A stretch of 64,000 nucleotides of DNA from Yoonia sp. SS1-5 (GTDB lineage Bacteria > Pseudomonadota > Alphaproteobacteria > Rhodobacterales > Rhodobacteraceae), in the NCBI RefSeq assembly GCF_038443705.2, contig NZ_CP151767.2:3587501-3651500 (forward strand), in the 5' to 3' direction. Under the pieces are notes generated by a model. It ran no database searches. It had not been told where the DNA came from and worked only from the letters and a program-made list of their open reading frames with translations. This document shows positions 1 through 64,000 of the stretch, in pieces. The position numbers and the translations under genes were made by a program. Each line of letters opens with the position of its first letter. The first letter of the stretch is position 1.

Positions 1-335
1 TGGTCTGCAAGAAAGGTGGCATGGTGGTGATCTGCGCCGGGACAACCGGGTTTAACTGCACATTCGACGTCCGCTACATGTGGATGCACCAAAAACGCCT
101 GCAAGGAAGCCACTTTGCCCACCTCAAACAGGCAAGTGCTGCCAACAATCTGATGATCGAACAGCGGCTGGATCCGTGCATGTCCGAGTGCTTTAGCTGG
201 GATGAGATTCCGCAAGCCCATACGAAGATGCGCAAGAATGAACACAAGCCCGGAAATATGGCGGTACTTGTGCAAGCGCCTGTAACGGGGCTGCGCACGT
301 TTGAGGATACATTGGAAGCGGCGAAAAACCGCTAA
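1..335 (+). CDS. ccrA: Crotonyl-CoA carboxylase/reductase, C-terminal part (5' end outside window)
   Basis: The frame is open from base 3 and ends at TAA 333-335, giving about the last 110 residues of a protein that is normally about 430 residues. The sequence CAGTTGFN, the RYMWMHQKRLQGSHFA block, ASAANNL and the ending HKPGNMAVLV match the C-terminal substrate and cofactor region of crotonyl-CoA carboxylase/reductase, an MDR-family enzyme. The family reduces and carboxylates crotonyl-CoA to ethylmalonyl-CoA with NADPH and CO2 in the ethylmalonyl-CoA pathway for acetate assimilation. A strong terminator follows, so it is transcriptionally separate from luxR. The NADPH-binding half lies outside the window. 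Confidence 0.93.
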   Translation, partial: VCKKGGMVVICAGTTGFNCTFDVRYMWMHQKRLQGSHFAHLKQASAANNLMIEQRLDPCMSECFSWDEIPQAHTKMRKNEHKPGNMAVLVQAPVTGLRTFEDTLEAAKNR

Positions 336-356
336 CTTCGGCGCCAAAACGGACAG

Positions 357-391
357 GGGGGTGTAGTCATCATGACTATACCCCTTTTTTT
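357..391 (+). terminator. Rho-independent terminator of ccrA
   Basis: An inverted repeat with arms at 358-370 and 372-384 (13 bases each, one G-U pair) is followed directly by a run of seven T at 385-391. It starts 22 bases after the ccrA stop. The real loop must be larger than the single unpaired base, so the inner pairs probably stay open. It is one of the few hairpins in the window with a proper T tract. Confidence 0.9.
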
Positions 392-532
392 ATTGAATTT
401 TCGGGCGACAATTTTGAACATCCGTCTACTCGCTATTATTGGGGGGTATAAAGACGCTAGTAAATGTTTCAGATTTAGAATGCTACTATAGGTTGTTAAC
501 GCTCTGTTAATCATTAGTGAGGGACACTAGTA

Positions 533-748
533 ATGGGACATGAATGGATTATTGACGTACTTGCCGATCTAAAATCTTTTGCAAAGAAAAATGACCTGCC
601 GCTGTTGGCAGCGCAACTTGATGATACTGCACTGATTGCATCAGCAGAAATAAGTACGATTTTTGAACGGACGTCTCCAATGAAGCGAGGAGATTGTGCT
701 GGAACTGGAACGATTTTTAACAGCCCTGGAGCAGGCCGACGCGCTTGA
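533..748 (+). CDS. Small conserved-looking protein upstream of and overlapping luxR
   Basis: A 71-residue frame with ATG at 533 and a GAGG Shine-Dalgarno sequence at 519-522. Residues 1-45 (MGHEWIIDVLADLKSFAKKN and on to DDTALIASAEI) read like a compact helical protein. From memory, similar short proteins precede luxR in other roseobacters, but I cannot check this. The last 25 residues are Gly/Arg-rich and lie across the luxR start (overlap 696-748), so they may be just read-through into the luxR frame region. Translation could be coupled to luxR. The function is unknown. A non-coding leader is the alternative. Confidence 0.55.
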   Translation: MGHEWIIDVLADLKSFAKKNDLPLLAAQLDDTALIASAEISTIFERTSPMKRGDCAGTGTIFNSPGAGRRA

Positions 749-1484
749 GAAAATCCAGGAAATTACTGTTGGTTTGCGGGATCACTTCAAGATCGACCAT
801 ATTGTCTACCATTGGGTAAGTTCCGATGGTGAGCAATATGGTTTCGGAACCTACGATCCGGCATGGGCGGCGCGGTATACTGAAAAGGAATACCTGCGTG
901 TTGATCCGGTTATCATCGGCTGCTTCCAGCGATTTGATCCGGTTGACTGGAAGAAACTGGACTGGTCGTCAAAGGCAGCCCGCGCCTTTCGACGTGATGC
1001 AATTGAACACGGGATCGGCAACCAAGGGTTTTCGATACCGATCCGCGGGCCCAATGGGCAGCTGGCTTTGCTGACGGCCTCACACTCGACCGACGATGCG
1101 ACCTGGGACAAGATCACGGGCACCTACCAACGGGACTGGATTCTGATTGCGCATTACCTCAACCAAAAAGCGCTGAAGCTGGAAAAAGGCCGCACACCTG
1201 AACCCGTGCGCGCCTTGTCACCGCGCGAGACGGATGCGTTGACCTATTTGGCTATGGGATACAGCCGGGGCCAGGTCGCGGATCTGCTGAAAATCTCGGA
1301 ACACACATTGCGGGCCTATATCGAAAGTGCCCGTTTCAAGCTGTCTGCGCTGAATACAACACATGCCGTCGCGCGCGCCATCAGCGAGGGGCTGATCGTC
1401 GTGGGTGGGGCCGCACGCGCCGCCGAAGGCGGTTGGCCCGGCCGGGACGAGCACCAAAACCTGCCGAGCGCGGCGAATAGTTAA
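696..1484 (+). CDS. luxR: LuxR-family quorum-sensing transcriptional regulator
   Basis: 262 residues, starting at GTG 696 behind the Shine-Dalgarno AGCGAGGAG at 682-690. The N-terminal autoinducer-binding domain (about 1-165) shows the family landmarks: the YDPAWAARY and YLRVDPV blocks and the downstream GIGNQGFSIPIRG loop. The C-terminal GerE-type helix-turn-helix (about 172-235) begins LSPRETDALTYLAMGYS and contains ISEHTLRAYIESARFKLSALN. The family binds an acyl-homoserine lactone and then DNA in the cytoplasm. luxI lies 104 bases downstream, so this is the cognate receptor-synthase pair. The last 25 residues are a Gly/Ala-rich tail beyond the usual LuxR end. Confidence 0.93.
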   Translation: MLELERFLTALEQADALEKIQEITVGLRDHFKIDHIVYHWVSSDGEQYGFGTYDPAWAARYTEKEYLRVDPVIIGCFQRFDPVDWKKLDWSSKAARAFRRDAIEHGIGNQGFSIPIRGPNGQLALLTASHSTDDATWDKITGTYQRDWILIAHYLNQKALKLEKGRTPEPVRALSPRETDALTYLAMGYSRGQVADLLKISEHTLRAYIESARFKLSALNTTHAVARAISEGLIVVGGAARAAEGGWPGRDEHQNLPSAANS

Positions 1485-1500
1485 CTTTCGTTAAGAATTG

Positions 1501-1526
1501 GTTAACGCCACGCGTGGCGCATTAAC
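1501..1526. promoter_or_regulatory. Palindrome between luxR and luxI, candidate operator
   Basis: CGCCACGCGTGGCG at 1506-1519 is a perfect 14-base palindrome. It is flanked by GTTAA (1501-1505) and TTAAC (1522-1526), which extend the symmetry with a 2-base offset. It sits 70 bases before the luxI start and 17 bases after the luxR stop, where an autoinducer-responsive LuxR box would be expected. No T run follows, so a terminator is less likely. Assignment to LuxR is inference from position only. Confidence 0.45.
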
Positions 1527-1588
1527 CTCGAACGCCGCAGCGCAAACTACCCTGATCGCAAGTGATCAACATGCCAAAGGGTAGGACA

Positions 1589-2224
1589 ATGCTACGTTAC
1601 ATCTATGCAAATCAGTTAACGCAATATCCGGATCTGCAAGCTTCTATGCACCGTGATCGGGCCGCGCAATTCGCGACCCGATTGAAATGGGATGTCACTG
1701 TCGACGCGAAAGGGTGGGAGCGGGACGAATATGACGATCTGAACCCGCTCTATGTTATTTGGGTCAATGATGATGGCACACATGGCGGATCAATGCGTTT
1801 TTTGCCAACGACGGAACGCACAATGGTCGAGGACCATTTTTCCAACCTGCTGAACGGCACGGACATTCGCAGCCCGTTTATCTGGGAATGCACCCGTTTT
1901 TGTCTGGGCCAGAAATCCAGCCCGCGGATTGCCGCCGCGATGATGCTGGCCGGTGGTGAGTTGATGCGTGCTTTCTCGCTGACCCATCTGCTTGGCGTGT
2001 TCGATCCGCGCATGGTGCGGATCTATTCAATGATTGGCGCATCGCCAGAGGTGCTGGGCAGCGCCGGGGAAGGACGTGACAAGATCAGTGTCGGGCTTTG
2101 GGCATTCCGGCCCGAGGATCGGCGCAAGGTACTGCGCCGTGCCGGCTTGTCATCCGCCATATCAGAGCATTGGTTCAATCGCTCATTTGGTCGCCCGGTG
2201 GAACAGGTTCCATTGGCTGCCTAA
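1589..2224 (+). CDS. luxI: Acyl-homoserine-lactone synthase, LuxI family
   Basis: 211 residues from ATG 1589. This start is preferred to GTG 1562 or ATG 1571 because it has an AAGGGTAGGA ribosome site and places R24, F28 and W34 at the canonical LuxI positions. The Asp pair follows in RDEYDDLNPLY (about 46 and 49). GSMRFLPTT holds the next conserved Arg, and WECTRF holds the Glu and Arg near 100. The family makes acyl-homoserine lactones from S-adenosylmethionine and an acyl carrier. The chain length of the signal cannot be read from the sequence. Confidence 0.95.
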   Translation: MLRYIYANQLTQYPDLQASMHRDRAAQFATRLKWDVTVDAKGWERDEYDDLNPLYVIWVNDDGTHGGSMRFLPTTERTMVEDHFSNLLNGTDIRSPFIWECTRFCLGQKSSPRIAAAMMLAGGELMRAFSLTHLLGVFDPRMVRIYSMIGASPEVLGSAGEGRDKISVGLWAFRPEDRRKVLRRAGLSSAISEHWFNRSFGRPVEQVPLAA

Positions 2225-2264
2225 ACCGCTGGCAGACATGCGGCTGGCCAGATAGTGTCACCGC

Positions 2265-3791
2265 ATGAACGCCCCCACCATCACATTTTCAGACGATCAG
2301 GCCGAAGCCTGGGACAATATCGCGGTCGCATTGCGCCAGTCCGGCGTCGATCTTGACGACAGTCTGCTTCAGCCACCGCAAAGCGACGCAACCTCGGTGA
2401 TGGCGGTGATCGGCAAGGCCGGGTCAGGCAAAACAATGTTGCTGGCCAAGCTCTATACCGCCCTTGCAGAGGCGGGTGTCGACGTGATCTCGGGCGACTG
2501 GGAAGGCCGCAAACGCAAGGATCGCCGGACCTTGGCAATCCTCGCGCCCACCAACAAGGCCGCAAGCGTTCTGCGAAGCCGGGGTGTTCCGGCCACCACA
2601 ATTCACCGCATCTTGTACACGCCGGTTTATGATCCGGAATACGAGAAGGTTGCAGAATGGCTGGCCGGGCAGGGCGACAAGCCCGAAATCGAAGGCCTGA
2701 CCGACCTGGCCCTTGATCGTGCCTTTGCGTCCTATCAATCCAACACCTCAATCCCGGCAGCACTCGCCGCGGCTGGCCTGCGTGGAAGCGACTTTATCAC
2801 CGGGTGGAAGCGGCGCGAGGAGCCGCTGGATATCGGGTTTGTTGATGAAAGCTCGATGCTGGATGAAAAGCAGTTCGATGATCTGAAAGAGATTTTTCCG
2901 ACGCTGATCTTGTTTGGCGATCCCGCGCAGCTGCCGCCGGTGCAATCATCAGGCGGGATGGTATTCGAGACCTTGCCCGCATCCCGGGTTCAAAGCCTGG
3001 ACCGTGTCCACAGGCAGGATGCGGATAATCCTATCCTCGACCTTGCGCATGCGCTTGCAGATCCCGACCTCGATTTTTATGCCTTCGAGCGCATGATCGA
3101 GGAGGCCGCATCGCGCGATGACCGCGTTGTGATGGCGCAAAGGGTTGAGGCAGACCTGATGGCCCGATCACCTTGCCTTGTCTGGCGCAACGCAACCCGT
3201 ATCCGTTTGATCCACGCCTTTCGTGCCGCCTTTTCCGCGCCGCCGGACGAGCTGTTATCCGGCGAGCCTTTGATCTGCGACGGGATCGAATTGCCGCTGA
3301 AACACCGCAAGAAGCGGCTCGATCTTGAGGCCCGCGGTCTGATCAAGGGCGCGCAGGTTGTTTATCTTGGGCCGGGCAAGCGGCCGGGCTTTTCCAAACT
3401 GTTCGTGATGGGGGCAGAGGAGCCGCAGGTCGGCGTCGCCAGCATCGTCAAGATCGAGCAGGAGGGAGAGGCAGAGCCATTCATCCCATTTGCGGCCCGG
3501 ATGGGGGCCACCTTTCTGCATGGCGCGGCAGTGACCATTCACAAGGCGCAAGGGTCCCAATGGGATACAGTGCAGGTTTTTGCGCCTGATATCTATGCGG
3601 CCTCGCGGATGGGCCGTGTTGAAGCGGGCCAGCCTTTGTGGAAACGCTTGGCCTATGTTGCGATTACCCGCGCCGAGCGGCAGTTGCGTTGGGTCGTGCG
3701 CAACCGCTTGGCCCGCCCGCAGAGCAGTCTTGGCATAGATGATCTGGACGTACCGGTTGCCCCGCTGACCTTGCAAAGCGAGACGATCTGA
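2265..3791 (+). CDS. RecD-like ATP-dependent DNA helicase (superfamily 1B)
   Basis: 508 residues. Walker A GKAGSGKT lies at 50-57, followed by an APTNKAA motif Ia, a Walker B-like VDESSML, motif III GDPAQLPP, and the C-terminal UvrD-like motifs AVTIHKAQGSQWDTV and YVAITRAERQL. This order is that of the exonuclease V alpha/RecD2 group. It is shorter than RecD2 (about 700-850) and has no RecB or RecC partner here, so it is probably a stand-alone helicase in repair or replication restart. ATG 2265 has no clear Shine-Dalgarno site. It begins 40 bases after luxI and may be cotranscribed, but its job is unrelated to quorum sensing as far as I can see. Confidence 0.88.
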   Translation: MNAPTITFSDDQAEAWDNIAVALRQSGVDLDDSLLQPPQSDATSVMAVIGKAGSGKTMLLAKLYTALAEAGVDVISGDWEGRKRKDRRTLAILAPTNKAASVLRSRGVPATTIHRILYTPVYDPEYEKVAEWLAGQGDKPEIEGLTDLALDRAFASYQSNTSIPAALAAAGLRGSDFITGWKRREEPLDIGFVDESSMLDEKQFDDLKEIFPTLILFGDPAQLPPVQSSGGMVFETLPASRVQSLDRVHRQDADNPILDLAHALADPDLDFYAFERMIEEAASRDDRVVMAQRVEADLMARSPCLVWRNATRIRLIHAFRAAFSAPPDELLSGEPLICDGIELPLKHRKKRLDLEARGLIKGAQVVYLGPGKRPGFSKLFVMGAEEPQVGVASIVKIEQEGEAEPFIPFAARMGATFLHGAAVTIHKAQGSQWDTVQVFAPDIYAASRMGRVEAGQPLWKRLAYVAITRAERQLRWVVRNRLARPQSSLGIDDLDVPVAPLTLQSETI

Positions 3792-3794
3792 CGC

Positions 3795-4544
3795 CTACCG
3801 GCGCAGAATGGAAAACGCCGCCGACGCGCCCCACCCGGCCGCAATCGCAATCGAGAGCGACATCAGGCCGTAAAGCAGCGCATTGTCATGCGCGAGGTTA
3901 TAGAGCCACCGTTCCAGCCCGACCTTCTTGACCGGGATCGCGGTTGAATAAAGGTCGATGATCTTGCCACCGCGGGTCAGGTAAATCTCGGCCTTGTAAT
4001 TGCCTTCTGTCAGGTTTGCGGGCAGTTCGATCAGCGCCCGGAACAGCGTATCATCCTTGACCCAAACGCCTGTTGGCAGCGTTTGATAAAGTTCCTGCGA
4101 CGCCCGAATACGCACCAGCGCATTCGTAAATTTCTCACTGCCGATTTCTGATGGCCCAACGGACCGAATTGCGCGTCTGGTGCTGATGCGGGTGTTGATA
4201 TCCTCGCTATCGTCGAGGATTTCATCCAGCGGCTTGTTTGTTGCAACAGCGTAGAAGGATGGCGCGACATCAATTTCCACGGCCTCGGTGTTCACCCAAA
4301 TGCCAAAGCGGCGGTCCTTGCGTCGGACTGTGACAGGCACGTCCGGCCCGGCGACAGTGACAATCACCCCCAGATCGTCCTCGCCCGGGATCGCCTGTTC
4401 ACGTTTGACCGCACCAAAAATTTCGATCTCCGACCCTTCAAACGTGGCCGTGATCGCAACCTCATCCCGGCTGAGGCCAAGAACAATTTCTTCTGCATGC
4501 AAAGGCGATGCCAGCAGCAGGATGAATGTCAGAACCCGGATCAT
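3795..4544 (-). CDS. TIGR02186 family membrane-anchored protein
   Basis: 249 residues with a signal peptide (MIRVLTFILLLASPLHAEE, cleavage near 18), a long extracytoplasmic beta-rich domain, and one C-terminal membrane helix (about 222-245, LLYGLMSLSIAIAAGWGASAA). The layout and the LGLSRDEVAITATFEGSEIEIFG block near the N-terminus match the alphaproteobacterial TIGR02186 family (Alph_Pro_TM). Its start overlaps the stop of the TauE-like exporter by one base, the usual partner of this family. The molecular role is not known; a helper for sulfur-oxyanion export is inference from the pairing. Confidence 0.82.
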   Translation of the reverse strand: MIRVLTFILLLASPLHAEEIVLGLSRDEVAITATFEGSEIEIFGAVKREQAIPGEDDLGVIVTVAGPDVPVTVRRKDRRFGIWVNTEAVEIDVAPSFYAVATNKPLDEILDDSEDINTRISTRRAIRSVGPSEIGSEKFTNALVRIRASQELYQTLPTGVWVKDDTLFRALIELPANLTEGNYKAEIYLTRGGKIIDLYSTAIPVKKVGLERWLYNLAHDNALLYGLMSLSIAIAAGWGASAAFSILRR

Positions 4545-5464
4545 CAGTGACCCCCGGTGCCGATAGAGTAGAGTTCCGCAGGCTGCACCAGCAGGTCAAA
4601 TGCGAGCTTGCCGCAGACCCCCAGAACCATCAGGGCCAGCAGGATGCGTAACTGTTCGGCCTTCATCTTGACCCCGATGCGTGTGCCGATCTGCGCGCCG
4701 ATCACGCCCCCGACCAGCAGCAGGACCGCCAGAACCACATCAACAGTGTAGTTTGTCGTTGCATGCAACATCGTGGTGAAGGCTGTGACAAAGATGATCT
4801 GAAACAGCGAGGTTCCCACGACAACCTTTGTTGGCATCCCCAACAGATAGATCATGGCCGGAACCATGATAAATCCGCCACCCACACCCATGATGGCGGC
4901 CAGAATACCTACGGCAATGCCAACGATCAGCGGTGGTATGACAGAAATATAGAGGCCCGAGACCCGGAATTTCATTTTGAATGGCAGGTTGTGAACCCAG
5001 TTATGCTTGCGCCGGGTCGGGACGGGCGCGCCCCCCGCCTTGCTGGATCTGCGGATCGCCTTGAGGCTTTCAAGAAACATCAAGGTCCCGATCATGCCCA
5101 GAAACACGACATAGCAAAGTTGCACCAGCAACTCGACCTGGCCCAGAGATTTCAAATAGTTAAAGACCACAACCCCAAGGGCAGCACCAATAAGGCCACC
5201 AATCAGCAGCACCGTTCCCATTCGGAGATCAACGGTTTTTCGTTTCAGATGGGCCAGAACCCCCGAAAATGACGAGGCCACGATCTGGTTGGCCTCCGTC
5301 GCAACCGCGACAGCCGGTGGAATGCCGATAAAGAACAACAATGGCGTCATCAGAAACCCGCCGCCCACGCCGAACATGCCCGACAAAATGCCCACAATTC
5401 CGCCAAGCCCGAGTAACAGGAAGGCGTTCACCGAAACTTCGGCGATAGGAAGATAAATCTGCAT
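4544..5464 (-). CDS. TSUP (TauE/SafE) family sulfite or organosulfonate exporter
   Basis: 306 residues with about eight membrane helices in two halves. Each half carries the family glycine motif: GMFGVGGGFLMTPLLFFIGIP near 30-50 and IMGVGGGFIMVPAMIYLLGMP near 195-215. A charged loop (RRSSKAGGAPVPTRRKH) separates the halves. TSUP proteins export small sulfur-containing anions such as sulfite or sulfoacetate across the inner membrane. It is the first gene of a two-gene unit with the TIGR02186 protein. A palindrome at 5543-5560 lies about 80 bases upstream and may be its operator. The substrate cannot be read from the sequence. Confidence 0.88.
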   Translation of the reverse strand: MQIYLPIAEVSVNAFLLLGLGGIVGILSGMFGVGGGFLMTPLLFFIGIPPAVAVATEANQIVASSFSGVLAHLKRKTVDLRMGTVLLIGGLIGAALGVVVFNYLKSLGQVELLVQLCYVVFLGMIGTLMFLESLKAIRRSSKAGGAPVPTRRKHNWVHNLPFKMKFRVSGLYISVIPPLIVGIAVGILAAIMGVGGGFIMVPAMIYLLGMPTKVVVGTSLFQIIFVTAFTTMLHATTNYTVDVVLAVLLLVGGVIGAQIGTRIGVKMKAEQLRILLALMVLGVCGKLAFDLLVQPAELYSIGTGGH

Positions 5465-5542
5465 GAGCTGTTCCAGGCGCTTGTGCCAGTGGGCGCAACA
5501 AAAACCTTTCGGGTGAGTCTGTCAAATGGCGCCGGTCATTTG

Positions 5543-5560
5543 ATGCTGCAAATGCAGCAT
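5543..5560. promoter_or_regulatory. Inverted repeat upstream of the TSUP gene, candidate operator
   Basis: ATGCTGCA at 5543-5550 and TGCAGCAT at 5553-5560 are exact inverted copies separated by AA. The site lies in the 134-base gap between the phosphorylase stop and the exporter start, 79 bases upstream of the latter. An 8-2-8 dyad of this size fits a dimeric repressor or activator. No regulator is encoded nearby, so the identity is unknown. Confidence 0.4.
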
Positions 5561-5598
5561 TTCGGCCACTTGGATATATCAATGGTATTGAATTGGAC

Positions 5599-6405
5599 TT
5601 AACGCAGGTCCGCCAAATACCGTCTAAGCACGGTTTCCAGCTTTGCAGCCCCGATTGGAGCCATCGCCTTGGTATGTGCGTGGCTGATATTTTCGTCGCT
5701 CATCCCGGCTGCCATGTTAGTGATCGTCGAAATCGCGGCGGCTTTCAGCCCCAAGAACCGGGCTAGGATCACCTCGGGGACGGTGGACATGCCCACCGCA
5801 TCCGCGCCGAGGGTGGCAATTGCCCGGATTTCGGCAGGTGTTTCGAAAGAGGGGCCGGAATACCAGGCATAGACCCCATCGGCCATGTCCGTGTCGGTTG
5901 CAGTTGCGGCGTCGCGCAGCCCGGCCCGGACCTGCGGATCATAGGCGTCCTTCATTGGAACGAACCGCCTGTCTGTGGTTTCGCCAATCAGCGGGTTCAG
6001 CCCAGAGAAATTGATGTGGTCGGATAAACACATGATTGACCCGGTGGGCATATCGGCCCGCATGGAACCGGCTGCGTTGGTGGCAATCATCGTCTCTGCC
6101 CCCAGGGCCTTGAGCACTTCAAGCGGAAGACGCATGGCGTCAGCTTTGCCGTGTTCATAATAATGGGATCGTCCGCCAAAAACCGCGACCCTGACGCCTT
6201 GCAGGTCACCGATGACCAGGTTGGCATTGTGTCCAGAGACGCCCGCATGTGGAAAGCCGGGCAGATCGGCATAGGGGATTGCGGTGCCGTCAACGCTATC
6301 TGCGATATGCCCAAGGCCAGACCCCAGGATCAAACCAATGCGCACCGGGGTGTCGCCAGCACGGGCCTGGATCGCCCCGGCAAGCGCCTTAGCGTTCTTT
6401 GACAT
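5599..6405 (-). CDS. Purine nucleoside phosphorylase (trimeric, class I)
   Basis: 268 residues from ATG 6405. A longer frame runs to 6465 but would lie deep inside the permease gene. The signatures GLILGSGLGHIAD, GFPHAGVSGH, FGGRSHYYEHG, ATNAAGS, SGPSFETPAE (the catalytic Glu region) and GMSTVPEVI identify the trimeric PNP family. The enzyme splits purine nucleosides with phosphate to base and ribose-1-phosphate. It overlaps the upstream permease by 17 bases and closes the nucleoside transporter operon, which supports nucleoside rather than sugar or lipid transport for the ABC system. The conserved Asn of the base pocket is in TITNMAAGM. Confidence 0.92.
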   Translation of the reverse strand: MSKNAKALAGAIQARAGDTPVRIGLILGSGLGHIADSVDGTAIPYADLPGFPHAGVSGHNANLVIGDLQGVRVAVFGGRSHYYEHGKADAMRLPLEVLKALGAETMIATNAAGSMRADMPTGSIMCLSDHINFSGLNPLIGETTDRRFVPMKDAYDPQVRAGLRDAATATDTDMADGVYAWYSGPSFETPAEIRAIATLGADAVGMSTVPEVILARFLGLKAAAISTITNMAAGMSDENISHAHTKAMAPIGAAKLETVLRRYLADLR

Positions 6406-7357
6406 AAGGCTCGCCGCCTGCGCGCGGTGGGATCGCTTTGCCAACGAAACCGGCGAGGATGACAACCGTCAGGATGTAGGGCAACACGTCCAGTAGCTGA
6501 CCGTTGACCTGGAACCGCAAGATCCCCTCGATCACATCTGGACGCAGCGACATGGCCTGCAGGAAGCCAAACAACAGGCAGGCATAAAGCGCGTACCAGG
6601 GGCGCCATTTGGCAAATATCAACGCCGCAAGCGCGATAAAGCCGCGACCCGCGCTCATATCTTTCACGAACCCCGCTTGCAAAGCGGTGGACAGATAGGC
6701 GCCCGCGATCCCGCAGAGGACACCGCAAATGGCCACCGCCGAAAAACGCAGAAAAATGACCGAAACGCCCGCAGTGTCAACCGCAGCAGGGTTTTCACCA
6801 ACCGCCCGCAGGCGAAGGCCAAAGCGGGTGCGGAACAGGATCCACCAGGTCAGCGGCACCATCAATATCGCCAGATAAACAAGCGGCGTGTGGCCCGAGA
6901 TCAACTCGTAATAAATCGGCCCGATGATCGGCACATCCTTCAGCGCCTCTGCAAAGGGAAGCGTGATGTTTTCAAAACGTCCGCTGCCCGACAATTGAGG
7001 CGTGCGCCCCCCTTGGGCGAACCAGCTTTGGGCCACGACTACCGTCAGCCCGGCGGCAAGAAAGTTGATCGCAACCCCCGATATCAGCTGGTTGCCCCGA
7101 AACGTGATCGAGGCCAGCCCGTGAACCACCGACAGCACCATCGAGGCACCGATGCCTGCCAGCAACCCAACCCAGACATTGCCTGTGACAGATGCAATTG
7201 CCGCCGACAGAAACGCGGCCGCCAGCATCTTCCCTTCCAGCCCGATATCAAAGATACCTGCCCGCTCTGAATACAAACCAGCCAGACAGGCCAGCAAAAG
7301 CGGGGTCGCCAGGCGCACAGTCGCATCCAGCATTTGCAGAAGGGTCGCAAAGTCCAT
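6389..7357 (-). CDS. Nucleoside ABC transporter permease (second)
   Basis: 322 residues, with about nine predicted membrane helices and the branched-chain amino acid/RbsC-type permease fold. AGLYSERAGIFDIGLEGKM near 25-43 and the cytoplasmic coupling stretch with RAVGENPAAVDTAGV near 190 are typical of the permeases paired with BMP-type nucleoside-binding proteins. It starts 3 bases downstream of the unknown gene at 7361 and overlaps the phosphorylase. It should form a heterodimer with the permease at 7783. Confidence 0.9.
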   Translation of the reverse strand: MDFATLLQMLDATVRLATPLLLACLAGLYSERAGIFDIGLEGKMLAAAFLSAAIASVTGNVWVGLLAGIGASMVLSVVHGLASITFRGNQLISGVAINFLAAGLTVVVAQSWFAQGGRTPQLSGSGRFENITLPFAEALKDVPIIGPIYYELISGHTPLVYLAILMVPLTWWILFRTRFGLRLRAVGENPAAVDTAGVSVIFLRFSAVAICGVLCGIAGAYLSTALQAGFVKDMSAGRGFIALAALIFAKWRPWYALYACLLFGFLQAMSLRPDVIEGILRFQVNGQLLDVLPYILTVVILAGFVGKAIPPRAGGEPYVKER

Positions 7358-7360
7358 CTG

Positions 7361-7786
7361 TTAGGCCACTTTCTCCGTCAGGAAGGGGAAGAGCGCAAAG
7401 AAACGGTCTGCCACTTCGGGGTTCCGGCGCAGGGCGTCTTCGGCCTCTGCTTGGGTCATATCAACCGCCTGTGTCTTGTCGCGGCGCAGGAAGAATTGCA
7501 GCCCCAGCATCGCGTCAAACCGGTCATCGGTGATGAACGGATCATGGGGGATGCGGCGCATCACAGCCTCGTTCGGGCGAAAGACGCTTGCGGGCTTTTG
7601 CAATGCCAGCAATGCAACCAGATGCGGCGGCACGTCACCGCCCGGGGTCTTTGAAATCACGTGATGGATCCACTGATGCAGTTCCTCCATCGTGATCATG
7701 CCAAGCGCCAGACAGCTCAGCACAAAGCCCAGATCGGCGCCGGTGTCATCCTCGACACCTATTTTGAATGGTCCTGCCATTGTCAT
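7361..7786 (-). CDS. Unknown protein between the two nucleoside permease genes
   Basis: 141 residues, soluble, no signal peptide and no motif I recognise. It contains short helical stretches (LGFVLSCLALGMITMEELHQWIHHVI near 19-44; MTQAEAEDALRRNPEVADRFFALFPFL near the end). It overlaps the upstream permease by four bases (7783-7786) and ends three bases before the next, so it is surely translated with the transporter. A regulatory or assembly role for the transporter would be inference from position alone. Confidence 0.75.
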   Translation of the reverse strand: MTMAGPFKIGVEDDTGADLGFVLSCLALGMITMEELHQWIHHVISKTPGGDVPPHLVALLALQKPASVFRPNEAVMRRIPHDPFITDDRFDAMLGLQFFLRRDKTQAVDMTQAEAEDALRRNPEVADRFFALFPFLTEKVA

Positions 7787-8877
7787 GTTCTTGCTCTCCT
7801 CAATGATAGAAACAGCCGCTCAAGCGGCATGCGCACCATGTTATCCAGTGCGCCCGTGAACAGGATCACCAATGCCTGTATGACGATGATCAATTCACGG
7901 GGGATCGACGTCCATAGGGCGAGTTCTGCGCCGCCTTGATATAGAAAGCCGAAAAGAAGGGCCGCCAGCAATACCCCGAAAGGATGGCTGCGCCCCATCA
8001 GTGCGACGGCGATGCCGATAAAGCCCGCCCCCTCCACTGCGTTCAGGACCAGCCGTTCGGCCTCGCCCTGCACGTTGTTGATGGCCATCATGCCGGCAAG
8101 AGCGCCCGAGATAAGCATGGCAACCATGATGATTTTTGTCGGGCTGATGCCCGCGTATTTGGCCGCGGACTCCGAATGTCCGAATGACCGGATTTCGTAG
8201 CCCAGTCGCGTCCGCCAGATCAGCGCCCAAAGGGCGACACAGGCGGCGATGGCCACAAAGAAGGTGATATTGGCGGGGGCGCCCCGGAACAGCGTGGTTT
8301 CGCCAAAGCTGAACATGTCCTGGAACGACGGCAGATGGGTCGCTTCTGGGAACTTGGCCGAGGCTGGTTCCATCGACCCGGGCACCTTAAGCGCGCCGAT
8401 CAGGAAGTAGTTCAGCAAGGCTGCTGCGATGAAGTTGAACATGATCGTCGTGATCACGATGTGGCTACCGCGCTTGGCTTGCAGGAACGCGGGGATCGCG
8501 GCCCATGCGGCCCCGAAGATAGCGGCCATTGTCGCCGCACCCAGAAGCGCAATCGTCCAATGCGGCCAAGGGATATAGAGGCAAGCAATCGCCACGCCCA
8601 AACCCCCAAGCAGTGCTTGCCCTTCGCCGCCAATGTTGAACATGCGGGCATGAAAGGCGATAGCGACCGCAAGACCGGTAAAGATGAAATTCGTCGCGTA
8701 ATAAAGCGTGTAGCCCCAGCCATAGGTCGACCCGAGCGAGCCTTGCACCATCAGCTTGAGCGCCTCCCATGGGTTTTCCCCAATGGCCAGAATGACCAAC
8801 GCGGACAGGACGGCGGCTAGCAGGATCGAGATCAGCGGGATCAGGATCACATCGGCCCACTTTGGCATCACGTCCAT
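7783..8877 (-). CDS. Nucleoside ABC transporter permease (first)
   Basis: 364 residues with a long N-terminal membrane region and about nine to ten helices. AIAFHARMFNIGGEGQALLGGLG (about 76-98) corresponds to the GIFDIGLEGKM motif of the partner permease, and RSFGHSESAAKYAGI (about 232-246) to the ATPase-coupling loop. ATG 8877 follows the ATPase stop without a gap (TAA then ATG). The pair of permeases plus one double ATPase is the normal build of BMP-dependent nucleoside importers. Confidence 0.9.
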   Translation of the reverse strand: MDVMPKWADVILIPLISILLAAVLSALVILAIGENPWEALKLMVQGSLGSTYGWGYTLYYATNFIFTGLAVAIAFHARMFNIGGEGQALLGGLGVAIACLYIPWPHWTIALLGAATMAAIFGAAWAAIPAFLQAKRGSHIVITTIMFNFIAAALLNYFLIGALKVPGSMEPASAKFPEATHLPSFQDMFSFGETTLFRGAPANITFFVAIAACVALWALIWRTRLGYEIRSFGHSESAAKYAGISPTKIIMVAMLISGALAGMMAINNVQGEAERLVLNAVEGAGFIGIAVALMGRSHPFGVLLAALLFGFLYQGGAELALWTSIPRELIIVIQALVILFTGALDNMVRMPLERLFLSLRRART

Positions 8878-10425
8878 TTACGCAGCCTCCGTGGTCATCC
8901 CGGCCATAAGCAGGCCGAGTTCTTTTTCGTCTGTATTCTGAGGCATCCGCTCGCCCATTATTTTTCCGTCAAACATAACGGCGATCCGGTCAGAGAGCGA
9001 AAGAATTTCCTCTAACTCCACGGAAACCAACAAGATTGCCTTGCCCTGATCCCTTAGTGCAACAATCTGCTGGTGGATGAATTCGATGGCCCCGATGTCG
9101 ACCCCGCGGGTTGGTTGACCGATCAGCAGCAGGTCTGGGTTACGCTCGATCTCACGGGCAAGCACGATTTTCTGCTGGTTTCCGCCAGAAAAGTTCTTGG
9201 CCGCAAGCTTGGGATCGGGCGGGCGGACATCAAAGCGGGCCATTTTTTCTTCGGTGTCCTGCTTGATTGCGGCGTTGTTCATGAACATCTTGGAACGCTG
9301 GTATTCGTCGGCATGGTGATAACCGAAGGCCGTATTTTCCCACGCGTGGAAATCCATGATCAACCCTTCGCGCTGCCGGTCTTCGGGCACATGGGCGATG
9401 CCGCGCAACCGGCGACTTTGTCCGTCAGATTTTGAGCCGGTCAGGTCAAGTTCTTCCCCGTTGATACGGATGGAGCCGGTGCCTTTTTCATAGCCGCCCA
9501 AGACCTCCAACAATTCTGATTGTCCGTTGCCTGCCACGCCCGCGATGCCCAGAATTTCACCCGCGTGCACATCAAAGCTGACGTCCTTGACCCGGTGCAC
9601 ACCTTTGCTGTCAGTGACGTTCAGGTTGGTCACCTCGAGGATTTTCGCCCCGACCTGCGCGGGGGCCTTGTCGACTTGCAGCAATACCTTGCGGCCGACC
9701 ATCAGTTCGGCCAGTTCCGCCGGGCTGGTATCGACTGTTTTGACCGTCGCCGTCATCTCACCGCGCCGCATCACGCTGACGGTGTCGGTGATATCCATAA
9801 TTTCGCGCAGTTTATGGGTGATCAGGATGATCGTTTTGCCTTCGCGCTTGAGGTTTTCGAGGATGCGGAACAGATGGTCGGCCTCAGCCGGGGTCAACAC
9901 GCCGGTCGGCTCATCCAAGATCAGAATGTCCGCTTTGCGGTACAACGCCTTGAGGATTTCGACCCGTTGCTGCATGCCGACACCGACCTCTTCGATCAGC
10001 GCATCTGGGTCTACGTTCAGTTCGTATTCCTCGGCCAGCGATTTCAGTTCGCGGCGGGCGCGGGCCAGTGACGGGCGCAGCAGGCCGCTATCTTCGGCCC
10101 CAAGAACGACGTTTTCCAACACCGTGAAATTTTCGACCAGTTTGAAGTGCTGGAACACCATGCCTATGCCCGCAGCGATGGCTGCCTGACTATCCGGAAT
10201 TGCAGTTTTCTGACCTGCAATAAAGATTTCGCCCGCGTCAGCCTTATAAAAACCATACAAAATCGACATCAGGGTCGATTTACCCGCTCCGTTCTCGCCG
10301 ATGATGCCGTGGATCGTGCCGGGCATGACCCGGATCGAAATATCCTTGTTGGCTTGCACCGGGCCAAAAGCTTTCGAGATGCCTTTCAGCTCAATCGCGG
10401 GGGCTTGGTCTGTCATCAGTGACAC
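8878..10425 (-). CDS. Nucleoside ABC transporter ATPase with two nucleotide-binding domains
   Basis: 515 residues, two fused ABC domains. Domain 1 has Walker A GENGAGKST (43-51) and Walker B ILILDEPTGVLTP. Domain 2 has the degenerate Walker A GVAGNGQSEL, the intact signature NFSGGNQQKIVLARE and LLLIGQPTRGVDIGA, in which Gln replaces the usual Asp-Glu context as is typical for this sugar/nucleoside family. The gene lies between the binding protein and the permeases. A GC-rich stem-loop in the gap after the binding-protein gene (10443-10472) probably lowers its expression relative to that protein. Confidence 0.93.
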   Translation of the reverse strand: MSLMTDQAPAIELKGISKAFGPVQANKDISIRVMPGTIHGIIGENGAGKSTLMSILYGFYKADAGEIFIAGQKTAIPDSQAAIAAGIGMVFQHFKLVENFTVLENVVLGAEDSGLLRPSLARARRELKSLAEEYELNVDPDALIEEVGVGMQQRVEILKALYRKADILILDEPTGVLTPAEADHLFRILENLKREGKTIILITHKLREIMDITDTVSVMRRGEMTATVKTVDTSPAELAELMVGRKVLLQVDKAPAQVGAKILEVTNLNVTDSKGVHRVKDVSFDVHAGEILGIAGVAGNGQSELLEVLGGYEKGTGSIRINGEELDLTGSKSDGQSRRLRGIAHVPEDRQREGLIMDFHAWENTAFGYHHADEYQRSKMFMNNAAIKQDTEEKMARFDVRPPDPKLAAKNFSGGNQQKIVLAREIERNPDLLLIGQPTRGVDIGAIEFIHQQIVALRDQGKAILLVSVELEEILSLSDRIAVMFDGKIMGERMPQNTDEKELGLLMAGMTTEAA

Positions 10426-10442
10426 CTTTGGGTCTTACGCAA

Positions 10443-10472
10443 AGGGCCGCGCGGAAAACTCGGCGCGGCCCT
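10443..10472 (-). terminator. Intra-operon stem-loop after the binding-protein gene
   Basis: Exact arms of ten bases, AGGGCCGCGC at 10443-10452 and its complement at 10463-10472, flank a 10-base loop. On the minus strand only three T follow, so it is a weak terminator at best. Its position, 27 bases after the binding-protein stop and 18 bases before the ATPase start, fits the usual attenuating or mRNA-protecting hairpin that lets binding protein exceed the membrane components. Confidence 0.6.
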
Positions 10473-10498
10473 GTTAGTCATTGGCCTGTCAGGCGCGA

Positions 10499-11494
10499 TC
10501 AGAACTGCAGTGCGGGGCAGCTTTCATCGCTTGTGTAGTCATGCACGGCCAGTTCGCCAGATGCGATCTGCGCAGCGGCCGCATCAACGGCTGCCTGCAT
10601 CTCGGCGCTGACAAGTGGTTGGTTGAACTCGTCCAGCGCGTAGCCAACACCTTCGTTTCCAACGCCCATCACGTTGAACCCTGTTTCCAGATTTTCACCC
10701 TGAGTGAATGCATCATAGACGGCGTTATCAACACGCTTGAGCATTGATGTCAGAACTTTCCCCGGGTGCAGGTAGTTCTGGTTGGCATCAACGCCGATCG
10801 ACAGGATGTCATTGTCGGCAGCTGTCTGAAGCACACCAACACCGGTGCCGCCTGCTGCGGCATAAACCACATCCGCGCCTTGGCTGATCTGCGCAAGTGT
10901 CAGTTCGGACCCTTTAACCGGATCATTCCACGCCGCAGGGGTCGTGCCGGTCATATTGGCAATGACTGTCGCATCTGCATTCACAGCTTTCGCACCCTGC
11001 GCATAGCCACAGGCGAATTTGCGGATCAGCGGAATGTCCATGCCGCCGATGAAGGATACGGTGCCGGACTCAGACGCCATCGCCGCCATCATGCCAACAA
11101 GATAGGATCCTTCATGCTCGTTGAACACGACCGAACGCACGTTGGGCGCATCAACAACCATGTCGATGATTGCGAATTTGGTGTCAGGGTAGTCGGCAGC
11201 GACCTCACCCAGTGGCGTGGCCCACGAGAAACCCGCCATGACAATGGGGTTGGCTCCCGACTCGGCAAAGCGGCGGATCGCCTGCTCGCGCTGGGCATCA
11301 GACTGAATTTCGACCTCGGCATATTTGCCGCCAGTTTCCTGCGCCCAACGCTCTGCCCCGTTATAGGCGCTTTCGTTGAAGGATTTGTCGAACTTGCCGC
11401 CAAGATCGAACAGAATGGCAGGGTCCGCGACAGCAGCGCCAGCGGTCAGCGCCAGTGCAGCCGAGGCGCCGAGCATTTTTTGCATAAGGGTCAT
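10499..11494 (-). CDS. BMP-family nucleoside-binding periplasmic protein
   Basis: 331 residues. The N-terminus MTLMQKMLGASAALALTAGA followed by AVADP is a classical cleavable signal peptide with no lipobox. The mature start ILFDLGGKFDKSFNESAYNGAERW is the typical first strand and loop of basic membrane protein family binding proteins; FDKSFNE contacts ligand in this family. It is the first gene of the minus-strand nucleoside operon, with a 190-base upstream gap that must carry the promoter. The neighbours (double ATPase, two permeases, purine nucleoside phosphorylase) make purine nucleosides the likely ligand. Confidence 0.92.
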   Translation of the reverse strand: MTLMQKMLGASAALALTAGAAVADPAILFDLGGKFDKSFNESAYNGAERWAQETGGKYAEVEIQSDAQREQAIRRFAESGANPIVMAGFSWATPLGEVAADYPDTKFAIIDMVVDAPNVRSVVFNEHEGSYLVGMMAAMASESGTVSFIGGMDIPLIRKFACGYAQGAKAVNADATVIANMTGTTPAAWNDPVKGSELTLAQISQGADVVYAAAGGTGVGVLQTAADNDILSIGVDANQNYLHPGKVLTSMLKRVDNAVYDAFTQGENLETGFNVMGVGNEGVGYALDEFNQPLVSAEMQAAVDAAAAQIASGELAVHDYTSDESCPALQF

Positions 11495-11684
11495 TTATCA
11501 TCTCCCAGGTCGTTGAACAAAGGGCGGCGCATGACCAACATCAGCCACCCCGATGAAATTTGAGCCGGTCGTTGCCGGTTCCATGTCAGATAAGGCCCTT
11601 CCGGGCGGGGAAGATCAACCGATTTTTCGTGCTTTCAGCGTGATGCCGCGACGAAAACCCGACAAATGCCGGCTTCAGTTCGTC

Positions 11685-12104
11685 TTATATGTCGCCCAGC
11701 TGCTTTTGCAGGATCAGGGCTGCAACGGCTGCTTTATCTTTGTGCAGATAGTAACCCGGGCGCTCTCCAACCTGACGATATCCTGCTTTTTGATAAAGCG
11801 CGCGGGCAGCGGCGTTGTCGGCGGCGACTTCCAGAAATACCTGTACAGCCCCGGCATTTGCCGCCTGTTGCTCCGCGTCCTGCAACACCATACGGGCGAG
11901 CCCTTGTCGGCGGTATGGCGGATCAACGGCAAGGGTCAGCACCTCTGCCTCATCCGCGATCACGCGGACCAGACAGAACCCATGGGCCGCGCAGGCAAGC
12001 CTCGTCCCCGGCTGGTTAAGAAGTGCTGCGAATTCTGCGTCGGTCCATGCGCGCGCATCTGCAAAACACGCAGCATGCAGCTGCGCAAGCTGCGCTGGGG
12101 TCAT
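11685..12104 (-). CDS. rimI: Ribosomal-protein-alanine N-acetyltransferase-like GNAT protein
   Basis: 139 residues, single GNAT domain. The acetyl-CoA loop is RRQGLARMVL (about 65-74) and the late strand-helix ARALYQKAGYRQVGERPGYY is typical of RimI. It overlaps tsaB by four bases, the common tsaB-rimI arrangement. RimI of enterobacteria acetylates the N-terminal Ala of ribosomal protein S18; the target here is not shown. Confidence 0.87.
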   Translation of the reverse strand: MTPAQLAQLHAACFADARAWTDAEFAALLNQPGTRLACAAHGFCLVRVIADEAEVLTLAVDPPYRRQGLARMVLQDAEQQAANAGAVQVFLEVAADNAAARALYQKAGYRQVGERPGYYLHKDKAAVAALILQKQLGDI

Positions 12105-12691
12105 GCCAGAATGACAGGTGCGGGATCGCTTGGCGGGGCAGCATCCGGGCTGCGCACATAAAGCGGGGCAGGGCGTTCGACCTTATCATCCAGCTTTTGC
12201 GCCGCGATCTTGGCCACAGCCGTAATCAGTTTGACGGGTGCAGGGGGTGAGACCAACGCAGGCAGGAATTCCTGTCCCATCAGCGCGGGTTTGCTGACTT
12301 CGCCATCCGCCTTGAAGAATTGTACATAGGCCTTGTCCCGCGGTGCAGGAATGATTGCGGTTAAAGGTGGCGTTGATCCAAAGGCGCGTGCCTCAAAGCC
12401 GCTGACACCAATCGCAGGTTTGCCAAGACCAAGGGACAGGCCCCGCGCTGCAGAAATCCCAATGCGTATACCCGTGAAATTACCCGGGCCGGTGCCGACG
12501 CCAATTCCGTCAATATCTTTCCAGGCGACGCCACCCTCTGTCAGCATCTCTTCGAGCATGGGGATCAGATGTTCGGCCTGCCCTTTGGCCATTTCGTCAA
12601 CCCGGGTGATGACCTCCTTGCCCAATAGCAAAGCGGCGGCGCAATGCGCCGCCGATGTGTCAAAAGCAATGACCGCCACGTCAGGCTGCAA
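12101..12691 (-). CDS. tsaB: tRNA threonylcarbamoyladenosine biosynthesis protein TsaB
   Basis: 196 residues. The start VIAFDTSAAHCAAALL is the ASKHA phosphate-1-type strand, QAEHLIPMLEEML and GVGTGPGNFTGIRIGISAARGL are diagnostic for TsaB. TsaB scaffolds TsaD in the modification of A37 in tRNAs reading ANN codons. It is shorter than the E. coli protein (231), mainly at the C-terminus. It overlaps the Nfu-like gene by 11 bases and rimI by four. Confidence 0.92.
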   Translation of the reverse strand: MQPDVAVIAFDTSAAHCAAALLLGKEVITRVDEMAKGQAEHLIPMLEEMLTEGGVAWKDIDGIGVGTGPGNFTGIRIGISAARGLSLGLGKPAIGVSGFEARAFGSTPPLTAIIPAPRDKAYVQFFKADGEVSKPALMGQEFLPALVSPPAPVKLITAVAKIAAQKLDDKVERPAPLYVRSPDAAPPSDPAPVILA

Positions 12692-13244
12692 CGGGCCGCA
12701 CCTCGACCACTTCGGGGATGTAGTGGCGCAAAAGGTTCTCGATCCCCATTTTCAGGGTCAACGTCGAAGAGGGGCAACCCGCGCAGGCCCCTTGCATGTG
12801 AAGATAGACGATCCCGCGGTCAAAGCCGTGAAAGGTGATGTCGCCACCGTCCTGTGCCACGGCAGGGCGCACGCGGGTATCCAGCAATTCCTTGATTTGT
12901 CCGACAATTTCGCCGTCTTCGCCTGTATGTTCGGCATGGCCGCTTGCGGGGGTGTGATCGTCCGCCATCACGGGTTGGCCTGATTGGTAATGCTCCATGA
13001 TCGCGCCCAGAATACCGGGTTTGATATGATCCCATTCCACATCATCTGTTTTCGTGACCGTTACAAAATCAATGCCGAAAAACACGCCGGTGATGTTGCC
13101 GGTTGCAAAAATACGCTGCGCCAGGGGCGAGCTTTGTGCAGCTTCCGCATTGGGAAAGTCGGCCGTTCCGACATCCAGCACATTCTGGCCCGGCAGAAAT
13201 TTCAGCGTTGCGGGATTCGGGGTCGATTCAGTTTGAATGAACAT
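12681..13244 (-). CDS. Nfu-type iron-sulfur cluster carrier (Nfu_N plus NifU C-terminal domain)
   Basis: 187 residues. The N-terminal Nfu_N domain starts MFIQTESTPNPATLKFLPG, and the C-terminal NifU-like domain holds the cluster-binding CxxC in MQGACAGCPSS. The family takes a 4Fe-4S cluster from the assembly machinery and delivers it to target proteins. A charged linker (about 92-115) joins the domains. It heads the nfu-tsaB-rimI unit on the minus strand. MFIQTES is the universal family start, so the start is secure. Confidence 0.93.
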   Translation of the reverse strand: MFIQTESTPNPATLKFLPGQNVLDVGTADFPNAEAAQSSPLAQRIFATGNITGVFFGIDFVTVTKTDDVEWDHIKPGILGAIMEHYQSGQPVMADDHTPASGHAEHTGEDGEIVGQIKELLDTRVRPAVAQDGGDITFHGFDRGIVYLHMQGACAGCPSSTLTLKMGIENLLRHYIPEVVEVRPVAA

Positions 13245-13323
13245 GTGGCCAACCTTTTTTGTCAGGCTTTAGATATGCGCCCGGCGGCCCCCTCTGTCAA
13301 GGGTTTGGAATGGTTCTAAACTG

Positions 13324-13358
13324 AAAAAGGGCCGGTCCCTTATATGGGTCCGGCCCTT
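13324..13358 (-). terminator. Terminator of the 13382 gene, possibly serving both strands
   Basis: AAGGGCCGG at 13327-13335 pairs with CCGGCCCTT at 13350-13358. Read on the minus strand the hairpin ends in TTTTT (13328-13324). It lies 24 bases beyond the stop of the small secreted protein gene and protects the nfu promoter from read-through. Confidence 0.8.
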
Positions 13359-13381
13359 GAGCGGGAGGGAGGTTGGGTGGT

Positions 13382-13711
13382 TTAGTTGACGATGAATTCT
13401 TTCTGTGCGGCGACCTGTCCGTCGACCTTGAGAACGGCGATGACGTCGCGCTTGGCGGGCAGCACTGTGTTGACGCGGACGTCTGTGTTTGCGCCTGCAT
13501 TCACCATTTCAGCGCCCAGCAATGCGCCCTGCTCACCAGTGTGGAAGTCGTAGATTTCAACAACACCGTTGTTGTCTGCGGTCACCAGGCCCAGCTCCAG
13601 CACGGTGCCGGCATCCAATGTGCGGCCCTTCTGGAAATAGCTGTCAGCAGCGCCAGCAGTGGCAGTCACAGCAACAGCAGCGGCGGCGAGTACGATTGAT
13701 TTGATAGACAT
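13382..13711 (-). CDS. Small secreted protein, downstream copy of a tandem pair
   Basis: 109 residues with a signal peptide (cleavage after AGA near 21; mature start ADSYFQKGRTLDAG). The mature part is about 88 residues, acidic and probably all-beta, with GVVEIYDFHTGEQGALLG and AGANTDVRVNT as the best conserved stretches. My ungapped comparison with the gene at 13810 gives 75 identical of 109 residues. The style (IYD, GALLG, AG..DV.V) recalls the DUF7282 type of extracytoplasmic domain, but I cannot confirm it. AAGGAA precedes the ATG. The function is unknown. Confidence 0.8.
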   Translation of the reverse strand: MSIKSIVLAAAAVAVTATAGAADSYFQKGRTLDAGTVLELGLVTADNNGVVEIYDFHTGEQGALLGAEMVNAGANTDVRVNTVLPAKRDVIAVLKVDGQVAAQKEFIVN

Positions 13712-13809
13712 GAGAGAGTTCCTTTTGAGAGATTTTTAAGATGTGAGAGATATTGAGAGAGGGATTGGGGGCCCGGACCGGCCCTTTGGACCAGCCCGGA
13801 CAGGGGGGA

Positions 13810-14139
13810 TTAGTTCACGACGAAGTCTTTTGCCGCTTTTTCCTGACCGTCGACACTGATCACGGCGATCACGTCACGCTTGGTCGGCAGGCCGGTGTTG
13901 ACGCGGACATCTGTGTTGGCGCCAGCGCTCAGCTGCTCGGTGCCCAGCAGGGCGCCGCGCTCACCGCGGTGGTAGTCATAGATGGCGACCACGCCGTTAC
14001 CTTCGGCTGTGATCAGGCCCAGATCCAGGGTGCTGCCTGCGTCCAGCGTGCGGCCCTTCTGGAAGTATGTGTCTGCAACACTTGCGCTTGCTGTGATGGA
14101 AGCGGCGGCTGCGGCGAGGATGAGTGTCTTGATTGTCAT
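13810..14139 (-). CDS. Small secreted protein, upstream copy of a tandem pair
   Basis: 109 residues from ATG 14139, which has AAGGACC upstream. A longer frame to 14253 has no ribosome site and would spoil the signal peptide. The start MTIKTLILAAAAASITASAS is a signal peptide and the mature protein begins ADTYFQKGRTLDAG. The same length and ungapped alignment as the 13382 product show a recent tandem duplication. Substitutions are mostly conservative and spread evenly, so both copies look functional. No cysteine is present in either. The partner and role are unknown. Confidence 0.8.
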   Translation of the reverse strand: MTIKTLILAAAAASITASASVADTYFQKGRTLDAGSTLDLGLITAEGNGVVAIYDYHRGERGALLGTEQLSAGANTDVRVNTGLPTKRDVIAVISVDGQEKAAKDFVVN

Positions 14140-15030
14140 TGTCTTGGTCCTTTTTAAAGTTTGGTTTGTTGCGGTGCAGAGCGTGTCTGCTTGCGTTTCG
14201 ATGAGGCTAAGATTGTCGCTGTTGGTGTGTTTTGGTAGGGCGTGGCCGATCACGAAAAAGGTGATGATTGTGAGGTGTTTTGGTGCTTGACACGCGTGAT
14301 GCGGGCTCTACTCGCGCTTCATGTGCGCCTACGCACAAAACTGATAGTGCATCTGTGCGCAAGCTGCCCTTGGGTTAAGCGCGGGCGTGGGCGAAAGGCT
14401 TCATCTGTTCACAGGTTACAGGGTTACCCAAAGGCGTGAGCGGCCAATATTTCCACCCGGTGCCGGGTCTGTGAGCGATCTGAAACCATTGAGGGGCCGT
14501 TTCGGCACATTCCAACAGGGAATCAGACCCGCCGGGCAGGCCAAAACGAGTCGGATGGGTGCGGGTGGCAAAGCCAAAAGGCAGGGAATCAACAAAATCT
14601 GGGATGGTGACGAGGCCTAAGGTCCCACCAAGAACACCGCACGCCTGAAATCCGGCACCTCTGGCGTCGTTCCGATGCAGTTTCCAGGAAAGGCAGTCAT
14701 AGTTGTCGTGAGACCATCTCGGCGGACGGGCAATTTGAGCCTAGAGCTAGCGCTTAGGATAGAGGCGAGTTTGACGTCGTAGGACAGCAGAACCGGAATT
14801 GGCAGCAATCCCCGTGCTTGGACTTTTCAGATCCGGCAAATTGCCGCCTCAAGGCCGATCAAGATGATGACCGTTCCGCGCCCCGGTACAGTCATCAAGT
14901 TTGTTGTCGCTGTGCTGCCTTGGGTCACCTAGAAAAAAGTCCCCTCCGCAGGCCGTCTGTCTACGCAGTTGCCGTTGGAGAAACGATCGTCACAGGCAGA
15001 ACACCGCAGATCGGTCGGTACTGACGTCGG
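14140..15030. other. 890-base stretch without a convincing gene
   Basis: Open frames exist at 14387-14620 (plus) and 14617-14808 (minus), but both have poor composition, no good ribosome site and no resemblance to a family I know. Several small GC hairpins are present, for example GTGCG/CGCAC at 14323-14336 and ACCCGG/CCGGGT near 14454-14467. It contains the promoter of the secreted-protein pair at its left end. A small RNA or a decayed gene is possible but not shown. Confidence 0.5.
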
Positions 15031-15486
15031 TCAGGTAATCGCCTCAAGCCGTTCCTTGGAGAGGTCACCCGGAACAATGGTGATCGGAACCGGCAAGCTG
15101 CCGGCCTGACGGCTGAGTTGTGTGACTAATGGTCCCGGTCCTTTGCTATCTGTCCCGGCCCCAAGAACAAGCACGCCGATCTCTTGGTCTTCTTTGATTT
15201 GAGACATCAACTCGACAAGCGGTTCGCCTTCGCGGATGATCAGCTCGGGGTGTACATCCTGTCTGTCACGCATCCATTTGGCGAAGACCTCAAAATGAAC
15301 TTCGATACGTTCACGGGCTTCGGCACGCATGATTTCGCCCACGCCAATCCAGTGATTGAACTCGTCAGGGGGAATGATTGACAGCACAGCGACGCCGCCA
15401 CCGGAATGCGCCGCACGCATCGCCGCAAAGCGCATCGCATTCAGACATTCCCGGCTGTCATCAAGCACGACAAGAAATTTGCGCAT
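15031..15486 (-). CDS. Universal stress protein (UspA family)
   Basis: 151 residues, single Usp domain. The first strand KFLVVLDDSRECLNAMRFA and the C-terminal VLVLGAGTDSKGPGPLVTQL followed by PITIVPG give the alpha/beta fold with an ATP-type loop, although the classical GxxG(9x)G(S/T) spacing is only partly matched. UspA proteins act in the cytoplasm in stress survival. It lies 34 bases upstream of the AbrB-type gene, but its stop is followed by a long gap, so it is the last gene of the minus-strand group. Confidence 0.85.
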   Translation of the reverse strand: MRKFLVVLDDSRECLNAMRFAAMRAAHSGGGVAVLSIIPPDEFNHWIGVGEIMRAEARERIEVHFEVFAKWMRDRQDVHPELIIREGEPLVELMSQIKEDQEIGVLVLGAGTDSKGPGPLVTQLSRQAGSLPVPITIVPGDLSKERLEAIT

Positions 15487-15520
15487 GATATGCTCCTTTA
15501 TTCGGGTCGATATTGCGGCA

Positions 15521-16573
15521 TCAGCGCTGCACTGGCAACGGCTGTTCCGTCCGCCCGACCAAGAAAGGGATCAATGCCGACAAAAGAAGCAACCGCCCGA
15601 CATGTGCGGCGGCCACAAATCCCGGATTGGCGCCAATGGCACTGCCCATGACGGTCATTGTTTCCAGACCGCCCGGCGCAAACGCAACCAGCACATGCAG
15701 CAGGGGCATATCAACGATCCCTTTGGCAAGCCATGCAGCGGCCAGCGTCAGACAGCCTGCAAGTGCGGTCCCCGCCAGACCTGCCATGGCCGATTGACGC
15801 AGGTCCTGCGGTCGAATGCCGGCAAACCGGGTGCCAATCAGCCCGCCAATCGCGGCCAAGGCAGGCCACGCGATCCAATGGCTTAGGCTGCCGCCGCCCA
15901 GCGTCAATTGTGTACCAGCCCCCACGATCATGCCGGCCAAAAGCGGTGGCGCAGGGATGCGCAACTTCGCAATCAACGGCGTCAGCGCGAGCGCGCCCGC
16001 AAGGCAGAGCAGTGTGATCGGAATGCTCATATTCTGAATGCCTCGTTGTCCCCCCTCAAAACCAATCCCGGTTTCGATACCTGAAAGGCGGGCTGCAAAC
16101 GGCACCAGCAACGTCAGCGCCAGAAGGCGGATAGATTGTACAACCGCAATCTTGCTGGTTGCCATGTTCATATCCTCTCCCAGCGCGATGACGTAACTGA
16201 GATGCCCTGGCGTTGCCGCCAAAAGTGCCGTGCGTTTGTCGACCCGCATCAGGATTTGCATCAGCCGCGCCCCAAGAATGACAAGCAGAACGATGGCAAC
16301 AGCCAGGATCGCAAATGCAATTGGCCAGCGGGCAAGTGCTGATATGGAATCTTGGGTAACGGTTGTGCCGATAGCGAGACCCGCTGCCAGAAAGACGGTC
16401 TGTCGCAGGCCGGTCGGGAAGTTGAGGCGCAAGCCCGCAAGCGACCCAAGCGTTGTCGCAATGGCCGGTCCGGTTAATAGCGGTATGGGTAACGCCAACA
16501 CGATCGCCCCGAGCGCGCCTGCAAGGATCAAGCCGGCCAAGACGCCAATTTGCCGGATCGCGTCGCGCTGCAT
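15521..16573 (-). CDS. AbrB-type integral membrane protein (PF05145, once called ammonia monooxygenase-like)
   Basis: 350 residues from ATG 16573, whose first base is shared with the aminotransferase stop (TGATG). A start at 16597 is possible but less likely. About ten to eleven membrane helices form two related halves; the duplicated element is seen in LLAATPGHLSYVIALGEDMNM near 126-146 and LVAFAPGGLETMTVMGSAIGAN near 303-324. These P-G-G/H motifs are the family signature. The family is thought to be a transporter or regulator; despite the old name it has no oxygenase features. Its substrate is unknown. Confidence 0.85.
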   Translation of the reverse strand: MQRDAIRQIGVLAGLILAGALGAIVLALPIPLLTGPAIATTLGSLAGLRLNFPTGLRQTVFLAAGLAIGTTVTQDSISALARWPIAFAILAVAIVLLVILGARLMQILMRVDKRTALLAATPGHLSYVIALGEDMNMATSKIAVVQSIRLLALTLLVPFAARLSGIETGIGFEGGQRGIQNMSIPITLLCLAGALALTPLIAKLRIPAPPLLAGMIVGAGTQLTLGGGSLSHWIAWPALAAIGGLIGTRFAGIRPQDLRQSAMAGLAGTALAGCLTLAAAWLAKGIVDMPLLHVLVAFAPGGLETMTVMGSAIGANPGFVAAAHVGRLLLLSALIPFLVGRTEQPLPVQR

Positions 16574-17439
16574 CAGGATGTGGCGGCCCAGTCCCAATAC
16601 ATCTCGCGCACCCTGCGGGTGATGGGGCCGATCTGGTATTGCTGATCCTCGAAGGCGCTGACGGGTGTTACCTTTGACATATTGCCAGAGAGGAAAATCT
16701 CGTCAGCTGCCTCGAAATCCGCAAAGCTGAGCACGGTTTCATGCACCTCGATCCCATCTGCCCGCATATTGCTGAGATGTCTTGCCCGTGTGATGCCCGC
16801 CAAAAAGGTGCCATTTGCAATTGGCGTGAACACGGCCCCGTCGCGCACCATGAAGACGTTTGCCGTGGCCGTTTCGGCCACGTTGCCCATTGCATCTGCG
16901 ACTAACGCGTTACCAAATCCGCGCTTGCGGACTTCGGCCAGCATGCGGGCGTTGTTGGGATAGAGGCAGCCGGCCTTCGCATTGACCACATTGTCTTCCA
17001 TCACGGGGCGTCGGAAACGCGTCCGACCCAGCGTGGTCGAGGCCGTTTCGGGCGCAAATGGAATGCTTTCGAGACAGACGGCAAAGCCGGTTTCGTCCGG
17101 GCTTGGAACAATTGCTGTGGGGTCGCCGTGAATAGCCCAATACATGGGCCTGATATAGATGGCGGCGTCCTTGGGATAGGCGGCAAGACCCTCTTTGATC
17201 AGTTCGATCATATCGTCGGTTTTGACCGTAGGTGTGATCATCAATGCCTCGGCCGAATGATTGACGCGGGCACAGTGAAGGTCGAGGTCGGGTGCCAGCC
17301 CGTTGACGAAACGGGCACCGTCAAAAACAGTTGTTCCCAGCCACGATCCGTGATCAGCGGCCCGCATGATCGCGACATCGTCATTGTGCCATTTTCCGTC
17401 GAAGTAAGTGCGGATCTGCGTGCCTGTTGCCATGGTCAT
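16573..17439 (-). CDS. Class IV PLP aminotransferase, probably branched-chain
   Basis: 288 residues from ATG 17439, chosen because GGAAGGGA precedes it; the frame extends upstream to 17574 without any ribosome site. The fold-type IV landmarks are the early DHGSWLGTTVFDGARF, IYIRPMYWA, the Lys-containing NVVNAKAGCLYPNNARML and the cofactor-binding NVAETATANVFMV. This family includes branched-chain and D-amino acid aminotransferases and aminodeoxychorismate lyase; the RPMYW and DGARF blocks fit the branched-chain group. It precedes the AbrB gene with a 1-base overlap. Confidence 0.85.
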   Translation of the reverse strand: MTMATGTQIRTYFDGKWHNDDVAIMRAADHGSWLGTTVFDGARFVNGLAPDLDLHCARVNHSAEALMITPTVKTDDMIELIKEGLAAYPKDAAIYIRPMYWAIHGDPTAIVPSPDETGFAVCLESIPFAPETASTTLGRTRFRRPVMEDNVVNAKAGCLYPNNARMLAEVRKRGFGNALVADAMGNVAETATANVFMVRDGAVFTPIANGTFLAGITRARHLSNMRADGIEVHETVLSFADFEAADEIFLSGNMSKVTPVSAFEDQQYQIGPITRRVREMYWDWAATS

Positions 17440-17523
17440 ATTCCCTTCCAACCCAGAACCTAGGCCTCGTGGGTTGGAAGGTAAACCAGTTGGTGTTGCC
17501 GGTTGATTGCTGCCCCTTGTGTG

Positions 17524-17555
17524 CAGCGCCCGGAGCCGGGGAACACCGGGCGCTG
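17524..17555. other. GC-rich inverted repeat between trpS and the aminotransferase gene
   Basis: CAGCGCCCGG at 17524-17533 is repeated exactly inverted at 17546-17555 around a 12-base loop. It lies in the 269-base gap, 85 bases upstream of the aminotransferase start. There is no T run on either strand. It could be a leader hairpin regulating the aminotransferase or a remnant terminator of trpS. Confidence 0.4.
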
Positions 17556-17682
17556 ACGATGTCCGGGTGCGCAAAGTCGGGGCTTGGCACCGTGACTGGC
17601 TGGGGGACAGGAAAATTCACCAGCCATCGTAGAATAGTGCCGACATGATTCAGTATTGTGACGAACCGCCCTACCGACGCGA

Positions 17683-17702
17683 GGATGGATCAAGATCCAT
17701 CC
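17683..17702. repeat. Short palindromic repeat, GGATGG type
   Basis: GGATGGAT-CAAG-ATCCATCC, a perfect 8-base stem with a 4-base loop, lies 6 bases beyond the trpS stop. Near-identical copies are found at 46324 and 51772, each just after a stop codon. No T run follows. Confidence 0.75.
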
Positions 17703-17708
17703 CGCCCG

Positions 17709-18725
17709 TTAGCTGCGCAGAAACCCGACGATATCATAGGTCTGCTTCAGGATGGGCTCCGCAATCTGCCGTGCTCTGGCAGCCCCTTGGGCAAGAATAC
17801 GGTCGATTTCGGCAGGATCATTCATCAGGCGTGACATCTCTTGCGAAATCGGGGCCAGCTTGGCGACTGCAAGATCCGCAAGTGCAGGTTTAAACCTACC
17901 CCAGCCCGCACCTTGATATGCGGCAATCACCGCTTCGGGCGTGCTGTCGTCCAGCGCCGCGTAAATATCGACCAGATTGCGAGCCTCGGGCCGGCCTGCC
18001 AGGCCATCCAGTGTATCGGGCAAAGCGGCCGGATCCGTCTTTGCCTTCTTGAACTTCTTGGCGATTGTGTCCGCATCGTCAGTCATGTTGATGCGTTCCA
18101 TATCGCTCTCGCCCGACTTCGACATTTTCCGTGTCCCGTCACGCAGGTTCATCACCCGGGTGGCTGGTCCGTCAATCACAGGTTCCGTGATCGGGAAGAA
18201 AGCCGTGCCAAAATCATGGTTGAACTTTGCGGCAATGTCGCGTGTCAGTTCGACATGCTGTTTCTGATCCTCGCCCACCGGTACATGGGTCGCGTGATAG
18301 AGCAGGATATCGGCCGCCATCAGCGAGGGATAGGCATAAAGCCCAAGTGACACCTTTTCGGCATTTGTCCCGGCCTTATCCTTGAACTGGGTCATCCGGT
18401 TCATCCAGCCGACCCGTGCCACACAATTGAACACCCAACCCAGCTCCGCATGACCTGCGACCTGGCTTTGGTTGAACAGGATCGACTGTGTCGGATCCAA
18501 TCCGGCCGCAAGATAGCCCGCGGCCACCTCACGCGTCGCATTGGCAAGCTCTGCCGGATCCTGCCACACCGTGATCGCGTGCAGGTCCACCACGCAGTAG
18601 ATGGTTTCCATTTCCCCCTGCATGCCGACAAATCGCTTGATCGCCCCAAGATAATTGCCAAGGGTCAGCCCGCCGGACGGTTTGATGCCGGAAAAGACGC
18701 GTGGGGTAAATGTGGGTTCAGTCAT
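17709..18725 (-). CDS. trpS: Tryptophanyl-tRNA synthetase
   Basis: 338 residues from ATG 18725 ([18 protein letters not shown]); the open frame reaches 19031 but the extra part is not conserved in character and runs over the divergent gene. The class I signatures are TLGNYLGA (HIGH equivalent, about 20-27) and [10 protein letters not shown] (KMSKS loop, near 200). The length is that of bacterial TrpRS. It charges tRNA-Trp in the cytoplasm. It is divergent from the rhomboid-like gene, with a 93-base shared promoter gap. Confidence 0.95.
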
Positions 18726-18818
18726 GATGCGGCCCGGGGCTGGATTTCGGTTAAGGCCTCGCTTACCCATGCCGGACAGACCCGTCAACGCCCGCCGTGC
18801 CAAAATAAGGACCCGCGC

Positions 18819-19499
18819 ATGAAACCCGAAAGCCCTGTGAACACATTGCCGCCCGTGGTGATTGCGCTGACCTTGCTGATCGTGGGGATCGAGATTGCCC
18901 TGCAGCTTGGAAACCAAGGGATGATCGGCGGACCACGCGCCGTGGGTTGGCGGCTGGAATGGGTTGAGCAATACGGGTTCTCGGCCCGGGTGTTTGAGGT
19001 GATCGTCACGCAGGGCGACTACTCGCTGCATTTGCTGCGCCGGTTTGTCACTTATCCTTTCATCAATGGTGATCTGACGCAGGTTGCATTTTGCGCAGCA
19101 TTGACCCTTGCCCTGGGCAAGTTCACGGCGGAATATTACGGTCAGATCAAGGTGCTGGTCATCTATCTGGTGGCAGCTATCGCCGGGGCGGTGGCGTTTG
19201 GACTGTTGGTGCGCGACCCATATCCATTATTTGGTGGCTTCCCGCCGGTCTATGGCCTGATCGGGGCCTATACCTATGCGCTGTGGCTTCGCCTGGGCAC
19301 GGCGGGCCAGAACCAGTTGCTTGCCTTTCGGCTGATTGGTGTTCTTTTGTTGATCCAGCTGATTTTTGGGTTGCTATTCGGATCATCACCGATCTGGATC
19401 GCTGAGCTTGCCGGTTTTTTTGGTGGCTTTGCTGTCTCGCTCATACTTGCGCCCGGCGGCTGGACTGCCTTTCTTGACCGGATGCGCCAGCGGTCTTAA
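18819..19499 (+). CDS. Rhomboid-like membrane protein without the catalytic residues
   Basis: 226 residues from ATG 18819 (AAGG at 18807-18810). There are about six membrane helices: an N-terminal one at 11-31, then a cluster from 88 on. The position where rhomboid proteases carry GxSG reads [18 protein letters not shown], with no Ser, and the last helix reads [17 protein letters not shown], with Glu-Leu where the catalytic His is expected. So it has the rhomboid scaffold but should be proteolytically inactive; this is seen directly, while the family call is by memory of the YPLFGGFP and AGFFGGF pattern. Its last four bases overlap the convergent murJ. Confidence 0.7.
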
Positions 19500-21046
19500 C
19501 GGCGCAGGGCGCGCTTGAACTCGCCCAGCCGGAACGCGCCCAACACATGGCCCAATCCGAAATAGCTGCCGATCCCGATCAACACCAACAGCGCGAGCGC
19601 GCCATAGCGCAGCGTCGCCACCCCAAAGAACGGTTTCATGATCGTGGCAAGGATCATAAGGATCAGCCCCATCAGGATGGCCGCAACGACGATCCGCCAA
19701 AGCCGTCGTTTGAACCGGGCGTCAAAACTGGCCGCACCATCCATGTTGCGCGCGCCCCACAGCAAAAGGCCAACCGTGGCCCAGCCCGTCAATGTGGTTC
19801 CGACTGCCGCTGCGGTAAACCCGATCAGGGGCGATAACCCGATGGCCAGCCCCGCATTCAGGGCCATGGCAATCAGCGCATAGTAGAACGGGCGTTTGGT
19901 GTCTTCGCGGGCAAAGAACAGGGGTTGCAGGGTTTTTTGCATCACAAAGGCAGGCAGGCCAAGCCCGTAGATGGCAACGGCGATAGCTGTCGCTGCCGTA
20001 TCGTCGGTTGTGAATGCGCCGCGTTCGTAAAGCACGCTGACCAGCGGTAAAGGGATGACCATCAACGCGACAGAGGCTGGAATGGTCAATGCCAGGCTTA
20101 ATTCGCAGGCGCGGTTAAACGCGTCCTGTCCACCTGCCGCATCCCCGGCGCGCAGCCGCCGCGACAGGTCAGGCAGCAAAACAACGCCAATGGCGATCCC
20201 GACCACACCTAGCGGCAGTTGATAGAGCCGATCCGCATAGTTCAGCCAGGCCACAGCCCCCTCGAAAAAGCTGGCGACCTGCCTGCCGACCAGCAGGTTG
20301 ATCTGCACAACCCCGCCAGCCAGCGCAGCAGGGGCTGCAATCAGAGCCAGCCGTTTCAGGTCAGGTGTCATTTTCGGCCACCCCGGCAGTAGGGCAAAGC
20401 CAGCGCGCTTGGCGGCCACCCACACCAGCAGCATCTGAGCGATACCGGCAATTGGCACTGCATATGCCAGGGCGCTGCCGGTCTGTCGCGCATCAAACCC
20501 GCCAAAAACTGCCGCGATCAGCAATGCCGCCACAAAGATGATGTTCAGCAATACGGGCGCTGCAGCGGCCGCTGCAAAACGACCCGTTGCGTTCAGAACA
20601 CCCGACAAAAGGGCCGAAAGCGAGATAAACAGGATATAGGGAAAGGCGATCCGCCCATAATATACCGCAAGATCAAAGCGTTCCGTCCCGATATACCCGC
20701 TGGCCATCATCGCGACCAATGCGGGCATCGCAATCACCCCCAGCACTGTGAACACAGTCAGAATACCGGCCAGCCCGATAAAGGCATCCTGCGCAAAACG
20801 TTGCGCGTCCTCGTCGGCCTCGAGTTTCTTGGAAAACATCGGCACAAAGGCCATGTTGAACGCACCTTCGGCAAAGAACCGGCGAAAGAGATTTGGCAAT
20901 GAGAATGCCACCAGAAACGCCTCGGCCACCGGTCCGGTTCCAAGATAGGCCGCGATCATGATGTCGCGCACAAAGCCCATGATCCGGCTGAGAAATGTCC
21001 AGATGCCGACCGTTAAAAAAGCAGCCATGAGGCGGATGGGTTTCAT
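19496..21046 (-). CDS. murJ: Lipid II flippase MurJ
   Basis: 516 residues, about 14 membrane helices, MOP superfamily. The N-terminal TFLSRIMGFVRDIMIAAYLG, the ANLFRR-like SLPNLFRRFFAEGAFNMAFVP block (about 50-70) and the cation-rich central helices are hallmarks of MurJ. It flips the peptidoglycan precursor lipid II across the inner membrane and is normally essential. It is the last gene of the minus-strand run glnD, HExxH protein, murJ, with a 15-base gap before it. Confidence 0.95.
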   Translation of the reverse strand: MKPIRLMAAFLTVGIWTFLSRIMGFVRDIMIAAYLGTGPVAEAFLVAFSLPNLFRRFFAEGAFNMAFVPMFSKKLEADEDAQRFAQDAFIGLAGILTVFTVLGVIAMPALVAMMASGYIGTERFDLAVYYGRIAFPYILFISLSALLSGVLNATGRFAAAAAAPVLLNIIFVAALLIAAVFGGFDARQTGSALAYAVPIAGIAQMLLVWVAAKRAGFALLPGWPKMTPDLKRLALIAAPAALAGGVVQINLLVGRQVASFFEGAVAWLNYADRLYQLPLGVVGIAIGVVLLPDLSRRLRAGDAAGGQDAFNRACELSLALTIPASVALMVIPLPLVSVLYERGAFTTDDTAATAIAVAIYGLGLPAFVMQKTLQPLFFAREDTKRPFYYALIAMALNAGLAIGLSPLIGFTAAAVGTTLTGWATVGLLLWGARNMDGAASFDARFKRRLWRIVVAAILMGLILMILATIMKPFFGVATLRYGALALLVLIGIGSYFGLGHVLGAFRLGEFKRALRR

Positions 21047-21061
21047 GGGCCAGTATCAGTA

Positions 21062-21832
21062 TCAGTTGCAGGGCAGCGCAGGGGCGACCTGCTGAAACCG
21101 AGGTGACATGTCCGCAAACAATGCACGCAAATACGCGATCCGGCGCGGCACCCGCGTCTCAAGCTGGGTGACCACCCGGGACGAGAGCCTGCCGGGTGTT
21201 TCGACCAGCGCATAGGCAAAAAGGGCGGTTTCGGCCAAATCCTCTTTCCCCAGATTATTCGCTGCATAGGCGGTGATGGCGTCCCTATCGGCGGCTTGCG
21301 CTGCACGCCAGGCGGCACTGCCGGCATGTGGAATATCCAGCGTGGCATGGACCGTCTCATGAAACACGGTCTCTTCCAGATCATCATTGGCGAGCCGGGT
21401 ATCAATATTCTCGGCAAACAGCACAAAAAACTGCCCCACATCTTCGGCAAAGGCGCTGCCATCACCCGCCAGCACCACAACATGATCAAGCTTGCGGCGC
21501 ATCGCGGTTGGCAAATGCCCCATGGCCCGGCCCACTTTCTGCGCATAGGCCGGTGCAGCCGCGCCAATATCGTCATGCACCCAGATTTCGGTATTGACCC
21601 CGTCAGCAAAGCGGGCCTCGTGAATGCGGGCTTTGGCAAACAGATCGTCTATGCGCGGGTCCGGCATCTCGCGCGTTGCGCGGCCCAGTGAAACAACGCA
21701 GTTCAAGCCGTTGGGATCATCTGCAGTGATAAAGGCGATATCATTTGAGGCGACCGAATTGCGGTAGGGCGGCGTGGCCCAGGCGGCGGTCGCACACAGG
21801 GCAAGGCCTAAGACGATTGCTGCTATTCTCAT
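21062..21832 (-). CDS. Secreted protein with an HExxH motif, possible zinc peptidase
   Basis: 256 residues with a signal peptide (MRIAAIVLGLALCATAAWAT, cleavage near 19). The sequence EETVFHETVHATLDIPH near 153-169 contains HETVH, a zincin-type HExxH motif, followed by DLAETALFAYALVE with a plausible third-ligand Glu about 40 residues on. I know no named family for it. The ATG overlaps the glnD stop (ATGA), so it is cotranscribed with glnD and murJ. A periplasmic metallopeptidase role is inference from the motif alone. Confidence 0.7.
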   Translation of the reverse strand: MRIAAIVLGLALCATAAWATPPYRNSVASNDIAFITADDPNGLNCVVSLGRATREMPDPRIDDLFAKARIHEARFADGVNTEIWVHDDIGAAAPAYAQKVGRAMGHLPTAMRRKLDHVVVLAGDGSAFAEDVGQFFVLFAENIDTRLANDDLEETVFHETVHATLDIPHAGSAAWRAAQAADRDAITAYAANNLGKEDLAETALFAYALVETPGRLSSRVVTQLETRVPRRIAYLRALFADMSPRFQQVAPALPCN

Positions 21833-24648
21833 TTGCGTGCCTGCTCACTGCCTTGCGCGATCGCCTCGCGCAGTTTGCGTTCTAACGTGGCGCGTTTGCT
21901 GTCGGAGTGGAATTTCAGCCCCACCATATCCTTGACATAGAACGTATCCACAACCTGTTCACCATAGGTCGCGATCACAGCCGAGGCGATATAGACGTGA
22001 TTATTGGCAAAGACGCGGGTCAGATCGAACAAAAGTCCAGGCCGGTCACGTGTGTCGACCTCGATCATGGTGTAGATATCGGATCCTTCATTGTCGAAGG
22101 TGATATTGGTCGGAACCCGGAATGCGCGTTCGCGCTTTTTCATCTTGTCTTTGTCTTTAAGCGCTTCGCGCGGCACCACCTCGCCTTTGAGGGTCTTGAG
22201 GATCAGTTGCTGCAATCTGGGCAGTCGCGCGGCCTCGTAGGGGTTGCCGTCATTGTCCTGCACCCAGAACACGGCTGTGGCGTAGCCGTCCTTGGTTGTG
22301 TAGGTGCGCGCATCAACGATATTCGCACCGGCCAGCGCCAGTGCACCGGTCATCCGGCTGAACAGGCCGGGGTGGTCAACCATGGCAAAGCAGGCGCGCG
22401 TGGCGTCGCGGTCTTCATCAGGCATCAGGTCAACACGGATTTCATCATCCGCGATGCCATCCAGCAGTTTGGCAAAGATCACCTTGGCGGTCAGGGGCAT
22501 ACCTTGCAGATAGGGCCCGTAATGTCGCCCCAACTCGGCCTTGAGCGCCTTGGCGGGCCAGTCTGACAAGGCCGCCCGCAATGCGCGCTTGGCTTCGACT
22601 TCCCGGGTTTCGCGGTTGATGTCCTCCATACCGGTCTGCAGGGCTGTCTTGGTCGCCTTATATAGGTTGCGGATCAGAACTGCTTTCCAGTTATTCCATG
22701 TCCCCGGGCCAACCCCCCGGATATCGCAGACGGTCAGCACGGTCAGCAGATCAAGCCGCTCAACCGTTTTTACGGCTTTGGCAAAGCCACGCACCGTGCG
22801 TGGTTCGGCGATATCGCGTTTTTGCGCGATATCGGACATCAGCAGATGATAGCGGATCAGCCATTCAACTGTCTCGCAATCCTTTTTGGACAGGCCAAGA
22901 CGGGGTGCCACCTTGCGGGCGATTTTGGCGCCCAGGATCGAATGGTCCTCATCCCGCCCCTTGCCGATGTCATGCAGCAGCAAGGCAACAAAAAGAACCT
23001 TTCGGTTGACCCCACGTTCCAGAATGCCCGAGGCGACAGGCAATTCTTCGATCAGCTCATTGCGTTCGATCTGGGCCAGATGGCTGATGCATTGGATCGT
23101 ATGTTCGTCGACCGTGTAATGGTGATACATGTTGAACTGCATCATCGCCACAATGGGCGCAAATTCAGGGATGAACGCGTCAAGGATCCCAAGTTCGTTC
23201 ATCCGGCGCAATCCGCGTTCGGGATTGCCGTGTTTTAGCAAGACGTCAAGGAATATGCGGTTTGCCAGCTTGTCCGCGCGCATCTGATCATCAATCAGCT
23301 CAAGATTAGCCGAGAGCAGGCGCATGGCGTCAGGATGCAACAGCGTGCCTGTGCGCAAGGCCTCTTCAAAAATCCGCAACATGTTGAGCTTGTCGGCGAA
23401 AAACGCGCTTTCATCGGCGACGGTTAATCGGTTTTGCTTGATCGCATATGGCGGCTTGGCCCGCTTGCGGCGGGTCAATAGCCGCGCCAGCATCGGTTCG
23501 GACTTGGTGTGATCGGCCTCAAGTGCGGTCAGCACGATGCGCGTCAGTTCACCCACCTTGGTGGCCTGCCGAAAATAGGCCTGCATGAAATGTTCCACTG
23601 CGCGCCTGCCGCCGTGATCCGAATACCCCATGGACGAGGCCACCTCGACCTGCAGATCAAAGGTCAGCTGGTCCGTTGCCCGGCCGGCGATCAGGTGCAG
23701 GTGGCAACGCACGGCCCACAAAAAATCCTCGGCGGTGACGAATGTATCGAACTCTTCGGGGGTAAAGACGCCAAGGCCCACCAGATCGGCGGCGTCTTTC
23801 ACCCCGTGGACGTATTTGCTGATCCAGAACAGGGACTGAAGATCGCGCAAGCCGCCTTTGCCTTCCTTGACATTGGGTTCGACAACATAGCGCTGCCCGC
23901 CTTGCTTGCGATGACGGGTGGCGCGTTCCTCCAGCTTGGCCTCGATGAATTCGCTGGCCGTGTCCTTGAATAATTCGTCCCACAATTTCTGACCCAACCG
24001 TTTGGCAAGCCCCGCATCACCGGCAAGATAGCGGTATTCCACAAGTGAGGTGCGGATCGTGTAATCTTCTTTCGCCAGTCGCAGGCAGTCTTTGGCGGTG
24101 CGGGTCGCATGACCGACCTTCAGCTTGAGGTCCCAGAGGATGTAGAGCGTGGATTCAATAACGCTTTCGGCCCATGGGGTGATTTTGTAGGGGGTCAGAA
24201 ACAGCAGATCCACGTCCGAGTGGGGGGCCATTTCGCCACGGCCATAGCCACCAACGGCTACCAGCGCCAGTTTCTCGCCGCTTGTCGGGTTCGGTAGCGG
24301 GTGCAGCCGCTGCCTGGCAACATCCAGCGCCAGCCGCACAACCTGATCTGTCAGCCAGCAATAGCTGCGGGTTGTCAGCCGGGCCGCAAACGGCTGTGCC
24401 GCAAGGGCCGTGGCAATGGCCTTGCGCCCAGATGTCCGGACCTCGGCCAATATTCCCACGACCGCCTTGCGAATAGCCTTTTCAGACGTCTCGTTCGCGA
24501 TTGCGGCGTCGATATCGGCGGCAACCGTGGCGTGGTCAAAAATAGAGACCGCCGGACAGATCAGATCCTCCGGCGGCGCATTCACAGGTGCCTGCGCAGG
24601 TTCAGAACCCGGCGCGGCCAAAACTTCTTGGGGCTTGTTCAACGACAA
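21829..24648 (-). CDS. glnD: Bifunctional uridylyltransferase/uridylyl-removing enzyme GlnD
   Basis: 939 residues. Domains in order: nucleotidyltransferase with GGYGRGEMAPHSDVDLLFL (about 133-151), a GlnD helical linker (RYVVEPNVKEGKGGLRDL), an HD domain with LLLHDIGKGRDEDHS (about 515-530), and two C-terminal ACT domains that sense glutamine. It uridylylates and deuridylylates PII proteins and so reports nitrogen status. The open frame begins with TTG 24648 and overlaps the activator gene by 47 bases; no ATG or GTG is obvious before the conserved part, so the start is uncertain. Confidence 0.95.
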   Translation of the reverse strand: MSLNKPQEVLAAPGSEPAQAPVNAPPEDLICPAVSIFDHATVAADIDAAIANETSEKAIRKAVVGILAEVRTSGRKAIATALAAQPFAARLTTRSYCWLTDQVVRLALDVARQRLHPLPNPTSGEKLALVAVGGYGRGEMAPHSDVDLLFLTPYKITPWAESVIESTLYILWDLKLKVGHATRTAKDCLRLAKEDYTIRTSLVEYRYLAGDAGLAKRLGQKLWDELFKDTASEFIEAKLEERATRHRKQGGQRYVVEPNVKEGKGGLRDLQSLFWISKYVHGVKDAADLVGLGVFTPEEFDTFVTAEDFLWAVRCHLHLIAGRATDQLTFDLQVEVASSMGYSDHGGRRAVEHFMQAYFRQATKVGELTRIVLTALEADHTKSEPMLARLLTRRKRAKPPYAIKQNRLTVADESAFFADKLNMLRIFEEALRTGTLLHPDAMRLLSANLELIDDQMRADKLANRIFLDVLLKHGNPERGLRRMNELGILDAFIPEFAPIVAMMQFNMYHHYTVDEHTIQCISHLAQIERNELIEELPVASGILERGVNRKVLFVALLLHDIGKGRDEDHSILGAKIARKVAPRLGLSKKDCETVEWLIRYHLLMSDIAQKRDIAEPRTVRGFAKAVKTVERLDLLTVLTVCDIRGVGPGTWNNWKAVLIRNLYKATKTALQTGMEDINRETREVEAKRALRAALSDWPAKALKAELGRHYGPYLQGMPLTAKVIFAKLLDGIADDEIRVDLMPDEDRDATRACFAMVDHPGLFSRMTGALALAGANIVDARTYTTKDGYATAVFWVQDNDGNPYEAARLPRLQQLILKTLKGEVVPREALKDKDKMKKRERAFRVPTNITFDNEGSDIYTMIEVDTRDRPGLLFDLTRVFANNHVYIASAVIATYGEQVVDTFYVKDMVGLKFHSDSKRATLERKLREAIAQGSEQARK

Positions 24649-25786
24649 CTACCTGATTGTTTCGAATGGTGGCAACGGCCAAGGCACGTTCGTTCAGACC
24701 ATTTGGCAGCAGCCGGAATGCCCCCGATGTTCCCCGAAACCCTTGTGATGTGGTGAGTGCGGATTTGGTCAGCGCATTTCGGTCGCCGCTGGCCACAAGC
24801 GCGCCGATCGCGGCAATCCCGTCATAGGCCAGACCGGCCAGCGGATGCGGTGGCTCGCCATAGGTGGCGGCATAGCGGCTTGAAAACAGCGTTGCGGTCG
24901 ATTGATCGGGCAACGCGAACAAGCCGCCTTGCAGGCCCGGAAGGGCAGCGGCCTGCGGAACCGCATCCCAACGGGTCAAGCCGATCAGCTTGGTGCTGTT
25001 GATATCAACGCCCGCCTCAGGCAGCGAGGTTGCAAGAATGGGCAGATCAGCGTTGACCGCAGCGGTCGTGAAAATTCCATTTGCCCCGGCGTTATTCGCG
25101 CTTGCCGCAATGCGACCGGCGGACCCTGTGATCCCCTGTTGTGACAACGGATAGCTTTCGACGGCGACAACTTGTGATCCGTTGTTGGTCACCGCGTTGC
25201 GAATGGCGCGCTGCCCCAGATTGCCGGCCACATCATCGGCATGCAGCACCATGAACCGGTTGATCCCCTGACGGCTGGCGTATTGGACGAGGCGCTTGGC
25301 GGTATTGTCGAATGTGGCACCTAGGACGAAGACATTGCCGCCCGCAATCGTTGGGTTGTTCGAGAATGCGAGGACATTCACATTCTGATCGGCCACTGCG
25401 ACACCGGCTGCATTGGCAGCTTCTGCAAAGAGCGGCCCAAGAATGATCTGCGCCCCGTTACCAACGGCCTGACGCGCAACACTGGCGGCGGTCGTCGGGT
25501 TTGCCCCGGTGTTGTAGACGCGCAGCCGGATATCCGGGCCGTTCAGGTCTGCGATTGCAAGCCGTGCGGCGTTTTCAAGATTTTGCGCAAGAAATGCGTC
25601 GCTGCCGCTGCCTGATCCGCCCGGGACCAGAAGTGCGACCTGCACAGGCGCGTCGGTATCAATGGTTTGACCGGTATTGGCCGTTGTAGACAACGCGGTT
25701 GGATCACACGCCGCCAACCACACCATCGACATGAATGCCATAAGGCGGGCCGCCGGGTTGCGAACCATGCTGAAACGAGCAAACAT
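24602..25786 (-). CDS. Penicillin-binding-protein activator / LppC-like lipoprotein
   Basis: 394 residues from ATG 25786, preceded by GAGGGGT; the frame extends to 25831 without improving the signal. The signal peptide ends in the lipobox VWLAACDP, so it should be a lipoprotein. The rest is a type I periplasmic-binding fold, seen in VQVALLVPGGSGSGSDAFLA, QIILGPLFAEAANAAG and the FALPDQSTATLFSSRY region. Alphaproteobacterial members of this group are annotated as LpoA/LppC-type activators of class A penicillin-binding proteins. It is divergent from rsmI, the usual neighbour. Confidence 0.85.
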   Translation of the reverse strand: MFARFSMVRNPAARLMAFMSMVWLAACDPTALSTTANTGQTIDTDAPVQVALLVPGGSGSGSDAFLAQNLENAARLAIADLNGPDIRLRVYNTGANPTTAASVARQAVGNGAQIILGPLFAEAANAAGVAVADQNVNVLAFSNNPTIAGGNVFVLGATFDNTAKRLVQYASRQGINRFMVLHADDVAGNLGQRAIRNAVTNNGSQVVAVESYPLSQQGITGSAGRIAASANNAGANGIFTTAAVNADLPILATSLPEAGVDINSTKLIGLTRWDAVPQAAALPGLQGGLFALPDQSTATLFSSRYAATYGEPPHPLAGLAYDGIAAIGALVASGDRNALTKSALTTSQGFRGTSGAFRLLPNGLNERALAVATIRNNQVVVVEQAPRSFGRAGF

Positions 25787-25892
25787 CAAAGATACCCCTC
25801 CTGGATATTGCGGTCTTTCCGTCATGGGCACATTCTGTCCCCTTGCCGCGATTTGATGCGTATCATAAAGCAGGGGGCAGGGGGGTCCAGCG

Positions 25893-26753
25893 ATGAATCA
25901 TAAACCGGCCAAACTCGCGGCTGGGTTGTATTTTGTGGCGACCCCGATTGGTGCCGCACGGGATATTACCCTGCGTGGCCTCGATGTTCTGGCCAGCGCC
26001 GACATTATCGCAGCCGAAGATACCAGGACCGCCCGAAAACTGATGGAAATTCATGGTGTTGGGCTGGACGGGCGTAAGGTCGTGGCGTTTCATGACCACA
26101 GCGGAGACGGCCCGGTCAACGGGCTGGTCCAACAGATGTTGCAAGGCAGATCGGTCGCCTATGTGTCCGAGGCCGGAACGCCACTTGTGGCTGATCCGGG
26201 CTATGAATTGGGCCGCGCGGCGATCGCGGCTGCTGTGCAGGTCTACACCGCACCCGGTGCCTCTGCCGTTCTGGCGGCTCTGACAGTCTCTGGCCTGCCG
26301 ACAGATCGTTTTGCGTTTATCGGCTTTCTGCCCGCAGCCAAAAAGCAGCGCGAGACCGAGATTGCCGGGTTGCGCGACATACCGATGACATTGGTGTTTT
26401 ACGAAAGCCCCAAGCGTCTTCACCAATTGTTAGCCGATTTGCGGTCAGTCTTGGGGGACGCGCGGCAGGCGGTTGTCTGTCGTGAACTGACCAAGAAATT
26501 CGAAGAGGTGACACGGGGCACCCTGCAAGAGGTTTGCGATGCTTTTGCAGCGCGCACGGTCAAAGGCGAAATTGTTGTGCTTGTCGGACGCGCAGGCGCC
26601 CGCGACGTGGCGGATACCGACGTCGAGACAGCCTTGAAGGAGGCGATGAAAACCATGCGGGTGAAAGATGCGGCAACCGCTGTTGCCGGTGCGCTGGGCC
26701 TGCCGCGCCGACAGGTTTATCAGATGGCACTGAAATTAGGGGATACCCCATGA
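25893..26753 (+). CDS. rsmI: 16S rRNA (cytidine(1402)-2'-O)-methyltransferase
   Basis: 286 residues, SAM-dependent tetrapyrrole-methylase fold. The diagnostic motifs are YFVATPIGAARDITLR (about 14-29), AAEDTRTARKLM, YVSEAGTPLVADPG and APGASAVLAALTVSGLPTDRF. It methylates C1402 of 16S rRNA in the decoding site. It is divergent from the LppC-like gene with a 106-base promoter gap and overlaps yraN by ATGA, a very common rsmI-yraN arrangement. Confidence 0.95.
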   Translation: MNHKPAKLAAGLYFVATPIGAARDITLRGLDVLASADIIAAEDTRTARKLMEIHGVGLDGRKVVAFHDHSGDGPVNGLVQQMLQGRSVAYVSEAGTPLVADPGYELGRAAIAAAVQVYTAPGASAVLAALTVSGLPTDRFAFIGFLPAAKKQRETEIAGLRDIPMTLVFYESPKRLHQLLADLRSVLGDARQAVVCRELTKKFEEVTRGTLQEVCDAFAARTVKGEIVVLVGRAGARDVADTDVETALKEAMKTMRVKDAATAVAGALGLPRRQVYQMALKLGDTP

Positions 26754-27106
26754 CCGGATCGGTGGGCTATCACGCAGGGCTGCGGGCAGAGGATATTGTC
26801 GTTCGTCATTACCGCGCCGCTGGGGCAAGCGTTGCGGCGACGCGCTGGCGTGGGGCGGCTGGTGAAATTGATCTTGTCATGCAGGCAAATGACGTGACGA
26901 TTTTCGTCGAGGTGAAGAAAAGCCGCAGCTTCGCCCAGGCGGCGCATCGCTTGGGCCCACGGCAGATCGCACGCATTTGCGCCGCTGGGGCAGAGTTTCT
27001 TGCCGGGCAACCGCTGGGCCAATTGACTGAAACGCGCTTTGATCTGGCGCTTGTGGATGGCCAAGGTGCCGTCAAAGTGATCGAAAACGCCTTCATGGCG
27101 GCCTGA
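26750..27106 (+). CDS. YraN/UPF0102 family endonuclease-like protein
   Basis: 118 residues. The archaeal-Holliday-resolvase-like core is visible as GAAGEIDLVMQANDVTIFVEVKKSRS (about 34-59), with the E-D-E-K acidic pattern, then HRLGPRQIARICAAGAEFLA. The family is widespread and of unsettled function, probably nucleic-acid related. It starts inside the rsmI stop codon and is followed by gshB after 68 bases. Confidence 0.9.
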   Translation: MTGSVGYHAGLRAEDIVVRHYRAAGASVAATRWRGAAGEIDLVMQANDVTIFVEVKKSRSFAQAAHRLGPRQIARICAAGAEFLAGQPLGQLTETRFDLALVDGQGAVKVIENAFMAA

Positions 27107-27174
27107 TCCCCCCATTGCGTCCGGCCCGGCCCTGCGCCATGTATCCCCCACAAATGACGCTGATGAGGTAGGCC

Positions 27175-28119
27175 ATGGCATTGAAAGTTGCGTTCCAGAT
27201 GGACCCGATTGGTCCGATTGATATTGCAGCCGACAGCACGTTTCGGATCGCCGAGGAAGCCCAGGCGCGGGGCCATGAGCTGTTTTATTACACGCCTGAC
27301 AAGCTGGCCTATGATCAGGGTAAGGTCACGGCCCGGGGCTGGCCGCTGACGGTGCAGCGGATCAAGGGCGATCACTTCCGGCTGGGCGAGGAAACGGTCG
27401 CAAATCTTGCGGATTTCGATGTAGTTTGGCTACGTCAGGACCCGCCATTTGACATGGGCTATATCACGACCACGCATATTCTGGACATGGTGCATCCGGA
27501 CACACTGGTGGTGAATGACCCGTTCTGGGTGCGCAACTATCCCGAAAAGCTGCTGGTGCTGGATTTCCCCGATCTGACGCCGCCAACTATGATTGCGCGC
27601 GACCTGGACACCTTGAAAGAGTTTCGCGCGAAACATGGTGATGTGATCCTCAAGCCGCTTTACGGCAACGGCGGTGCGGGTGTCTTCAAGCTGCGGCAGG
27701 AAGACAGCAACCTGGCCTCGCTGCACGAGCTTTTTGCAGGTATCAATCGCGAACCATTGATCATGCAGAAGTTTCTGCCCGATGTCAGTAAGGGCGACAA
27801 ACGCGTCATCCTTGTCGATGGCGAACCGGTCGGCGCCATCAATCGCATTCCGGCAGCGGGTGAAACCCGGTCGAACATGCATGTGGGTGGGCGCCCTGAG
27901 AAGGTTGCGCTGACCGCCCGCGACAAAGAGATTTGCGCCCGGATCGGCCCGCTACTGCGCGAAAAGGGTCAGGTGTTTGTCGGGATTGACGTGATCGGCG
28001 ACTGGCTGACGGAAATCAACGTGACGTCGCCCACCGGCATTCAAGAGTTGGAGCGGTTCGACGGCACCAATGTTGCCGAAAAAATCTGGCAGGCAATCGA
28101 GGCACGGCGCGCCGTCTGA
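27175..28119 (+). CDS. gshB: Glutathione synthetase
   Basis: 314 residues, the usual length. The N-terminal [20 protein letters not shown], the [13 protein letters not shown] block, the ATP-grasp stretch [18 protein letters not shown] (about 149-166) and [22 protein letters not shown] at the end are typical. It adds glycine to gamma-glutamylcysteine with ATP in the cytoplasm. GAGGTAG precedes ATG 27175. It converges on comM with a 22-base gap. Confidence 0.96.
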
Positions 28120-28141
28120 CGATGGATGCGCGTGCCGGCGC

Positions 28142-29656
28142 TCAAACGTCCTTGGCGGTTGCAAGGCGAAAGCTGACCGCTTCTGCCACATGCGGTTTGC
28201 GCACGTCACCCGACCCGTCCAGATCAGCGATGGTACGCGCGACCCGCAGAACGCGATGATAGCCCCGTGCCGATAGGCCGAACCGCTCTGCCACCTTCAG
28301 CAGCAATGCGCGCCCATCGGCGTCGGGCGTTGCGATTTCATCCAGCAAGTGACCCTCGGCATCCGCGTTGACGTGGAAATTGGGGTGGTCCTTGAAACGG
28401 GCGCTTTGCCGCGATCTGGCTGTCGCGACGCGTGCCGCAACATCCGCAGAGCTTTCGGCCGCATCCGGCAGATCAAGATCGGTGAAAGCGACGGGCGGGA
28501 CTTCTACACGCAGATCGAACCTGTCCATCAATGGGCCGGAAATGCGGCCCAGATAATCCTCACCACAAATCGGGGCCCGGGCGCAGGCACGGGCAGGGTC
28601 TGCCAGATAGCCGCATTTGCAGGGGTTTGCCGCCGCAACCAGCATGAATTTGCACGGATAGCGCACATGCGCATTGGCCCGGGCGACGATGACCTCGCCG
28701 GTTTCGATGGGTTGCCGCAAGGTTTCCAGAACCGTCCGCGCAAATTCAGGGAACTCGTCCATGAAAAGAACGCCGTTATGCGCAAGACTGATTTCGCCAG
28801 GTTTCGCGTTACGCCCGCCGCCGACGATTGCGGCCATTGATGCGGTGTGGTGCGGTTCGCGAAAGGGCCGTTCGCGATTGATCCCCCCTTCGTCCAGCAG
28901 CCCGGAAAGCGAATGGATCATGGATGTCTCAAGCGCTTCGGCGGCGGTCAATTGCGGCAAGATACCGGGCAGGCGGGCCGCAAGCATGGATTTGCCAGAG
29001 CCGGGTGAGCCAATCAGCATCAGATGGTGACGGCCAGCCGCGGCAATTTCCAATGCCCGTTTGGCCCGTTCCTGTCCCTTGACCTCGGACAGATCGCGCA
29101 TGCGCGTTTTGCGGTGAACCTCGCCGGGCTGCGACGCCGGCAAGATGGATTGGCCGGTAAAGTGCCGAACTGCATCGGCAAGGCTTGCGGGCGCAATCAC
29201 CTTGGCGGCACCAACCCAGGCGGCTTCTGCCCCACATGCATCGGGGCACAAAAGCGTGCGATCCTCGCCCGCTGCGGCCATGGCGGCAGGCAGGGCGCCG
29301 ACGACGGGGACCAGCGTGCCATCAAGTGACAATTCGCCAAGTGCCACGGTTCTGGCCGCGTCTTCCTGGGGGATGATGTCCAGTGCCGCCAGCAAGGCCA
29401 GCGCGATGGGCAAGTCGAAATGTGATCCTTCCTTGGGCATGTCGGCGGGCGACATGTTTATTGTGATCCGCTTGGATGGCAGCGCAATTGCCATGGCTGT
29501 CAGCGCGGCGCGCACGCGTTCTTTCGCCTCTGACACCGCCTTGTCCGGCAGGCCGACGACCGAAAAAGCCGGAATGCCGGGCGATACCGCGCATTGGACT
29601 TCAACCAACCGCGCCTCGATACCCTCGAATGCGACTGTGTATGCGAGTGCGACCAT
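28142..29656 (-). CDS. comM: YifB/ComM-family Mg-chelatase-like AAA ATPase
   Basis: 504 residues. An N-terminal Lon-substrate-like domain (GIEARLVEVQCAVSPGIPAFSVVGLPD) precedes the AAA core with Walker A GSPGSGKS (about 217-224), the sensor region NGVLFMDEFPEF, and a cysteine cluster (NPCKCGYLADPARACARAPICGEDY, split here as CKCGYL and CARAPIC) that probably binds zinc. In Vibrio, ComM is a hexameric helicase promoting branch migration during natural transformation; most bacteria carry the gene. Confidence 0.92.
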   Translation of the reverse strand: MVALAYTVAFEGIEARLVEVQCAVSPGIPAFSVVGLPDKAVSEAKERVRAALTAMAIALPSKRITINMSPADMPKEGSHFDLPIALALLAALDIIPQEDAARTVALGELSLDGTLVPVVGALPAAMAAAGEDRTLLCPDACGAEAAWVGAAKVIAPASLADAVRHFTGQSILPASQPGEVHRKTRMRDLSEVKGQERAKRALEIAAAGRHHLMLIGSPGSGKSMLAARLPGILPQLTAAEALETSMIHSLSGLLDEGGINRERPFREPHHTASMAAIVGGGRNAKPGEISLAHNGVLFMDEFPEFARTVLETLRQPIETGEVIVARANAHVRYPCKFMLVAAANPCKCGYLADPARACARAPICGEDYLGRISGPLMDRFDLRVEVPPVAFTDLDLPDAAESSADVAARVATARSRQSARFKDHPNFHVNADAEGHLLDEIATPDADGRALLLKVAERFGLSARGYHRVLRVARTIADLDGSGDVRKPHVAEAVSFRLATAKDV

Positions 29657-29708
29657 CCCGTTATCCCCGTTCTTGGTTAACGGCTAACGGGGGGTGGTTT
29701 AAGATTGG

Positions 29709-30398
29709 TTAACCCGCGTCCGATGGCCATGGCCGTTTGGACAGGTCCATAGGATAGGGCCACGGTGTGTGCCGTTCTTCCATCGCGTCCCGTCGCCATT
29801 TCAGAAATGCAGGATCAGACAGATGCGCCGATACATAGTCTTTTGCCTGGCTGCCGACCGGCAGATCATAGGCCGTAATCCGCATTGCGACGGGCGCATA
29901 AAAGACGTCCGCCAGACTGTATTCGCCAAACAGCCACGGACCATCCTGCCCATGCCGTTCGCGGGCCAATGCCCACAAGGTCTCGATCCGTTCCAGATCA
30001 TCCAGCACCCCGCCGGATGGTGCAAACCCTTCCCATATATGGGCCAGAAACATCGGGCATTCGCCGCGTAGATTTCCAAAACCACCATGCATTTCGGCGG
30101 TGATCGACCGGGCCAGGGCGCGCGCTGCCGGATCGCTTGGGTATAGTGCGACCTCGGGGTGCCGTTCGACCAGTGTTTCGGCAATGGCCAGGCTGTCGGT
30201 CAGAACATATCCTTCCGGGGTTTGCGCCGCGGGTACGGTTTTGGCCGGTTTCAAATGCGCAAGTTCGTCGCGATATGTGCCGGCATAAAGCCCCACAAGA
30301 TGCGCATCATAAGGCAGGTTGAATTTCTCGAACATAAGCCAGCCGCGCAATGACCAGCTGCTGAATGTCCGGTCGCCGATATAGAGTTGATAAGTCAT
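29709..30398 (-). CDS. Glutathione S-transferase family protein
   Basis: 229 residues. The N-terminal thioredoxin-like half starts YQLYIGDRTFSSWSLRGWLM, with the Ser-rich active-site loop, and has TVPAAQTPEGYVLTDSLAIAETL with the cis-Pro and Asp-Ser glutathione contacts. The helical C-terminal half includes GPWLFGEYSLADVFYAPVA. The zeta-like or YfcF-like subgroup is plausible. The substrate is unknown. It stands alone between the phosphatase and comM with no strong ribosome site before ATG 30398. Confidence 0.87.
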   Translation of the reverse strand: MTYQLYIGDRTFSSWSLRGWLMFEKFNLPYDAHLVGLYAGTYRDELAHLKPAKTVPAAQTPEGYVLTDSLAIAETLVERHPEVALYPSDPAARALARSITAEMHGGFGNLRGECPMFLAHIWEGFAPSGGVLDDLERIETLWALARERHGQDGPWLFGEYSLADVFYAPVAMRITAYDLPVGSQAKDYVSAHLSDPAFLKWRRDAMEERHTPWPYPMDLSKRPWPSDAG

Positions 30399-30456
30399 GG
30401 TCTTTCTTTAGTCGGCCATTCAAACCGGCGCCAACGACAAAAAATGAAATCAGATA

Positions 30457-31026
30457 TCAAGGGACGTGATTGATCCGGCCAACACGCCATTGCCCGTCGA
30501 TAAAGGCGATATCGGAAACAGAGAGATTATCAATTTTGTGTCCAAATGCCTCATAAGCCGTCATGCCCGCCGCGCGTTGGATTTGCGATAGAATCGTGCC
30601 GAAATGGGCGACGACGATCAGATCGTCAAAGCCGCGTGTCAGATAGCCGTCAATGGCGTTGCCAACCCGGTCGCAAAGGGTGTTCCAGCTTTCGCCATTT
30701 GGCGGGGCAATGTCACCGGGGGTCTCCCAAAAGGCCCGGATATGCTGTGGGTTTTCTTTTTCCACATCCGCAAAATGGCGCATATCCCAGTCGCCGAAAT
30801 TCATCTCACGCAATGCCGGATCGTGATCCAGACGGCTTTGCGCCCCAAGGTCATCTGCGGTTGCAACCGCCCGCGATAGATCCGACGAAACCACAGGTGC
30901 GGCGGGCAAATAGGCGCGCAAGCGTCGCACCGCGTCCTGGTCAGACAGATCTGCGGGGATGTCAGCCCAACCAACCATCGTTTTGGCGTGGGTCGGCCCG
31001 TGCCGCACCATCCAGAGCCGGGTCAA
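30457..31026 (-). CDS. Histidine phosphatase family protein, possibly alpha-ribazole phosphatase
   Basis: 189 residues. The catalytic MVRHGPTHAK motif lies at 7-16, SSDLSRAVATADDL carries the second Arg, REMNFGDWD the acid, and VVAHFGTILSQIQ the second His. This is the phosphoglycerate-mutase-like acid phosphatase fold. Its ATG overlaps the cobU stop (31023-31026), which suggests a cobamide-related role (CobC, alpha-ribazole phosphatase), but this is inferred from the neighbour. Confidence 0.83.
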   Translation of the reverse strand: MTRLWMVRHGPTHAKTMVGWADIPADLSDQDAVRRLRAYLPAAPVVSSDLSRAVATADDLGAQSRLDHDPALREMNFGDWDMRHFADVEKENPQHIRAFWETPGDIAPPNGESWNTLCDRVGNAIDGYLTRGFDDLIVVAHFGTILSQIQRAAGMTAYEAFGHKIDNLSVSDIAFIDGQWRVGRINHVP

Positions 31027-31547
31027 GGCAGCGTTCCTTTCAGCGCCAGTGGCAGCCCCGCCATCACAGCCACCACCACGTCCATTTGTGCGGCCATGGC
31101 CTGGTTCAGTTGCCCCTGTTCATTGCGAAACCGGCGGGACAGCGCGTTGTCAGGGACAATGCCCTGACCGACCTCGTTCGAGACGACGACGACGGGGCAG
31201 GCGCAACGGGCGATGGCCGCCAGCAATTGTTTGCTCTCGTCCGCTATATCCCGATCATCCAGGATCAGATTTGTCAGCCACAAGGTTGCACAATCAAGCA
31301 GGACAACCTGTTCGCCACTTGCACCGTCCAGCGCGGCGCAGACATCAAACGGTGCCTCGATGGTTGTCCAGGCTGCTGATCGGCGGTCCTGATGGCGGGC
31401 GACTTTGTCGACCATTTCCGCATCAAACGCCTGCGCGGTGGCGATGTAGACCGGTTGGTCCGTCATCCGCAAAACAAGGTCTTCTGCGATCGCGGACTTG
31501 CCCGAGGATGCGCCGCCGAGGACCAGTGTTGAATGCGGCAGGGCCAT
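31023..31547 (-). CDS. cobU: Adenosylcobinamide kinase/guanylyltransferase
   Basis: 174 residues from ATG 31547; the frame runs to 31598, but the family starts directly before STLVLGGASSGKS (Walker A at 8-15). VYIATAQAFDAEMVDKVARHQDRR carries the GMP-accepting His (RHQ...R), and VLLDCATLWLTNLIL and VVSNEVGQGIVP are conserved in CobU/CobP. It activates adenosylcobinamide for joining to the lower ligand in cobalamin synthesis or salvage. No other cobalamin gene is in the window. Confidence 0.94.
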   Translation of the reverse strand: MALPHSTLVLGGASSGKSAIAEDLVLRMTDQPVYIATAQAFDAEMVDKVARHQDRRSAAWTTIEAPFDVCAALDGASGEQVVLLDCATLWLTNLILDDRDIADESKQLLAAIARCACPVVVVSNEVGQGIVPDNALSRRFRNEQGQLNQAMAAQMDVVVAVMAGLPLALKGTLP

Positions 31548-31641
31548 GAATGAAACTTTATTTGATCCAGTGCGTTTGCCCCTGCGTATCAAGCACAATC
31601 AAAAAAGTTAATGCATCGTCCGATATTAGGGAGAAATAAAC

Positions 31642-32520
31642 ATGGGTGTGACCGGTTTTTCTGACCAAACTCTGTCGCGGACAGCGATGCAAGCGGAACT
31701 GCTTGACGCCGAGACAGAGCTGGCGCTGGCCTATGCATGGCGCGACGACCGAGACGAAAAGGCGCTGCATCGCCTCATCACGGCCTATATGCGTCTGGCG
31801 ATTTCGATGGCATCAAAGTTCAAACGCTATGGTGCGCCCATGAACGACCTTATCCAGGAAGCATCTGTTGGCCTGATGAAGGCGGCGGACAAATTCGACC
31901 CCGATCGCGGCGTGCGTTTTTCGACCTATGCCGTGTGGTGGATCAAGGCATCCATTCAAGATTACGTCATGCGGAATTGGTCGATGGTCCGGACCGGTTC
32001 GACCTCATCCCAGAAATCCCTGTTTTTTAATATGCGCCGCGTGCAAGCCAGGCTAGAGCGCGAGGCCGCCGCCGAAGGTCGCACGCTTGACCGTCATGAC
32101 ATGCGCGAACTGATCGCGATAGAGGTCGGTGTTCCGCTGCATGATGTGGAAATGATGGAAGGGCGCCTCTCGGGCTCTGATTTTTCGCTGAATGCGACCC
32201 AATCCGTTGATGATGAAGGGCGCGAATGGATTGACGCGCTTGAAGATGACGGCCCGCAGGCCGAAGAAATGGTTGCCAACAACCATGACAATGCCACCTT
32301 GCGGCAATGGCTTGTGACCGCGCTGTCGGATCTGAATGACCGTGAACAGTTTATCGTCCGTGAACGGAAACTGCGCGATGACCCGCGGACATTGGAAAGC
32401 CTCGGGACAGAGCTTGGCCTGTCCAAAGAGCGGGTCCGCCAGCTAGAGGCAGCCGCATTCGGAAAGATGCGCAAGAGCCTCGAGACCCAAAACAGTGAGG
32501 TCCGTGCGTTTTTTGCATGA
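31642..32520 (+). CDS. rpoH: RpoHII-type alternative sigma factor (sigma-32 family)
   Basis: 292 residues. Region 2 reads RLAISMASKFKRYG and DLIQEASVGLMKAADKFDPDRGVRFSTYAVWWIKASIQDYVMRNWS (in pieces), the RpoH box is QKSLFFNMRR (about 123-132), and region 4 ends ESLGTELGLSKERVRQLEAAAF. The N-terminus (SDQTLSRTAM) and the box resemble the second RpoH of Rhodobacter, which responds to singlet oxygen and shares targets with the heat-shock sigma. GGGAGA precedes ATG 31642. It is divergent from cobU. Confidence 0.93.
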   Translation: MGVTGFSDQTLSRTAMQAELLDAETELALAYAWRDDRDEKALHRLITAYMRLAISMASKFKRYGAPMNDLIQEASVGLMKAADKFDPDRGVRFSTYAVWWIKASIQDYVMRNWSMVRTGSTSSQKSLFFNMRRVQARLEREAAAEGRTLDRHDMRELIAIEVGVPLHDVEMMEGRLSGSDFSLNATQSVDDEGREWIDALEDDGPQAEEMVANNHDNATLRQWLVTALSDLNDREQFIVRERKLRDDPRTLESLGTELGLSKERVRQLEAAAFGKMRKSLETQNSEVRAFFA

Positions 32521-32588
32521 GACCATGTGATTGTGTTTCCGGTGTCATCTGACCTAGTGTCTGCCTGAGACGACACCGGGGACCATCA

Positions 32589-33782
32589 ATGCTGGCAGAC
32601 AAGCGTATCTTATTGATTGTTGGTGGCGGCATTGCCGCGTTCAAATCGCTCGATCTGGTGCGCAGGTTGCGCGAGCGAGGGGCGAATGTGACGCCCGTGC
32701 TGACCAAGGCGGGCGCTGAATTTGTCACCCCCCTCAGCCTCTCCGCCCTTTGCGCCGCAAAGGTCTATCAGGATTTGTTCGACCTCACCGATGAGGCCGA
32801 GATGGGCCATATCGAATTGTCCCGCGCCGCTGATCTGGTTGTTGTCGCCCCGGCGACTGCTGACCTGATGGCCAAGATGGCGTCTGGTCTGGCCAATGAT
32901 CTTGCCACCACCCTCCTTCTGGCAACGGATAAGCGGGTGCTGATCGCGCCATCCATGAATGTGCGCATGTGGGATCACCCCGCCACGCAGCGCAATCTTG
33001 CGACTTTGGGTGGTGATGGTGTTCTCGTTGTAGGGCCCAATGAAGGCGATATGGCTTGTGGCGAATATGGACCGGGGCGAATGGCCGAGGTTCCAGAGAT
33101 TATTGAGGCGATTGGCGCTGCGTTCTCGGACGGCCCGCTGAAAGGCAAGCATATCATTGTCACATCCGGCCCGACGCACGAACCGATTGATCCAGTCCGC
33201 TATATTGCAAACCGGTCATCGGGTGCGCAGGGAACGGCAATCGCACGGTCACTGGCGGGCTTGGGCGCGGACGTGACCTTTGTAACCGGCCCGGCGGAGG
33301 TGGCACCACCTGCCGGTGTCAAGGTAGTCAAGGTCCAGACTGCGGATCAGATGCTGGCGGCGGTTCAGGCCGCGGGCGCCGCTGATGCAGCTGTCTTTGC
33401 GGCTGCCGTGGCCGATTGGCGCGTCGCCAATGCCGCCGATCAGAAGATCAAAAAGACAGGCGACGCCTTGCCGACCCTCACCTTTGCCGAAAACCCGGAT
33501 ATTCTGGCGACCGTATCGCAAATGAAGACAGGACGGCCCGTTTTGGTGGTTGGCTTTGCCGCCGAGACTGATGATGTCATCGCGCATGCAACTGCAAAAC
33601 GGCAGCGCAAGGGCTGTGACTGGATCGTCGCCAATGACGTGTCACCGGAAACAGGTATCATGGGCGGGTCTGAAAATGCCGTGACGATTATCACGGATAC
33701 CGGCGCAGACAGCTGGCCGCGCATGTCGAAAGATGCAGTTGCGCAGGCACTTGCCCGCCGCATCGCCGAGGCGATCACATGA
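32589..33782 (+). CDS. coaBC: Bifunctional phosphopantothenoylcysteine decarboxylase/phosphopantothenate-cysteine ligase
   Basis: 397 residues. The flavodoxin-like CoaC half has [16 protein letters not shown], the PSMNVRMW motif (about 119-126) and the catalytic Cys in [13 protein letters not shown]. The CoaB half starts at about 185 with [20 protein letters not shown] and continues [12 protein letters not shown], with Lys in IKKTG. It makes 4'-phosphopantetheine on the way to coenzyme A. An 8-base inverted repeat (32539-32546 and 32572-32579) lies just upstream. It overlaps dut by four bases. Confidence 0.96.
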
Positions 33783-34234
33783 AACCTGCCATTCGGCTGC
33801 AATGGCTGGCCGATGCCGATACCAGCCTCGGTCTTCCCGCATACGAAACGGATGGCGCTGCAGGCGCCGATTTGCGGGCCAATCTGCCCGACAAGGCCCC
33901 GGTGACGCTGATGCCCGGTGATCGGTCACTGATCCCCACCGGTCTGCGCATGGCCATCCCGGCAGGGTATGAGGTGCAGGTCAGGCCCAGATCTGGCCTC
34001 GCACTGAAACACGGGCTGGCCCTGGTCAACGCGCCGGGGACAATCGACAGCGACTATCGCGGGCCGGTCGGGGTCATACTGATCAATCTGGGGGCCGATC
34101 CGTTCACCATTGCCCATGGTATGCGTATCGCACAAATGGTCGTGGCGCCGGTGCAGCAGGCCGTCTTTGTCGAGGCCGCGACATTGGATGAAACCGCGCG
34201 CGGCGCAGGCGGCTTTGGGTCCACCGGTTTATGA
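33779..34234 (+). CDS. dut: dUTP diphosphatase
   Basis: 151 residues with the trimeric dUTPase motifs in order: [34 protein letters not shown] (with the catalytic Asp and the base-stacking Tyr), MRIAQMV and the C-terminal flap GAGGFGSTG. It hydrolyses dUTP to dUMP and keeps uracil out of DNA. It is coupled to coaBC by ATGA, the widely conserved coaBC-dut order, and its stop overlaps the ThiF-like gene by four bases. Confidence 0.97.
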
Positions 34235-35286
34235 TTATGGTTGGCGCTATGGCGGCCGCCCTATGGGGAATTGGGGTCGCGATGAAGGCGCCTTATCAGG
34301 CGCGCTGGACGATGCTGGCCATTTTGCTGATTGGCGTGACGATGGTTCACATTATTCTGCCCACCGGGCACGCATTGCGGATGGCGACCGGCGGCGACGC
34401 ACGCCTGTGGGGGATGATCGTCGCTTTTGGCTTTCTGGTCTGGGGGTATCGGCGTTTTCTGGCCGGATTGCGGGCCCGGGTCGCTGCAAATGAAGCGCCT
34501 GTTGCGCGATCTGAAACCTTCTCGGCGACAGAGTTGGATCGTTATGCGCGCCACATCATCCTGCGCGAGGTTGGGGGTGTCGGGCAAAAGGCGTTGAAGG
34601 ATGCGCGGGTTCTTGTTGTCGGGGCGGGCGGCCTTGGTGCACCCGCATTGCAATATCTTGCTGCTGCCGGTGTTGGTACGATCGGTGTGATTGATGATGA
34701 TCTGGTCGAGAATGCAAACTTGCAGCGGCAGGTGATCCATCGCGACGATAGTATTGGCATGCCCAAGGTGCATTCCGCTGCCGATGCGATGAAAGCCCAA
34801 AACCCCTTTGTAACCGTCCGGCCCTATCACCGGCGGCTGACCGCGGATATCGCGGCTGATCTCTTTGCCGAATATGACCTGATCCTGGACGGCACCGATA
34901 ATTTCGAGACCCGATATCTTGTCAATCAGACAGCATTTGCAAGTGAGACACCTTTGATCGCCGCCGCTCTGACCCAATGGGAGGGGCAGATCAGCACCTA
35001 CGCGCCGGCGCATGGCACCCCATGTTACGCCTGTGTCTTTCCCGACGCCCCCGATCCAAGCCTTGTGCCCAGCTGCGCCGAAGCAGGTGTGATCGGGCCG
35101 CTGCCCGGTGTAATCGGGTCGATGATGGCATTGGAGGCCATCAAGTGGATCACGGGCGCGGGCGAAGGCCTGGCAGGTCGGTTGCTGATTTATGACGCAC
35201 TTTATGCGCAGACCCGCATGATTTCCGTCAAAGCGCGTGCTGATTGCGCTGTCTGTGCGGGCAGGGGCTTGAACAGCGCAAGTTGA
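34231..35286 (+). CDS. ThiF/MoeB-type E1-like adenylyltransferase with an N-terminal membrane domain
   Basis: 351 residues. Residues 1-80 form about three membrane helices (2-18, 27-46, 60-75), then the E1 core starts [20 protein letters not shown]. The ATP loop is [12 protein letters not shown] (about 130-141), [13 protein letters not shown] and the Arg finger follow, and two zinc CxxC pairs appear as CYAC and CAVC. MoeB and ThiF adenylate the C-terminus of the sulfur carriers MoaD and ThiS; both are normally soluble at about 250 residues, so the membrane anchor is notable. It belongs to the coaBC-dut unit by overlap. Confidence 0.88.
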
Positions 35287-35328
35287 GCTTCATACTGCAT
35301 TTTCGATTGTACAACTGGGGAGAGACAG

Positions 35329-36111
35329 ATGAAACTTCTGACAACATTGGCCGCATGCCTGATGGGAACGCTGGCTGCGGCGGACGGGCATCTGCCTGAT
35401 CTGGATGGCCGCGAAATCGTCGTGGTGACGGAAAATGCCTATCCACCGCTTCAGTTCATTGACGGAAACGGCGATGCGGTTGGCTGGGAATATGACGCGA
35501 TGGCCGAAATTGCCGCGCGGCTGAACGCCACAATCGTCTATGAGAATATCAGCTGGGATGCGATGATCCCGGCCGTCTCGGAAGGCCAGTTTGATCTGGG
35601 GATGACCGGCATTACCATCCGCGACGACCGCAAGGAAGTGGTTGATTTTTCGGATAAATACATGACGTCCGAGATGGTGATGATGGTGCGTGGCGATGAA
35701 GATCGGTTCACGGATGCCGCAAGCTTTGCTGCTGATGACGACCTGTTGATGGCCGCCCAACCCGGAACCACGCCGTTTTATGTGGGCGTCTACGACGTGC
35801 TGGACGGGGATGAGGCCAATCCCCGGATCGTGAAGATGGAAACCTTTGGCGCGACCGTGCAGGCCTTGCGCACTGGCGATGTTGATCTGGTGTTGACTGA
35901 TGGGACGGCTGGCAATGGCTATGTTGATGCCTCTGACGGTGGGCTCAAGATTATCGGCGAAAAGCTGGGGACCGAGGATTTTGGTTTCATCTTTCCCAAA
36001 GGCTCTGATCTGGTGGCGCCGATCAACGCTGCCATCGCCGATATGGACGCAGATGGCACGATAGATGCGCTGAACACCAAGTGGTTTCTTGAATACAAGC
36101 TGGGTGAATAA
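35329..36111 (+). CDS. Polar amino-acid ABC transporter substrate-binding protein (family 3)
   Basis: 260 residues with a signal peptide ([20 protein letters not shown], cleavage near 18). The binding-lobe pattern [56 protein letters not shown] is the standard family 3 signature. GGGGAGAG precedes the ATG. A 21-base palindrome follows the stop, then the permease gene. The ligand cannot be told from sequence; acidic or polar amino acids are typical. Confidence 0.92.
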
Positions 36112-36125
36112 GCGTTGATGTGGAG

Positions 36126-36146
36126 GTCCCGGGCCAGGCCCGGGAC
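36126..36146. repeat. 21-base palindrome between binding-protein and permease genes
   Basis: GTCCCGGGCC-A-GGCCCGGGAC: ten-base exact arms around one base. It begins 15 bases after the binding-protein stop and ends 8 bases before the permease GTG, covering the place where its ribosome site should be. It could attenuate permease translation as well as protect the upstream mRNA end. From memory, similar GTCCCGGG elements are common in Rhodobacteraceae intergenic regions. Confidence 0.7.
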
Positions 36147-36154
36147 GCGCTGCC

Positions 36155-36943
36155 GTGATCCCGACATCCCCCAATGACAAGGACTTTCCATGGTGGCTGG
36201 TCGCTGTGGTGGCGATTGGTATCTATCTGTTCTGGCAGGTCCTGACGGTTGAGGCCTATGCCAAGGTGCTGGGCACGTTGCGCAAGGGGATATGGGTCAC
36301 GATCTATGTGGCCCTGATTTCCTATGTGATGGCCTGTGTATTGGGTCTTGCATTGGCCATGGCCGGTCTGTCGCGCTGGCTGGTCCTGCGCCAATTGGCC
36401 CGGTTCTACGTTGAGGTGATGCGCGGCATTCCGATCATCGTGCTGTTGCTCTACGTCGCCTTTGTCTTTGCCCCTGCGCTGCTATCGAGCTGGAACTGGG
36501 TGGCTGAGGCGGTGGGCCTTGACCCGATCCGCACCCGTGACTTTTCATTGTTATGGCGCGCTGTCATTGCGTTGACACTGGCTTATGCGTCCTTTTTGGC
36601 TGAGGTCTTTCGTGCCGGCCTGGAATCTGTTGACAAGGGCCAGATCGAGGCCGCCGAGGCGCTGGGCCTGAGCCGTTGGCAACGCTTTCGGCTGATCGTG
36701 TTCCCGCAGGCTTTGCGGATTATACTGCCGCCCCTGGGCAATGATTTTGTGGCCATGTTGAAGGATTCGTCATTGGTTTCCGTGCTGGGCGTGACCGATG
36801 TGACCCAATTGGGAAAGGTCACCGCTGCAGGTAATTTCAGGTATTTCGAGACCTATAACGTGGTTGCCCTGGTCTATCTGACGATGACGATTTCGCTGTC
36901 CTTGCTGTTGCGTCGATTTGAGAAACGGATGCGCCAGCGGTGA
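36155..36943 (+). CDS. Polar amino-acid ABC transporter permease
   Basis: 262 residues from GTG 36155, which lacks a visible ribosome site. There are five membrane helices. LRKGIWVTIYVALISYVMA starts the His/Glu/Gln-type TM domain, RGIPIIVLLLYVAFVF (about 91-106) is the family motif, and the EAA loop reads EAAEALGLSRWQRFRLIVFPQAL. No ATPase gene lies on either side: the next gene is the M3 peptidase. So the importer must borrow an ATPase encoded elsewhere. Confidence 0.92.
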   Translation: MIPTSPNDKDFPWWLVAVVAIGIYLFWQVLTVEAYAKVLGTLRKGIWVTIYVALISYVMACVLGLALAMAGLSRWLVLRQLARFYVEVMRGIPIIVLLLYVAFVFAPALLSSWNWVAEAVGLDPIRTRDFSLLWRAVIALTLAYASFLAEVFRAGLESVDKGQIEAAEALGLSRWQRFRLIVFPQALRIILPPLGNDFVAMLKDSSLVSVLGVTDVTQLGKVTAAGNFRYFETYNVVALVYLTMTISLSLLLRRFEKRMRQR

Positions 36944-37036
36944 TGGCAGATTTTTGAGTATTTTTGGCAAGATGATGATGTGAGCAGTGGCAAGTTGCCG
37001 GTGGCGGCCTTACGTTGAGGGCAAAGGAGATTTGTG

Positions 37037-39064
37037 ATGACAAACCCGCTGCTTGCCGATTGGACCACGCCTTTTGGGCTGCCCCCATTTGATCTGATTT
37101 CTGATGATGATTTTGCCCCAGCCGTTGATGCCGCGCTGGCGGAGGCACGTGCAAATATCGCCGCGATGACAGCAAATGATGATCCGCCGGATTTTGCCAA
37201 TACGATTGAGGCGTTGGAACTGGCCGATGCGACGTTGAGCCGTGTTTTGGGCGCGTTCTATAACGTGGCGGGCGCCGATAGTAACCCGGCCCGCGAGGCA
37301 TTGCAGCGCGCCTTTGCCCCAAAGCTGAGTGCTTACAGCTCTGAAATTGCGGAAAACAAGGACCTGTTTGCGCGGATTGAAGCCTTGTGGGCGGCGCGCG
37401 AAACGCTTGACCTGACCGATGAGCAGCATCGTGTCCTGATGCTGACCCGGCGTGGTTTTGTGCGCGCTGGCGCCCAACTGGAGGGTGAGGCGGCCGAGAA
37501 ACTGCGCGCTGTCACGTCCCGTCTGTCGGTTTTGGGCACGGATTTCACGCAAAACCTGCTGGCTGACGAGCGGGAGTGGTTTATGCCGTTGGGTCCTGAC
37601 GATATGTCCGGGCTTCCCGATTTCGTCATTGCCACTGCCAAAGCCGCAGGTGCGGAAAAGGAGGCCGGTGGCCCTGTGGTCACGCTCTCGCGGTCGTTGA
37701 TCGTCCCGTTTCTGCAATTTTCGGAACGCCGCGACCTGCGCCAGAAGGCCTATGAGGCCTGGGCCGCGCGCGGTGCCAATGGCGGCGAGACCGACAATCG
37801 CGGCATCGCCGCCGAGACGCTGAAGTTGCGGGCCGAACGTGCAGGTCTGTTGGGTTACGACAGTTTTGCGGATTTCAAGCTGGAAACCGAGATGGCCGGC
37901 ACGCCGACAGCCGTTCGTGAATTGTTGATGCGGGTTTGGGAGCCGGCCCGGGCCGCGGCAGAGGCTGACGCGGCCCTGTTGCTGAAAATGCTGCATCAGG
38001 ATGGTTTTGACGGACCGCTGGAACCCTGGGACTGGCGGTTCTATGCAGAGCGCCGCCGCAAGGCGCTGCATGATCTCGATGAGGCAGAGCTGAAACCTTA
38101 TCTGCAACTGGATCGGATGATCGAGGCCGCCTTTGCCTGTGCAAAACGCTTGTTCGGGCTTCAGTTTCAGCCCGTCGATGGCCCCACCTATCATCCTGAT
38201 GTGCGGCTTTGGGAGGTGACCCGTGACGGGTCCCATCTTGCGGTTTTCATGGGTGATTATTTCGCGCGCGGGTCCAAACGATCGGGTGCATGGTGTTCAG
38301 CGATGCGGTCGCAACAGCGCCTGGATGGGGATGTGCGCCCGATTGTCGTGAACGTATGCAACTTTGCCAAACCGGAGGATGGCGAACCGGCTTTGCTGTC
38401 TTATGACGATGCGCGCACCTTGTTTCACGAATTTGGCCATGCGCTGCATCAGATGCTGTCGGATGTGACCTATGAAAGCATCAGTGGCACGTCTGTTGCG
38501 CGGGATTTTGTCGAACTGCCAAGCCAGCTATACGAGCATTGGCTGGAAGTGCCGGAGGTTCTGGCCGAATTCGCCACCCATGCTGAAACCGGTGAACCGA
38601 TGCCGCAGGATTTGCTGGACCGGATGCTGGCTGCCACGACCTATGATATGGGTTTTCAGACCGTGGAATACGTGGCCTCTGCACTTGTTGATCTGGGCTT
38701 TCACGACGGCCCGCCCCCCGCTGACCCGATGCAGCGACAGGCCGAAATTCTGGAAGATATCGGCATGCCGCACGCGATCCGCATGCGTCATGCAACGCCG
38801 CATTTCGCCCATGTCTTTGCTGGTGACGGGTATTCCAGCGGCTATTACAGCTATATGTGGTCCGAAGTCATGGATGCCGACGCCTTTGCCGCCTTTGAAG
38901 AGGCGGGTGATCCGTTTGCCCCGGACATCGCAAAACGGTTGGAGGAGACGGTTCTATCCTCGGGCGGGTCGGTCGATGCCGCAGAGCTTTATCAGGCCTT
39001 TCGCGGCCGTTTGCCCGGTGTCGAGGCCCTGTTGAAAGGGCGTGGTCTGGATCAGGCCGCCTAG
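37037..39064 (+). CDS. M3 family metallopeptidase (peptidyl-dipeptidase Dcp / oligopeptidase A type)
   Basis: 675 residues from ATG 37037, which has AAAGGAG seven bases upstream; GTG 37034 is in frame but closer to the ribosome site. The zinc motif is TLFHEFGHALHQM (HEFGH), with the downstream Glu in YESISGTSVARDFVELPSQLYEHWL. The domain order and length fit the thimet-like cytoplasmic peptidases that trim short peptides. The TAG stop lies inside the palindrome at 39061-39078. Confidence 0.93.
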   Translation: MTNPLLADWTTPFGLPPFDLISDDDFAPAVDAALAEARANIAAMTANDDPPDFANTIEALELADATLSRVLGAFYNVAGADSNPAREALQRAFAPKLSAYSSEIAENKDLFARIEALWAARETLDLTDEQHRVLMLTRRGFVRAGAQLEGEAAEKLRAVTSRLSVLGTDFTQNLLADEREWFMPLGPDDMSGLPDFVIATAKAAGAEKEAGGPVVTLSRSLIVPFLQFSERRDLRQKAYEAWAARGANGGETDNRGIAAETLKLRAERAGLLGYDSFADFKLETEMAGTPTAVRELLMRVWEPARAAAEADAALLLKMLHQDGFDGPLEPWDWRFYAERRRKALHDLDEAELKPYLQLDRMIEAAFACAKRLFGLQFQPVDGPTYHPDVRLWEVTRDGSHLAVFMGDYFARGSKRSGAWCSAMRSQQRLDGDVRPIVVNVCNFAKPEDGEPALLSYDDARTLFHEFGHALHQMLSDVTYESISGTSVARDFVELPSQLYEHWLEVPEVLAEFATHAETGEPMPQDLLDRMLAATTYDMGFQTVEYVASALVDLGFHDGPPPADPMQRQAEILEDIGMPHAIRMRHATPHFAHVFAGDGYSSGYYSYMWSEVMDADAFAAFEEAGDPFAPDIAKRLEETVLSSGGSVDAAELYQAFRGRLPGVEALLKGRGLDQAA

Positions 39065-39078
39065 GGTCCTGACCCTAG
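39061..39078. repeat. Palindromic repeat containing the stop codons of both convergent genes
   Basis: CTAGGGT-CCTG-ACCCTAG with 7-base arms. The M3 peptidase TAG is 39062-39064 on the plus strand, and the cation exporter TAG is 39077-39075 on the minus strand, so one symmetric element ends both reading frames. Related copies are at 59416 and 61682. Confidence 0.8.
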
Positions 39079-39980
39079 CGGGTATCGTCGGGATGTTTGC
39101 TGATCCCGACAGGGTCTTTGTGGATCAGCACATCTGCCTGCGGGTAGGTCTCGACGATGGCGCGGCGTAGTCCTGCGCCGATCTCATGGGCGTCAAACAG
39201 GGTTTGACTGCCGTCAAGTTCGATATGCAGGTTCACAAAAACGCGGCTGCCTGCAACCCGGGTTTTCAGATCGTGATGTCCTTGGACCCCCTCATAGTGG
39301 TCAATGATATCGCAGATACCGCGGATCATTTCTGGGTCGGCCTGCTTGTCCATCAGCGCATCCCACGCTGTCTTGCCGATCCCTACCGCACCCACGGCCA
39401 ACAAAGCGGCTGCCCCCAGGGCCACAACGCTGTCAATCTGGTGCAGTCCAAATGAGGCGGACGCCCAAAGCGCAATCACCGCCCCGACATTCGGGATCAG
39501 GTCGCCCAAGTAATGCAGGCTGTCTGCCTTGACGACCTTGTTGCCGGTCTGGCGCGCAACCCGTCTTTGCCACCAGACCAGCCCAAGTGTGATGGCGATG
39601 GAAAACAGTATGATCCCGATACCCAACCCTTCGCGTTCCGGTAGCCGGATATTATCATCCAGCAATCGAAAAATCGCCGCAAAAGCAATGACCCCAGCCG
39701 AGAACAGAATGAAAAGCGATTGGCCCAGTGCGGCAAGATCTTCGGCCGAGCTGTGGCCGAAATTGTGATCGTCATCCGCAGGTTTGGCGGCATAGGCGAT
39801 GGCAGCCAGACCGCCCAGCGACACCATCAGATCCATGGCGCTGTCGGCCAGCGTCGCAGCGACAGCCAGCGACCCGGTCTGCCCCAGCGCCCATAGTTTC
39901 AGGATCACAAGGATGAACGCCACAGCCACGGACAAGAGGCCGGCTGAAAGGTTTAAGCGGGTATTGTGGCGATGCGGCAT
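39075..39980 (-). CDS. Cation diffusion facilitator (CDF) family metal exporter
   Basis: 301 residues, six membrane helices and a C-terminal cytoplasmic domain. The metal site residues are DSAMD (DxxxD, about 47-51) in helix 2 and HYLGD (HxxxD, near 155) in helix 5, the FieF-like pattern. The C-terminal ferredoxin-like part carries GHHDLKTRVAGSRVFVNLHIELD. It exchanges protons for divalent metals such as zinc or iron. It converges on the M3 gene within a shared palindrome. Confidence 0.92.
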   Translation of the reverse strand: MPHRHNTRLNLSAGLLSVAVAFILVILKLWALGQTGSLAVAATLADSAMDLMVSLGGLAAIAYAAKPADDDHNFGHSSAEDLAALGQSLFILFSAGVIAFAAIFRLLDDNIRLPEREGLGIGIILFSIAITLGLVWWQRRVARQTGNKVVKADSLHYLGDLIPNVGAVIALWASASFGLHQIDSVVALGAAALLAVGAVGIGKTAWDALMDKQADPEMIRGICDIIDHYEGVQGHHDLKTRVAGSRVFVNLHIELDGSQTLFDAHEIGAGLRRAIVETYPQADVLIHKDPVGISKHPDDTR

Positions 39981-40050
39981 GGCGTCAGGCTAGCAGATGC
40001 GCGTTGCAGAAGGCTTTCAAAAAATGCGCTCGACCGGCATTTGCCCTATC

Positions 40051-40578
40051 CTACTCGCGTATTTCGGCCGCGCCGACGCCCCAAATCGCGGATTTAGTCA
40101 CCCAGCCCTTGTATCCGCCGGCTGTAAGCCTGCACCAGTTTGGATCGCAACTGCCCAGGCGGGCGATCACGCCCGGCTCTAGCATCGCGTTTTCCAGCGC
40201 ATCCGGCTCGGGACGTGCGCGCAGCGGTGTTGTATCCCCCGAAATCAGAACAGTCCGCGACCCCGACAGCATCGTGTAATGCACCCAACCGCCCTGGCCA
40301 TCTTTGTCAATCACCCGGCGCCAGTGCCCGTATTCGGCCACGACCTGCAGCGGCATGTTGCGGCGTTGAAAGACCCAATCAATCCGGTGCGACAAGGACG
40401 GACCGCGCCGCACGTTGGCCTCGGACGCTTTCAGCGACACAAACCGGGGCAGCGGCAGGTTGGTTTCCGGCCCAAGTGCGGGTGCGGTACTTTGTTGCGC
40501 ATGCGCCGCACCTGCGCTGAACAGTGCCACGCAAAGCGCTACCCGCAAAATACCACGCCATCGGATCAATGTTGCCAT
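40051..40578 (-). CDS. Secreted bacterial SH3-domain protein
   Basis: 175 residues from ATG 40578; seven further in-frame residues lie upstream. The signal peptide (TLIRWRGILRVALCVALFSA, cleavage after AHA) leads to two SH3-like repeats: LKASEANVRRGPSLSHRIDWVF with RRNMPLQVVAEYGHWRRVIDKDGQGGWVHYTML, then TPLRARPEPDA to DPNWCRLTAGGYKGWVTKSAIWGV. This is the SH3_4/YgiM-like layout, often linked to the cell wall. It is divergent from the dehydrogenase gene. Confidence 0.87.
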   Translation of the reverse strand: MATLIRWRGILRVALCVALFSAGAAHAQQSTAPALGPETNLPLPRFVSLKASEANVRRGPSLSHRIDWVFQRRNMPLQVVAEYGHWRRVIDKDGQGGWVHYTMLSGSRTVLISGDTTPLRARPEPDALENAMLEPGVIARLGSCDPNWCRLTAGGYKGWVTKSAIWGVGAAEIRE

Positions 40579-40688
40579 TGCCTGTCCTCGACTGCTCAAT
40601 TTATCGGCGCACAGTTCTTGTGCTGCGCGTCCCTTTCGCGCAACCTGCCACGGCGCGCATCGTTTGAAAAGCCACAGGGAGGGTTTCC

Positions 40689-41675
40689 ATGCCGGGTAAA
40701 AGTTTGACTGTTGTCGTGACGCGACGGTTGCCGGAGGTGGTCGAAACCCGGATGAAAGAGCTGTTCAATGTTGAATTGCGCGAGGATGACACCCCACTTG
40801 GCGTTGACCAGCTGGCCGATGCGATGCAACGCGCTGATGTTCTTGTTTCAACGATTACCGACCAAATTGATGCCAAATTGCTGGGCCGGGCAGGTGAGCG
40901 CCTGAAACTGATCGCAAACTACGGTGCCGGTGTCGATAATATTGACGTGGCGACAGCGCGGCAACGGGGGATCCATGTCTCGAACACGCCCGGTGTCGTG
41001 ACCGAGGATACGGCGGATATGGTCATGGCCCTGATCCTGGCGGTCACGCGCCGGATGTCGGAAGGTCTGCGCCTTGCCCAGTCGGATGAATGGGCAGGCT
41101 GGTCACCAACGGCCATGCTGGGCGGGCGTCTGCGCGGCCGCAGGCTGGGTATTCTTGGCATGGGCCGGATCGGGCAGGCGGTGGCCAAACGGGCGGCGGC
41201 CTTTGGTGTGCAGGTGCATTACCACAATCGCCGCCGGTTGCGCCCCGAGGTCGAAGAGGCCCTGGATGCGACCTATTGGGAAAGCCTGGATCAGATGGTT
41301 GCGCGGGTCGATATTCTGTCTGTGAACTGCCCGCACACACCGTCGACCTTTCATCTGATCAACGCGCGACGGCTGAAACTGATGAAGCCGGACGCCGTGA
41401 TCGTGAACACGTCACGTGGTGAGGTCATCGACGAAAACGCGCTGACCCGGATGTTGCGCGCGGGCGAGATTGCAGGTGCAGGCCTTGACGTTTTCGAACG
41501 GGGTCACGCCATCAATCCGCGTCTGAAGGAATTGCCCAACGCAATCCTGTTGCCGCATATGGGATCGGCCACGTTGGAAGGCCGTGTCGAGATGGGCGAA
41601 AAAGTCATCGTGAATATCAAGACCTTTGCGGATGGGCACCGCCCGCCCGATCTTGTCGTGCCGGCCATGCTATAG
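40689..41675 (+). CDS. D-isomer-specific 2-hydroxyacid dehydrogenase (glyoxylate reductase-like)
   Basis: 328 residues. The NAD(P) loop is LGILGMGRIGQAVA (about 153-166), and the catalytic triad is the Arg in NTSRGEVIDE, the Glu near LDVFERG and the His in LPHMGSAT. NYGAGVDNIDV and GVVTEDTADMVMALIL are typical of glyoxylate/hydroxypyruvate reductases. GGGAGGG precedes the ATG. The substrate is inferred from the family only. Confidence 0.9.
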   Translation: MPGKSLTVVVTRRLPEVVETRMKELFNVELREDDTPLGVDQLADAMQRADVLVSTITDQIDAKLLGRAGERLKLIANYGAGVDNIDVATARQRGIHVSNTPGVVTEDTADMVMALILAVTRRMSEGLRLAQSDEWAGWSPTAMLGGRLRGRRLGILGMGRIGQAVAKRAAAFGVQVHYHNRRRLRPEVEEALDATYWESLDQMVARVDILSVNCPHTPSTFHLINARRLKLMKPDAVIVNTSRGEVIDENALTRMLRAGEIAGAGLDVFERGHAINPRLKELPNAILLPHMGSATLEGRVEMGEKVIVNIKTFADGHRPPDLVVPAML

Positions 41676-41775
41676 GCGCGCGCCTGCGCCGCTTTCTCGC
41701 CGAAGACCCGTCAAAGTTGCGCCTTGGTCGTGGCGCATCCTGTATCTGATCTGTTCAACAATTGCGGAGGGGCGA

Positions 41776-42693
41776 ATGGGCTCTGCATTTATGACCCGAG
41801 GGGTGCCCGTGTTTTTGGTCGCGGCGGGTTTCAGCCTTGTCATGGGGATTGATTTTCACGAACGCCGCGAGAACCACGACACGTCCGAGGGGACTTTGAC
41901 CTTTAGCCGCTATCTGGCCGCTGTTCCTGCCCGTATTGCCGCGGCGCTGCAGCCGACCGCGCGCCCTGCTCAGATCGCGGAACTGATGCCGCAGAAGGTG
42001 CCGGGTTGGGACACCAGACCAATGACTGATGCCGACTATAACACCTTGACCCAGATCCCACGCGATCCGCTTGCCGATGAACAGGCGGCACTCATTGAAG
42101 AGCTGCAAACCAACGTGAGCTTTCAGATCATGAAGGCGCAGCAGATGGCCGGGATCAAGCAGGAGGCGCTGACCTATCAGCGCGACGATAAAATGGTCAT
42201 CCTGAAAGTGACCTATCGCCCGACAGAGTTTTTTGAACAACCCGGTGGCGAAGAGCTTGCGATGATGCAGGATTTGTTGCGCGATGCCGCTGCTGTCGAA
42301 ACAACCCCATTCGGCACTGTGCAGGGGCTGGACTTCGAGATGCTGGATATCCCCAATTCCGTTGGTGCGCGTCAGATATTTGGGCGCATGGGGCGCCAGA
42401 TGGATATTGAGCTGGTGACAAATACCAATGACCGCACAACGATGCTGGTCCTCAACAGGCTGAACATCGCGGGCCTGAATGGCATTCTGGATGCGCCCCT
42501 GCCGGAAATTGACTCGCAATTGGCCTCTGTGCTGGCGGCAAAGGTTCGTGGCACCCCCCGTGTGCAAGACGCCCCGGTCAAGACTGGCCCTGTTGTGCGG
42601 CGTGGCGGAAGCGGCCAAGGCACAGCCGCCCAAAATCAGAACGGCTGCCGCACAGAGGGTGCCATTCGGCGCTGTACGGTCGGCAATGAGTAG
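41776..42693 (+). CDS. Membrane-anchored protein of unknown function, first of a paralogous pair
   Basis: 305 residues from ATG 41776 (GCGGAGGGG upstream). One N-terminal membrane helix (about 9-24, VPVFLVAAGFSLVMGI) precedes a periplasmic domain. Residues from VPGWDTRPMTDADYNTL to AGLNGILDAPLPEI align in pattern with the next gene, for example GLDFEMLDIP against GVPVEISFVS, and MDIELVTNTNDRTTMLVLN against IDLEIYTNADDGDIRAIL. The C-terminal 35 residues are basic and low-complexity. No known domain is recognised. Confidence 0.75.
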   Translation: MGSAFMTRGVPVFLVAAGFSLVMGIDFHERRENHDTSEGTLTFSRYLAAVPARIAAALQPTARPAQIAELMPQKVPGWDTRPMTDADYNTLTQIPRDPLADEQAALIEELQTNVSFQIMKAQQMAGIKQEALTYQRDDKMVILKVTYRPTEFFEQPGGEELAMMQDLLRDAAAVETTPFGTVQGLDFEMLDIPNSVGARQIFGRMGRQMDIELVTNTNDRTTMLVLNRLNIAGLNGILDAPLPEIDSQLASVLAAKVRGTPRVQDAPVKTGPVVRRGGSGQGTAAQNQNGCRTEGAIRRCTVGNE

Positions 42694-42779
42694 ACTGCGC
42701 ACAAATTTGCTTACCCCGTGGTCTGCTTTGGCTTTGTCTATCGCGCCGCGTCGTGTGGCGATATTCAGCTTGGTGCGGC

Positions 42780-43691
42780 ATGGGCGCGTCCCGCTGTCAT
42801 TCAATTGATCTGGAATTGGGACTGAGCTTGCCAGGGCGATATTCAGAAAAACTTGCGCCGCTGTTGTTCTGCGTTGTTGCGGCTGGCGTCATTGTCGGGC
42901 TGGACGGCGTAGCGCCGCAACAGATCAAGACATATCAGGCGCGTCTTTCCTATACCTATTCCGGTGTCCAGACTATGCTGACCGCGCCAGCTGTGCCGGT
43001 TGTGGATCGTCCGGCAGTGACCGCGCCGCTGGACGATACCGCTGACGGTCAAACCCCGCTTGGCCGGGCCTTGGCGATTTCGACCGTGCGCCCACCCATT
43101 GGCACCTATATTCCCGCAGCACCCCAGGGCTGGACTGCCCGGCCAACCGCGCCTGCGGATTATCGGCAGATCACGGGAACCGATCCAATCAATTGGTCCG
43201 AAACAAACCCGGCCATCGCAAAGATCGAGGCTGAGATGGCAACGCATGTCGCCGAGAAGATCGCAATACGCGATCCATCCCGGAACCTTGAAAAAGGGGC
43301 TGTCACTTTCCAGGCTGGCCCGAAGATGGCGATGATTTCGCTGCAATATTTGCCCGATCGCGTCTTTGACGGCGCTGACGGATTTTCCTTTGGGCTTTTG
43401 CAGGAATTGATGCGCTCGCTATGTACCGCGGAATATGCAGCCGAGGAATTTGCCACAATTGATGGCGTCCCGGTCGAGATTTCATTTGTGTCCGAGGCGA
43501 CAGATGCGCGCCGGATCAACGTCTATATCGGGCCGCAGATTGACCTGGAAATCTACACCAACGCAGACGATGGGGATATTCGCGCCATCCTGTCAGGCTT
43601 CGACTTTCCGGCGCTGAATGCGCTATTGGCTGAACCTTTGCCCGAAATCAGCCGGATGCCGCATGATGCGGCGGCGCTATCGACCCAATAG
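42780..43691 (+). CDS. Membrane-anchored protein of unknown function, second of a paralogous pair
   Basis: 303 residues if ATG 42780 is used; GTG 42753 is an alternative, and neither has a good ribosome site. A membrane helix (about 25-41, LAPLLFCVVAAGVIVGL) is followed by a periplasmic domain with QGWTARPTAPADYRQIT and the end ALNALLAEPLPEI shared with the upstream gene. Pairing in tandem and the same topology suggest duplication and possibly a heteromer. The function is unknown. Confidence 0.72.
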   Translation: MGASRCHSIDLELGLSLPGRYSEKLAPLLFCVVAAGVIVGLDGVAPQQIKTYQARLSYTYSGVQTMLTAPAVPVVDRPAVTAPLDDTADGQTPLGRALAISTVRPPIGTYIPAAPQGWTARPTAPADYRQITGTDPINWSETNPAIAKIEAEMATHVAEKIAIRDPSRNLEKGAVTFQAGPKMAMISLQYLPDRVFDGADGFSFGLLQELMRSLCTAEYAAEEFATIDGVPVEISFVSEATDARRINVYIGPQIDLEIYTNADDGDIRAILSGFDFPALNALLAEPLPEISRMPHDAAALSTQ

Positions 43692-43811
43692 GCCCGGAAC
43701 CGGCCCGTCAGGCTGGGGGCTGTCGCAATCGACGCGCAAGGTGTCGGCTGGTTCTTTCGTCATGCGCCGCTTTCGCGCAAATTACGGACAGGACAAGACG
43801 AGGGAGTCGGC

Positions 43812-46307
43812 ATGCAAACGCAAGTGAAAGCATTGGTTGTGGGCGGAGGTGCCGTTGGCACGTCAATTGCCTATCATCTGGCAAAGGCGGGCTGGACCGA
43901 TGTCATGCTGCTGGAACGGGATGAACTGACATCGGGCTCAACCTGGCATGCGGCGGGCCTGCTACCCTTGTTCAACATGTCCTACGCGACCACGCATATT
44001 CACAAATACTCGGTGGATTTCTACAAGACCTTGGAGGCGGAAACCGGGTTGAACGCGGGCTTTGCCGTGGTCGGCAACCTGCGCATGGCCCAGACCCAGG
44101 AGCGGATGGATGAATACATGCTTTATGCATCCACCGCCGAAACCTGCGATGTGCCCTACGTCTGGATGACCCCGGATGAGATCAATGCGGAATGGCCGCT
44201 GATCAAGACCGACGACCTGAAAGGCGCGCTTTATCATAACACTGACGGCTACATTAACCCTGCCGATCTGACGCAAGCCATGGCCAAAGGGGCCCGGCAG
44301 CGTGGCGTCATGATTGAACGCAAGTGGCAGGCGGATGCGTTCCACTGGACCGGGGCCGCATGGGAGGTCACCTGCACCAAGATGGTTGAGAAGGGCGGCA
44401 ATCTGGTCCCCTCGGATGAGCAGATTGTGATCACCGCTGAACATGTGGTCACGGCCTCGGGGAACCATGCCCAGACGACTGCCAAGAAGCTGGGGATCAA
44501 GATCCCGGCCATTCCGGTGGAACACCAGTTCATTGTCATGGATCAGGACCCGGCGCTGGTGAAATTCCGCGCGGAAGGGAACGTCGAACATCCGGTGATC
44601 CGCGATGCCGATGCGCAATCTTATGTGCGTGAGGAACGTGGTGGCTGGATTCTGGGCGTCTACGAGAAGAACGCGCCTGCGGTCTTTGAACATGGTGTCC
44701 CCGACAGTTTCCGGGCGGATCTGTTCCCGCTCGATCTGGAGCGGATCGAAGACCAATATATGGCGATGATCCACCGCATTCCGTCCTGCGAGGACAGCGG
44801 GCTGAAGGATGATTTCAACGGACCGATTTGCTATACCCCCGACGGCAACCCATTGGTTGGCCCCGCACCCGGTTTGCACAATATGTGGCTGGCCGAAGGG
44901 TTTTCCTTTGGCATCACGGCGGCGGGCGGTACCGGCTATTATCTGGCCCAGATGATGGTTGATGGCGAGGCCGAGATCGACATGGCCAGCCTTGATCCCA
45001 AGCGCTACGGCAATTGGATGACCACCGAATTTGCCGCACGCAAAAACGAGGAATGTTACGACCACGTCTATATCCTGCACCACCCCGATGAAGAACGGCC
45101 CGCCTGCCGCCCGCTGCGGACATCACCTGCCTATGACAGGCAGGCCGCGCGTGGGGCGCAGTTTGGTTTTGTCAACGGGTGGGAGCGTCCAAACTACTTT
45201 GCCCCTGCGGGCTTTGATGATGCGGGCAGCCGGTCGTTCCGTCGTGGTGGTTGGTGGCAATATGCTGTGGCGGAGGCCAAGGCCATTCGCGAAGGCGTGG
45301 GTCTGATTGATGCCACCGCCTTTACCAAGCATCGCATCAGCGGACCGGGGGCCACGGCCTTTCTCGACTGGTTCACCACGAACAAACTGCCGCGTGTCGG
45401 TCGGATCAACCTGACCTATGCGCTGACAAGCCACGGCACGACCCGGACCGAATACACCATCGTGCGGCTAGCCGCGGACGATTACTATCTGGTCTCTGCG
45501 GGTGCGTGGCACGCCTATGATCAGGACTTCTTGTACAAGGCGATTGCCGAGAAAGAGCCGGCGTTTGGCCGGATCAATGCCCAGGATGTGACGACCCAAT
45601 GGGGGGTGTTTGCGATTGCGGGGCCAAAGTCGCGCGATGTGCTGGCGGGTGTGATCAGGGATGCGGACCCCGCCACTGCATTATCGAACAAGCGCTTTCC
45701 CTGGCTGTCGGCCAAGCAGATCGAATTGGGCATGTGCCCGGTGAATGCGATCCGCGTGGCCTATACCGGAGAGCTGGGTTGGGAGTTGCACCATCCGCTG
45801 GAGATGCAGAACTATCTGTTTGATTTGCTAGAAAAAGCAGGTGAACCGCATGGGATGAAACTGGTCGGCGCGCGGGCGCAGAACTGGTTGCGTCAGGAAA
45901 AATCCTATCGGGCTTTTGGCACCGAGTTAGGCCGTGACGCGACCCCGCTGGAAGCTGATTTGCCGCGATTTGTCGATTTGGATAAGGACTTCCACGGCAA
46001 GGAACGGATGCAGGCGACAGGCATTCGTTCCAAATGCGTGACCTTGTTGATTGATGGGCCGTCCGATGCTGATCCCTGGGGGCGCGAGGTGCTCTATGAT
46101 CTTGACGGAACCCGGGTCGGTCGGTTGACCTCGGGTGGCTATTCGGTCGCGTTCGGAAAGTCCATTGGCATGGGATATGTGCAGCCGTCACTGGCGGTGC
46201 CAGGCGCGGTACTTCAGGTCAAAATGCTGGACCAGCTATGGCCCGCACAGATTGTCGAGGATAGCCCTTACGATCCGAGTAACGCGAAAATCCGCACTGA
46301 TGGTTGA
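43812..46307 (+). CDS. FAD-dependent oxidoreductase with GcvT domain (dimethylglycine/sarcosine dehydrogenase family)
   Basis: 831 residues. The N-terminal DAO-type flavin domain (about 1-390) has VVGGGAVGTSIAYHLAKAG and GSTWHAAGLLP, whose His is the covalent FAD site in this family. The C-terminal half is a GcvT-like tetrahydrofolate-binding aminomethyltransferase fold, with GVGLIDATAFTKHRISGPGA and RVAYTGELGWELHHPLE. Such fusions oxidise N-methyl groups of dimethylglycine or sarcosine and pass the one-carbon unit to folate. GAGGGAG precedes the ATG. The precise substrate is uncertain. The GGATGG repeat follows the stop. Confidence 0.9.
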   Translation: MQTQVKALVVGGGAVGTSIAYHLAKAGWTDVMLLERDELTSGSTWHAAGLLPLFNMSYATTHIHKYSVDFYKTLEAETGLNAGFAVVGNLRMAQTQERMDEYMLYASTAETCDVPYVWMTPDEINAEWPLIKTDDLKGALYHNTDGYINPADLTQAMAKGARQRGVMIERKWQADAFHWTGAAWEVTCTKMVEKGGNLVPSDEQIVITAEHVVTASGNHAQTTAKKLGIKIPAIPVEHQFIVMDQDPALVKFRAEGNVEHPVIRDADAQSYVREERGGWILGVYEKNAPAVFEHGVPDSFRADLFPLDLERIEDQYMAMIHRIPSCEDSGLKDDFNGPICYTPDGNPLVGPAPGLHNMWLAEGFSFGITAAGGTGYYLAQMMVDGEAEIDMASLDPKRYGNWMTTEFAARKNEECYDHVYILHHPDEERPACRPLRTSPAYDRQAARGAQFGFVNGWERPNYFAPAGFDDAGSRSFRRGGWWQYAVAEAKAIREGVGLIDATAFTKHRISGPGATAFLDWFTTNKLPRVGRINLTYALTSHGTTRTEYTIVRLAADDYYLVSAGAWHAYDQDFLYKAIAEKEPAFGRINAQDVTTQWGVFAIAGPKSRDVLAGVIRDADPATALSNKRFPWLSAKQIELGMCPVNAIRVAYTGELGWELHHPLEMQNYLFDLLEKAGEPHGMKLVGARAQNWLRQEKSYRAFGTELGRDATPLEADLPRFVDLDKDFHGKERMQATGIRSKCVTLLIDGPSDADPWGREVLYDLDGTRVGRLTSGGYSVAFGKSIGMGYVQPSLAVPGAVLQVKMLDQLWPAQIVEDSPYDPSNAKIRTDG

Positions 46308-46320
46308 CAGGCACGGCGGC

Positions 46321-46346
46321 GTAGGATGGATTTAAATCCATCTTAC
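46321..46346. repeat. Short palindromic repeat, GGATGG type
   Basis: A 26-base near-perfect palindrome: GTAGGATGGATTT (46321-46333) against AAATCCATCTTAC (46334-46346), with one mismatch. It starts 13 bases after the oxidoreductase stop and ends just before the ribosome site of the next gene. Related copies are at 17683 and 51772. Confidence 0.75.
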
Positions 46347-46358
46347 GAGGTGGGTGCC

Positions 46359-46655
46359 ATGACGGACAAGATCGAGGTTGAAAACATCAATACACCTGGA
46401 CGGACGGCACGTGTGGACCGCGCCAAATACGAGGCCATGAAAGCCGCGATGCTCGCGACCTTGCCACGCACCGCCCCCGGGATGACTGCCAAGGAATCAA
46501 AAGAGGCCGCAAAGGCACATCTGCCCGAAGACCTGTTTCCGGGCGGCGCCACATCGGGTTGGTGGCAGAAATGCGTGCAGTTGGACCTCGAGGCTAAGGG
46601 TATCGTGATCCGCGAGGACACCAAGCCGCTGAGATTTCATCAGGTTTCTGCCTGA
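46359..46655 (+). CDS. DUF6958-like small protein
   Basis: 98 residues from ATG 46359 with ACGAGG at 46345-46350; the frame extends upstream into the palindrome but has no ribosome site there. It starts TDKIEVENINTPGRTARVDR and contains MKAAMLATLPRTAPGMTAKE and GWWQKCVQLDLEAKGIVIRE, which I recall from the DUF6958 family. It is soluble, with no catalytic motif. It overlaps the convergent acetyltransferase gene by 16 bases. The function is unknown. Confidence 0.8.
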   Translation: MTDKIEVENINTPGRTARVDRAKYEAMKAAMLATLPRTAPGMTAKESKEAAKAHLPEDLFPGGATSGWWQKCVQLDLEAKGIVIREDTKPLRFHQVSA

Positions 46656-47362
46656 TCAGCTCTGCCATGCATCTGCAGCGACCTGCGCTGCCTGGCCATT
46701 TCATCAAAGTTTTCCGGCTCAAGCCATGCCTCAAACGCAGCCTCGCGCGCGGGCCATTCGTGATCCAGGACCGAGAACCAGGCCGTATCGCGGTTCCGGT
46801 TTTTGTACACCGTTGCCTGGCGAAACGTCCCCTCATATGTAAATCCCAATCGCAGGGCGGCCTTGCGCGATGCGGCGTTCAGTGCATCACATTTCCATTC
46901 GTAGCGCCGATACCCCAGTTCACCCAAAGCACGCCGCATCATCAGATACATGGCCTCTGTCGCCGCCCGGGTTTGTTTGAGGGCAGGGCCGAAGCTGATA
47001 TATCCCACCTCCACCACGCCATGGGCCGGCACGATCCGCAGAAAACTGGTGATCCCTGCCGCTTTTCCATTTGCCTTGTCGATAATTACAAAAAACAGCG
47101 GGTCCGTGCTTGCACAATTGGCAGCCATCCAGTCGTCAAAATCGCGGCGTTGTTCGAATGGCCCGCTGGGCATATAGGTCCAGATGGTGCCGGTGCTGTC
47201 TGATTGATAGGTCGCAAACAGATCGTCGCCATGCGCCGGATTAAGCGGGACAACATCGCAATACCGCCCCACTATTGGCGTGGTGGGCATGGGCGCGCAT
47301 CCGCGCCATTGTGTCAGTGGCGCGCCGATCGGCTGCCCAAACGCATTCTCGTAATCGGACAT
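46640..47362 (-). CDS. GNAT family N-acetyltransferase
   Basis: 240 residues, larger than RimI. The N-terminal QPIGAPLTQWRGCAPMPTTPIVGRYCDVVPLNPAH is typical of the RimJ/RimL-like subgroup with a proline-rich lead. The core includes VVEVGYISFGPALKQTRAATEAMYLMMRRAL, cut by the acetyl-CoA loop, and YRRYEWKCDALNAASRKAALRLGFTYEG. The substrate is unknown. It ends opposite the DUF6958-like gene. Confidence 0.88.
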   Translation of the reverse strand: MSDYENAFGQPIGAPLTQWRGCAPMPTTPIVGRYCDVVPLNPAHGDDLFATYQSDSTGTIWTYMPSGPFEQRRDFDDWMAANCASTDPLFFVIIDKANGKAAGITSFLRIVPAHGVVEVGYISFGPALKQTRAATEAMYLMMRRALGELGYRRYEWKCDALNAASRKAALRLGFTYEGTFRQATVYKNRNRDTAWFSVLDHEWPAREAAFEAWLEPENFDEMARQRRSLQMHGRADQAET

Positions 47363-47366
47363 TGTG

Positions 47367-48449
47367 TCAGGCCGCCACGGATCGCAGGCGTCCGGGCGTC
47401 AGTGCCGCCAAGGTGCTGACGTCAAGCGCCGGCGGACGCCCTGCCACCAGATCCGCCAGCAGTTTGCTGGCCGCGGGGCTTGTTTGCATGCCGTACCCGC
47501 CTTGCCCGGCGCACCAGATAAAATGTTCATCCAGCGGGTCGGGTCCCAACACAAGCGCCCGGTCGGGCGCAAAAGTACGCAAGCCTGCCCAGGTGGCGAG
47601 CAATCTGACAAGTTTTTCGGTCACATTATTCTCGTAGCGCATCAAGCCTTCGGCCAGCGGCAGTTCCAGCGCACAGGCGTCATGCGGCTTGACCGGGTCC
47701 TCATCGGCGGGCGATACGATCAGCGCGCCGGCATCGGGTTTTGCATACCAGCTTTCGCCCGGCCCGAACATCATCGGCCATTTGCGCAGGTCATGTCCAC
47801 CCGGCGCCGGTATTCGCGCCATAGACCGGCGTAAGGGCGTAAACCCCAATGGTGCCACATTGGCCATCACAGCCACTTCATCGACCCAGGCACCAGCCGC
47901 ATTCACCAGGTTTTTGGCGAAATAGCTGCCAAAGCTGGTATTGACCTCCCAGCCGGTTGGGATCCGGTTGATCGACGTCACTGGGGATTTCGTACTGATC
48001 TGGGTCCCGTTCTGGCGCGCCTCTTTCGCGAAACCCTGGATCAGTTTGTCTGTGTCGATATCCCATGCGTCCGCATGATAGGCCGCACGATCAATCCTGT
48101 CCCTACGCAGGATAGGCACCATTTCCACGGCCTCATCGACAGTTATCCGGGCCAGTTTCATCTGCCTTTGGTCTGTGGCAAAGCGGTCGGCATCTTCGGG
48201 TCCGCCGACCAATAACAAGCCCCGCGGGCTAAGCACCTGTGCCGCTTCATGATGTGCCCGGCTCATCTTGTTCAGGGCGATGGTTGCGCGGTTGCCATAG
48301 CTTTCCTCGAACATTGCCGCTGATCGGCCAGATGCATGGAAGGCAAGGCTGTCTTCAGCCTCAAGCAGGGTTGTCTGCCCCAGTTTGGACAGGCGGGCCG
48401 CCGCAGATATCCCGGCAATGCCGCCCCCGATAATCAGAAAATCAATCAT
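47367..48449 (-). CDS. FAD-dependent DAO-family oxidoreductase
   Basis: 360 residues. The dinucleotide-binding start is FLIIGGGIAGISAAARLSKLG (4-24), followed by FHASGRSAAMFEESYG, which replaces the usual HSHHAG region. NLVNAAGAWVDEVA and the C-terminal IWCAGQGGYGMQTSPAASKLLADL complete the DAO fold. It resembles glycine/D-amino acid oxidases and hydroxyglutarate dehydrogenase-like enzymes. Its start overlaps the stop of the aldo-keto reductase gene by four bases, so they form an operon. Confidence 0.88.
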   Translation of the reverse strand: MIDFLIIGGGIAGISAAARLSKLGQTTLLEAEDSLAFHASGRSAAMFEESYGNRATIALNKMSRAHHEAAQVLSPRGLLLVGGPEDADRFATDQRQMKLARITVDEAVEMVPILRRDRIDRAAYHADAWDIDTDKLIQGFAKEARQNGTQISTKSPVTSINRIPTGWEVNTSFGSYFAKNLVNAAGAWVDEVAVMANVAPLGFTPLRRSMARIPAPGGHDLRKWPMMFGPGESWYAKPDAGALIVSPADEDPVKPHDACALELPLAEGLMRYENNVTEKLVRLLATWAGLRTFAPDRALVLGPDPLDEHFIWCAGQGGYGMQTSPAASKLLADLVAGRPPALDVSTLAALTPGRLRSVAA

Positions 48450-49378
48450 GCTTCTTCCAGCCGGTCGGTAGCGGGTGCTGGCGCCCGCCCGAGCCCTGAA
48501 ATCCGCGTGTACATGTCGTCGGACAGGTCGAAATCCGCCGCCGCCAGCGATGGGGCCAATTGGCGCACGCTCCGCGCGGAAATGATCGGCGACGGGCCGG
48601 CCTTATGCGCGGCAACCCATGCCACTGCCAGCGTGGCCGGATCGGTCCCTGCATCCGCTGCAAGCGCAGCCAAGCGGGCGGCCGTTTCGTGCATCCAGTC
48701 TTGCGCATATCGGGCGCGATACCTGTCATCCTTCGTCAGGCGACCCACCCCGCCGCTTGTATATTTTCCGGTCAACAGCCCGCCCCCCAAAGGCGAATAG
48801 GGGATGATCTGGATGCCTTGATCTGTGGCCATCGGAAAAACCTCAACCTCTGCCTGTCGTTTGACGAGGCTGTACATCGGTTGAATAACGTCGATCCGCG
48901 TTCCCAATGATTGCGCGACATGCTGCGCCTTCATCACCTGCCAAGCCGCATAGTTTGAAACGCCGATATGCCGGATAAGGCCGTTTGACTGCAATTCAGC
49001 AAGCGTGCTGAACGTTTCCTCCAGCGGGGTCTGGGCATCAAACCGGTGCATGTAGAGAAGGTCGATCACGTCCTCCTTCAACTGTTTCCGGCAGGTATCG
49101 AATTGCCGCATGATATTGGCGCCGCCAGCCCCATCCTTGTAGCCGACTTTTGTGGCCAGATAGATTTTGTGGCGATCCCTTTTGATCATTGCACCAACCA
49201 GAGTTTCGGACGCGCCCCCGGTGTAGCCCACGGCAGTGTCGAAATGATTAATTCCTGCAGCGCGTGCCGCATCAAACATGGCCTGACTTGCGGCTGCATC
49301 CGCACCACCGCCGAATTGCATTGTGCCAAATGTCAGTGCGGAGAGCGCTTCGCCGTCGATGGTGGTCAGATGGGTCAT
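48446..49378 (-). CDS. Aldo/keto reductase
   Basis: 310 residues from ATG 49378; ten more in-frame residues upstream are unlikely. The AKR tetrad is seen as Asp and Tyr in HFDTAVGYTGG, Lys in LATKVGY and His in YMHRFD. GVSNYAAWQVM and IPYSPLGGGLLTGKY are the standard barrel motifs. NADPH-dependent reduction of a carbonyl is expected. It is paired with the DAO oxidase, so it may act in the same pathway. It is divergent from the gene at 49438 with a 59-base gap. Confidence 0.9.
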   Translation of the reverse strand: MTHLTTIDGEALSALTFGTMQFGGGADAAASQAMFDAARAAGINHFDTAVGYTGGASETLVGAMIKRDRHKIYLATKVGYKDGAGGANIMRQFDTCRKQLKEDVIDLLYMHRFDAQTPLEETFSTLAELQSNGLIRHIGVSNYAAWQVMKAQHVAQSLGTRIDVIQPMYSLVKRQAEVEVFPMATDQGIQIIPYSPLGGGLLTGKYTSGGVGRLTKDDRYRARYAQDWMHETAARLAALAADAGTDPATLAVAWVAAHKAGPSPIISARSVRQLAPSLAAADFDLSDDMYTRISGLGRAPAPATDRLEEA

Positions 49379-49437
49379 ATCTGGTACAGTGGCATGCCGA
49401 TGTGACAATGAAAAGAGACCAACCGGGGGGATCCATC

Positions 49438-50034
49438 ATGGGACGCGAGGCCGTCGCTGTGTGTCATTGGAATGGCCAGATCGCCGAACTGCGTCTGCAT
49501 CTTGATAGCGGGTTTCTGAACCTGCGTGGGGACATACGCGCGGATCTGCCGCGCGCAGACATCACGGGCGTAACGCTTGTGGATGATGGGGTGCTGGTGC
49601 GGCTGGCACTGCAAACGCTGCATATGGAATTTGATGAAGTTTCGGCGCGACAGTGGCACAAGGCCCTGTTGAAAACGCCCCCAACGCTGGCAGAAAAGTT
49701 TGGGGTTGGTCCTGATGCGCGTTGTTTTGTGCAAGGTGCGCCCAATGACCGCGCGCTGTCCGACGCGCTGGTGGGTGCCATGACCCGGCATCTTGCGGAC
49801 GCGTCCATCTTGCTTGCGATTATTGAAAATTTGGATGATCTGGATGCCGCGACGACCTTGGCCCAAGAAAACCCCACATTGCATCTTTGGGCCGTCTATC
49901 CCAAGGGCAAGGGCGTTGCGGTTGGTGCCACTGCAATCCGGACCCATTTGCGTGGGTTGGGATTTATTGACAGCAAGTCCTGTGCGGTGTCGGACCGGTT
50001 GACAGCCACGCGTTATCGTTTGCGCCGTACCTGA
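49438..50034 (+). CDS. Protein of unknown function, DUF3052-like C-terminal part
   Basis: 198 residues from ATG 49438, chosen because CGGGGGG lies seven bases upstream; ATG 49408 is in frame. Residues 75-198 (PPTLAEKFGVGPDARCFVQG to LWAVYPKGKGVAVGATAIR and GFIDSKSCAVSDRLTATRYRLRR) have the two-part pattern I associate with DUF3052-type proteins, where a K-G motif precedes a helix. The N-terminal part is not recognised. It is soluble. The function is unknown. Confidence 0.75.
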   Translation: MGREAVAVCHWNGQIAELRLHLDSGFLNLRGDIRADLPRADITGVTLVDDGVLVRLALQTLHMEFDEVSARQWHKALLKTPPTLAEKFGVGPDARCFVQGAPNDRALSDALVGAMTRHLADASILLAIIENLDDLDAATTLAQENPTLHLWAVYPKGKGVAVGATAIRTHLRGLGFIDSKSCAVSDRLTATRYRLRRT

Positions 50035-50073
50035 TCCACGAGGTCCGTGCCTGTCGGGTTGCCCGGGTGGTTT

Positions 50074-50439
50074 CTATCGTTTTGTGAAACATTTCTGACA
50101 TGCGCCGCAGGCTTTTGATCCGTCCTGCCGGAACCAGCGGCAGGTGGACCTGATCGGGCAGGGTGGTGGATCTTTGATGTTTGCATCTGCACAAGGCTGG
50201 ACGCCTTGCCCTGACAGGGCGTTACATGTCTTGCCGTCCCAATGCTGGCATTCGGATGGATGGCAAGCGGATGCAAATCGCATCCGGTCTTCCGGCGGCC
50301 CGAGCGCACGTGCATCATCGTCAAACGTGGCATCGACAATAGCCGCCTTGTGCATCAATAGCAGGCGCCCATCGGGCCGTTGAATGCCAAGCAGTTTTGC
50401 ACCGGGGGCGCAGGGCGCAATCGGGCATGTCAGCAGCAT
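50074..50439 (-). CDS. Cysteine-rich protein of unknown function
   Basis: 121 residues if translation starts at ATG 50439; a longer frame to 50532 adds a region unlike a gene start. Many cysteines are spaced as CPIAPC, FASACHPSEC, TCNAL, CADAN, CPIRSTCRWFRQDG and CGACQKC, which suggests bound metal or an iron-sulfur cluster. The middle part (GIQRPDGRLLLMHKAAIVD) is an ordinary beta stretch. From memory, short proteins with the CxWFRQxGxxAC pattern occur with Fe-S-related annotations in proteobacteria. The role is unknown. Confidence 0.65.
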   Translation of the reverse strand: MLLTCPIAPCAPGAKLLGIQRPDGRLLLMHKAAIVDATFDDDARALGPPEDRMRFASACHPSECQHWDGKTCNALSGQGVQPCADANIKDPPPCPIRSTCRWFRQDGSKACGACQKCFTKR

Positions 50440-50689
50440 GTTATCGGGTTTGTCGCATGTATCGCCCGATTGACCGTGCGTCTTTTGCTGTGTTGATGGA
50501 AGGAGGGGACCTTCTTTCAAATGATGCTCCACTTAATGCGACGCGCAGGGCGCTGAAAACATGTCCCGTCCTTCTACCATAGCAGATTCGCCGGCGTTCA
50601 CACTGACAGGTTTTCCTGACCATTTGGTTGACATGCGTCAAACTGCATGATGGCAGTGTGCATGCCCAAGAACACAGGAGCGTGCTGCT

Positions 50690-51748
50690 ATGCCATATCA
50701 ACCCGCCGATGATCGCTATGACCGCATGACCTACCGTCGCTGCGGTTCGTCGGGCCTGAAGTTGCCCGCCGTGTCCCTTGGGCTGTGGCACAATTTCGGC
50801 GACGATACCGCACACCAGACCAAACGCGCGATTTGTCAGACAGCCTTTGATCATGGCATTACGCATTTCGATCTGGCCAATAATTACGGCCCGCCTCCCG
50901 GTTCCGCCGAAGAGGCGTTTGGCGCCATTTTGAAGCAGGATTTCGCGGGCCACCGCGATGAGATGATCATCAGCTCAAAGGCGGGCTATGATATGTGGCC
51001 AGGCCCTTATGGCGAATGGGGCAGCCGCAAATATCTGATCGCGTCTTGTGATCAGTCCCTCAAGCGGATGGGGTTGGATTACGTGGATATCTTCTATTCG
51101 CACAGGTTTGATCCCGATACCCCGCTGGAGGAGACCATGGGCGCGCTGGATCATATCGTGCGCTCGGGCCGCGCGCTTTATGCGGGGATTTCGTCTTACA
51201 ATTCGGAACGTACCCAGCAGGCTGTTGCCATATTGAAAGAGCTTGGCACGCCGCTTTTGATCCATCAGCCGTCTTACAACATGCTGAACCGGTGGGTGGA
51301 GCGTGACGGGTTGAAACAGACCTTGCAGGATCTTGGTGTCGGGTCGATTGCGTTTACGCCGCTTGCGCAAGGCATGCTGACCAAGAAATATCTGGGCGGC
51401 ATTCCCGAGGGCAGCCGTGCGAGCCAGGGTAAATCGCTGTTTCCGTCCATGCTGTCGGATGAGGCCATTACCAATATCCGCAAGCTAAACGAGATTGCCG
51501 AGCGCCGTGGACAGACCCTTGCGCAGATGGCAATTGCCTGGGTGTTGCGCGGTGGCGGCATTACCACGGCCCTGATCGGCGCGTCGCGTCCCGAGCAGGT
51601 CGTTGATTGTGCTGGCGCGGTATCCAATCTGGACTTTACCGATGACGAATTGACCTTGATTGATCAATACGCCGATGAAGAACAGATCAACCTGTGGGCC
51701 GCCTCGTCAGAGCAGACTGCGGGTGCCGCCGAGCGGAAGAAAAAGTGA
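50690..51748 (+). CDS. Aldo/keto reductase, YghZ/GpR-like
   Basis: 352 residues. The start YRRCGSSGLKLPAVSLGLWHNFGD and the region NNYGPPPGSAEEAFG are typical of the YghZ group, which reduces methylglyoxal and L-glyceraldehyde 3-phosphate. The tetrad is Asp and Tyr in FDLANNYG, Lys in SSKAG and His in YSHRFD. The insertion GPYGEWGSRKYL before LIASCDQSLKRMG fits the octameric Kv-beta-like subgroup. AGGAG precedes ATG 50690. The repeat at 51772 follows. Confidence 0.92.
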   Translation: MPYQPADDRYDRMTYRRCGSSGLKLPAVSLGLWHNFGDDTAHQTKRAICQTAFDHGITHFDLANNYGPPPGSAEEAFGAILKQDFAGHRDEMIISSKAGYDMWPGPYGEWGSRKYLIASCDQSLKRMGLDYVDIFYSHRFDPDTPLEETMGALDHIVRSGRALYAGISSYNSERTQQAVAILKELGTPLLIHQPSYNMLNRWVERDGLKQTLQDLGVGSIAFTPLAQGMLTKKYLGGIPEGSRASQGKSLFPSMLSDEAITNIRKLNEIAERRGQTLAQMAIAWVLRGGGITTALIGASRPEQVVDCAGAVSNLDFTDDELTLIDQYADEEQINLWAASSEQTAGAAERKKK

Positions 51749-51771
51749 GCCTGGGCGCGGGGTTCGGGCAG

Positions 51772-51791
51772 GGATGGGTCAAGACCCATCC
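51772..51791. repeat. Short palindromic repeat, GGATGG type
   Basis: GGATGGGT-CAAG-ACCCATCC, a perfect 8-base stem with loop, 23 bases after the aldo/keto reductase stop and followed by TAC. Its central twelve bases GGGTCAAGACCC are identical to the core of the TAG-type repeat at 61682, which links the two groups. Confidence 0.78.
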
Positions 51792-51808
51792 TACGGCGTT
51801 GCATCCAG

Positions 51809-52624
51809 ATGCGTAGCGCATTGTGCATTTACGATCTGGATCAGCAGGCCGCAGAGGTTCTGTTTGCGACAGATGCGCATATCGAGGCGCCCAATTGGCA
51901 TCCTGATGGCTATCTGATCGTCAACAGTGCGGGCCGCCTTTACCGCGTGGACATGGCGCGACCGGAGTTGACCCCGATCGACACCGGATTTGCCCAAGCC
52001 TGCAACAATGATCACGGGGTTTCACCAGATGGTCAAACGCTTGCGATCAGTGATCGTAGCCGGACTGATGGGAGTTGCATCTACACGCTACCGGTTTCGG
52101 GTGGTACGCCCAGCAGAGTGACACAGCAACTGCCTTCCTACTGGCATGGCTGGTCCCCAGACGGCCAACGACTGGCTTATGTTGGTCGTCGTGACGGCCC
52201 GTTTGCGCTATTCACCTGCCAATTGGATGGGACCGACGAAACCTGTCTGACGGATGGCTTCGATCATGTGGATGGGCCCGATTACACCCCGGATGGGCAG
52301 TGGATCTGGTTCAATGCAGAGCGGGACGGCGCCGTCGATCTCTGGCGTATACGTCCGGATGGGACAGATTTACAGCAGATGACCGCCGACAGTCATGTGA
52401 ACTGGTTTCCGCATCCGTGCCCGAAAGGTGCGCATGTCTTGTATCTTGCCTATCCCCAAGGCACCGACGGTCACCCAGCGAACCGCGATGTCGCCCTGTG
52501 CCTGATGCCGGCGGACGGCGGGCAAACCCGGCAGCTTTTGCAAATTTGTGGCGGGCAGGGGAGTATCAATGTCCCGTGTTGGGCCCCTGACGGCCGCCGG
52601 TTTGCATTCATGCGCTTTTGTTGA
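51809..52624 (+). CDS. TolB-like WD40/PD40 beta-propeller protein
   Basis: 271 residues without a signal peptide. At least five PD40-type blades are visible: EAPNWHPDGYLIV, NDHGVSPDGQTLAIS, WHGWSPDGQRLAYVG, DGPDYTPDGQWIWFN and NVPCWAPDGRRFAFM. The family is often annotated as a TolB-related or biopolymer transporter protein, but it lacks the TolB N-terminal domain and export signal, so a cytoplasmic propeller is more likely. ATG 51809 follows the palindrome by 17 bases and has no clear ribosome site. Confidence 0.83.
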   Translation: MRSALCIYDLDQQAAEVLFATDAHIEAPNWHPDGYLIVNSAGRLYRVDMARPELTPIDTGFAQACNNDHGVSPDGQTLAISDRSRTDGSCIYTLPVSGGTPSRVTQQLPSYWHGWSPDGQRLAYVGRRDGPFALFTCQLDGTDETCLTDGFDHVDGPDYTPDGQWIWFNAERDGAVDLWRIRPDGTDLQQMTADSHVNWFPHPCPKGAHVLYLAYPQGTDGHPANRDVALCLMPADGGQTRQLLQICGGQGSINVPCWAPDGRRFAFMRFC

Positions 52625-52953
52625 ACGTCAGATATGTTTGACCTTTACGTTAAAACGCTGACCCAAACTCAAAGAGAGTAGACCCGACCTCCGCGCTAAA
52701 CGCAGCGAAAGCTATCGAAGAGCCCAATCTGTGACTTGATGTTTCTCGCTGCGTCCGCCCGCAGCACCGAAATCGTTGCCTGTGGCGCGCAACACCTCGG
52801 GCTTGAAGCGATCCTGAAAATCTAAGTGCGATCCAAAATGTATCGCAGACGTTGCCAGGGCAACAAGAATGGCGAAGAGACGAGCGTTTACGGAGCATTC
52901 AGGCGCTCACAATGCAGTTGGAGCAGGCTGACAAATCTGACCATGGGGCTCAA
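52625..52953. other. Unassigned stretch next to the broken protease gene
   Basis: No convincing gene. A minus-strand frame at 52650-52898 and another reading DFQDRFKPEVLRATGNDFGA near 52780-52840 look protein-like but match nothing I know and are short. It lies just beyond where the subtilase gene loses homology, so it may be debris of the deletion that removed the protease C-terminus. Confidence 0.4.
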
Positions 52954-53775
52954 CTAGCTTGGGCAGAGCGCTTCGACCTCAGGGCCATCATTGCCGACGG
53001 CCGCAATCAGGATCAATCTCCGCTCGACAGCCAAATCCAGCAATTTGTTGTAGGCGCCCGCCAGCGCCAGATTGACAAAGCGCACATCATTCTCTGCGAG
53101 CCAGTTGAGCGCGCGCAAGCGTTTCGGCGCCCGCCAAGGGTTCATCGCTGCCCTCAGTGCCAAAAACACTGGCGTTGTAGATCATCGCACCCACGAGTCG
53201 GCCCGACCCCGCCAAGGCCGTCGCCATATCTGTCCCGTGGCGGAGCGTCGGCGCCACGCCCTCAACGAGGGTCTATGAAACCACTCGCACGCCCGCAAGG
53301 GCGGGAACAGAGCTATCGACCCCGGTATCGACGATCCCAATTGGGGCGAGCGCGTGGCAGGCCCCCACATCCCACCGGATCAGCGCGTCGGCATACCTGC
53401 GTCTATCAGCCTGCACAGCATGCTGTTGCAGCCGATAAGCGTGATTGACCCCGACGGTTGCGGCGGGCACCTCGGCCTCCGACGTGGCAATTGCTTCGGC
53501 CCCGGTAACGCCATCGGGCAGCTGCCGGCGGAGAAGAACCAGATCTAGCCCGTTCAGGTCATCCACGGTCAGCACCCGAAGTTCTGCGCCTCTGCCGCTG
53601 ATTGCAATGCATTTGCCGTCGCACGGTCAGGCACGAGGGCCACTACGCGGTCGTCGTTCAGCAATGATGTTTAGGCGGTCTGCGCTTGCACCCCGAAACT
53701 TGTCACCACAGCGACCCCGCAAACAAGAAACAGAAGTGCGGCTCTCATTTTGGCAGGGCTGCGGGCTTTTTTCAT
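52954..53775 (-). pseudogene. S8 subtilisin-like serine protease, decayed and truncated
   Basis: The gene starts at ATG 53775 with AAGGAGA upstream and a signal peptide (MKKARSPAKMRAALLFLVCG onward). An in-frame TAA at 53673-53671 follows codon 34. The mature part resumes in the same frame (LLNDDRVVALVPDRATANAL), shifts frame near 53575-53588, shows the catalytic Asp in IGIVDTGVDS, meets TAG at 53275-53273, shows the catalytic His in RHGTDMATALAGSG, shifts frame in a GC run near 53108-53117, and reaches the oxyanion Asn in AAVGNDGPE. It ends at TAG 52956-52954 before the catalytic Ser. Two internal stops, two frameshifts and a missing 3' part make it non-functional. The SxGTS region is absent downstream. 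Confidence 0.87.
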
Positions 53776-53937
53776 GAATTGATGTCTCCTTCGCTTATCG
53801 GTGGTTGCAGCGGCAATTCATTAGGCGGCATAGATGGTTCGTCGGCGGCGGCTGGTGCGACAAAGAAAGAGTGAGGAATTGAACGCGGGTTCACCATAGG
53901 TCACGAAGTCTCAGTATCGGCTTATGTACAAGGGCGC

Positions 53938-54474
53938 ATGACCCCGGACGCGCGCCGGGCGTTTGCGGCTTTGCTGCTAAAGGACAAGGCTTTGGCGGCA
54001 GAGGTCGAAATATTACCGTCAGTTCGCGCTGAATTCGAAGGGACCACGCGCCATCCTGATCGGGAAAAGGGGTGGGCTGCACTGGAAGCCGCACTCGAAC
54101 AGCCACTTCGGCCAGCAAACGATAATCGCCGACCATAGGTGCCGATCCTGCGTTATGCAGGTGTGGCCGCCGCAGCGATAGCGATCTGACAGGTTGTCGC
54201 AGTGCCGCGTCTGGCCGAGGAAAGGATCGGGGAGGGGTTCAGCGTGGCCAGCGAGAACACGGGCCAAACCTTCGTCCTTCAGGTCCAATTTTTGCCGAAC
54301 ACCACGTTGGACGACATCGCCACAATACTGTTGCCCTTTAGCGGCACCATCAGCGATGGGCCAAGCGCAATTGGGTTGGTGCGTCTGGCCTTTGTAACAG
54401 AAGATGATCGCGCCCAAGGGTTGGAGGCGTTGCGCATGCGCTCGGATCTGGTGTCATTTATTGCCGAAGACTAG
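53938..54474 (+). pseudogene. Anti-sigma-factor-like membrane protein, interrupted by two in-frame stops
   Basis: A single frame runs from ATG 53938 to TAG 54472-54474 but is cut by TAG 54136-54138 and TGA 54187-54189. The first piece (66 residues) is a soluble helical N-terminus ending PLRPANDNRRP. Between the stops is the start of a membrane helix (ILRYAGVAAAAIAI), and after the TGA it continues QVVAVPRLAEE into a periplasmic domain FVLQVQFLPNTTLDDIATILLPFSG and ISDGPSAIGLVRLAF. The topology and the DGPSAIG pattern fit an anti-sigma factor. It converges on the sigma factor gene with a 9-base gap. The identity is moderately sure; that all three pieces were one gene is clear from the frame. 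Confidence 0.68.
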
Positions 54475-54483
54475 GCGTTGCAT

Positions 54484-55032
54484 CTAGCCGCCCAAGCGGC
54501 GCATTAGCGCTGCCTTCGCATGATAGATGCGCGTCTTAGTGGTGTCCGCGGGCCCGCCCTCCGCTTCCGAGATTTCCTGATAGTTCATGTCCTCGAAAAA
54601 TGCCAGTTGAGCAGCGATGCGGTGGTTGGGGCTTAGCGCGTCAATACATGCGCTGAGGCGCACCCGGTCCTGAGAGGCAATAGCGGCGGCCTCGGGGTTC
54701 GGGGCTGGATCAATACTGTCGGGCACTTCTTCCACAAAGGACAACCTGCCGCGTTTGCGCAGGGCGTCGACGACCTTGTTGCGTGTCATCGAAAAGAGCC
54801 GGGTCTCGACAGTCGATTGCCCTTTGAAGCGCACGGCGCTGTGCCAAAGCGCCACCATGGCGTCGTGGACCGCGCCGGCGGCGGTCTCAGGGCTCTGACA
54901 GCGGGAGCGCGCGAAGGCGTGATGACCATCACAATGGCGCAGGTAGAGCGCATGCATCGCCAATTTGTCGCCTGAGGCCAATTGCGCCCGCCAGTCACGA
55001 TCCACCTGGTCTGAGATCTCGCAATTGCTCAT
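54484..55032 (-). CDS. ECF-type sigma-70 family RNA polymerase sigma factor
   Basis: 182 residues from ATG 55032, preceded by GGAGGG; the frame stays open to 55191 without a better start. Region 2 is the block HAFARSRCQSPETAAGAVHD, MVALWHSAVRFKGQ and TRLFSMTRNKVVDALRKRGR. Region 4 is LSPNHRIAAQLAFFEDMNYQEISE with TTKTRIYHAKAALMRRL. The expected Trp after region 2.2 (SWLF in most relatives) is replaced by ETRLF. It is the only member of the locus with an unbroken frame. It is divergent from the RTX gene across 228 bases that must hold both promoters. Confidence 0.85.
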   Translation of the reverse strand: MSNCEISDQVDRDWRAQLASGDKLAMHALYLRHCDGHHAFARSRCQSPETAAGAVHDAMVALWHSAVRFKGQSTVETRLFSMTRNKVVDALRKRGRLSFVEEVPDSIDPAPNPEAAAIASQDRVRLSACIDALSPNHRIAAQLAFFEDMNYQEISEAEGGPADTTKTRIYHAKAALMRRLGG

Positions 55033-55260
55033 CGGCCCTCCGCGTTGGTCTTTGCTGCCTCGCGCAGAAGACAGGTCCAGAAGGACGGTCTGTTCCAGAG
55101 CACGTCTGAACCCTTCGGAGAAATTGTTTTGGAGGGTGCGGGACGTTGCCACTGTGCGGCGATTTGAAGACCGGGATTTTTTTGAACCCAATTGGGTGTC
55201 GCTCCGACCAAGGATCAGACCGGCCGTTGAAGCGGCTTAGATTCAGACAGGAGCTATCGG

Positions 55261-56515
55261 ATGACCCAACAAACGCAATAACCTTTTTCTGTGGCCGACC
55301 AAACGGTTCTGTCCTCGGCCAGCGCAGAAAAAACCCGCGCTGAGGTGGCCGAATTGTACGACGCGCTGACAGACTTTATGGAGGGCGACATTGAATTCAC
55401 TGCGTCTGGCAAACAGTTGAACCTGTGCGGTCGGGGCGGGGTCGTTGAAGAAATGCAGGTCGTCCGCGCCCTGATTGAAGCAGCGCAATCCATCCTGGAG
55501 ACGACCACCGAAACCCAGGAAGCCGCCGAAACTGTGGCTGACTTGACTGTGACGCTCAAGACCTCGCTGGATGTTGTGTCTAAACTGGGCGGGGTCTTTG
55601 GGTCAGCATTCAAGGTGGCCACGCAGTTCATCGACGGTGCGTTAGAGAAAATCGAGGACGGCGCCAATTCCTTTGAAAAGAAGCTAGGGAAATTCAACGA
55701 TCTGGCCGATGATTTGATCCCCGTTCTGGAAAACACGGCAGCCTTCTTCGAGGTCGGTCTCGAACCTTTGATCGAAGGCTACATTCGAGAGATCGGACAG
55801 CTGCGCGCGACGGTCGATATCCTGCACGATGCGGTGGATACCTTGGGACAAACCGTGCCAATTGCGGGCCTCGACACCGGCGCCGCCGCCGCCGGCACGC
55901 CGGAGCTGCCATTGCGCCTGGCGCAAGCGCTTGTCGGTGTCCAAGCCTACGCGGCACAAATGTCCGGCCAGGTTGACCGCTTGTCCAATGATGCTGGCCT
56001 GCCGGGTTCACGCTTTTTTGGGGGACGGGGATCGTGGGCTTGGGGCCATCGCCAGACAATTAGGTGGAACGCTGGATGTCATCGACACAGCCACCGGTGT
56101 TGTCGCTGAGGTCAATGGCGTCATCGGCTTTCTGGCCGACCCACTGGAACTGGTGGCCAATGTGGTCCGCCCGATCGAACCGTTGCTGAATGCATCGGGC
56201 CTTGTCTTCAAGTTCACGGTCGAGCCGATCCTAAACCCGATCATCAGAGCCACCGGCATCGAGCGCATTTTCAATCCTGCAATCGAATTGATCCTCGAAC
56301 TTGTCCCGGAGGTCGAAGGGATCGAGCGGCTGGGCGACGCGTTGTTTGCGGTCATCAACGAGACCATCGTCGAAAGCCTGGTAGGCTTTGCCGAGGAATA
56401 AGCCCTGGAAGAATTATTTGAGACAGACGAGGACGCGCGTGATCGCCATCGTGAAGGTGATCGCAACAGCGCCGAGCAGAAGAATAAAGATCAGACCAAG
56501 GAGTTGTTCGAGTAG
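55261..56515 (+). pseudogene. RTX gene fragment: helical N-terminal region
   Basis: About 410 codons rich in Ala, Glu, Leu and Val, with no cleavable signal, as expected for type I secretion. VVEEMQVVRALIEAAQSILETT and GQLRATVDILHDAVDTLGQTV (each cut short here) suggest long amphipathic helices or coiled coils. After the frame change at 56014-56024 it goes on as GDGDRGLGAIARQLGGTLDV and GFLADPLELVANVVRPIEPLL to FAEE-stop. The segment ALEELFETDEDARDRHREGD between the stops at 56399 and 56513 is an acidic-basic linker. It is not similar to a domain I can name. Confidence 0.7.
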
Positions 56516-57085
56516 ACCTCCACCGATGTGGCCACGGCTGTGGCCGTCTTTACCGGCGAACAATTTAGCGAGGCCGTCAAAGAGGCGCTGATCCGGCTCG
56601 TGACAAAGAACGTCCTTCCGCGCGACGTGGTTGACGAGGTACTGGACAAGGTCGCTAACGTGGACTTTGCTGATTTGGCGCCCGTGCAGAACGATGCCGG
56701 TGTGGACTTGCAACTCAGTGATGGCGTGATCCGGCTGGCCGATCCGGGACCGGCGGATGCAAACGGACGTATTATCCTCACCGGGACTGACCGCGACGAC
56801 ACATTGATTGACAATAACGGGTCAAATCTGTTGCAGGGCGGATCTGGCAGCGATTTATTCCTGGTGGCACAGGGAAATGACACTGTCGATGGTGGCGACG
56901 GCGAAGACTTTGTCTTGTTTAACGACAAGATCGCCAATTTCCGCTTCACCTATAGAATGGCGAACTGATCCTGCGGCACCTGACGCCCGAGGCGGCAGGT
57001 GTATACGCCGGGACGAACCAAATATCAGACGTAGAGCACTTCAAGTTCTCGGATGTCGGCGTGGCGGCCGAGGCGCTGGAGGATC
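56516..57085 (+). pseudogene. RTX gene fragment: first calcium-binding nonapeptide block
   Basis: The codons after TAG 56515 read VATAVAVFTGEQFSEAV and then the RTX motifs LTGTDRDDTLIDNNGSN, LQGGSGSDLFLVAQGNDTV and GGDGEDFVLFNDKIANFRFTY. At 56951-56961 the sense moves to another frame as ELILRHLTPEAAGVYAGTNQ and ISDVEHFKFSDVGVAAEALE. Glycine and aspartate spacing (GGxGxDxxx) is the classical parallel beta-roll. The following ISDVEHFKFSD is the usual connector in roseobacter RTX proteins. Confidence 0.78.
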
Positions 57086-58168
57086 GCCGATGTGGTGGCC
57101 GGGCCCGAGGATGCGTCCGACACCCCGCCCGAGGGCTTGACGCGCGACCGCGCGCGCTTGGTCAAAACAATCGAATTGGCTGATGGCGGGGCGGTGGCAA
57201 TCGCCTCCCCCGGTGCCAGGGCGACGGGAACCGCGCCGATGGAAGTGCGCGCACCACATGGTTCTGTCGTGGTCGCGGATATCGTCTTTGCGAACCAGGT
57301 AAGCGGTATCAATCTTGACGCGATTGCGCTGGTCAATGGCGACTTTGTTGTCGCATTCTCGCAGCAGGGCAACATCATCTACCAAGTGTTTGGTGCCGAT
57401 GGATCGGCTGTGTCTCCGCCTGACGTGATGGGTTTTGACGCCGGTCGAGCGAACACGATGAACGGCCCACCTGACGTCCTGGCCCATGCGGATAGCGGCT
57501 TTGCGCTCTTTTACTCTGTCCAGAGTGTTTTGCCGGCCTGGCGCGCGCAGAGGTTCGAGAATGACGGCACCCCTGCGGCCGAAGATTTCCTTACGAAAGT
57601 CAGCAAAGCACAACAGGTCTCGGCGGCCGAGCTGGTCAACGGAAATGTCGTCGTGACCTATCGCGAAGTGGCTGGTTTCGATCCCGACGTTCGCTTTGAC
57701 ATCTTGCGACCCGACGGGACGCTACAGGTTCAATTTCGTGAAATTGCGAGCGATTGGAGCAGCAATAACGACCTGCATGCGCTCGAGGTTGTGGCCCTGG
57801 CGGATGGAGGCTTTGTGATTCTTGTCGCCGATCACAAACGCGATCTGATCAAGATGCAGCGCTTTGACGCGAACGGTACTCTGGACAGCAGCAGCCAGGC
57901 CCTGAACCTCACCGCTAACGCGGACGCAATCTTGGCCGGTGTGGGCAGTGTTCGCGATATTGAGGCCGTGTTGCTTGATGGCGGCGATATCCAAATGTCC
58001 CTTATCGACGGCAACGGGCAGACGCAGACGATCGTCTTTGATGCCTACAATTCGCTCCGGGATTTGAACAAAGCACGAACGAGGCGGCAGGTGATGGGGG
58101 CATCGACCGTGTCTTCAGCACGGGAAACGTCAACGTTTTTGACGGGTACGACGGGGATGACGACCTGA
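57053..58168 (+). pseudogene. RTX gene fragment: propeller-like repeat region
   Basis: The open frame of 371 codons begins in overlap with the previous frame; real continuity starts near 57085 (ADVVAGPEDASDTPPEGL). Repeating units of about 50 residues follow the scheme L-ADGG-x-V-x-x-V/A ... x-x-FGADGS or QRFDANG: ELADGGAVAIAS, ALVNGDFVVAFSQQGN, VLAHADSGFALFYS, ELVNGNVVVTYREV, ALADGGFVILVADHK. Such repeats occur in large Ca-binding surface proteins. The sense leaves this frame at about 58060-58075; the remaining 30 codons are an artefact. Confidence 0.7.
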
Positions 58169-59328
58169 ATGGTGGTCAACGGTTTGACCGCTTCGAGGGT
58201 GGCGAGGGCAATGTCGTCCCGCGCGGCGGCAATGGGAATGACCGGATCCTCAGTGGTAGCGGCGCGGATGTGTTCGTATTCAACACCGAAACGGTGCCGC
58301 TGCACGATGAGACGACACTGGATGTCAGCGGCCTAGCCCTGAGCCTTGGGCAAGATGTTATTGCCGACTTCGACGTCGGCCAGGACAAGCAGAATCTACG
58401 CGATGTGGCCGGGGTAACGGATATGCGGGACCCGGATCTGGAGGTGACGCAGCAGGGCGCCGACACGGTGGTCAAGATCGACAACAGCAGTATCCTGCTG
58501 GAAGACGTCGTCGCCACTGACCTGACCATTGCCAACTTTCTGACGGACCGGCGAGTGGTCATGGAATATGGCGAGGTCACCATTAACGGCGACTTTGTCA
58601 CCGTCGATCTGGAGACCGATTTTGAAAACCCGGTGGTGCTGACGTTCATCAACGGCATCGCGCAAGACGGCGTCATCGACACCCGCATCCGCAATGTCGA
58701 AAGCGACAGCTTCGAAATCCGGCTGCAATCGGTGGATGACCAAGCGGCGCTGCTGGAAAAGATGGTGGATTTCGTGGTCGTTGAAGCAGGCGTCTATCAG
58801 TTGGAAAATGGTGCGGTCATCGAGGCTGGGCTGGTCAGCACTGACAAAGTCTACCAAAGCACCCTGCGCGAAGGCTTCGAGAGCGTGGAGCTTAGGGCCG
58901 ATTTCAATGGTGATGCGCCCGCTTCGTTTACCAGCGTAAACACGGTGAACGGTGGTGATTTTGTAACCGCACGGGCCGATGACATAACAGCCGACAGCTT
59001 TGAGCTGGCCCTCGCAGAGGCCGAGGCCAACACCGATGGTCACGTAGTCGAGGATATCGCATTCCTGGCGATTGAGCAGGGCGCTGTTGGCGATTTCACG
59101 ACTGATACGCTTTTTGTGAACTCTGATCGGCTGGCATTGGAAGCTGATGTCGATCTGATCCAAATCTCGGAATTGCGTGGCGCGGATACTGCCGTAATAC
59201 GCCATGACACCGCGACAGGTGAAATTTTCGTCCAAGAGGGCACAACTTTTGATCACGAAACAGGGCATGCATCTGATGGGATTTCCATGCTCGATTTGCG
59301 CTCAATGAAGGCTTCGTGTTCCGCTTAG
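58076..59328 (+). pseudogene. RTX gene fragment: second nonapeptide block and twin C-terminal domains
   Basis: In this frame ACG 58075 onward reads NEAAGDGGIDRVFSTGN, FDGYDGDDDLNGG and GGNGNDRILSGSGADVFVFN, a second RTX block. Then two copies of a C-terminal domain follow: NPVVLTFINGIAQDG, RIRNVESDSFEIRLQ and VDFVVVEAGVYQLENG (about 58630-58850), and ASFTSVNTVNGGDFVTAR, DITADSFELALAEAEANTDG and IAFLAIEQGAVG (about 58915-59095). The frame ends ..LDLRSMKASCSA, but another frame reads ALNEGFVFRLGAAPPSSS, so the true C-terminus may be there. No stop interrupts these 420 codons. Confidence 0.72.
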
Positions 59329-59631
59329 GCGCGGCACCGCCGTCGAGCAGCAACAATCGGCAACCAGAATAGCCGGTCGTTCCCCATGACCGGAACCCCA
59401 TTTTCTTCTCGGGATTTAGGGTTCTGACCCTAGGTCGCAGCAAAGGTCTGATCCGGGCCAGAACTCCGTAACATCTGGGCTGATATTGCGTGACACCGGG
59501 CATTGATAGGATACAGAAAATCTGCTGCAACCAGTCAAAGATGCGCGACGTTAGACGGCTTTGGAAATTGACGGGTTTACTTTTGGCCCATCCATTGGCT
59601 TTTTGCACATGTGGCGGGCGAAGGAGGCAAA
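59329..59631. other. Gap between the RTX pseudogene and nadD
   Basis: About 300 bases without a gene. An inverted repeat CCGGTC/GACCGG (59373-59378, 59388-59393) followed by AACCCCATTTTCTT could be the old terminator of the RTX gene. The TAG-type palindrome at 59416-59433 comes next. The right end must carry the nadD promoter and the ribosome site GAAGGAGG at 59620-59627. Confidence 0.55.
59416..59433. repeat. Short palindromic repeat, CTAGGGT type
   Basis: TTAGGGT-TCTG-ACCCTAG: 7-base arms with one mismatch at the outer pair. It differs from the copy at 39061 at two bases. It lies 87 bases beyond the end of the RTX pseudogene, the only copy not next to an intact stop codon, and its outer mismatch suggests decay. 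Confidence 0.65.
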
Positions 59632-60228
59632 GTGCGCGGATTTCCGTCAGCAAGAAAAGGGCAGGTGATCGGATTGTTGGGTGGATCGTTTGATCCGGCA
59701 CATGCAGGCCATGTGCATATCACCCGATCTGCCCTGAAGCGGTTTGGTCTGGACCACGTCTGGTGGTTGGTCAGCCCGGCGAACCCGCTCAAGACCCGCG
59801 GCCCCGCCCCGTTGGCAGAGCGTATGGTCGCCGCCCGCCGATTGATGCAGCATCCGCGCGTTCTGGTGACGGATCTGGAGGCCCGACTTGGCACCTTTTA
59901 CACCGCACAAACGCTATCAGCGCTGCAACGCCGCTATCCGGGGGTCCGTTTTGTGTGGCTGATGGGGGCTGACAACCTGACACAGTTCCATCGCTGGCAG
60001 GACTGGCGTTGGATCATGGATCACGTCGCCGTTGGGGTGCTTGCCCGACCGGGGGACCGGATATCAGCCCGCTTGTCAAAGACAGCGCGCATCTACCGCC
60101 ATGCCAGATTGCCAAAACAGGCAGCCCACAGTCTCGGCCGCAGGCAGGCACCAGCCTGGTCCTTTGTGAACCTGCCCATGTCGGACCAATCATCCAGCGC
60201 CATTCGCGCGCGCGGAGAGTGGCAGTGA
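59632..60228 (+). CDS. nadD: Nicotinate-nucleotide adenylyltransferase
   Basis: 198 residues from GTG 59632, four bases after GAAGGAGG; GTG 59611 is upstream of that site and so not used. The nucleotidyltransferase start is [18 protein letters not shown] (HxGH as HAGH), and the C-terminal [11 protein letters not shown] is the ISSTxIR equivalent. [17 protein letters not shown] is the family block. It makes deamido-NAD from nicotinate mononucleotide and ATP. It overlaps dacB by GTGA. Confidence 0.95.
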
Positions 60229-61685
60229 TTGTCTCGCGACGCTTTGTGCTGGGGGGCGGCCTTTCGGCGGCTGCGACTGGAGCGGGCGCGGAGGCACCGC
60301 TAACCTCCATCAGGCCGCGCGCCCGGTTGCCGTTTCGGGGTGCTACCGCACAGATCATCGCTGCGGCGGGTCTGTCAGGGCAGGTGGGCTGCGTGCTTGC
60401 CGATCTGGCGACGGGGGAAAGCCTTGCGCGGGTGGCGGCGGACCTGCCCTTGCCACCGGCGAGTGTCGCAAAGGCCGTGACCGCGCTTTATGCGATGGAC
60501 GCGCTTGGCGCAGAGCATCGGTTTGAGACGCGCGTTTTTGCCGATGGTCCAATCGAAAACGGGGTTTTGAACGGAAATCTGATCCTGTCGGGCGGCGGGG
60601 ATCCGAACCTCGTCACCGATCAACTGGCAGAACTTGTGGATCGTCTGGCCGAAAAAGGCCTGCGCGAGGTTCGGGGCGATTTTCTGGTCTGGGATGATGC
60701 GCTGGCCAATCTGGATGAGATTGATCCGACCCAGTTGGACTATCTGGGATACAACCCGACAATCACGGGTCTGAACCTGAACTTCAATCGGGTCTATTTC
60801 GAATGGAAAAAGGCGGGTGACAGTTACAGTACCGGTCTGGATGCGCGCAGCGAAAAGCATCAGCCGCCAGTGACCACCGCGCGTATGCGCATCGTTGATC
60901 GCGAAAGCCCTGTTTTCACCTATCGCACGCAAGGCAATGTTGATGAATGGACGGTCGCCCGCCGGGCCTTGGGCAATGGCGGTTCGCGCTGGTTACCGGT
61001 GCGCAATCCCGCACTTTATGCCGGCGAGGTGTTTGCCACCTTTGCGCGCACGGCTGGCATTGTCCTGAAACCCGCAAAGGTGCATGGGGCCGAGCCCGCG
61101 GGCCAGGTTCTGGCCAGATATCGCAGCGTTCCGCTGGACCAGATGATGCGGGGTATGTTGCGCTATTCAACCAATATCACCGCAGAGGCCGCCGGTCTGG
61201 CTGCCACGCAGATGCTGTCTGGGCAGCAGCGCGGTCTGCGTACCTCGGCCCTGGGCATGGCGCGTTGGGCAAGCGACCGGGCCGCGATTGCCCCCACTTT
61301 CGTGGATCATTCCGGATTGGGTGACGCCGCCCGCGTGACCGCGTCGGATATGGTGCAGTTATTGACCGCCGAGGGGATTGCGCCGCAGTTGCGCCCGCTT
61401 CTGAAACGTATTGACCTGCTGGATGGCAATCGCAAGGTGATCCGCAATCACCCGGGTCTTGTTCAGGCAAAAACCGGTACGCTGAATTTTGTATCCAGCC
61501 TGGCGGGATATGTTCGCACGGCGTCGGGCCGGGATCTGGCTTTTGCGTTTTTCGGGGCGGATTTGGAGGCGCGCGCCGCTGGCAAGGCGCTGGGGGGTGA
61601 GGCACCGCGTGGTGCGGCACCCTGGAACCGGTCGGCGAAGGCCTTGCAGCAACGCCTGCTGCAATACTGGATCAAGGCCAGCTAG
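60225..61685 (+). CDS. dacB: D-alanyl-D-alanine carboxypeptidase/endopeptidase (PBP4, DacB family)
   Basis: 486 residues from GTG 60225, overlapping nadD; the open frame extends to 60009 within nadD. The N-terminus [20 protein letters not shown] looks like a twin-arginine export signal (SRRFVLGG). The penicillin-binding motifs are SVAK (SxxK, about 85), STN in [12 protein letters not shown] and KTG in [12 protein letters not shown]. It cleaves peptidoglycan stem peptides in the periplasm. The TAG stop is part of the palindrome at 61682-61699. Confidence 0.93.
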
Positions 61686-61699
61686 GGTCAAGACCCTAG
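61682..61699. repeat. Palindromic repeat containing the dacB stop codon
   Basis: CTAGGGT-CAAG-ACCCTAG, a perfect 7-base stem. The dacB TAG is 61683-61685 inside the left arm. Four T (61700-61703) follow on the plus strand, so this copy could also terminate transcription of dacB. The convergent TerB-like gene ends 10 bases further on. Confidence 0.82.
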
Positions 61700-61709
61700 T
61701 TTTCCGGCG

Positions 61710-62129
61710 TCACAGTGTCATGTGCCGCGCGCGCGCCCCGCGTTCAATGGCGGCCGCATGCAATCTGTCAATGCGCAGCTCATCGCGGACTTCTTCCAGC
61801 ATCCGGGCTTCGGGACCCATGATCATGCCGTCGGCAGCAGCCACATCACATGACAACGCGTAGGCCGTTTCGAACAAACGCTCGGGCAGGGCCTTTCGGA
61901 TCAGTCCAAACAGCGTTTCAAGCCCGTCTTCCGGTTCCAGAAGCTCAAACACTTTTTGCGAGATCAGCGGCACACGTTCGGGCTCGTATCCTGCAAATAC
62001 CGGCAGGTTGTTGATGACATTGCTCATCTTGACAAGTTCCGAGGTGCGGATGTTTTCGTCAGATGCGGATACGGCGATCATGATCGCGACAAGCGCGTCC
62101 TGTTCCGTCATTGGGGCGTCTTCAAGCAT
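61710..62129 (-). CDS. TerB-like protein (tellurite resistance TerB family fold)
   Basis: 139 residues from ATG 62129 (GGAAG upstream); the frame extends ten codons further. It is all-helical with ALVAIMIAVSASDENIRTSEL near the start, and the second half has ETAYALSCDVAAADGMIMGPEARML, whose DG-containing loop is the TerB acidic metal-like site. No other ter gene is nearby, so tellurite resistance is not implied. The function is unknown, as for most single-domain members. It is divergent from the lysyl-tRNA synthetase gene. Confidence 0.82.
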   Translation of the reverse strand: MLEDAPMTEQDALVAIMIAVSASDENIRTSELVKMSNVINNLPVFAGYEPERVPLISQKVFELLEPEDGLETLFGLIRKALPERLFETAYALSCDVAAADGMIMGPEARMLEEVRDELRIDRLHAAAIERGARARHMTL

Positions 62130-62242
62130 GGTGCTTCCTTTGCGTTCTTCTTGCACCATTTATTGACGCTGTGCGGCGCTCGCAATAGGGAGTGCGTTCA
62201 AGCGGTGGTCATTGGGGCCGCCTTTCGTGTGTGAGAGATACC

Positions 62243-63808
62243 ATGACGAACCTGCGTGATGCGGCAATGACATCCAAGGCCTGGCCTTTTGAAGAGGCCC
62301 GTCGCGTGCTCAAACGCTATGCCAAAAAGGACCCCGAGAAGGGTTATGTGCTGTTCGAAACCGGCTATGGCCCGTCCGGCCTGCCGCATATCGGCACATT
62401 TGGCGAGGTTGGCCGCACCACAATGGTGCGCCGGGCGTTCGAGGTGATCTCGGACATCCCTACGAAATTGCTGTGCTTTTCGGATGATATGGACGGGATG
62501 CGCAAGATCCCCGGCAATGTGCCTGATCCTGCGGCGCTGGAACCTTTCATGCAAAAGCCCTTGACGGCTGTGCCCGATCCGTTTGGCACACATGGCAGTT
62601 TCGGCGACCATATGAATGCCCGTTTGAACAACTTTCTGGATACGTTCGGGTTTGAGTATGAATTCGCGTCGTCCACCGAATATTACCAATCGGGCAAAAT
62701 GGATGCGATTCTGCTGAAGGCGGCTGAGCAGTATGATGCTGTCATGGCAATCATGCTGAAATCGCTGCGCGAAGAACGCCGCCAGACCTATTCGATTTTT
62801 TTGCCGATCAGTCCGACGACCGGGCAGGTCCTTTATGTCCCGATGAAAGAGGTGACCAAGGACGGTCAAATCACGTTTGAAGACGTGGATGGGACAGATG
62901 TGACCCTTCCGATCACCGGCGGCAATTGCAAGTTGCAGTGGAAACCGGATTTTGGCGCGCGTTGGGCCGCGCTGGGCGTCGATTTCGAGATGTACGGCAA
63001 GGATCACGCCACCAACACGCCGATTTACGATGGCATCTGCCGCGTCCTTGGGGGCCGCGCGCCCGAGCATTTCACCTATGAGCTGTTCCTGGACGCCGAC
63101 GGTCACAAGATCTCGAAAACGTCCGGCAATGGGTTGTCGATTGACGAATGGCTGACCTATGCGGCGACAGAGTCGCTGTCATATTTCATGTATCAAAAGC
63201 CCAAGACTGCAAAACGCATGCATTTTGATGTCATCCCAAAAGCGGTTGATGAGTATCATCAGCAGTTGCGCGCCTATGCCGACCAGGACAACAAGGCCCG
63301 GCTGAACAATCCGGTTTTTCACATCCATGGGCATAATGTCCCGGCGTCGGACATGGTCGTGCCGTTTGCGATGCTGCTGAACCTTGCCTCCGTGTCAGGG
63401 GCCGAAGACAAGGCAACCCTTTGGGGCTTTATTCAGCGTTACGCGCCTGAGGCTTCCGCCGAGAAAAATCCGCAAATGGATCAGGCCGCCGGCTTTGCGG
63501 TGCGCTACTACAATGATTTCGTCCAGCCGACGAAAGTCTATCGCGCCCCGACCGATCAGGAGCGGGCGGCAATGACCGATCTGGTTGCCCGCCTCAAGGA
63601 TTGGGATGGCGGTTTGGACGCCGAGGCCCTGCAATCCATGGTCTTTGCCGTAGGCAAGGCGCATGATTTTGATCCGTTGCGCGGATGGTTCACCGCACTT
63701 TACGAGGTGTTGCTGGGGGCTTCACAGGGCCCCCGGTTTGGTGGGTTCATCGCACTTTACGGCGTGGACGAGACCATTGCCCTGATCACGCAAAAGCTGG
63801 CTGATTAA
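62243..63808 (+). CDS. lysS: Lysyl-tRNA synthetase, class I
   Basis: 521 residues if ATG 62243 is used; ATG 62267 ([14 protein letters not shown]) is an alternative and neither has a strong ribosome site. HIGH appears as [13 protein letters not shown] and KMSKS as [24 protein letters not shown] and [17 protein letters not shown] are specific for the archaeal-type class I LysRS, which many alphaproteobacteria use in place of the class II enzyme. It charges tRNA-Lys in the cytoplasm. Confidence 0.94.
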
Positions 63809-63831
63809 GCGCTCGTTTGCTATGCTACGGT

Positions 63832-64000
63832 ATGGACCGTGATGCTGTTGTCGCAATCTACGACCGCCTGATCGCCGGGCATGCGGGTCTTGTCCGCAAG
63901 GGAAAGGCGACAGCCTACACGGCGCTGAACGGGAATATGTTTTCTTTTGTTGGCCCGGACGGGCAGATGTGTATCCGGCTGTCAAAGGTTGAGATTGCCG
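63832..64000 (+). CDS. TfoX N-terminal-domain-like protein, start only (3' end outside window)
   Basis: 56 codons from ATG 63832 to the window edge. The order MDRDAVVAIYDRLIAGHAGL, VRKGKATAYTALNGNMFSFV and GQMCIRLSKVEIA matches the TfoX/Sxy N-terminal domain as seen in small alphaproteobacterial proteins of about 110 residues. It lies 23 bases after lysS. No catalytic residues are known for the family. No ribosome site is visible, so an alternative start outside this frame cannot be excluded. Confidence 0.7.
   Translation, partial: MDRDAVVAIYDRLIAGHAGLVRKGKATAYTALNGNMFSFVGPDGQMCIRLSKVEIA

Follow-up and report, generated by a model that had tools for sequence, protein, structure and literature searches.

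Remains of an ECF sigma factor, anti-sigma factor, subtilase and RTX control module in Yoonia sp. SS1-5

The nearest described system to the locus studied here is RpoE6-EcfR6-SMa0142 of Sinorhizobium (group ECF26). In S. meliloti, the genes of an ECF sigma factor, a membrane anti-sigma factor and a serine protease lie side by side, and the protease and anti-sigma genes are reported as RpoE6 targets with the promoter GGAATA/GT (PMC6180224). A record of the plasmid pSymA contains an S8 gene, 34.5% identical to the S8 gene of the related locus L084, in divergent orientation to a sigma gene. Based on plasmid and layout, we infer that these two genes are SMa0142 and rpoE6.

The window, i.e. the whole stretch of 64,000 nucleotides of Yoonia sp. 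SS1-5 analysed here, differs from this system in several respects. Its sigma factor is 24% identical to the pSymA sigma factor taken as RpoE6, and so not close to RpoE6 as a member of ECF26 would be. The promoter is TTTGAACC/CGAC instead of GGAATA/GT, and GGAAY pairs were no commoner than in shuffled sequences. The anti-sigma factor of the RpoE6 system did not match the anti-sigma profile of the present module, and an RTX target is absent from the sections of PMC6180224 considered.

Plasmid pR1a of Sphingomonas sp. R1 carries genes of a sigma factor, a zf-HC2 protein and an S8 peptidase in a row, all belonging to the same three families, and its anti-sigma factor has the same periplasmic domain as that of the present module. 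However, the genes point in one direction, the 10.5 kb seen contain no RTX gene and the sigma factor is 34% identical. For ECF54, a subtilase-domain protein was described near the ECF sigma gene and a proteolytic mechanism without an anti-sigma factor was proposed (PMC8999054), whereas each of the 28 modules found here has an anti-sigma gene along with its S8 gene. Titles and abstract beginnings from the open literature yielded neither a sigma/anti-sigma/S8/RTX module nor a TTTGAACC-N16-CGAC promoter.

The insert and the state of its genes

The locus comprises the following features, with the four genes in the strand order S8 (-), anti-sigma (+), sigma (-) and RTX (+).

52624: end of the PD40 gene, left border of the insert
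52625..59569, no strand: insert of ~6.95 kb, from the PD40 gene to the conserved stretch before nadD
52957..53777, minus strand: relic of an S8 subtilase gene with two frame changes, interrupted at 53671 and 53273 and lacking its 3' end
53858..53866, plus strand: possible remnant of an anti-sigma promoter, -10-like CGACAAAG with no matching -35
53896..54474, plus strand: anti-sigma relic, stops at 54136 and 54187, a single frame throughout, start lost
54484..55032, minus strand: ECF sigma gene, open frame of 182 aa, eroded at conserved positions
55181..55208, plus strand: RTX promoter TTTGAACC-N16-CGAC, exact match and well preserved, in front of the RTX relic
55261..59328, plus strand: RTX relic with four frame changes, stops at 56399 and 56513 and a doubtful one at 55279
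From 59573: conserved stretch before nadD, GGGTTTACTTT, right border of the insert

The insert is the wreck of a sigma/anti-sigma/subtilase/RTX control module. When siblings were aligned, the PD40 stop was found to run into the pre-nadD stretch without an insert in ten sibling loci, and the genes flanking the relic adjoin each other in 10 of the 29 sibling loci seen. Since the insert is missing at this junction in ten siblings, the module looks acquired and then lost, rather than an old system of the genus. Both flanking genes appear whole in comparison with siblings. Outside the relic, open frames of 100 aa or longer tile the window and leave a single gap of more than 350 bp, at 14253-15031.

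In tblastn comparisons with the intact S8 genes of L084 and L085, the S8 relic showed identities of 47-49% and 67% in two frames, following the frame path -1, -3, -1. It ends at ~52957, while intact L085 runs 109 residues further, including the GTS serine motif. The Asp and His motifs are kept and the Ser region is missing, so the relic does not qualify as an S8 peptidase by its catalytic residues; the intact S8 relatives match PF00082. The anti-sigma relic is 41% identical to residues 1-188 of the L085 anti-sigma factor, and the codon opposite residue 1 is not a start codon.

Matches of the window sigma factor to PF04542, PF08281 and TIGR02937 are above the cut-off, and with Sigma-70 regions 2 and 4 only it is an ECF sigma factor. 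It is changed in 8 of 28 near-invariant columns, compared to 0-4 in 28 relatives, and its end branch is the longest of its group in the sigma tree (1.05).

Pieces of the RTX relic match RTX genes that neighbour the intact modules of L101, L087 and L092. The piece 56528-56965 is above the cut-off of PF00353 and thus has calcium-binding nonapeptide repeats, within a gene that is broken as a whole. Its frame changes lie near 56030, 56960, 57085 and 58170, those near 56960 and 57085 having been read off the three-frame translation, and relative to L101 the relic has probably suffered an internal loss near 57 kb. The stop at 55279 is codon 7 of the frame from ATG 55261, but is located just before GTG 55291, and may therefore lie upstream of the true RTX start.

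All seven stops listed in the original prediction are present when read in the direction of the respective gene, with this reservation for 55279. It counted at least six frame changes, and six were traced here, four of them in the RTX gene and the other two in the S8 gene. It had named three broken genes; their lesions are real, but the sigma gene was not spared, since its open frame carries the missense load at conserved columns. The 3' truncation of S8, the start loss of the anti-sigma gene and the sigma missense load are absent from that earlier description.

Intact relatives and a shared promoter

Of the 34 related regions examined, 28 contain an intact cluster of sigma, anti-sigma and S8 genes. 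Such clusters occur here and there in the same family and in further Alphaproteobacteria, and L100 contains all four genes in the order and on the strands of the window. A lack of intact clusters in relatives had been named beforehand as an outcome that would refute the prediction, which thus passed this check. L091, a close sigma relative, has no module around its sigma gene. On plasmids, close intact copies of the sigma gene (two records matched, both <35%) and of the RTX gene (the C-terminal piece matched eight records at 25-32%) were not found.

The presence of an RTX gene anywhere in the region (10/23 module regions vs 4/20 control regions) was rejected as too weak for linkage evidence, and adjacency compared with random segments was used instead. 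Of 22 modules, 9 have an RTX gene within 700 bp (4/12 among those selected purely by rank), compared to 1.7% for random segments. The RTX neighbours are of several kinds and adjoin under half of the modules.

An unbiased search of upstream regions yielded one common promoter, TTTGAACC-N16-CGAC. The pair occurs in 25 of 55 upstream regions, while the best pair of each of three shuffles reached 4 or 5. It precedes the RTX gene in all eight adjacent family cases, the anti-sigma gene in 12 of 15 convergent modules and the S8 gene in some modules. As the promoter is common to these genes, they formed one regulon, which bears out the earlier view of four genes degenerating together as one system, in the case of the protease in part. 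The linkage suggests that the promoter is recognised by the sigma factor of the module.

The RTX promoter of the window has a profile score of 28.4 bits and is the sole site of at least 12 in the window. The possible remnant before the anti-sigma gene is weak, as judged by eye beside the L085 site. Genome-wide, 112 promoter sites were counted vs 34 of the reversed pattern in the 18 module genomes, and 178 vs 132 in 55 genomes of the genus. In L035, a paralogue in the same genome, the promoter was not found before the RTX gene. The usual ECF promoters were rejected as candidates, GGAAY-N14-18-CGT occurring in 1 of 55 regions (2.5 in shuffles) and GGAAY-N14-17-CGTC in none of 55 (0.56 in shuffles).

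Proposed circuit and alternative explanations

In the living system, a membrane anti-sigma factor would hold the sigma factor, as its domains suggest. Upon a signal outside the cytoplasm, the exported S8 subtilase would bind or cut the periplasmic domain of the anti-sigma factor and thereby free the sigma factor, a step that we infer from sequence. The freed sigma factor would read TTTGAACC-N16-CGAC promoters before the gene of the RTX protein, the output, before the anti-sigma gene and sometimes before the protease gene. With the anti-sigma gene as a target, the circuit would include negative feedback, which would explain why this gene can face the sigma gene. The copy would have settled between two adjacent genes of the strain, after which its genes accumulated stops, frame changes and missense changes and suffered truncation and the loss of a start. 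We are fairly confident in this explanation as a whole, mechanism included: what remains is a defunct ECF sigma module, probably brought in by transfer, in which all four genes have decayed. Of the roles proposed earlier, that of the RTX protein as output is backed by the promoters, while the protease may have served as sensor.

The genome is a single assembly, and the breaks could be sequencing or assembly errors in a living module. This is very improbable, as the lesions go beyond indels alone: there are stops, sigma missense changes and the loss of a start and of a 3' end, and all lesions seen lie within the insert. An inversion of the anti-sigma gene in this strain as the trigger of the decay can practically be dismissed. 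All three genes do point in one direction in more distant relatives (L035-L037, L043-L048), but among 20 family regions, seven of them chosen after a first look at their neighbours, sigma and anti-sigma genes face each other in 15, with the layout of the window in 11. The facing layout is old on the sigma tree, and a repeat search revealed no inverted repeats at the borders of the anti-sigma gene. Judged by these comparisons, the facing gene is an inherited layout and not damage, and inversion was rejected as a lesion.

Only the partners might be dead, with an unrestrained sigma factor kept for other targets. The 182-aa frame is open, Pfam recognises both sigma regions, and among four own sites scored one other genome site reaches at least 20 (L246, 20.6). 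Against this stand the changes in 8 of 28 near-invariant columns and the longest end branch of the group (1.05), which make a live sigma factor unlikely. The S8 protease may also be only another sigma target with no role in sensing, as SMa0142 is of RpoE6: the S. meliloti protease gene is reported as an RpoE6 target (PMC6180224), and some modules have the promoter in front of their S8 gene. This is quite possible, although we lean against it, because S8 accompanies sigma and anti-sigma genes in 28 of 34 regions, whereas an RTX target may be missing, and the periplasmic domain of the anti-sigma factor bears some likeness to a subtilase prodomain.

The predicted model of the L048 anti-sigma factor (mean pLDDT 71) has a helical N-terminal part, one membrane helix and a compact periplasmic domain; zf-HC2 was found in 8 of 26 members. 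Of 27 members, 13 match a Fervidolysin_NPro-like prodomain model with their periplasmic domain (best E 1.2e-4), compared to 2 for the next family. The likeness is weak, most scores seen being below the Pfam cut-off. Folds of this class are widespread, ACT and S6 ranking beside prosubtilisins with no E <=0.001. Likeness to the prodomains of the module proteases themselves is not claimed (hhalign probability 7.4), and a PDB sequence search with the domain gave one chance-level match.

To our knowledge, neither signal nor target is known for many ECF sigma factors. In the present case, the sequence reveals the layout, the promoter and the target class for one ECF group, which makes the regulon directly testable. 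The module offers a concrete control circuit for some RTX proteins, and the bacteria carrying it have many RTX repeats. A true functional unit would be expected to lose its regulators, its protease and its output jointly.

More speculatively, and less likely than not, the module may represent an undescribed ECF family, in which a prodomain-like domain of the anti-sigma factor serves as bait to which a dedicated exported subtilase responds. By binding or cutting this domain, the subtilase would convey the state of the cell surface, and the sigma factor, once free, would switch on, via TTTGAACC-N16-CGAC, an RTX core plus, in some lineages, type VI genes (tssB, tssK, vgrG) and VRP1-domain and Hint proteins. 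The window would then be a natural loss of the circuit with the output promoter surviving. If true, a prodomain-like domain read by a subtilase would be a new way of envelope sensing. The names tssB, TssK and VgrG are those we take to apply from Pfam matches, and the lipoprotein and export signals assigned to the proteins are likewise presumed. Type VI secretion was rejected as a general target: the full tssB promoter was found in 2 of 8 scorable loci of module genomes vs 0 of 14 scorable others, where both positive loci were known beforehand, 5 of 27 loci tried were unscorable and the long-frame loci L287-L289 were left out. Type VI secretion is thus a sporadic target.

Gene content of the relic and probable erosion of the sigma gene

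The stretch of the window from 52.6 to 59.6 kb contains four genes or gene remnants in the following order:

S8 subtilase relic, minus strand: two frame changes; ends approximately 109 residues early, with the serine region missing
Anti-sigma relic, plus strand: 41% identity to the intact anti-sigma factor of region L085 (residues 1–188)
ECF sigma gene, minus strand: open frame
RTX relic, plus strand: four traceable frame changes

In the anti-sigma relic, the codon aligned with residue 1 is not a start codon. All seven internal stops of the original prediction were found in the sequence, of which the one at 55279 may precede the true RTX start by a short distance. Its minimum of six frame changes agrees with the six that are traceable, two in the S8 and four in the RTX relic. 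The sigma gene had been taken as whole; its frame is indeed open, but conserved positions are altered. Thirty sigma proteins were aligned, and the far paralogue L035 was excluded from the count. The window sigma factor deviates in 8 of 28 columns conserved at the level of at least 90%, compared to 0–4 in the other 28 sequences. At the 80% level, 10 of 46 columns are changed (11 of 47 in the relative L093). Its end branch in the sigma tree (1.05) is the longest within its supported group of four. The sigma gene is probably eroding like its neighbours.

The C-terminal RTX piece (58270–59328) shows 25–32% identity to parts of haloarchaeal plasmid proteins, one annotated as S8 peptidase, and also to parts of Leisingera G8-domain proteins. 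Elsewhere in the window, open frames of 100 aa or more leave a single gap longer than 350 bp, at positions 14253–15031.

Intact modules in relatives and their linkage to RTX genes

When 394 family genomes were searched with the sigma factor, 45 of them, own genome included, had a match at E ≤ 1e-20, at 47 places in all. Of the 46 other places, 20 were examined, comprising the 13 top-ranking ones and seven ranked lower. The sigma gene is accompanied by both an anti-sigma and an S8 gene in 19 of these 20 family regions and in 9 of 14 further regions (L035–L041, L043–L049); among the latter, the full module is absent from L038–L041, which surround more distant sigma relatives, and from L049. The intact three-gene module is hence present in 28 of 34 regions. 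The original prediction proposed to look in relatives for the four-gene cluster, and region L100 matches the window for all four genes in order and strands. Of the 20 family regions, 15 have the sigma and anti-sigma genes pointing towards each other (11 of the 13 chosen by rank) and 11 show the exact S8/anti-sigma/sigma layout of the window, although the seven lower regions were selected once short loci had been inspected and could favour window-like layouts. The sigma tree, in which the one-directional modules L095 and L101 are nested in the facing group, indicates that the facing layout is old. Gene content and layout of the module are established at the level of sequence.

The RTX neighbour in L101 matches N-terminal RTX pieces of the window (40% and 54%), while the C-terminal piece is matched by the RTX neighbours of L087 (36%) and L092 (34%). 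Nine of 22 modules have an RTX gene no more than 700 bp away. Eight of these are among the 19 family modules and the ninth is L035, the paralogue in the own genome, whereas L036 and L037 have none that near; for the subset chosen by rank only, the count is 4 of 12. RTX repeat matches number 19–203 per module genome, which is why a control with random segments matters. Using 2.8-kb segments from 20 regions of 16 module genomes and the own genome, an RTX gene was equally near in 601 of 36,067 segments (1.7%), corresponding to binomial tails of 4e-11 (9 of 22) and 3e-5 (4 of 12). Counting by 19-kb regions instead is coarser and gave a weak difference (10 of 23 module versus 4 of 20 control regions).

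The own genome harbours a second, intact four-gene module, all in one direction (L035, 6459–12729; G000:C2, approximately 1629–1636 kb), with an RTX frame of 1082 aa and a sigma factor only 27% identical to that of the window. It also contains a 4280-aa frame (G000:C2:2655056–2666479) with RTX repeat matches regularly spaced by 678 bp.

Shared promoter and genes behind it

An unbiased search for any 5-letter and 4-letter words 15–17 bases apart in 55 upstream regions of 16 modules, including the window, retrieved TGAAC...CGAC from 25 of them; in each of three shuffles, the top pair reached 4 or 5. The full form is TTTGAACC-N16-CGAC, with the N16 spacing in 48 of 59 matches over 23 scanned regions, chance matches within genes counted. 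All 8 adjacent RTX genes of the family modules have it upstream, as do the anti-sigma genes of 12 of the 15 facing modules and several S8 genes; the TTTGAACC promoter is absent before the RTX gene of L035. With a profile trained on 21 sites (training scores 20–33), the window site being excluded, the site before the dead RTX gene scored 28.4 and was the only one of at least 12 in the 64-kb window; 380 kb of control DNA gave four sites of at least 12 and none of at least 20. The exact pattern outnumbers its reverse by 112 to 34 in 18 module genomes, compared to 178 to 132 in 55 genus genomes (Fisher p = 7e-5). Judged by these upstream regions, RTX and anti-sigma genes are under one promoter type.

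Reading covered 93 of the 112 sites individually and a further 15 within module regions. Strong sites precede RTX genes in genomes G422, G274 and G184, on contigs other than that of the sigma gene; the RTX gene in G274 is a weak relative of the window RTX N-terminus. Many weaker sites, located inside coding frames, are probably due to chance.

Other genes with the promoter upstream (genome)
VipA/TssB: G285, G298
TssK: G298
VgrG-type protein: G322
VRP1-domain proteins, related frames of more than 1000 aa (L207, L195): G360, G400
Hint protein: G094
RGS-like proteins: G413 (below its cut-off), G298
P450: G298
ECF sigma: G322
Small TPR protein: G285

The type VI secretion genes (L218, L221, L222 and L170 in G285, G298 and G322) represent a sporadic link. 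Two related proteins of approximately 450 aa, nearly without Pfam match, also lie behind strong sites (L211, 312–1655; L183, 95–1441; G184 and G309), and the G309 copy adjoins the sigma gene.

The relic suggests a conserved sigma/anti-sigma/subtilase regulon in which RTX proteins are a main output and of which no published description was found among titles and abstract starts of the open-access literature searched. The nearest described system is RpoE6-EcfR6-SMa0142 of Sinorhizobium meliloti, in which the protease gene is reported among the RpoE6 targets (PMC6180224). A pSymA record features neighbouring S8 and sigma genes, a pair taken to be this system. Since the sigma factor (24% identity), the periplasmic part of the anti-sigma factor and the promoter differ, the module was not placed in ECF26. 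A Sphingomonas plasmid carries the same three protein families in a row.

The sigma factor would be held by the membrane anti-sigma factor. An anti-sigma gene with its own sigma promoter would provide feedback and could then leave the sigma operon. In the model of the intact anti-sigma factor from L048 (mean pLDDT 71; 80–90 in the periplasmic domain), the N-terminal part is helical, and there are one long helix and a periplasmic domain of the form b-a-b-b-a-b. For 13 of 27 members, this domain is hit by the subtilase prodomain model (any other family in at most two). Our preferred guess is that the protease acts on it as bait; it is a guess rather than a result, because the fold is common and a profile comparison with the prodomains of the module proteases themselves failed.

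Origin of the insert before nadD

The gene nadD is present in 56 of 56 genus genomes. Among 29 sibling loci (L109–L137; approximately 1.5 kb on each side), a PD40 gene directly precedes it in 10 and different genes in the other 19, so the junction is variable. All 10 PD40-nadD junctions run from the PD40 stop through a GG[G/C]TTTACTTT stretch to nadD, whereas approximately 6.95 kb separate the PD40 stop from the stretch before nadD in the window. The 55 other genus genomes contain just three matches to the C-terminal RTX piece, all weak, and among 36 genus genomes searched with the sigma factor (own included) there were two relatives near 40%, located elsewhere in their genomes, and others at no more than 32%. 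The simplest reading is that the module came by transfer and decayed afterwards; the GC content of the insert is unremarkable and composition therefore lends transfer no support. As a relic it is of an ordinary kind, i.e. a decaying insert. Its left end (52620–52725) is 81% identical to an intergenic place of the own genome (G000:C2:2814583–2814689). Shorter matches are located near an integrase-like frame and near transposase-like frames.
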